This document shows, one piece after another, positions 1-25,730 of a DNA stretch of 25,730 bases. The translations under genes were made by a program, and so were the position numbers. Location of the stretch: positions 1-25,730 of IMG/VR virus record IMGVR_UViG_3300034374_011615; one strand, 5' to 3'. Origin of the DNA: a virus. The notes under the pieces are model-generated. The model worked only from the letters and a program-made list of their open reading frames with translations. It searched no databases and had not been told where the DNA came from. Position 1 is the stretch's first letter. Every line of letters begins with the position of its first letter.

Positions 1-339
1 GCACCACTCCTGGATGATGACGATGCTCTGGAAGCCCTCTGGAAGAAGCAATATTCTCTAGATGCTCTTTCCGCAGCAGACCAGTTCAAGTCTTATGAAG
101 ATCTTGAGAAGCGTCTGAAGTATGTTCTGGGTCAGAAGACTGCTCCCAGTCCACGTCTTGATGAAGAAGTTGATGATGAGGACAACGATCGTGGTTCTTA
201 TACTCCCAACTTTAATTCGCGTCGTGAGGAGAGTGAACTTCCTGAAACTCTCAGTAAGCAACTCAACAATCTTTCTTCAAATTCTGATGAAGATGAGGAT
301 GATGCCATTTCTTATTTCCAGAAACTGGTTGATGACTGA
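1..339 (+). CDS. gp32: gp32 single-stranded DNA-binding protein, C-terminal part (5' end outside window)
   Basis: The frame is open from base 1 and ends with TGA at 337-339, giving 112 residues. The first half carries a run like 'FKSYEDLEKRLKYVLGQ', which resembles the end of the core domain of T4 gp32 ('sFeeL..kf..vmG'). A low-complexity acidic tail follows (DEEVDDEDND, then SDEDEDDA), typical of ssDNA-binding proteins; in T4 this tail binds replication and recombination partners. The core and the Zn site lie upstream of the window. The base composition is less AT-rich than in the structural genes that follow, as in the last gene of the window. The stop codon directly abuts the stop codon of the convergent gp53 gene. 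The identity rests on the acidic tail and the short core match, so it is probable rather than proven. Confidence 0.72.
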   Translation, partial: APLLDDDDALEALWKKQYSLDALSAADQFKSYEDLEKRLKYVLGQKTAPSPRLDEEVDDEDNDRGSYTPNFNSRREESELPETLSKQLNNLSSNSDEDEDDAISYFQKLVDD

Positions 340-1086
340 TCATCCATAAAGGCGAATATTATCGCCTCTCTTTAAGGTTTGGGACACATACTGTTTCGAA
401 CCTTTTTTGTATGTCATTATTTCATCGATGTCGTTGAATACAACATTTAAATATCTGGGCTTTAATACAAAAATACTTCTCTTATTATTTTCAATTCTTT
501 CTTCATACTCATAGTTTGTTATTGGAGTAATTAATTTGTCCTGAAATACTTCTACAATTAATGAAGTTCCAACATCATAATACTCATAGTAATATGTTAC
601 ATTAGTTGATCCATCACTAGCGGTGCTTACTTTTCTAACAAAACCTCCACCAGTATCCCAAGTGTTTGAAATGCCAATACCCTTTTCAAGAATAATTTGA
701 TTCAAACTATTTCTTATTTCTTTTGTTTCATAAGTCTTTATTCCATTATAAAGATTGTCATAAGAACCATACTTATCTAACATTATTTCTTCAAACTCTG
801 TTTGAGCAAGAGGCCACTCTGATTGTAAGTTTAATATATTATTTGATAATAATATTACCCAGTCTAATGTAGAATCTCCATAAAACTTAAAGGCAACATT
901 ATCTGGTCTTTCATCTCCAATAATGTTATACTTATCAAAGAACAAAAGATTGTCTTCGATATCAGGTCTCAACTTTCCTCTTTTAAATAGGTTTTTTACT
1001 TGAGTGTATTGTGATATGTTGTCTATATTATTGCTTCGAGTAACATAATCAAAATTTGGTACTCTTCTAAAATATTGTTTTGACAT
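340..1086 (-). CDS. gp53: Baseplate wedge subunit gp53
   Basis: This is a 248-residue protein, longer than T4 gp53 (196 aa). The N-terminus has the family pattern: a start like MSKQYFRRVPNFDYV, then FFDKYNIIGDERPDNVAFKFYGDSTLDWVI in residues about 48-78, and a conserved '.LNLQSEWPL' stretch. gp53 clamps adjoining wedges of the baseplate together and has a LysM-like region in T4. It is the last gene of the minus-strand operon gp4-gp48-gp53. Its ATG lies two bases after the gp48 stop (TAAAAATG), so translation is probably coupled. The 3' end touches the gp32 stop codon with no spacer. Confidence 0.88.
   Translation of the reverse strand: MSKQYFRRVPNFDYVTRSNNIDNISQYTQVKNLFKRGKLRPDIEDNLLFFDKYNIIGDERPDNVAFKFYGDSTLDWVILLSNNILNLQSEWPLAQTEFEEIMLDKYGSYDNLYNGIKTYETKEIRNSLNQIILEKGIGISNTWDTGGGFVRKVSTASDGSTNVTYYYEYYDVGTSLIVEVFQDKLITPITNYEYEERIENNKRSIFVLKPRYLNVVFNDIDEIMTYKKGSKQYVSQTLKRGDNIRLYG
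350..367. terminator. Possible bidirectional hairpin terminator at the gp32/gp53 junction
   Basis: AGGCGA at 350-355 pairs with TCGCCT at 362-367 around a six-base loop. It lies ten bases past the gp32 stop and inside the last codons of gp53. The plus-strand flank is CTCTTT, only a weak U-tract; the minus-strand flank is TTTATGG. The placement between convergent genes fits a shared terminator, but the stem is short. Confidence 0.4.
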
Positions 1087-1088
1087 TT

Positions 1089-2405
1089 TTAGAACCCTGT
1101 TGTTAATAGTGTTTTTGCTTCATCCTCATTATCATTAGCGTAAATTGGTTCAAGTTCACTAAAGGATAATGATAGATTGTATGATGTCATAGAACCATCA
1201 TTATATGTCATATAGGTATTGTCTGGAGTATAATTGACCGAAAAATTAGTAAGAGCACAAGCTTTAATTTTATTTAAGAATGGATGCGGCTGATTGGTAT
1301 TAGCTGAAAATATATACTTAAGTCTAAAAGCATCTGGTGATTTTAAAAATAAGTTTGATTCAGATCTTCTTGCCGCCATTCCTATTTTGAAGAATAGTAT
1401 TATTCTTTTTATCATTCTTGCTTCAGCGTCACTTCTTGGAGTCATTTTAAAATTGTATTTAAAAGTTCTTAATTTTGGTCCAGTAAAAAGTAACTCCAAG
1501 TTGGGATTTAGAACTTGACCGGTTGATCTTCCCGTAAGGTTTGTTCCAAGTTGTTGTTGCGCAAAATATGCCGTTAAATATGGTATTAGAGCAGGATCTC
1601 CCGCCCCAGCTCCAATAGAATTAGCTATACTTTCTATAAAATCCTTACTAGCTTTGCCAAATTGAAAATTACTTAAATTATCTATAGCATCAATAGCAGA
1701 TCTGCCGAGAACAGTTTGAATAGCGTTTGCGCTGTCATCTTTCCAATCAACACTATTACTTTCAGATATTCCAGGATGCATTGGCAAATAAACCACACCT
1801 TTAGATGCTGTTATTCTTGTTTCAACGCTCTCGGGAGAAAGCCTATCTAGACTTTGTGAAAGAGGAGCTTTATACTCAAAGTTTTCAATTCGCAGATAAT
1901 CATAATTTGTACTACTATCATCATTTAGAAGTGGATATCTCAAGGGTCCACTATCAGTTGCTTGAGGTTCTGCAGGAGATGCTGACTGAGTAGCAGCTGG
2001 ATTTCCTTCGCCATTTACTTCAGATCCTGCAGCAGGATTTTGACCGATAGTAAAACCTGAAGATACTCCTTGAGAAAAAGCCTTATTAAATATCTCTTGT
2101 CGATCTTGTGGAGTTAATCTATTGATAATGGAAGCAGCCCCTTGGCTGAATGGATCAGAATTGAGATCCACAAATTCTGCAGTAGGCAAAAAGGTTTCCT
2201 GTGCTTCCGTAGGAATCCACGCATTAACAGATTTAGAAAAGTTCGCAAGTTTAGTTCCGTTGATACTGGCAGAAACCTTCCAAACACCTTCGAGATTTTC
2301 TACTGTGACTGTTCCAGGTATTTTTATATTTCTTGAAGATCCATTTATGGAGTCTACATTTTTATCTGTTGTTACTACTGTACCAGTATGGGTATCGTTA
2401 CTCAT
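1089..2405 (-). CDS. gp48: Baseplate tail-tube cap protein gp48
   Basis: This 438-residue protein is longer than T4 gp48 (364 aa). The C-terminal third has the family signature: KYNFKMTPRSDAEARMIKRI, then ILFFKIGMA, then 'ALTNFSVNYTPDNTYMTYND' and 'SLSFSELEPIY'. These match the gp48/gp54/gp19 tube-like fold. gp48 caps the central hub and, with gp54, forms the platform where the gp19 tail tube starts to polymerise. The region of about residues 100-160 is rich in Gly, Ala, Ser and Pro and looks like a flexible insert. The gene lies between gp4 (21-base gap) and gp53 (2-base gap). A late-promoter-like AATAAATA lies 16 bases upstream of the ATG. Confidence 0.87.
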   Translation of the reverse strand: MSNDTHTGTVVTTDKNVDSINGSSRNIKIPGTVTVENLEGVWKVSASINGTKLANFSKSVNAWIPTEAQETFLPTAEFVDLNSDPFSQGAASIINRLTPQDRQEIFNKAFSQGVSSGFTIGQNPAAGSEVNGEGNPAATQSASPAEPQATDSGPLRYPLLNDDSSTNYDYLRIENFEYKAPLSQSLDRLSPESVETRITASKGVVYLPMHPGISESNSVDWKDDSANAIQTVLGRSAIDAIDNLSNFQFGKASKDFIESIANSIGAGAGDPALIPYLTAYFAQQQLGTNLTGRSTGQVLNPNLELLFTGPKLRTFKYNFKMTPRSDAEARMIKRIILFFKIGMAARRSESNLFLKSPDAFRLKYIFSANTNQPHPFLNKIKACALTNFSVNYTPDNTYMTYNDGSMTSYNLSLSFSELEPIYANDNEDEAKTLLTTGF

Positions 2406-2420
2406 CGGACATTTTTTAAC

Positions 2421-2428
2421 TATTTATT
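2421..2428 (-). promoter_or_regulatory. Late-promoter-like box for gp48
   Basis: On the minus strand this reads AATAAATA, seven of eight bases of the T4 late consensus TATAAATA. It overlaps the gp4 stop codon, 16 bases before the gp48 ATG. The same AATAAATA also occurs by chance inside genes of this AT-rich region, so support is moderate. Confidence 0.4.
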
Positions 2429-2870
2429 ATCCAATACCCAATTCATCTTCAGTTATGACTTTAAAATCTATGAGTCTATCTTCACACCACTCTTTTGCCG
2501 CTTTCCATTTTGCTTGATTGATAGCATAGGTTTTAGATTCATATATAAAAGATTTTGTTACTCTAGATCTTTTCTTTGGAGGAACAGTTTGTTTCTTGGG
2601 TTTTACTTCAATTACATATGTTTTTATTTTTCCAGATTGTTCTTTAAGTTTAACTATAAAATCTGGATAATACCTATGAAATTTATTGTCTATAGGAGAG
2701 AGATAAGGAATAAAAAACTCTTCAGAACCCCAAGATATTATACTTTCATTTAAATCGCACCATCTGCAGAATTTTCTTTCCCAACTACTTCTACAGATTA
2801 TATTGTTATGGTCACCTTTATATTTTTGAGGATTTGAAGGTTTGTATTTTGACTTTAAACTTTCTGCCAT
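2427..2870 (-). CDS. gp4: Head completion protein gp4
   Basis: At 147 residues it is almost the length of T4 gp4 (150 aa). Visible features are an N-terminal KYKPSNPQKYKGDHNNIICR, the conserved 'SSWERKFCRWCD', then a nuclease-like core: '..YYPDFIVKLKEQSGKIKTYVIEVKPKKQ'. The D...EVKPK arrangement resembles the PD-(D/E)xK endonuclease fold. gp4 is needed to finish DNA-filled heads before the tail joins; whether it cuts DNA is not established here. It is the first gene of the minus-strand late operon and is divergent from gp54 across 39 bases. A consensus late box lies 31 bases upstream. Confidence 0.87.
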   Translation of the reverse strand: MAESLKSKYKPSNPQKYKGDHNNIICRSSWERKFCRWCDLNESIISWGSEEFFIPYLSPIDNKFHRYYPDFIVKLKEQSGKIKTYVIEVKPKKQTVPPKKRSRVTKSFIYESKTYAINQAKWKAAKEWCEDRLIDFKVITEDELGIG

Positions 2871-2900
2871 AACTCTACTACATAATATATAAGGTCAATA

Positions 2901-2908
2901 TATTTATA
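2901..2908 (-). promoter_or_regulatory. Consensus T4-type late promoter for gp4-gp48-gp53
   Basis: The minus strand reads TATAAATA, an exact match to the T4 late promoter -10 element recognised by sigma gp55. It lies 31 bases upstream of the gp4 ATG in the short divergent gap. It is embedded in a ten-base palindrome, ATTTATAAAT (2902-2911), that runs into the gp54 start codon. Confidence 0.65.
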
Positions 2909-2909
2909 A

Positions 2910-3731
2910 ATGGGAGCACCAGGAAAACCCGAATATTATTCTATAAGTGATCTAAAATCTAGAATGCTTAATATAGCTCAAACTTCACTCTACCATGTGA
3001 AGTTTGAGTTTCCAACTTCAATTTCAACCTTTGTTGGTCAGAGAGGAATTGTATCTGGAGATATTAGTAACATTGAACTCTTATGTTCTGAAGCAACTCT
3101 TCCAGGAACAAGCTTAGCAACTCATGATGTGACTTCAGATTATCATGGGGTTACTGAGAAGATGGCATACCGTAGAGTATTTGACAACACATTAAACTTA
3201 ACTTTTTATGTTGATAGAAATTATAAAGTTATAGAATATTTTGATGGTTGGATTGATTATATTACTGGAGGTTCTCCACTTCAAAGAAGTGATTATAAAA
3301 GTCCCTATGTAAATTATAGGATGAACTATCCAACATCTTATAAGTGTGATATGTATATTGTAAAGTATGAAAAAGATATTGGCACAACTTTAAACTACAC
3401 TTTTGTTAAAGCATTCCCAATTTCTGTGATTTCAACACCGGTTAAGTATGAAGAAAGTCAACTTTTAAAATATAATATTTCTTTTTCTTATATTAGATAT
3501 GTTAGAGAAAGAAGTACAATTGAACCGTTAAGAAATTTAACTAACGCAAAAGCACCAGGAGTTGCGGAATTAAATGGCGCAAACTTCTCACAAGGAACTA
3601 GTTCTGAACTTGATAAGATAAGAGCAGCGGCAGCATTAGCTACAATAGGTAAAGCAGAAAACGGACTTGGAAGTAGAATACTTGCGAATAGTCCTATTGC
3701 CGAAGCTGCTTTTGGTGTTCTTACCAATTAA
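2910..3731 (+). CDS. gp54: Baseplate tail-tube initiator gp54
   Basis: This is a 273-residue protein (T4 gp54 is 320 aa). It begins MGAPGKPEYYSISDLKSRML and has a tube-protein-like body: 'YHVKFEFPTSISTF', 'LCSEATLPGTSLATHDV', 'NLTFYVDRNYKVIEYFDGWI' and 'YTFVKAFPISVISTPVKYEE'. These follow the gp19/gp54 tail-tube fold. gp54 sits on gp48 and nucleates gp19 polymerisation. The ATG lies within a palindromic late-box sequence and lacks a close Shine-Dalgarno; AAGG is about 15 bases upstream. The next in-frame Met is residue 19, so the start is less certain than the identity. The Ala-rich C-terminus (about 220-273) is probably disordered or helical. Confidence 0.85.
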   Translation: MGAPGKPEYYSISDLKSRMLNIAQTSLYHVKFEFPTSISTFVGQRGIVSGDISNIELLCSEATLPGTSLATHDVTSDYHGVTEKMAYRRVFDNTLNLTFYVDRNYKVIEYFDGWIDYITGGSPLQRSDYKSPYVNYRMNYPTSYKCDMYIVKYEKDIGTTLNYTFVKAFPISVISTPVKYEESQLLKYNISFSYIRYVRERSTIEPLRNLTNAKAPGVAELNGANFSQGTSSELDKIRAAAALATIGKAENGLGSRILANSPIAEAAFGVLTN

Positions 3732-3737
3732 TAAATA
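3730..3737 (+). promoter_or_regulatory. Late-promoter-like box for gp26 and downstream genes
   Basis: AATAAATA, seven of eight bases of the late consensus, overlaps the gp54 stop codon and lies 26 bases before the gp26 ATG. An AGGA ribosome-binding site follows at about 3756-3759. The same extended sequence TTAATAAATA occurs before the gene at 15335. Confidence 0.5.
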
Positions 3738-3763
3738 TTATTACTGAATCACTATAGGACATT

Positions 3764-4483
3764 ATGCCTTTACCAACAATTGCGACTCCATCATATGAAC
3801 TTGAGTTGCCATCGACTGGAAAAACAATTAAGTATAGACCATTTCTAGTTAAAGAAGAAAAACTTCTTGTTCTTGCATTAGAATCAGAAAGTAATAAAGA
3901 AATCTCTAATGCAATTAAAGCAGTTCTAAAAAGCTGTATTCAGACAAGAGGTGTTAAAGTAGAGTCTCTGCCAACATTTGATATTGAATTTCTGTTCTTA
4001 AATATTCGTGGTAAATCTGTAGGTGAAGAAATTGAAGTTAATATTATTGCTCCAGATGATGGTGAAACAAGTATTCCTGTAAGAATCCTTATTGATGATA
4101 TTAAAGTAACAAAGGATAAAAATCATAACAATAAGATTAAACTTGACGATAAACTTTTCATGCAAATGAAATATCCTTCTTTGGATGAGTTTATTAAAAA
4201 TAATTTTGATATCAATACTGAAATGGACATTGATAAATCATTTGAATTAATTGCTTCTTGTATTGATAAGATTTATAATGATGAAGAAGTTTGGCCTTCT
4301 TCTGATGTCACCAAGAAAGAACTTGTCGATTTCTTAGGGCAAATGAACAGTAGTCAATTTAAAGAAGTTGAAAAGTTTTTTGTCACAATGCCCAAGTTGT
4401 CTCACGAATTTAAAGTTATAAATCCAAATACAAAAGTAGAAAGTACTGTAGTATTAGAAGGGTTATCAAGTTTTTTCGCGTAG
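3764..4483 (+). CDS. gp26: gp26 baseplate hub protein, probable tail assembly chaperone (G-like)
   Basis: This 239-residue protein (T4 gp26 is 208 aa) opens with the family signature: '.YELELPSTGK.IKYRPFLV' followed by KEEKLLVLALES. Next come 'LPTFDIEFLFLNIRGKSVGE' and an Asp/Lys-rich middle. In T4, gp26 is needed to make the hub but is not prominent in the finished virion, which fits a chaperone role. A good AGGA site precedes the ATG. The last codons are AGT TTT TTC GCG TAG; T TTT TTC is a canonical -1 slippery heptamer, and the -1 frame continues for 62 codons. It comes directly before the tape-measure-like genes, the usual place for tail assembly chaperones. The identity as gp26 is firm; the chaperone role is inferred. 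Confidence 0.85.
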   Translation: MPLPTIATPSYELELPSTGKTIKYRPFLVKEEKLLVLALESESNKEISNAIKAVLKSCIQTRGVKVESLPTFDIEFLFLNIRGKSVGEEIEVNIIAPDDGETSIPVRILIDDIKVTKDKNHNNKIKLDDKLFMQMKYPSLDEFIKNNFDINTEMDIDKSFELIASCIDKIYNDEEVWPSSDVTKKELVDFLGQMNSSQFKEVEKFFVTMPKLSHEFKVINPNTKVESTVVLEGLSSFFA

Positions 4484-4665
4484 CGATGTCCCATATGGAC
4501 CTTGAGAATTATTTTAAAATTAACTTTGCTTTGGTCCAGTATCATAAATACTCATTATGGGAAGTGGAAAATTTGATTCCTTGGGAAAGAGACATCTATA
4601 TCGCATTATTACAGAATCATCTTGAAGAAGAAAAACTAAAACAACAACAGCAACAAAATGGATGA
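3764..4665 (+). CDS. Predicted gp26 frameshift fusion (GT-like tail chaperone, about 300 aa)
   Basis: This is the product expected if ribosomes slip -1 at 4471-4477: 238 residues of gp26, then 62 residues read from 4477 to 4662. The layout matches the lambda gpG/gpG-T type, where a minority fusion links the chaperone to the tape measure during tail assembly. The added segment begins R-V-A-M, contains the aromatic 'WEVENLIPWERDIYIALL' helix region and ends in a charged helix and poly-Gln. The sequence shows the slippery site, the phase and the open frame; that the fusion is actually made is inferred. Confidence 0.5.
4471..4477 (+). promoter_or_regulatory. Candidate -1 ribosomal frameshift site T TTT TTC
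   Basis: In the gp26 frame the codons are AGT|TTT|TTC|GCG|TAG, so the heptamer is correctly phased (X XXY YYZ with X=Y=T, Z=C) and lies two codons before the stop. After a -1 slip the next codons are CGC GTA GCG ATG, and the frame runs to TGA at 4663-4665. Possible weak stimulators are a GTCC/GGAC hairpin at 4488-4500 and an alternative six-base pairing of 4496-4501 with 4533-4538; neither is strong. Confidence 0.62.
4486..4665 (+). CDS. Small tail-chaperone T-like domain (gp51 position), read by frameshift or reinitiation
   Basis: This frame encodes 59 residues if read from the ATG at 4486. It has a compact helical sequence with 'YHKYSLWEVENLIPWERDIY' followed by IALLQNHLEEEKLK and five Gln. 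Motifs of the type W-x(5)-LPW-x-R are common in the T half of tail assembly chaperones. It starts two bases after the gp26 stop (TAGCGATG) with no Shine-Dalgarno nearby, so it is probably reached by -1 frameshifting or by termination-reinitiation. It overlaps the next gene by eight bases. In T4 the gene after 26 is 51 (a hub assembly catalyst), so this frame may be what cyanophage annotations call gp51. It is far shorter than T4 gp51 and I could not verify homology. Confidence 0.65.
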   Translation: MSHMDLENYFKINFALVQYHKYSLWEVENLIPWERDIYIALLQNHLEEEKLKQQQQQNG

Positions 4666-6646
4666 TAAAATTCCAGAAGGACTAGAAGATCTACTAAAAG
4701 ATATCGTCAGTGGTAATGACGAAGAAGAGTCTAGACCCGATCCTTCTGGAATTTTGGGTGTAAAAAAAGGTAAGATTGATATTAATAAAGTACTTAATAA
4801 AAAACCTCCCATAAATCCAGAGAGTTTAAAGGCAGAAACTGACGAAGAAGAAAAAGATAATTTAGAAACTGATAAAGAGTTTAAAACTGATGTTCTTAAG
4901 GGACTTAATCAAGTTTTAGCATCCCTTAATGTTATCAAGAGTATTCTCCAAACTCAAAATAAAAATGATAAAAAAGATGAGAATACAAGAAGAATAGAAT
5001 CTCAAAGAGGTAAACAAAAGTCTAGGGAGAAAGAACTAGAGAAAGATAGAGATGATAGAAATAGAGCTATAAACTTACCTGAAATAAAACCTGTAGGTGG
5101 TTTTTTTGATAATGTAATAGGATACTTTAAAAATATACTCATAGGGAGTGTAGTGGTATCGGCACTGAAGTGGATGCAGGACCCCAGAAATAAAGAATCT
5201 ATTGAAAAGTTTAAAAACTTTATGGTAGATAATGCTCCATTAATTCTTGGAGGAATACTTGCTATTGTTTCTTTACCTATAGCATCAACTTTATTAGGAC
5301 TTACTACTACCATTATTGGTGGGTTAGTTACACTTGGAGGTGCTTTAGCTGGATTAACTGCTTTAATTCCGGGGGTTGGTTGGGTTTTATTGGGTGCTGG
5401 AGCTGTTGCTGGAGGATTTCTTGGATTTAGAAACCTTAAACAATATTTGAGAGGAAAGGATTTTCCTGCTGTTGAGGCTGAGATTAAAAATATTGAGCAA
5501 AAACTTTTTTTAGAAAACGAAGAAATTCAAAAACTAGATAAGGATGATCCAGAAAGGAAAAGAAGAGATGAAGTATATCTAGAGACTCAATCTAAAGTTA
5601 ATAGAATGAAAAAGGAACTTATTCCTAGAATGACAATGACTCAAACTTTGAGAAATAGTGTTAAAGAAACTAAAGAAAAAATAGAAAAAGATGAAAAAAG
5701 ACTCTTAGGTTTGGACGAGGAATCATCGGCCGCCAAAATATATAAAGCAGATTTAAAAAAATCTAGAGAATTGCTAAAAACATATGAAACAAATCTTCCA
5801 ATATCTCAAGCAAAGGAAGATGCATTAATGGAAGAACTTTTCCCTGATGGAGTACCCAAAGGAACTATTGAAAAAATAGAGGAGCTTGTAGAAAACTCTA
5901 AAAAGCTGGCAAAGTCTATGAATAAAAGTTTGGAGAATCTTAAAGCTGGAGCAGCATCTTTAAGTCAAAATTCAGAAACTTCCGGTTCAGAAACTTCCGA
6001 TTCAAGTTCAAGATCTGTTGGTGATTATGAAGTAGTTCCAGCTTCTCATTCAGAAACTGGTAGTGGATTTGGAATTAAATCTAGAGATGGGAATCTTGTT
6101 TTAGATGCTAATGGAAGACCTGTAGTATTTTCTAAAGAAGGAGCAATGGCTTTTGCCCAAATATTACAAGACTCTGGAGGAATGGTAAAGGGCAGTGATA
6201 TTGCTAGTGCTCAAAGAAGTCAAGCAAAAAATACTTTAGAAGGAGGAGCACCTGGTTCAAAGCATCTTACAGGAAACGCTATGGACATTCATGGAGATTC
6301 TCAAATTTGGTTAAAAGCATATGGTGGAAAGTATGATTGGAATCTCGCACCATATGAAGGGTCTCACGGTGGACATTTTGTTTTTGGTGATGGTGGCAGT
6401 TCCGCACCACCTCCACCTACAACTTCTTCTGCTCAAATTTCATCATTTAAACCAACTACTCCAACAATATCTTCCCCAACAGGAAGAAGTGGAATTGGTG
6501 GAATACTTCCTATTCCAACAGGAGGTGGAGGTGGTGGTGGATCTTCATCGGGAGCAAATCAAGCCAAAGTTCCAATTTTCTCATCTGATGATCCAAACAA
6601 CATGTCTATGATGGTCATTAAAGGAATCTATAATGTGGTAGGATAA
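4658..6646 (+). CDS. Tape-measure-like tail protein with C-terminal M15-type peptidase domain
   Basis: This is a 662-residue protein. In order: an acidic, charged N-terminus; a basic coiled-coil segment with RIESQR (112-117) and KSREKELEK; a conserved GYFKNILIG hydrophobic segment (155-163 onward); a long hydrophobic Gly-rich stretch (about 194-260) able to span membranes; coiled coil to about 435; a Ser-rich linker; then a domain with SKHLTGNAMD (S534, H536, D543) and GGHFVF (H573). SxHxxGxAxD plus a later His is the zinc-site pattern of M15 DD/LD-carboxypeptidases and endolysins. A Pro/Ser/Gly linker and a short C-terminal segment close it. Position just after the chaperone pair, coiled coils and hydrophobic region fit a tape measure that also cuts peptide stems at infection. 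It is paralogous to the next gene over its N-terminal part. T4 gp29 is the functional counterpart, but I see no clear sequence match. Confidence 0.7.
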   Translation: MDDKIPEGLEDLLKDIVSGNDEEESRPDPSGILGVKKGKIDINKVLNKKPPINPESLKAETDEEEKDNLETDKEFKTDVLKGLNQVLASLNVIKSILQTQNKNDKKDENTRRIESQRGKQKSREKELEKDRDDRNRAINLPEIKPVGGFFDNVIGYFKNILIGSVVVSALKWMQDPRNKESIEKFKNFMVDNAPLILGGILAIVSLPIASTLLGLTTTIIGGLVTLGGALAGLTALIPGVGWVLLGAGAVAGGFLGFRNLKQYLRGKDFPAVEAEIKNIEQKLFLENEEIQKLDKDDPERKRRDEVYLETQSKVNRMKKELIPRMTMTQTLRNSVKETKEKIEKDEKRLLGLDEESSAAKIYKADLKKSRELLKTYETNLPISQAKEDALMEELFPDGVPKGTIEKIEELVENSKKLAKSMNKSLENLKAGAASLSQNSETSGSETSDSSSRSVGDYEVVPASHSETGSGFGIKSRDGNLVLDANGRPVVFSKEGAMAFAQILQDSGGMVKGSDIASAQRSQAKNTLEGGAPGSKHLTGNAMDIHGDSQIWLKAYGGKYDWNLAPYEGSHGGHFVFGDGGSSAPPPPTTSSAQISSFKPTTPTISSPTGRSGIGGILPIPTGGGGGGGSSSGANQAKVPIFSSDDPNNMSMMVIKGIYNVVG

Positions 6647-6647
6647 T

Positions 6648-8438
6648 ATGTTATCAGCATTATTAGGAGTCGGTTCAAAATTATTTAAAGCAAAAAAACT
6701 TTCTTCTGGCAGAGAGTCGTCTGATGCTGGAAAGAAAATTGCTAAAAATAAGTTTCTTAATATAAAAGATAAGAAGAAGGGTGCTGATCCAATAAAGGAG
6801 GGTATGGTAAAGCCCCCAAGAATATCTGCTGAAAAACTTTTACCTCAAAGTAAAATAAACAATCTTCTAAAAGAAACTAAAACTGACAATAATAAAACTA
6901 AAGGAGGAGATATAAAAGGAATATTTGGAGAGATTTATAATAGTCTTAACGACATTATAAAATATCTTAAAAACGATAATGAAAATAAAAATAAACAAAA
7001 AGAAAGGCAAAGAGTAGAATCTCAAAGAGCAGCAAATAAAGTTAGAGAAAATGAATTAGAAGATAAAACAGATAAGTTTGGTTTCTTAAGAAATATAAGC
7101 CTACCAGATGATCCTCTTAATATTGTTGGATACTTTAGAAGTATTCTTATAGGTGCTCTTGTTTTAGCGGTATTAAAAAACCTTGACAAAATTGTCAATT
7201 TCTTTAGAAATGTCTATAAAGCTTTTGAAGAATTTATTACTCTTCTTGGAGAGTTTTTGAGTCCAGTATGGGATGGACTGAAATGGATTACCAATGAAGG
7301 TGTAAAAATAATTGCTGAAATTATGGGAGTTCCTAAAGAAGATATTGATGCGGATAACTTGTCAAAAAACCTAACCGAAATTGCTAAACTGATTCCGGGA
7401 ATGGAACAGTTGTTTAATAATATAAAATCAGCAGTAGATTCTCTTGATACTAATTCAAGTTCTTCAAGTTCTCCAAGTTCCCCAAGATCTTCATATGCTA
7501 AAGCAGGTGAAATACCATCAGAGGTAACTCAAGACACAGAATTTACTCAAGGAGTAACTAATCTTGCTAAAAAATATAATGTTCCAGAAGACTATCTTTA
7601 TGCAGTAATGGGATTTGAAACAGGAGGAACTTTTGATCCTTCTGTAAAAAACCAAGCAGGTTCTGGAGCTACTGGACTAATTCAATTTATGGATAGCACT
7701 GCTGAAGGATTGGGAACAACAACAGATAAATTAGCAGGAATGTCCAGATCTGAACAGCTAGTATATGTTGACAAATATTTTTCAGGTAAAGGAATTGAAG
7801 GTGGAAGTTTGTCTGATATCTATATGGCAGTTTTGTTTCCAGCAGCAGTTGGAAAACCCGATGACTTTGTTTTATTTGGAAAGGGCGCTATGAGTGGTTA
7901 TACTGGAAAAGCATATGAGCAAAACAAAGGACTCGATAAAAATAATGATGGAAGTATTACTAAAGCAGAAGCATCAGAATCTGTATCTAGATATCTACCA
8001 AAAAATTCTGTCCCTTCAAATATACCAGAATACGATGAGAATAAAACATACAAAGTTGGTGATGTTGTAATGAAAAATGGAAAGAACGTGAAATTTGATG
8101 GATTTGGATGGGCAGAAGTTCAAGGAATAACTTCTCAAAACTTAGGAGGAGGACAAGCACCGGCAGCACCAGTACCAGAACCACCAGCAGCACCAGCACA
8201 GGTTATTTCTTTAGAACCTAAAGCATCATCCAGCGTTTCAGGTATTTCTGAAAGAGCAGAATATGAAATTCCTGCAGGTTCTAGTCAAGTTTTTCTTATG
8301 CCACAACAATCTGGAGGTAATATTATAGTTTCTGGTGGTGGAGAAATGATGCCACCTATCATAGGACCTAAAAAGATTGATATATTAAATAGTTTATATC
8401 AGGCACAGTTAATTGGATTCTTATATAAGCAAGGATAA
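6648..8438 (+). CDS. Tape-measure-like tail protein with lytic transglycosylase (SLT) domain and EF-hand
   Basis: This is a 596-residue protein. The N-terminal part (about 50-180) repeats the plan of the preceding protein: KKG...KPP, a coiled coil, RVESQR (122-127), RENELE, then GYFRSILIGALVLAVLK (161-177). Residues about 300-415 form an SLT-type transglycosylase/lysozyme domain: 'MGFETGGTFDP' with catalytic Glu324, then GSGATGLIQFM (338-348). A textbook EF-hand loop follows at 430-441 (D-K-N-N-D-G-S-I-T-K-A-E). Then come an aromatic 'YKVGDVVMKNGKNVKFDGFG' element, an Ala/Pro linker and a conserved-looking C-terminus (DILNSLYQAQLIGFLY). It probably cleaves glycan strands during DNA entry. It starts one base after the previous stop, and an AGGA site precedes its ATG. 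Confidence 0.75.
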   Translation: MLSALLGVGSKLFKAKKLSSGRESSDAGKKIAKNKFLNIKDKKKGADPIKEGMVKPPRISAEKLLPQSKINNLLKETKTDNNKTKGGDIKGIFGEIYNSLNDIIKYLKNDNENKNKQKERQRVESQRAANKVRENELEDKTDKFGFLRNISLPDDPLNIVGYFRSILIGALVLAVLKNLDKIVNFFRNVYKAFEEFITLLGEFLSPVWDGLKWITNEGVKIIAEIMGVPKEDIDADNLSKNLTEIAKLIPGMEQLFNNIKSAVDSLDTNSSSSSSPSSPRSSYAKAGEIPSEVTQDTEFTQGVTNLAKKYNVPEDYLYAVMGFETGGTFDPSVKNQAGSGATGLIQFMDSTAEGLGTTTDKLAGMSRSEQLVYVDKYFSGKGIEGGSLSDIYMAVLFPAAVGKPDDFVLFGKGAMSGYTGKAYEQNKGLDKNNDGSITKAEASESVSRYLPKNSVPSNIPEYDENKTYKVGDVVMKNGKNVKFDGFGWAEVQGITSQNLGGGQAPAAPVPEPPAAPAQVISLEPKASSSVSGISERAEYEIPAGSSQVFLMPQQSGGNIIVSGGGEMMPPIIGPKKIDILNSLYQAQLIGFLYKQG

Positions 8439-9787
8439 TGGCAAATACTAATACAAGATCTGGTAATATAAATAAGTTCCAAGTTTTTTCCAATAAGGGA
8501 AACAGTAGTGTAGACTTATCTGCAGGTGCTCAAGAAATATATTATTACGAAAGTGTATTATCAAATTCCGTTTCACTCACAAGCACCATTATTGAAACTG
8601 GATACAGCTTAACTGATAGTGATAAAACTTTCAATAAAGGAATACTTGATACATTGCCGATTAGAGGTGGTGAACAGGTAATAATTGAAATAGAAGATGC
8701 TCAAGAACAAAGCACCAAGTTAAAGTTTTCTGGTGACAGTTCTTTTTATGTCAATAGAGTTCGAGATATTAGTCCAGAAACTCAAAGCGATCTTTATTAT
8801 ATTGATATGTGTACTAGAGAGTTTATAGCAAATGAACAATCAAGATGTGTGAATCGTTATAATGGACCTACATCTGCAAGTGTATCTAATATACTAACAG
8901 ATCAGAGAGGTTTAAACTCTCAGAAAAATTTAGACATAGATCAAACAAATCTTACTTATAACTTTATAGGAAATAGTAGAAAACCTTTTTATGTTTGTAC
9001 TTGGTTAGCATCTAAATCTGTACCAGCAAATGTTGGCGAGATTGGAGCAGCTGCTGGATACTTTTTCTATGAAACATATGATGGATTTAAGTTTAAATCT
9101 ATTGATAATTTATTTAAACAAAGTCCTAAAAAGAAATACATTCACACAGGAACTGAATCTTTGCCTGTTGGATATGATGCTTCTATATTATCTTACCAAA
9201 TTAAAAGGGATATAGATTTACAAAGTAATCTAACTCTAGGAACATATTCTAATAGAACTTTGTTCTTTGACTTTTTTGCTATGGAATATTTGGAAAGAGA
9301 TTTTAATGTAGATGAAAACCAGCAAAATGGAAAGATAGTTTCTGCTAGTGAAAACGACATTACTTATGTTGCAGATGAATTTAGAACTCCAACATCAAGA
9401 TTAATGAATCATATTCTAGACATTGGAGTTCTTCCTCCAGGAAAAAATTCAGAAGAGGAGTTGAAAAACTGGAAGTCGAAGTTAAAGAACCCAACATATG
9501 ATGCTCCAAAGACGATGGTTCAAGCAATCATGAGATACAATCAACTCTTTACTATTAAGACAGAAATTATTATTGCTGGCGATTTTTCTTTAAGAGCAGG
9601 AGATTTAATCTATTGTGACTTTCCACAATTAACAACGGAAAAAAACCCTGAAGTAAATAATGATAAAGAATTTGGCACAGGTGGCATATATATGATAGCG
9701 AGCTTATGTCATAGAATAACTCCAAGAGATACTTTTACAAGTTTAACTCTTGTCAGAGATACCTTCGGAAGAAAACCGTTTAACTAA
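8438..9787 (+). CDS. Baseplate hub protein, gp27-like
   Basis: This is a 449-residue protein (T4 gp27 is 391 aa). It starts within the previous stop (TAATG). Early residues show '.KFQVFSNKG...VDLSAG', then 'YYESVLSNSVSLTSTIIETG', 'LPIRGGEQVIIEIED' and 'FYVNRVRDISPETQSDLYYI', the order of a hub protein of the gp27/VgrG N-terminal type. The middle has 'RKPFYVCTWLASKSVP' and 'AAAGYFFYETYDGFKFKSID'. The C-terminus has 'AGDFSLRAGDLIYCDFPQL', typical of the second tube-like hub domain. gp27 trimers join the gp5 spike to the tail tube. Placement just before gp5 supports this. The name gp27 is by position and pattern rather than a residue-level alignment. Confidence 0.72.
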   Translation: MANTNTRSGNINKFQVFSNKGNSSVDLSAGAQEIYYYESVLSNSVSLTSTIIETGYSLTDSDKTFNKGILDTLPIRGGEQVIIEIEDAQEQSTKLKFSGDSSFYVNRVRDISPETQSDLYYIDMCTREFIANEQSRCVNRYNGPTSASVSNILTDQRGLNSQKNLDIDQTNLTYNFIGNSRKPFYVCTWLASKSVPANVGEIGAAAGYFFYETYDGFKFKSIDNLFKQSPKKKYIHTGTESLPVGYDASILSYQIKRDIDLQSNLTLGTYSNRTLFFDFFAMEYLERDFNVDENQQNGKIVSASENDITYVADEFRTPTSRLMNHILDIGVLPPGKNSEEELKNWKSKLKNPTYDAPKTMVQAIMRYNQLFTIKTEIIIAGDFSLRAGDLIYCDFPQLTTEKNPEVNNDKEFGTGGIYMIASLCHRITPRDTFTSLTLVRDTFGRKPFN

Positions 9788-9788
9788 A

Positions 9789-10007
9789 ATGGAAAAGAAA
9801 ACACTTCAACAACATATAAATGATGACATTGACGAACTCGATAATGTGGATTTAAATCCACAAAGAAGAAGACATATTACTAGCGAACTGGATCAACTAG
9901 AGCAGTATCAAAGCAACCATCCTGATACAGATCATGATCCAAATCCACTTGAACTATTTTGCGATTTAAATCCAGACGAACCAGAATGTAAAGTATTTGA
10001 CCTATAA
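9789..10007 (+). CDS. Small conserved-looking acidic protein between hub and gp5
   Basis: The protein has 72 residues from the ATG at 9789, two bases after the gp27-like stop. An upstream in-frame ATG at 9750 would overlap that gene by 38 bases and is less likely. The sequence is acidic and helical (DDIDELDNVDLNPQRRRHI, then ELDQLEQYQSNHP) and ends in LELFCDLNPDEPECKVFDL with two Cys eight residues apart. It overlaps the gp5 start (TAATG), so it is coupled to hub production. A hub-assembly chaperone or a minor baseplate part is possible. I do not recognise a named family. Confidence 0.72.
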   Translation: MEKKTLQQHINDDIDELDNVDLNPQRRRHITSELDQLEQYQSNHPDTDHDPNPLELFCDLNPDEPECKVFDL

Positions 10008-12466
10008 TGATAGAACAAGGATTCCTAAAAAAGCATTATGTTGGAAGAGATGGATTTGTCTGGTGGATAGGACAAATAACTGATAGTAGAGAGTGGAAAT
10101 CAAATTTAGCTGAATATAGAGTAACAACTCTAGATGAAAATCCTGGTTTTGATTATAGGTATAAGGTTCGCATTATGGGGTATCATACCTCTAGTGAGGA
10201 CCTAAAGGACTCTGAACTTCCTTGGGCAAGTGTAATGCTTCCAGTTACTGCGGGTGGAGGCACTGGTGGTTCATCTCAAACACCAAATTTGAGACAAGGA
10301 AACTTTGTTTATGGTTTCTTTGCTGATGGTGAAGATGGACAACAACCAATAATTATGGGGGTATTGGGATATAACCAATACACTCCAATAGTTAATGGTA
10401 CATTAAAAGGAAACTCACCGTTTAAACCGTTTGAAGGATATACAAATAGAGAAACTGTTGCTACTTATAGTCTTAGAACAACCAATACAGACCAAACACC
10501 AGCAGCTAGTCCTGGAAACAGCACCAATTTAAATAAAACAAAAATTCAGGATTCTACTGGTTATAATAATCTTTCAGATGGTGCTTCAGCACAACAAAAA
10601 CTGGAGGGTACTAAAGAAATTACAGTAGCACTAACTTCTGTTTGTGAAAAGCAACCTTTAGGTGGCATTCAGTTAGAGATAAAAAACCTTATTATGAATT
10701 TGGAGAATGCAAAGAACAGTATAAATGATTGGAAAACAAGAGTTTCTACTAACATTGCTGATGCTCAAAAATTTATAGATGAAAAAGTTCAACTTGCTTC
10801 CAAAAAAATTGCGGAAGGAGTCCAATGGGTAATTAGAGAAATAGAAAAAAGAACTATTGATAGGCTTGAAAATGCACTAAAGGTTGGATACTCTAATCTA
10901 TTTCCAAATACAAGAGCATCTGCTAAAGAAGGAATTGCTGGTGTATTAGATGCAGCTGCTTGTGTTTTTAGAAAAATTCTTAAGAACCTTTATTCTATAG
11001 TTTCTAAATTATTGGTTGGAGTCGTAGATAAAGTTGTCAATGTTCCAAGATGTTTTGCTGAAGAATTTTTATCCACTGTTCTTGGTGGAATTGTTGGAGA
11101 AATATCCAGCGGAATAAAAAGTATTTTGTCTACGGTCACTGGTTTAGTAGGAACTGTAGCAGATCTTGCTGGTGACATAATTGGTTTTATTCAAGATATA
11201 TTTTCATTCTTATCTTGTGACGAGCAACCAGAGTGTCCAACTGTTGATACTTGGAGTCCTTGGGATGGTCCATCAAAATCCGAATCAATTAACTTGGGAA
11301 GATTGATTAGTGGAATTAAATCGAAGGTTAAAGGCGGTGTAGATTCTGTCACAAACGTAGTAGATTCTGTATCAGCAATACCAGGGAACATTGCTAACAG
11401 TGTAAATGGGTTTATACAAAACCCTCTTGGCGGGAACTGTGATGTTGGTCCTTTACTTTGCGGTCCTCCAACAGTACAATTTTTTGGTGGTGGAGGAAGT
11501 GGTGCTTCTGGAAACGTTATTGTTGATTTTGCCGGAAGTATTATAGGAGTTGATCTTACAAGCACTGGGGGTGGATATAGTAGACCACCATTTGTAAGTT
11601 TTCAGGATACTTGTGGTACAGGAACTGGTGCTGTAGGAAGAGCAATACTTAGATTTAGACCTGACACTAAAGAAAAGTCAAACCAAACAGATGAGATTGG
11701 TGGTGAAGATGGTAATGATGGAGAACTTAATTTCAGTGGTTCTTCAGGTTCTCCTGGAGCTACGGCAGATCCTGCAACTTCAGGAATAACTACAACAGGA
11801 GGACCAATAAATACCGATGGTTTTCAGAATGGTGAAGTTATTGCTGTTGTAATCGAAGACCCTGGATATGGATATCTTTACCAACCAGATGGTTCTCAAG
11901 GTGGTGGTGGAAGAACTTTTGCTAACTATTGCGAAACTATAGTTAGAAGAGCAAATGGAACTTATGATGTTCCTTATGTCTCTGGTAAGATCATTTCCCT
12001 AAAAGTTGGAGACTGGGTTCAGTTTCCAAACCAAGCAGCATTTAAAATAACTGAAGACCAAGAAGTTACCGCACCTACTTGTGAAGACTTACAATCTCCC
12101 GGTCAATCAAATCCAACAGATACAACAACATCATATCCCGTTGATCTTGTCATTGGAGACTTTGAAATAATCAACCCCGGTTATGACTACCAAGAAGGAG
12201 ATACTGTTGTTAACGATAATGACGATACTTTTAGTGCTGTAGTAACATCAGTAACTTCTACTGGTGCTATAAGATCTGTTGAACTTTTAGATGCTGGTAG
12301 ACCTTCCATTGAATATACAAAACTTTTTGTAAATAGTGATGCTGGATTTAATGCTGTAATACTTCCAAAGTATGATATTACTAGGTTGACTCCGGAAGAA
12401 GTTGAAATTAAATTGACCCAAGGTCAAGAAGTATTATCTGTAGTAGACTGTGTAGGTAAAGTATAA
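10007..12466 (+). CDS. gp5: gp5-like baseplate hub/spike protein with OB domain, without a lysozyme domain
   Basis: This is an 819-residue protein. Residues 1 to about 140 match the gp5 OB-fold: 'FVWWIGQITDSREW', 'YRYKVRIMGYHT', 'LPWASVMLPVTAGGGTGGSS', 'GNFVYGFFADGED' and 'QPIIMGVLGY', parallel to the T4 gp5 N-terminus. T4 gp5 then carries a T4-lysozyme domain and a beta-helix needle; here neither follows. Instead there is a long helical part (about 220-400), amphipathic then hydrophobic ('STVTGLVGTVADLAGDIIGF'), then a Gly-rich stretch and beta modules of the type 'LTSTGGGYSRPPFVSF' and 'IEDPGYGY', ending in a Cys-containing tail. It starts within the previous stop (TAATG) and its own stop overlaps the next start. 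The OB identity is firm; the function of the middle is unknown. Confidence 0.83.
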   Translation: MIEQGFLKKHYVGRDGFVWWIGQITDSREWKSNLAEYRVTTLDENPGFDYRYKVRIMGYHTSSEDLKDSELPWASVMLPVTAGGGTGGSSQTPNLRQGNFVYGFFADGEDGQQPIIMGVLGYNQYTPIVNGTLKGNSPFKPFEGYTNRETVATYSLRTTNTDQTPAASPGNSTNLNKTKIQDSTGYNNLSDGASAQQKLEGTKEITVALTSVCEKQPLGGIQLEIKNLIMNLENAKNSINDWKTRVSTNIADAQKFIDEKVQLASKKIAEGVQWVIREIEKRTIDRLENALKVGYSNLFPNTRASAKEGIAGVLDAAACVFRKILKNLYSIVSKLLVGVVDKVVNVPRCFAEEFLSTVLGGIVGEISSGIKSILSTVTGLVGTVADLAGDIIGFIQDIFSFLSCDEQPECPTVDTWSPWDGPSKSESINLGRLISGIKSKVKGGVDSVTNVVDSVSAIPGNIANSVNGFIQNPLGGNCDVGPLLCGPPTVQFFGGGGSGASGNVIVDFAGSIIGVDLTSTGGGYSRPPFVSFQDTCGTGTGAVGRAILRFRPDTKEKSNQTDEIGGEDGNDGELNFSGSSGSPGATADPATSGITTTGGPINTDGFQNGEVIAVVIEDPGYGYLYQPDGSQGGGGRTFANYCETIVRRANGTYDVPYVSGKIISLKVGDWVQFPNQAAFKITEDQEVTAPTCEDLQSPGQSNPTDTTTSYPVDLVIGDFEIINPGYDYQEGDTVVNDNDDTFSAVVTSVTSTGAIRSVELLDAGRPSIEYTKLFVNSDAGFNAVILPKYDITRLTPEEVEIKLTQGQEVLSVVDCVGKV

Positions 12467-13065
12467 TGCCAAGAAGAAAGGACAGTACGTCAGTAAGATA
12501 TGGAACACATCACGGTGAAATAAAATTCGGGCACATTCACGACGATGATGTTCAAGCTGGAGTCATGCTTCGTGCTGGAGTTGACGCTGGAAGACATTAT
12601 ATGAGTATGGATTCCACTGGTTCTCCAACCAGAAAAGGTGGAACTATTAATAAATGTCCAGGAACTTATCAGATTTTATCTGGACAAGATGTTCCAGAAG
12701 ATATTCCTGGTCTTTATTTTGAAGCAGAGAGTGGTGATATTGTAATAAAAGCTCCTAATGGAAGAATTAGAATAGAAGCAATAAATATTGATATGAGAGC
12801 CTCTGGAAGTGGAGGTAATAATGGAGTCGTTGTAATTGATGCCAATGAAAAAGTAATAGTAAAAGCTCCATCTATAGACATAGATAGTAAAGTATCTACA
12901 AAGGTTTTTTCCGAAAAAACTGTTGAGGTTATTGGAAAAAATATTCTTAACATTTATGGAGGACTAGTTGACTGTGCAGATGGAGCATCATCTATCTACC
13001 CATCAAAACCTTCTCCCAAAGTTGGAATTAGTTTATACGAAAACGAAAGAAGACTTTTTAATTAA
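12466..13065 (+). CDS. Spike tip/needle-like beta-helix protein (gp5 C-terminal type)
   Basis: This 199-residue protein starts within the gp5 stop (TAATG). The N-terminal part is His/Asp-rich (GTHHGEIKFGHIHDDD) with 'HYMSMDSTGSPTRKGG'. Residues about 85-165 alternate short hydrophobic strands: GDIVIKAPNGRIRIEAINID, then VVVIDANEKVIVKAPSIDID, then KTVEVIGKNILNIYGG. This pattern is that of the triple-stranded beta-helix of gp5C and VgrG needles. It is inferred to form the membrane-piercing needle below the gp5 OB trimer, encoded as its own gene. An HxH at residues 23-25 could bind metal, but it is not at the C-terminal tip where phage P2 gpV has its iron site. Confidence 0.68.
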   Translation: MPRRKDSTSVRYGTHHGEIKFGHIHDDDVQAGVMLRAGVDAGRHYMSMDSTGSPTRKGGTINKCPGTYQILSGQDVPEDIPGLYFEAESGDIVIKAPNGRIRIEAINIDMRASGSGGNNGVVVIDANEKVIVKAPSIDIDSKVSTKVFSEKTVEVIGKNILNIYGGLVDCADGASSIYPSKPSPKVGISLYENERRLFN

Positions 13066-13073
13066 CTAGAAAA

Positions 13074-13319
13074 ATGAATTTACCACAATACGAACACTGG
13101 GATTTGTCTCTTAGAGGTAAACTTATAGGTTCAAATGAAATTGAACTTCCTGAAGAGTGGGAAAAGTATATTGACATAAGATCAATAACAGTTTCAATTA
13201 CTCCTATTGGAGCAAGACAAAATATAATTGTAAAAAGAGCGGATACAAAAAAAGTTTATTTGGAAAGTTATGGTTTTCCAATAGAATGTTACTACCACAT
13301 ATACGCAAACACAAAGTAG
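13074..13319 (+). CDS. Short single-domain structural protein (LPxxW beta domain)
   Basis: This 81-residue protein resembles the C-terminal domain of the two following proteins. It has 'LRGKLIGSNEIELPEEWEKY', then ITVSITPIGARQNIIVKRAD, then ECYYHIYANTK, which aligns with RGK..n..I.LPeyW..lvd...ItV.iTPi...QnI.V...c.y.vy in those. It lacks the upstream 'GWRL.H.C.EGPE' segment they have. It is probably a virion or fibre-associated protein. It begins eight bases after the spike gene; no strong ribosome-binding site is seen. Confidence 0.68.
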   Translation: MNLPQYEHWDLSLRGKLIGSNEIELPEEWEKYIDIRSITVSITPIGARQNIIVKRADTKKVYLESYGFPIECYYHIYANTK

Positions 13320-13320
13320 A

Positions 13321-14106
13321 ATGAAAGTACCAGATCTATACGTAGGAAAACAATTATTTGTTGGAACTGGAGCACCTACTGCTTTGGGGATTGGTCCTGT
13401 AGCAGCAAGAGGTTCTGCGTATATTGAAGGTCCAACAATTACAGGAGACCCTTCTGTTTTTCCTTTTGCGTTTGGTTGTGCCAACGTAGGTCCCCCAGTA
13501 AATGCAGAAGCTATACCTCCAGTTCCTATCATTCCAGGTTTTGTAGCGGGTTTTAATCACTCTCCATATTCTCTTGCGGTTGTTGGTGATGCTGCTATAT
13601 TCAATGACTTAACAGTAAATGGTCAGATAGAAGTAGGAACAAATCTTATTGCTCAAGGTGAGGTTATTGCTAGAGTTCTTGGTAAACCTCATATACTTTC
13701 AGTCAAAAAAGACTTTGATATTAAGCACCCCACCAAAGAAGGTTGGAGACTTACTCATGCTTGCTTAGAAGGTCCAGAAGCAGGAGTATATTATAGAGGT
13801 AAGACCATAAATAACGATAAGATAATCTTACCAGAATACTGGAAAGGTTTGGTTGATGAGGATACTATTACTGTAAATATAACTCCAGTAAAATATCACC
13901 AAAATATTATGGTAGAAAAAATAGAAGACAATACTGTTTTCTTAAATGAAAAGGATGGTTTGGAAATCAATTGCCACTTCCATGTTTATGGTGAGAGAGT
14001 TGATACTGAAAAATTAATCCCAGAATATGAAGGAGAGATAGAAGACTATCCAGGAGATAATTCTCAAAGGTCTATTGTTGGTTGGAATTATGATGTTAAG
14101 AAATAG
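13321..14106 (+). CDS. Virion/tail-fibre-associated protein with EGPE and LPxxW domains
   Basis: This is a 261-residue protein. The N-terminal half is Gly/Pro/Ala-rich (LFVGTGAPTALGIGPVAARG), followed by a fibre-type strand 'DAAIFNDLTVNGQIEVGTNL'. From about residue 135: 'HPTKEGWRLTHACLEGPEAG' and VYYRGK, then ILPEYWKGLVDEDTITVNIT, then 'INCHFHVYGERVDTEKLIPE' and an acidic tail. The HPTKxGxRLxHxxLEGPE segment followed by the LPxYW domain is, to my knowledge, frequent in structural proteins of marine T4-like phages. It starts one base after the previous stop. A short-fibre or fibre-collar role is possible; none is proven. Confidence 0.72.
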   Translation: MKVPDLYVGKQLFVGTGAPTALGIGPVAARGSAYIEGPTITGDPSVFPFAFGCANVGPPVNAEAIPPVPIIPGFVAGFNHSPYSLAVVGDAAIFNDLTVNGQIEVGTNLIAQGEVIARVLGKPHILSVKKDFDIKHPTKEGWRLTHACLEGPEAGVYYRGKTINNDKIILPEYWKGLVDEDTITVNITPVKYHQNIMVEKIEDNTVFLNEKDGLEINCHFHVYGERVDTEKLIPEYEGEIEDYPGDNSQRSIVGWNYDVKK

Positions 14107-14117
14107 AAGTAAATAAA

Positions 14118-14885
14118 ATGCCTCTTACCCCAGAAATAAAAAAGACAAAACCTAGTAAAAATAGTACTTTCAAACCAAGGTCTGTAGGTAAGACTGATTG
14201 TTCAGATCCTCCTATTAGTGGATTACCTTCTTTTAATTATGATTGGGTTCCTAAGTATGACAATGGAGATTCGGAACCAATTAAGGATTTAGATCTTCCT
14301 CCTTCATGTGTGCCTTGGTATTATTATTACATGAAGGTGGGATCTATATGGGCGTTTGATAATATAATTACAGAAACAAATTTGCTTGCCAGAGGTGAGG
14401 TTGTTGGAAATAATGGAAGACATGTTCTATCAAATAAAAAGAATCTTCCATTTGACATGCCCCACCCCAACAAAAAGGGTTGGAGGTTAAGGCATGTTTG
14501 TATTGAGGGTCCTGAGATTGCTGTATATTGTAGAGGAAAGGTTCCAGAGAATGGAGTAATTAATCTCCCTTCTTATTGGGAAGGACTGGTTAATAAAGAT
14601 GATATGTCAATAAGTCTTACTCCTATTGGACATTGGCAAGAACTTTTTGTAAAAGAAGTTAAGGGCAATCAAGTTATTGTTGGAAACAACGCAGCAAATG
14701 CAATTAAAGCAGACTACTATATTGTAGGAAGAAGATTAGATGATGACCTTATTGTAGAGTATGAGGGCGATTCCTACGAAGATTATCCTGGAGGAAACGA
14801 AGGATATTCTTTCAACTACGATAACGACTATGTTGAAAGTATTATTAAAAAAGAAGTCAACGACATAATGAAGAATAATGTTTAA
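14118..14885 (+). CDS. Virion/tail-fibre-associated protein, paralogue of the preceding one
   Basis: This is a 255-residue protein. Its N-terminus differs from its neighbour (basic and Pro-rich, then 'PSCVPWYYYYMKVGSIWAFD'). From about residue 105 it is clearly paralogous: 'HPNKKGWRLRHVCIEGPEIA', VYCRGK, INLPSYWEGLVNKDDMSISL, then ADYYIVGRRLDDDLIVEYEG and DYPGGNE. The C-terminus is acidic and helical (SIIKKEVNDIMKNNV). The gene overlaps the next by eight bases. It is inferred to be a structural protein made by tandem duplication with divergence of the N-terminus, which may set its position in the virion. Confidence 0.72.
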   Translation: MPLTPEIKKTKPSKNSTFKPRSVGKTDCSDPPISGLPSFNYDWVPKYDNGDSEPIKDLDLPPSCVPWYYYYMKVGSIWAFDNIITETNLLARGEVVGNNGRHVLSNKKNLPFDMPHPNKKGWRLRHVCIEGPEIAVYCRGKVPENGVINLPSYWEGLVNKDDMSISLTPIGHWQELFVKEVKGNQVIVGNNAANAIKADYYIVGRRLDDDLIVEYEGDSYEDYPGGNEGYSFNYDNDYVESIIKKEVNDIMKNNV

Positions 14886-15288
14886 TCAAGATCAATGGTT
14901 TCTAAACTCACCTGAAGATACTGCTATACAGGCATATGGTCCTACAGGAATAGCTTCGACTCCAGCACCTTTTGAGTTTGAAATATTAGATCCTTGTGGT
15001 GTAGGAACTTACACTGGGGAAATACAAATTATAGATTGTGCTATTGAAGCTCGCGTTGGAATAGGAAGTACTTTACCTGAACAAAGAGTAGATGTTTCTG
15101 GAAGCGTAAAGATTGATGAAAAAATTTATGACTCTGTAAATTCTCCTGGAAAAATAGCTTACCTTATGTCAACAGATATTCGTGGAATAAGATGGGTTCC
15201 TCCTCTTGCAGAACCACCAGGACCAGGACCTGGAATAGGAACATCCACATTTATATTCATATTGGAAGAAGGTGTACCAATTTTCTAA
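14878..15288 (+). CDS. Short fibre-module protein
   Basis: This 136-residue protein starts inside the previous gene. The N-terminus has 'FNQDQWFLNSPEDTAIQAYG'. From about residue 60 it carries one copy of the cyanophage fibre module also seen in the two large fibres: 'ARVGIGSTLPEQRVDVSGSV', KIDEKIYDSVNSPGKIAYLM, then a Trp segment GIRWVPP. It ends with a Gly/Pro linker and the hydrophobic strand TSTFIFILEEGVPIF. It could be a fibre tip or adaptor trimer. The last gene of this co-transcribed run, it is followed by 46 bases with a late-promoter-like box. Confidence 0.7.
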   Translation: MFNQDQWFLNSPEDTAIQAYGPTGIASTPAPFEFEILDPCGVGTYTGEIQIIDCAIEARVGIGSTLPEQRVDVSGSVKIDEKIYDSVNSPGKIAYLMSTDIRGIRWVPPLAEPPGPGPGIGTSTFIFILEEGVPIF

Positions 15289-15305
15289 CGACCATTTTCA
15301 TCATT

Positions 15306-15313
15306 AATAAATA
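15306..15313 (+). promoter_or_regulatory. Late-promoter-like box for the fibre genes
   Basis: AATAAATA (seven of eight bases of TATAAATA) within TTAATAAATAAG, in the only plus-strand intergenic gap of this part, 21 bases before the ATG at 15335. Its position between complete genes makes it more credible than the same string inside coding regions. Confidence 0.55.
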
Positions 15314-15334
15314 AGTTTATATTAAAATAGAAGC

Positions 15335-17410
15335 ATGGCATTCTTTTATGTATTATCAGACGGAGTATATGTGCCAACCACAGACTTGGCACAGTCCTTC
15401 GCTGCACTGAATTTCAAACAAGCAAATAGTTTAGGTATTGGAACAGATACTATAATTCCAGAACCTAATCCAGACAATCCTGGTTGGGTTGCAGACATTA
15501 AAACTCAAGATTTTTGGGGATATACTGATGATGGTAATGAAAATTTATATAGATTTACCAGTATTGGAATTGGCACAGACCAAATAAATACTACTCTGGA
15601 TATTTCTGGAACTCTAAATGCTACTGAACAAGTAACTTTTGGTGGACAACTTGATGTTGTTGGAGTGACTACTTTTAATGACAATGTTGGATTCAAGTCT
15701 ACAATTACAGATTCTAATGAGGGTATTGGAAAAACTGATTATAGATTGGCATCATATCCTGGTATTGGAGTTTCTTGGAGACCTCCTGGAGTAGAAACAG
15801 AAAATACTATTTGGGTTACTTTGGATGGAGATGACAACAATACTGGTTTCTTAGAAGGAGATGCTAAGAGAACTGTAGGAGCAGCAGCTACAGTTGCTCA
15901 AGGTGGAGATACAATCTTTATCAGACCCGGAGTTTATAATGAAGAAAACCCAATTGGACTTAGATCAGATGTCACAGTCTCTGGTCAGGACATTAGACTT
16001 GTAAAACTAGTTCCTATTAATAAAGGAAAAGACTTTTTCCATGTGAGAAGAGGATGCTTAATCGAAAACCTGTCATTTACATGTGAACCAGATGGTCTTG
16101 GTGGGTTTGTACCAAACAATGGAGGAGCTGCTGTTGCCTTTGCTCCTAGTAATATATCGGGAATTGCCACAAGTGGTTTTATTGAGTTGGGTCCAGTAGC
16201 AGAAGGTCCTACTGGAAGATGGAGAAGTCCTTACATTAGAAACTGTACAAATTTCATGCCTCAAAGTATTGGTATGAAAATTGATGGGGACGATGCTACT
16301 GCTACTGTTATTGGTGGAGGAGCAGACCTTAAGTGTATGGTTTGCGATTCCTTTACTCAATATAACGAAGCTGGTGTTGGCGTTTCAATTACAAATAATG
16401 GATATGCTCAGTTAGTTTCTATCTTTACAATTAACTCAGACATTGGAATTTATTGTGATACAGGTGGTTCATGTGACCTCACAAACTCAAATACATCATT
16501 TGGAAACTATGGTTTATATGCAGTAGGTCTTGGTAGAACTGAGTTTAGAGGGACTGTATGTGCAGCAACAACAGATTCTACTGACACGGTTTGCTTTACT
16601 GACATGAGAGATGTTGTCACTGGCAACTTTAAACGTCCTTATGATGGTCAAGCACTATTCTTTAAAATTGATACTGTAAGAGGTCTATTGACCGAACCTT
16701 TACAGGAAATACAAAGCATTGTAATCAATTCGGGGACTTTTGGAAGTGGATACAGTCCATCTGCTCCTCCAAGTGTTTCTATTCTTGACACCACAATAAA
16801 CAGTCCAGATCCCTTAGGTCCAGAAGGAATTATTGCAGAGTTTAGTCCAACAATAAACAGCAGTGGAGAGATATCTGAAATTGATGTTGTTAATAGTGGA
16901 AGAAATTATTTGCCAAGTCAAATTCAAGATCTTGTTGTAGTTGTTAATGGTGTACCACAAAGCACAGGAAGTCCTGGTAGCGGTGCAGATTTTACAATAA
17001 TTGCAAAACCAATTTATTATACAGTTTCTGAAGCAACAGAACCAACTTCTCTTGGAGAAACTGAGATTATATTTAATGAGTTTATTCCGTATTTAATTGA
17101 TGTTGGTGTTGAAGTAGAACTAAAAAGAATCTCTAGAATTTTAACAAGTTCACACTCTTTTGAATATGTTGGTGCTGGTACAAGCATAAATAGTGTGACT
17201 CCTCTTCAGGGAGGGGTTCCAATTAAAGCGAATGAAATTGTTCAACTTGAAGGTGCTCAAGTACCTTTTACAAGTACTGATCAAAAAGGAAACTTTGATA
17301 TCGGTGAAGGATTTCAAATCAACCAACCAACATCAACAATCCGTGGAAGAGCATTTAGTAAAGCGATTCAAGCGGAGTTGACTCCTCTTATTCTAGCATT
17401 AGGAAGATAA
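15335..17410 (+). CDS. Beta-helix (pectin-lyase-like) tail fibre/structural protein
   Basis: This is a 691-residue protein. In order: an N-terminal 'MAFFYVLSDGVYVPTTDLAQ' segment; fibre modules with 'SIGIGTDQINTTLDISGTLN' and 'FGGQLDVVGVTTFNDNVGF'; a right-handed beta-helix from about residue 165 beginning TIWVTLDGDDNNTG and 'GGDTIFIRPGVYNE', continuing through 'RRGCLIENLSFTCEP' and 'NNGYAQLVSIFTINSDIGIY' to about 430; then two 'SGTFGSGYSPSAPPSVSI'-type modules like those in gp5; and a C-terminal 'FDIGEGFQINQPTSTIRGRA'. The 'DGDDNNTG...R' opening is typical of pectin-lyase-fold phage fibres, which may bind or cleave polysaccharide. No catalytic triad could be assigned by eye. The next gene starts two bases after the stop codon. 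Confidence 0.75.
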   Translation: MAFFYVLSDGVYVPTTDLAQSFAALNFKQANSLGIGTDTIIPEPNPDNPGWVADIKTQDFWGYTDDGNENLYRFTSIGIGTDQINTTLDISGTLNATEQVTFGGQLDVVGVTTFNDNVGFKSTITDSNEGIGKTDYRLASYPGIGVSWRPPGVETENTIWVTLDGDDNNTGFLEGDAKRTVGAAATVAQGGDTIFIRPGVYNEENPIGLRSDVTVSGQDIRLVKLVPINKGKDFFHVRRGCLIENLSFTCEPDGLGGFVPNNGGAAVAFAPSNISGIATSGFIELGPVAEGPTGRWRSPYIRNCTNFMPQSIGMKIDGDDATATVIGGGADLKCMVCDSFTQYNEAGVGVSITNNGYAQLVSIFTINSDIGIYCDTGGSCDLTNSNTSFGNYGLYAVGLGRTEFRGTVCAATTDSTDTVCFTDMRDVVTGNFKRPYDGQALFFKIDTVRGLLTEPLQEIQSIVINSGTFGSGYSPSAPPSVSILDTTINSPDPLGPEGIIAEFSPTINSSGEISEIDVVNSGRNYLPSQIQDLVVVVNGVPQSTGSPGSGADFTIIAKPIYYTVSEATEPTSLGETEIIFNEFIPYLIDVGVEVELKRISRILTSSHSFEYVGAGTSINSVTPLQGGVPIKANEIVQLEGAQVPFTSTDQKGNFDIGEGFQINQPTSTIRGRAFSKAIQAELTPLILALGR

Positions 17411-17411
17411 C

Positions 17412-18068
17412 ATGGCAGTAGCACCACTTAATAAATTTATCAATGTATCTGTTCCTGTAGCACCAGGAGAGCAAGTTGTTTACACAACACCAACAGGAGT
17501 TTCTTCTATTGTGTTGTTTGCACAAGTTGCCAATGTCGCAAAGGGTGAACAGTATCCTGAAGTTACATGTTTGAGAAGAAGAACTACTAGATTGGGCAAC
17601 ACTAATGATATTAGAGTTGTTAAAGGCGCAAAGGTTTATCCTAATGATACTTTGGTTATTATTGATGGAAGATTTGTTCTAGAGAAAACCGCTTTAGTTT
17701 CAGACTCTTTAGTAATTCATGGACCATTAGATTCTGTTGGCATTAGAACAGTTTTTAATTGTCTATATGATACCAATACAGGAGTTACTACAGTCACAAC
17801 AACAGCACCCCATAACTTTGTTGCAGGTGATGAAATTACTATGAGTGGACTTGAGTTTTCATGCCCACCCGGAACTAGTGGTATTACTACTAACATTTTT
17901 CCATCACCGCAGGCAACTTTTACAGTTGATACTGTAGGAACAAGCACAGTATTTACAACAAATACTGGTGTCGGTGCCGGAATCACACATAATTATGTTG
18001 GTGGGGGATTAGTTGCTCCTATAGAACTAGAATTTAGCTGCAGTATCTTAGAGAACAGTATCGTATGA
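17412..18068 (+). CDS. Virion structural protein upstream of the large fibre
   Basis: This 218-residue protein starts two bases after the previous stop. The N-terminal 110 residues look like a small beta domain: 'PGEQVVYTTPTGVSSIVLFA', 'YPEVTCLRRRTTRLGNTNDI' and 'VVKGAKVYPNDTLVIIDGRF'. From about 118, 'YDTNTGVTTVTTTAPHNFVA' and GDEITMSGLEFSCPPG resemble the turn-rich 'T..HgF..GD.Vt..g' modules of phage structural proteins. Several Cys are present. Its stop overlaps the fibre start (ATGA), so it is probably made in step with the large fibre and may attach it. The role is inferred. Confidence 0.68.
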   Translation: MAVAPLNKFINVSVPVAPGEQVVYTTPTGVSSIVLFAQVANVAKGEQYPEVTCLRRRTTRLGNTNDIRVVKGAKVYPNDTLVIIDGRFVLEKTALVSDSLVIHGPLDSVGIRTVFNCLYDTNTGVTTVTTTAPHNFVAGDEITMSGLEFSCPPGTSGITTNIFPSPQATFTVDTVGTSTVFTTNTGVGAGITHNYVGGGLVAPIELEFSCSILENSIV

Positions 18069-21000
18069 GCCTACAGCACATCACCGGAAGGAAAAGAATA
18101 CCTGGCTATGCTGGTCTTACTACTGGCAGAGACCTTCAATTGCGTATTCAAGAGGCAGAGCCTAACTTAGGTTTTCCTACAGAAAAAACTCTACCTCTTA
18201 AAAGTTCATACTATCAACTTGTAACTTATGATGGTGGTGATGTTGGCGAAAGATATTGGCAAGTAGCTCCAGGAACTGCAGTAACTGGAATTAGTGTTTT
18301 TGATGAAGGTTTTATCGTAGGTACTGGCAACAGTATCGTAAGGTTAAACTTTTCTGGAGTTGCTATTGCGGCAACTGCAACAGCTTTTGATCCAATAGCA
18401 TATATTACAGTTGCCCCTCCAGGAAATAATACAGAAATTTTATTTAAAGAAAGTGGTGATTTCTCTACGTCTTCTTCATTCACTTTCGACAATTCGACCG
18501 ATACCTTTAGAGTTGGTATTGGTGGAACAGTAATTACAACACTTTCTGATGGAAAGGTTGGTTTAAATTCAACTTCACCAGAAAGAACTTTAGATGTTAT
18601 TGGTGACCTAAAATTAACCGGAACAATATATGATTATAATGATCTGCCAGGTTCTCCAAGTGACATTCTACAAAAAAATGCTCTTGGTGGAATTGACTGG
18701 GTTGCTTTAACAAGTGTCAAATCTGGTGCAGGAGGAACTATTACTAATGTACAGTTCCATGGAAACACTGGTTTGGTAGATGGTGATGACAGTTTTGTCT
18801 TTATTAAGGGCACATCTTCTGTTGGTATAGGAACTACAAATCCAATAGCAAACTTAGAAGTTCAAGGAAGTTCTTTGTTCTCTGGTCCTACTTTTAAAGT
18901 AGAGAGCATGTCGGCAATAGCAACCCAAGGTTCTATTGAGATAAACATTGAAAAGTCCAATATTTCATCAAACAATAGACCATTTTTTATTAGAACTTTT
19001 AGTTCTACAACCTTAGATCAGAACTACATGAACTTTGATCTCCACAATGGAGTTCTGGGAGGTTCTGCAAATGTAATGTCTCTTCGTGCAGATAGTGATG
19101 TTGGAATTGGAACTAATAATCCAACTAAACAATTACATTTATCTAAGTTTGGAAACGTTGGTGGAATTAGATTTGGAGATGCTCATCTCTACACTTTTGG
19201 AACTTCATCTCTAAATGATAAAGGAAGTCCAACATTTAAAAACCTAAATGCAAATTCTAATACATCTTTAAGTATCATTCCTAGTGGAGCTAGTAACTCA
19301 TCAGACCTTTCTGTTTATGCCACAGATTATGACTTAGCACCTACTAATTGGAATAATTTTAGAATAGTTGCTAATCCAGGCTTACCTTACATTAGAGTTG
19401 ATACTTCATCAGCAACTGGTTTAACAGGAAAAGATATTTCAATTGAGACCCAAGTAGATTTTGGAGGAACTAATAGACCTAACGCAGGTCAGTTATACCT
19501 AAAGAATGATGGAAATGTTGGTCTTTCTACAGAAAATCCACAAAGAACTCTAGATGTTTTTGGAACATTTAGACTTACTGGAGCATTTACTGCTGGAGAT
19601 GGTACTCCAGGTGGTACCGATAACGTATTAGTATCCACAGTAACCTCTACAAAGTGGGCAGACCTTAGCAGTCTTACTATAGGAACTGCAGAGAATGCAA
19701 ATAATGTCGCAACTATAGAAAATACTAGTAGCGGAGACTTTTTCTTAACATTTGTAGATTTTAATAATCCATCTCCTACTGTAGTTTATGAAAAGGTTTA
19801 TACATCTTCAAACTTTAAAATAAACCCTCATAGTACAGTATTAGGTTCTAGTACTTTTACTTTTGAAGGCAAAAGTATAATTGGAAATGAAGCAAATAAT
19901 GCAAACATTAATAGTATTGCGGATCCAGCAACGGCAATAGGTCCAAATGCTTATAGGGCATTGAATATAGTCGATACTGATGCTACTATTAAAGTAGCAA
20001 GATTGACTGATGATACTGATAAAGATGCTGCTGTAGACCTGCAAATTAGAAGTGCTGATGGATCTACACAAAGAGCTTTATGGGATATTTATGGTGGAAT
20101 TTATGGTCTAGGATCTAGAAATGGTCTTACAGGTAAGCAAAGAACTGGGTTCTTTATTTCTACAGACGGAAACTTTTTAATTGGAAGTACACAAACAAAT
20201 CCAGAACTAATTGCAGCTGATGTTACATTATATGGTTCTAGCAATATCCTTCAAGTATTAGGAGATTCTTACCTTGATGGTAATGTTGGAATAGGAACAA
20301 GCGTACTTTCTGATAAGTTGAGAGTCGAAGGAGACGCTTATGTCACAGGTGCATTTAAGGACTCTGGCGGCAGTCCCGGCGGAACTGGGCAACTTTTACA
20401 AAGTAATATAACATCTACACAATGGGTTGATCCAAGTGGACTTATAGCAGGCACAGCAGATGCTTTAACAAATCCTCAAGATTTTGAAATATCTGGAGAT
20501 GGCCTTGCTGGCCCAGTTTCCTTTGATGGCACTGCTGGTGTAAATTTAAATTTCACTCTTGGCGATACAACAGTTGTTGCCAATAACTATGGATCTGATA
20601 CACAAATTCCAGTTTTCAGTGTCAACTCACAAGGTCGGATTACTGGAGTAACCAACACTAATATAAATTTTGCCGGTGCTGTTGCTGGTAGAGCAAATGA
20701 AATAAAAACTTCAACTACTGGAGCAGGAACAACTCACTATCTTACCTTTGTGCAAGATAATAATCCTGCTACTCCTGACGAATATGAACCTGTATATACT
20801 GACGATTCTATACAGTTTTTCCCTAATATAAACACATTTAAGCTAACTAACGGTCAAGCACAGGCATCAGATAGAGCAGCCATGTGGCTGCACAACACAT
20901 CAGGAGCAATAGTATTTGATGGTGGGGCAAACAAGAGAATATCCTACAGTGATGGTGGAGGTGATTTCACTATTAGAAGTGGTTCTTATTATAATACTGG

Positions 21001-23512
21001 GGGAGATAAGTACATTAAATCTCCTACGGTTGGTGATGGTGGAGCAGCAAATATAGTCCTTTCCAGTGATGCTAAATCAGGAGTAATTGATTTCCAAACT
21101 GCAAAAATTGGAGCACCTGGAAATGCAATAACATATACCACTGCTGTTAGGGTTTCTGCAGCAGAGACAGCATTACTTCCTGTTACGCCTGATAATATAG
21201 ACTTAGGAACTTCAACCAGAAAATGGAAGGATGTTTATGCTAACAATTTTGTAGGAGCTTTTGTAGGAACGGCAGAAAACAGCCAACAACTTTCCATAGG
21301 AAGAACTGTAACAAATGGGGATTATTATCCAAGTTTTGTTAAACTAGATAATGATCCTCGCAAATTTGAAAACTTCTATACCAATCCAGGTTTCAAAATT
21401 ACTGAGTCTGGAACTAACATAGTTAGACTTGAAACAACTGGAAATATTGCAATATCTCATTCAGGCAGCATTGCTTTAACTCTTAATGATGGTGAAGGAG
21501 ATGCCAATGTTACATTTAACCACGAAAATGGAGTTCCTGATAGAGATGGAAATGCTGCAAGAATAAGATGTAATGTAGATTCCACAACTGTGATTGGAAC
21601 TTTAGAGTTTCAAACTAGTACAGGAATTTCTGTTTCTGGTGGAGGAGTTACTAATGGAACTCCAGTATCTTTGACAACAAGAGCTCTTGTTGATGAGACT
21701 GGTCTTATTCCTGGTGATGACAATATTTATCATTTGGGTTCACCAACAAGAAGATGGGATAATGTTTATGCTGCAACATTTAATGGACAATTTGTTGGAA
21801 CTGCAGACACAGCAATCAAAATAAGAACGACAGCACTTAATTCTTTTGCGGATCCAGTATATTTAACTTTTGTTGATGACAATAACGATCCAGGTTTAGA
21901 TGAAGATCTTCGTACAAATGGCAATTTATCCTACAATATCAACAGCAACACTCTCACATTTACTAACGCAGATATTTCTGGAAACATTGATGTAGATGGA
22001 ACCACAAGTCTTGACAACACAACAGTCGATGGAACTTTAAATGTAACTGGAAATATTACCTTAGGCAATGCCGGAACTGATACAGTAGCATTCAATGCAA
22101 GGTCTAGCACTAATTTAATACCCTCTACGGACAGTTCTGTTGACTTAGGTACAAATACAATTCGTTGGAGAAATGTTTACGCTGATAATTTTGTAGGAAA
22201 TATTTCTGGAAATTCAACATCTTCAGATACAATTGATACTCAGGTAAGAAATACTGGAGACAATTTCTTAACATTTGTAGACTTTAATAACCCATCTGCT
22301 ACTCCAGAAATATTATATACAAATGCTAATATCAAATATAATGCAGGCACTAATACATTATCATCTACTAATGCGACATTTAGTACCGCTTTAACAGTAG
22401 GTGGAGCTGCAACCTTTAATGGCAATGTATCTTTAGGTAATGCTAATACTGATAGAGTAACATTTAATGCAAGACCTAATAGTAGCATTATTCCATCTGC
22501 AAATAATACATATAACTTAGGGGCAGATACACTTCGTTGGGGAACTATTTACGCCACCACTTTTGACGGTTCAGTTACTGGTGGCGCAGGTTCAGCAGCT
22601 CAAGTAGAGACTACTCAAAAAAATGAGTCAGCTAATATTGACTATATTACTTTTGTTGATACAAATCCAACTGGTCCTACATCACAAAATCTAAATACAA
22701 GTTCGTATTTGTACTTTAGACCAAGCGCCACTGTCGCCAATAGACGTTTAACTGTTGACGCAAATTTATCAGTATCAAATACGGCAAACTTTAATGGTAA
22801 TGTAGTTTTAGGTAATGCTAATACTGATAGAGTAACATTTAATGCAAGACCTAATAGTAGCATTATTCCATCTGCGGATAGTACATATGACTTAGGTGCA
22901 AATACAATTCGTTGGAGAAATGTTTACGCTGATAATTTTGTAGGAAATATTTCTGGAACTGCAGGTGGAATTACTGGTGCCGATATAGGTTTCGCTGGAG
23001 GAGATGTTACATCTGCTGCTCAGACTTTTGATGGATCTGCTAATCTTACTTACAATTTGCAACTTGTTGATATTCTTCCTCCTGCAGTAGTTGGTGCGAC
23101 TTATGGTAATGCTACAACAGTACCAACTGTACAAGTAGATAGAACGGGAAGAGTAACTTCAATTGGAACTGCTTCAATTACTTTCCCAGCAGCTTCATCG
23201 AGTATATCTTATAGTGCTTTTAGAGCTCTTACTACAAATGGTGCGGTCATTTCAAGCAATACGAACAACGAACTCATAACATTTGCAGCAAATGAAGCAG
23301 GTTTTATTTTGCCTACTATTACGGCAACAATTCCAACTGGTTTCAAAGTTACAATTAAAGTTCTTAGTGGAGCTGGAAATAGTGTAAGAAGAGCTACTGC
23401 TGGAGATTTGATAAATGGTCTTGATGAGAACTTAATACTTGATGTTTCTCCATCTTCTTTTGATATCGTACTTACAAACATTGGTGGAACTCGTCAATGG
23501 ATAACTATATAA
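18065..23512 (+). CDS. Large modular tail fibre protein (1815 aa)
   Basis: The N-terminus (LQHITGRKRIPGYAGLTTGR) is a likely baseplate or fibre attachment segment. Residues about 160-800 hold 'VGIGTTNP..NLEVQG'-type modules and three 'ERTLDVIGDLKLTG...W' units (about 18580, 19537, 20308). The C-terminal half holds five units ending in 'YDLG..T.RW.NVYA..F.G' (near 21200, 21725, 22140, 22505, 22880), each led by '.YLTFVD.NNP...'. Two long near-exact DNA repeats lie in the last three units. The last 200 residues form a distinct tip, 'SYSAFRALTTNGAVISSNTN' to GGTRQWITI. No S74 intramolecular chaperone motif is seen at the C-terminus. It probably trimerises and recognises the host surface, with help from the two smaller proteins downstream. 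Confidence 0.82.
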   Translation: MSLQHITGRKRIPGYAGLTTGRDLQLRIQEAEPNLGFPTEKTLPLKSSYYQLVTYDGGDVGERYWQVAPGTAVTGISVFDEGFIVGTGNSIVRLNFSGVAIAATATAFDPIAYITVAPPGNNTEILFKESGDFSTSSSFTFDNSTDTFRVGIGGTVITTLSDGKVGLNSTSPERTLDVIGDLKLTGTIYDYNDLPGSPSDILQKNALGGIDWVALTSVKSGAGGTITNVQFHGNTGLVDGDDSFVFIKGTSSVGIGTTNPIANLEVQGSSLFSGPTFKVESMSAIATQGSIEINIEKSNISSNNRPFFIRTFSSTTLDQNYMNFDLHNGVLGGSANVMSLRADSDVGIGTNNPTKQLHLSKFGNVGGIRFGDAHLYTFGTSSLNDKGSPTFKNLNANSNTSLSIIPSGASNSSDLSVYATDYDLAPTNWNNFRIVANPGLPYIRVDTSSATGLTGKDISIETQVDFGGTNRPNAGQLYLKNDGNVGLSTENPQRTLDVFGTFRLTGAFTAGDGTPGGTDNVLVSTVTSTKWADLSSLTIGTAENANNVATIENTSSGDFFLTFVDFNNPSPTVVYEKVYTSSNFKINPHSTVLGSSTFTFEGKSIIGNEANNANINSIADPATAIGPNAYRALNIVDTDATIKVARLTDDTDKDAAVDLQIRSADGSTQRALWDIYGGIYGLGSRNGLTGKQRTGFFISTDGNFLIGSTQTNPELIAADVTLYGSSNILQVLGDSYLDGNVGIGTSVLSDKLRVEGDAYVTGAFKDSGGSPGGTGQLLQSNITSTQWVDPSGLIAGTADALTNPQDFEISGDGLAGPVSFDGTAGVNLNFTLGDTTVVANNYGSDTQIPVFSVNSQGRITGVTNTNINFAGAVAGRANEIKTSTTGAGTTHYLTFVQDNNPATPDEYEPVYTDDSIQFFPNINTFKLTNGQAQASDRAAMWLHNTSGAIVFDGGANKRISYSDGGGDFTIRSGSYYNTGGDKYIKSPTVGDGGAANIVLSSDAKSGVIDFQTAKIGAPGNAITYTTAVRVSAAETALLPVTPDNIDLGTSTRKWKDVYANNFVGAFVGTAENSQQLSIGRTVTNGDYYPSFVKLDNDPRKFENFYTNPGFKITESGTNIVRLETTGNIAISHSGSIALTLNDGEGDANVTFNHENGVPDRDGNAARIRCNVDSTTVIGTLEFQTSTGISVSGGGVTNGTPVSLTTRALVDETGLIPGDDNIYHLGSPTRRWDNVYAATFNGQFVGTADTAIKIRTTALNSFADPVYLTFVDDNNDPGLDEDLRTNGNLSYNINSNTLTFTNADISGNIDVDGTTSLDNTTVDGTLNVTGNITLGNAGTDTVAFNARSSTNLIPSTDSSVDLGTNTIRWRNVYADNFVGNISGNSTSSDTIDTQVRNTGDNFLTFVDFNNPSATPEILYTNANIKYNAGTNTLSSTNATFSTALTVGGAATFNGNVSLGNANTDRVTFNARPNSSIIPSANNTYNLGADTLRWGTIYATTFDGSVTGGAGSAAQVETTQKNESANIDYITFVDTNPTGPTSQNLNTSSYLYFRPSATVANRRLTVDANLSVSNTANFNGNVVLGNANTDRVTFNARPNSSIIPSADSTYDLGANTIRWRNVYADNFVGNISGTAGGITGADIGFAGGDVTSAAQTFDGSANLTYNLQLVDILPPAVVGATYGNATTVPTVQVDRTGRVTSIGTASITFPAASSSISYSAFRALTTNGAVISSNTNNELITFAANEAGFILPTITATIPTGFKVTIKVLSGAGNSVRRATAGDLINGLDENLILDVSPSSFDIVLTNIGGTRQWITI
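22141..22211 (+). repeat. Fibre direct repeat A, copy 1
   Basis: A 71-base stretch coding for 'DLGTNTIRWRNVYADNFVGN' and ISG. It recurs at 22888-22958 with a single mismatch (22151 A against 22898 G). The offset is 747 bases, exactly 249 codons, so the reading frame is kept. Confidence 0.95.
22432..22500 (+). repeat. Fibre direct repeat B, copy 1
   Basis: A 69-base stretch coding for 'LGNANTDRVTFNARPNSSII' and PS. It is identical to 22807-22875. The offset is 375 bases, exactly 125 codons. Confidence 0.95.
22807..22875 (+). repeat. Fibre direct repeat B, copy 2
   Basis: Identical over 69 bases to 22432-22500. It lies directly before repeat A copy 2, so the fifth fibre unit joins a left half like unit 4 to a right half like unit 3. 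Confidence 0.95.
22888..22958 (+). repeat. Fibre direct repeat A, copy 2
   Basis: Matches 22141-22211 at 70 of 71 bases. It codes for 'DLGANTIRWRNVYADNFVGN' and ISG in the last unit of the fibre, just before the tip domain. Confidence 0.95.
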
Positions 23513-23515
23513 ATA
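23508..23515 (+). promoter_or_regulatory. Consensus T4-type late promoter before the adhesin genes
   Basis: TATAAATA, an exact late consensus, overlaps the stop codon of the large fibre and lies 21 bases before the ATG at 23537. An AAGG ribosome-binding site follows at about 23531. It would let the two distal genes be expressed apart from the long fibre message. Confidence 0.65.
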
Positions 23516-23536
23516 AAACTAAGATAGAGTAAGGTA

Positions 23537-23986
23537 ATGAGTAGATTAAGTAGTTTCACAGGAAAAAACTTTGAGAACTATACTGATGGAGGAGTTACTT
23601 CAAATAAATTCCTAAACTTTGCAGATAACTTAAATGTCATTTATGTTCCTTCTTCGGCAGTTATAAGTTCATATTCTGTAAACAACTTTCCAGTATTTGA
23701 CGGTTTCGATAGAAAAGTTATTACATTCACTCTAATTAAAAATCAACCAACTCTCCCATTAGCCCCAACTCTTCCAAATTCTTTCATATTAAATGGTTCT
23801 AATGGGTCAACTAGAGGTTTTTCAAGTGCTCAAATTCTTTGGTTAGATGGAGTCGCACCAGCTCCACAAGCAGGAGTAACTCAGTTTATTAACTTCATTG
23901 TGGTTAATACTGCCACTGCAAATCCAAGTGGGGCAAGTCTTAATCAATACACAGTTTACGGAAACTTAAACGGTCCTTACTCATGA
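23537..23986 (+). CDS. Small fibre-distal structural protein
   Basis: This is a 149-residue protein with a good Shine-Dalgarno (AAGGTA) and a consensus late promoter upstream. It starts 'MSRLSSFTGKNFENYTDGGV' and contains beta-rich stretches (NVIYVPSSAVISSYSV, KVITFTLIKNQPTLPL, VTQFINFIVVNTATANP). I recognise no known domain. Its stop overlaps the start of the glycine-rich adhesin (ATGA), so the two are translationally coupled. It may be a fibre-tip adaptor or a chaperone for the adhesin; this is inferred only from position. Confidence 0.65.
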   Translation: MSRLSSFTGKNFENYTDGGVTSNKFLNFADNLNVIYVPSSAVISSYSVNNFPVFDGFDRKVITFTLIKNQPTLPLAPTLPNSFILNGSNGSTRGFSSAQILWLDGVAPAPQAGVTQFINFIVVNTATANPSGASLNQYTVYGNLNGPYS

Positions 23987-25476
23987 GTCCATTTATTTCT
24001 AGAGCTTTTGATAATCTTGGTATTATATTTCCTTCTTTAATTAGAGGAACATTTCTCTCTATTACTACTTTAGATTCTTCAAAAAACGAAGGAAATACTG
24101 GTGCTACTGCATTTACTTTTTCTATACTTAGAACTGGAAATTTAAATGTAACTAGCTCAGTGAACTGGGCTGTTAATGTTACTGGATTAACAAATCCAGC
24201 TGCACCTAGCGACTTTGTTGGAGGATTATTTCCTGGAGGAACTGCCAACTTTGCAATTGGTATAGATCGTGTAGATATAACAGTTAATGTTGCTGGTGAT
24301 ACTGTTGTTGAACCCGATGAAAATTTTAATGTTGCACTTGATCTTCCTATTAATGCGGAAATCATTCCAGGACAAGGAAGCACTAGTGGAATTATTCTAA
24401 ATGATGATGTTCCGCCACCACCACCACCGCCACCACCACCGCCGCCACCACCGCCGCCGGAACCGGCAGCATTTAGCTATCCATTAACAATTGGAGCTTT
24501 TTGTGTTGGTGGTGGAGGAGGAGGAGGAATTGTTCAAACTGTAGATTCTGCCGGAGCAGGCGGCGGCGCTGGAGGTGCTGTTGCAAACCAACCAGCTTTA
24601 ATAACGTTACCATCTTCAGGACTGGGACTTGATATTCTAGTAAATTGTGGAACGGGTGGAGCAACTCAACAAAGAGGATCATTTTCTGCAGCTGCCATAA
24701 CTCCTTCAACAGCTATTCCTGGTCCTTCAGGAGTTACGAGACAAGTTACAGCTGCAGGAGGAGGTGGTGGTGGTTCCGGTGGTACTGCAGCTGGAAGTCT
24801 AGGAGATAATGGATCAACTTCTACAATTGGAGGATCTCCCCTTGCAAGTCAAACAGCTGCAGGTTCATTGATCGTGGCCTCACTTGGTGCTGGTGGTGGA
24901 GGAGTTGGATCCGGTGGATTTCCTGGAGGACAACCGGGGCAGAGTGCCGTCAATGCAGCGGGCGTCCTTGTACAATCTGGTGGCGGCGGATCTGGATCTC
25001 AAGGAGGAGCACCCGGATATGCGTTTCCAAATGCAGGACCTGGAGGATCTGGAGTATTCGGAAACAATTTCTTCCCACCAGCTCCTTTCCCATTGAAGAG
25101 GATTAATGGATATGGTGGAGGTGGCGGCGGAGGAACCTCTAGTGGTGGTTCTGCAGGTAGTGGAGGCACTGCAGGTGGGATAAATCCAACTGGTGGTGGA
25201 CGAGGAGGTTCATTTAATTCAGGACCTGCTCAATCTGGTGCCCCAAATTCAGGTACTGGAGGTGGAGGAGGTTATAGAAGGTTTTTTGGATCAAATAACG
25301 GATCATCCGGAAGTGGAAATGGAGGACCTGGAGTTGTGTATATTAGGCATCTAGGAAATTCTTCTACTAATACAATACTTACATCATTAACAGGTTGTTC
25401 TGCTGCTGTTTCTCCTAATGGATATGTTTATATTAGATTTAATAATTCTGGAGAAACAAGGAGAGGACTTAAATAA
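23983..25476 (+). CDS. Adhesin-like protein: Calx-beta domain, polyproline stalk, glycine-rich domain
   Basis: This is a 497-residue protein. Residues about 25-142 are a Calx-beta domain: 'SSKNEGNTGATAFTFSILRT', 'SDFVGGLFPGGTANF', 'DITVNVAGDTVVEPDENFNV' and a closing ILNDD, with the acidic residues that bind Ca2+ in the family. Residues 144-159 are sixteen consecutive Pro (CCA/CCG codons), then EP. From about 165 to 460 runs a glycine-rich domain starting IGAFCVGGGGGGG and ending GGPGVVYIRH, the pattern of phage glycine-rich fibre domains that may pack as polyglycine-II helices, as in T4-like gp38 adhesins. The last 35 residues form a small beta end. Its place after the fibre suggests a receptor-binding tip. 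It begins inside the previous gene's stop (ATGA). Confidence 0.75.
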   Translation: MSPFISRAFDNLGIIFPSLIRGTFLSITTLDSSKNEGNTGATAFTFSILRTGNLNVTSSVNWAVNVTGLTNPAAPSDFVGGLFPGGTANFAIGIDRVDITVNVAGDTVVEPDENFNVALDLPINAEIIPGQGSTSGIILNDDVPPPPPPPPPPPPPPPPEPAAFSYPLTIGAFCVGGGGGGGIVQTVDSAGAGGGAGGAVANQPALITLPSSGLGLDILVNCGTGGATQQRGSFSAAAITPSTAIPGPSGVTRQVTAAGGGGGGSGGTAAGSLGDNGSTSTIGGSPLASQTAAGSLIVASLGAGGGGVGSGGFPGGQPGQSAVNAAGVLVQSGGGGSGSQGGAPGYAFPNAGPGGSGVFGNNFFPPAPFPLKRINGYGGGGGGGTSSGGSAGSGGTAGGINPTGGGRGGSFNSGPAQSGAPNSGTGGGGGYRRFFGSNNGSSGSGNGGPGVVYIRHLGNSSTNTILTSLTGCSAAVSPNGYVYIRFNNSGETRRGLK

Positions 25477-25479
25477 CCC

Positions 25480-25508
25480 TTGACACCTCCGACCCACCGT
25501 GCTATGAT
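25480..25508 (+). promoter_or_regulatory. Sigma70-type promoter, probably early
   Basis: TTGACA at 25480-25485 and TATGAT at 25503-25508 with a 17-base spacer: a full -35 consensus, five of six -10 bases and ideal spacing. It begins three bases after the adhesin stop and is 27 bases upstream of the next ATG. Such host-type promoters drive early genes in T4-like cyanophages. Confidence 0.85.
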
Positions 25509-25535
25509 AGTCAGGTAATCAACGAACGAGACCAA

Positions 25536-25718
25536 ATGTCTGATGAGTATCTGACTCGCTGCGTGGTGGACCCCATCAAGCGCACTGTGTATATCTATTC
25601 CAGTGAGGGGTCAGAAAAGGAAGTGGTCTGTGAAACCACCGAAGAGTTTATGAATGTGCTAAAATTTGTTCGTGCCACACTGGGAGAAGACACTCTTGCT
25701 TATGCAAGTCCACTCTGA
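25536..25718 (+). CDS. Small hypothetical, probably early, protein
   Basis: This 60-residue protein, 'MSDEYLTRCVVDPIKRTVYI' and onward, has an apparent beta strand pair (RTVYIYSSEGSEKEVVCET) followed by a helix (TEEFMNVLKFVRATL). I recognise no family. It is driven by the promoter at 25480-25508. Its codons are less AT-rich than those of the structural genes (GTG, CTG, GCG and CCC occur), as in the gp32 segment at the other end of the window. It probably starts an early or middle gene block. Confidence 0.68.
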   Translation: MSDEYLTRCVVDPIKRTVYIYSSEGSEKEVVCETTEEFMNVLKFVRATLGEDTLAYASPL

Positions 25719-25730
25719 GGGAAAATCGAC

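Follow-up and report, generated by a model that had tools for sequence, protein, structure and literature searches.

A gp26-like gene in a T4-like phage contig predicted to encode short and long tail assembly chaperones through a -1 frameshift

We found that the gp26-like gene of a marine T4-like phage is very likely a single gene for a tail assembly chaperone that is read in two frames, with a programmed -1 frameshift giving rise to a short form (TAC-N) and a long form (TAC-NC). The frameshifting, its rate and the chaperone function we infer from the frameshift signal, the conservation of that signal and the homology of the proteins. In the mechanism that we propose, translation would mostly end at the TAG at 4481, with gp26, the 239-aa short form (TAC-N), as the product. 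The remaining ribosomes, a minority, would be slowed by pairing of GAAGGG with 16S rRNA behind them and, in most relatives, by an RNA stem-loop ahead, and would slip back one base while Phe-tRNAs occupy T TTT TTC. Continuing in the -1 frame, these ribosomes would add a C-terminal helical domain and yield the long form (TAC-NC, 300 aa). If the system works as lambda gpG/gpGT does, the tape measure protein would be coated by both forms, which would also bring in tail tube subunits.

The DNA analysed (the window) is a 25,730-nt fragment of virus record IMGVR_UViG_3300034374_011615. Its T4-like tail genes include gp53 and a tail tube cap gene on the minus strand, and it further carries a gp4-like head closure gene, a tail tube protein gene, gp26 (3764-4483), two genes for long proteins and hub genes. 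The 3' end of gp26 reads AGT TTT TTC GCG TAG, with GCG as the single codon separating the heptamer (4471-4477) from the stop; direct reading agrees with the coordinates and the phase given in an earlier note on this DNA. From 4471, the -1 frame reads TTT TTT CGC GTA GCG ATG TCC and continues to a stop at 4663-4665. It has 64 codons, and the 62 codons of the earlier note are those past the two Phe codons, open to 4665 (Table 1). The predicted fusion product of 300 residues has the predicted junction peptide S-S-F-F-R-V-A-M. In addition to its phrog_634 match, the -1 domain matches positions 231-281 of phrog_150 (E = 1.5e-6).

Table 1. Positions of the features at the gp26 locus, numbered from the first base of the window
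Feature	Position	Strand	Basis or remark
gp26-like gene, zero frame, short form TAC-N, 239 aa	3764..4483	+	PF12322 T4_baseplate E=5.6e-72; phrog_150 E=2e-78
SD-like element GAAGGG inside gp26, upstream of slippery site	4457..4462	+	AAGG 9 nt from heptamer
Slippery heptamer T TTT TTC	4471..4477	+	direct reading; in phase in 239/243 junctions
Zero-frame stop TAG of short form	4481..4483	+	
-1 frame C-terminal domain of predicted long form (TAC-C)	4471..4665	+	phrog_634 'baseplate hub assembly catalyst' E=1.1e-28
Possible weak hairpin (CGA/TTG plus GTCC-CATAT-GGAC), -5.8 kcal/mol	4484..4504	+	folding; region structured across relatives
662-aa protein, charged/hydrophobic N-terminal region, M15 peptidase domain, candidate tape measure	4658..6646	+	overlaps -1 frame by 8 nt

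It is plausible that the next gene (4658-6646) is tape-measure-like; the family matches of its 662-aa product were to endolysin families and families of unknown function, and to no tape-measure family. The proteins of 4658-6646 and of the adjacent 6648-8438 are 36% identical over 146 aa in an N-terminal region that is charged and hydrophobic-ended, and they differ in their C-terminal wall-degrading domains, M15 peptidase in the former and SLT transglycosylase in the latter; they look like duplicated tape-measure or injection proteins. Elsewhere in the window, the adjacent genes 13321-14106 and 14118-14885 match the same families of unknown function (phrog_17490 and phrog_28536) and are likely a tandem duplication.

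PF12322 was matched by T4 gp26 (208 aa) and by the N-terminal 201 residues of T4 gp51 (249 aa). The last ~48 residues of gp51 match the profile of the -1 domain (E 3e-10 to 9e-7), in an alignment that starts from the slip site's second Phe. The same profile gave no match to T4 gp26. Aligning cyanophage-type gp26 with T4-type gp51 by hhalign gave 96.6% probability (E 4.9e-10). AlphaFold2 models were confident (pLDDT 88-89), T4-type gp51 being among the proteins folded; in the gp51 model the elements are arranged in a similar order, with helices added at the C-terminus, and a Foldseek search with this model retrieves gp26 proteins. Neither by sequence nor by fold did we find a solved structure resembling them. 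The earlier note had cited the usual description of 26 and 51 as separate hub-assembly genes; in T4 they are divergently transcribed paralogues that, judged by their sequences, look like the short form (gp26) and the long form (gp51) encoded as separate genes.

It is unlikely that the frameshift is real and that gp26 and gp51 nevertheless serve baseplate hub assembly rather than tape-measure chaperoning. According to a T4 review (PMC3004832), both proteins are hub assembly chaperones, and gp51 is an essential protein that has no known function and is not retained in the final particle. The PHROGs names also refer to the baseplate hub. However, the short/long architecture fits tail assembly chaperones, as do the location ahead of a long coiled-coil-like gene and the fact that virions lack gp51; TAC genes of T4-like phages were assigned by Vladimirov et al. 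2022, as credited in two later papers (PMC10885494, PMC12846349). The proposal of the earlier note that gp26 and the small frame form a G/GT-type chaperone is supported by this literature together with the homology to T4 gp26 and gp51. If the hub nucleates the tape measure, the two views of function overlap.

Comparing gp26 3' ends across relatives, as the earlier note had proposed, we found both the slippery site and the -1 domain to be kept. T TTT TTC lies one codon before the stop in 82/82 sequences (80 close viral contigs, phage S-SM2 and the window). Among all relatives fetched, 239 of 243 distinct junctions carry an in-phase TTTTTTN heptamer at the same place: TTTTTTC in 199, TTTTTTA in 20, TTTTTTT in 19 and TTTTTTG in 1, the variants ending in A, T or G being themselves slippery forms. 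Behind the heptamer, the -1 frame is open in all 239, for 50-79 codons. The heptamer is retained in the sampled Aeromonas, Stenotrophomonas and Delftia phages at 25-31% protein identity and is also present in Sinorhizobium and Pseudomonas phages, the whole distant set lying at roughly 25-35% protein identity. Such counts, among both the close relatives and all junctions, are more than chance would give; the relatives are not independent, and thinning them to below 85% nucleotide identity (the set of 155 used below) lessens the effect of kinship without removing it.

Two candidate exceptions to the heptamer were rejected: L106 proved to be a long gp51 of T4 type, and the slippery run of L095 is one T shorter than that of L094. 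L095 and L094 are near-identical Stenotrophomonas phages, and the difference of one T, at position ~2250, puts L095 gp26 out of frame; it reflects either an error in sequencing or a genuine indel within the slip site. The remaining exceptions are two Vibrio phages, K397 (L091) and Kuja (L092), one of them a member of the Ackermannviridae. Both have the -1 domain, and their slip site is CTT TTC or CTT TTT, which is a T_TTC/T_TTT tetramer and no heptamer.

The first codon of the slip site is TTT in 239/239 cases, and the base ahead of it is T in 239/239, across six different codons (AGT, TCT, GCT, AAT, GAT and GGT). As a control, we used a Phe-Phe conserved 20-45 codons upstream in the same genes, and found TTC TTT in 146, TTT TTT in 64, TTT TTC in 12 and TTC TTC in 9 (n = 231). 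Hence, the codon choice at the slip site, compared with a nearby Phe-Phe that is mostly TTC TTT, shows selection on the nucleotides.

An SD-like element was found upstream of the slippery site, with GAGG, GGAGG or AAGG ending 9-10 nt before the heptamer in 232/239 relatives. The element falls in a conserved Glu-Gly, so protein constraint could account for its presence. The choice of codons within it is biased: GAG is used at the Glu codon of the element in 100/147 cases (68%), compared with 1146/3716 (31%) at Glu codons elsewhere (p = 1.8e-19). In the cases with GAA, GGG is the next codon in 29/47, compared with 11/100 after GAG (p = 4e-10). These two biases together are the pattern expected if complementarity to the anti-SD sequence is selected.

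Downstream of the slip codons, we found evidence of RNA structure. Across the 155 thinned relatives, folding of the 54 nt that follow the slip codons was more stable than that of synonymous-codon shuffles (mean z -1.51, with 55% below -1.5), compared with 5-17% below z -1.5 in nine control blocks elsewhere and 5% in the block just upstream of the site. In this set, the excess of structure is confined to ~55 nt downstream of the slip site. One subgroup has a conserved 9-bp hairpin that 0/100 codon-permuted controls reach, and the group nearest the window keeps a short palindrome, GGUCC-AUAU-GGACC, with pairing between its arms more frequent than in codon-permuted controls. RNAalifold on the pooled relatives gave no consensus hairpin; a single hairpin common to all relatives was dropped, and the structures vary by lineage. 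The hairpin of the window itself is not above chance (z -0.21, and z 0.1 on synonymous shuffles). Across relatives, both frameshift stimulators (the 5' SD-like element and the 3' structure) are present, and the window has the SD-like element and a weak hairpin.

We consider it very improbable that the small frame is a gene of its own, with translation by termination-reinitiation at TAGCGATG (ATG 4486). This ATG, the sole one close to the junction, is 2 nt past the gp26 stop in the window, and ATG is the first start codon in 95/155 relatives; the small frame is also annotated as an independent gene in, for example, S-SM2 and Syn19. However, 47/155 relatives lack an ATG, in 35/155 the ten codons that follow the heptamer contain none of ATG, GTG and TTG, and a plausible ribosome-binding site precedes the first start in 1/155. 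Hence, with a start codon lacking in so many relatives and a binding site found in one, reinitiation accounts for little. In the window, the purine-rich stretch nearest to ATG 4486 is GAAGGG, 23 nt away and too distant for initiation, in agreement with the earlier note, which had found no Shine-Dalgarno there. The peptide of the -1 frame is conserved back to the heptamer, even where a start codon is absent, and reinitiation leaves the heptamer, the SD-like codon bias and the natural fusion in T4 gp51 without explanation. The pattern that the earlier note had set against frameshifting, a downstream frame that has its own ribosome-binding site in relatives devoid of the slippery site, is not the one seen. 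As to annotation, the small gene of Syn19 and Melnitz-3 starts downstream and omits the conserved start of the -1 domain, and in the Aeromonas phages AsFcp_4 (L087) and CC2 (L089) the -1 frame is present and unannotated, being recorded as a gap after gp26.

That the two frames are joined by slippage of RNA polymerase on the T run, rather than of the ribosome, seems very improbable from the sequence: every heptamer case has six or seven T, TTTTTTT variants exist and the run of L095, one base below that of its near-identical relative, indicates that run length can change, but most runs are just six T followed by C, A or G. A slipping polymerase would need neither the SD-like element, with its ribosomal spacing, nor the 3' RNA structure, and both suit slippage by the ribosome.

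With ribosomal frameshifting as the preferred reading, we compared loci of the frameshift type with those of T4 type. In seven T4-type loci that have a separate gp51, gp26 lacks the heptamer, and several of these code the Phe-Phe as TTC TTT. Frameshifting and gene duplication look like alternative routes to the same short and long proteins. We favour the frameshift type as ancestral to the duplicated type because of its breadth. On balance, it seems probable that the ancestor had a three-part signal (an SD-like element, T TTT TTC and an RNA structure varying by lineage), and that the T4 branch replaced it by duplication, the slippery site being lost once a separate long gene existed. In the window's own 25.7-kb record, itself a fragment, a search for a second gp26/gp51-like gene gave one match only, although a separate long gene may lie elsewhere in the genome, and scans seeded with the Stenotrophomonas and Aeromonas proteins gave few extra viral contigs.

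In T4, gp26 and gp51 are hub assembly genes whose role is unclear, and these results offer one account of the pair. For the marine cyanophage-like relatives, they suggest that the small 'hub catalyst' gene is mis-annotated and belongs joined to gp26. They also supply candidate stimulators, namely the SD-like codon pair and the hairpin, and they place side by side two natural ways of fixing the ratio of short to long protein, frameshifting and gene duplication.

The central claim is already known in kind, as a frameshifted TAC in T4-like phages, and the detail on stimulators is added here. Vladimirov, Gautam and Davidson (2022, Virology 566:9-15) reportedly identified the TAC genes of T4-like phages, and their abstract is said to describe frameshifting as apparently conserved in several T4-like groups. 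Two later papers credit this work with T4-like phages that have a short gene and a long fusion gene (PMC10885494) and with slippery sites of poly-T type in the TAC-N genes of T4-like phages (PMC12846349); the short/long logic, as they describe it, is that of the present locus. Stimulators of the SD-like and RNA-structure kind were not met in the literature searched, and such an absence proves little.

The layout found here also resembles that of E. coli dnaX, which has an SD-like element ~10 nt upstream of its slippery site and a 3' stem-loop. The dnaX site is A AAA AAG, in contrast to T TTT TTC here, and its protein is unrelated. The lambda slippery site, G GGA AAG, likewise differs from the one here. 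Lambda gpG/gpGT and other dsDNA phage tail frameshifts similarly have a short chaperone with a -1 slip near its 3' end (Xu, Hendrix & Duda 2004; PMC5009743), and in lambda-type systems, as here, the long form (here predicted) has an added C-terminal domain and the locus lies beside the tape measure gene (here a candidate); however, lambda gpG/gpGT belongs to a different protein family from the gp26 locus. A 2016 review describes G-T frameshifting as conserved in long-tailed phages 'except T4' (PMC5009743). T4 26/51 has PF12322 in common with the gp26 of the window, gp51 corresponding to the fused long form and gp26 to the short form, and, unlike the window locus, consists of two divergently transcribed genes without a slippery site. 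The TAC locus of Vandenendeviridae/Andersonviridae, also myoviruses, similarly has a conserved -1 TAC frameshift at a T-rich site, with the motif GTTTTT there (PMC12846349) and TTTTTTC here.
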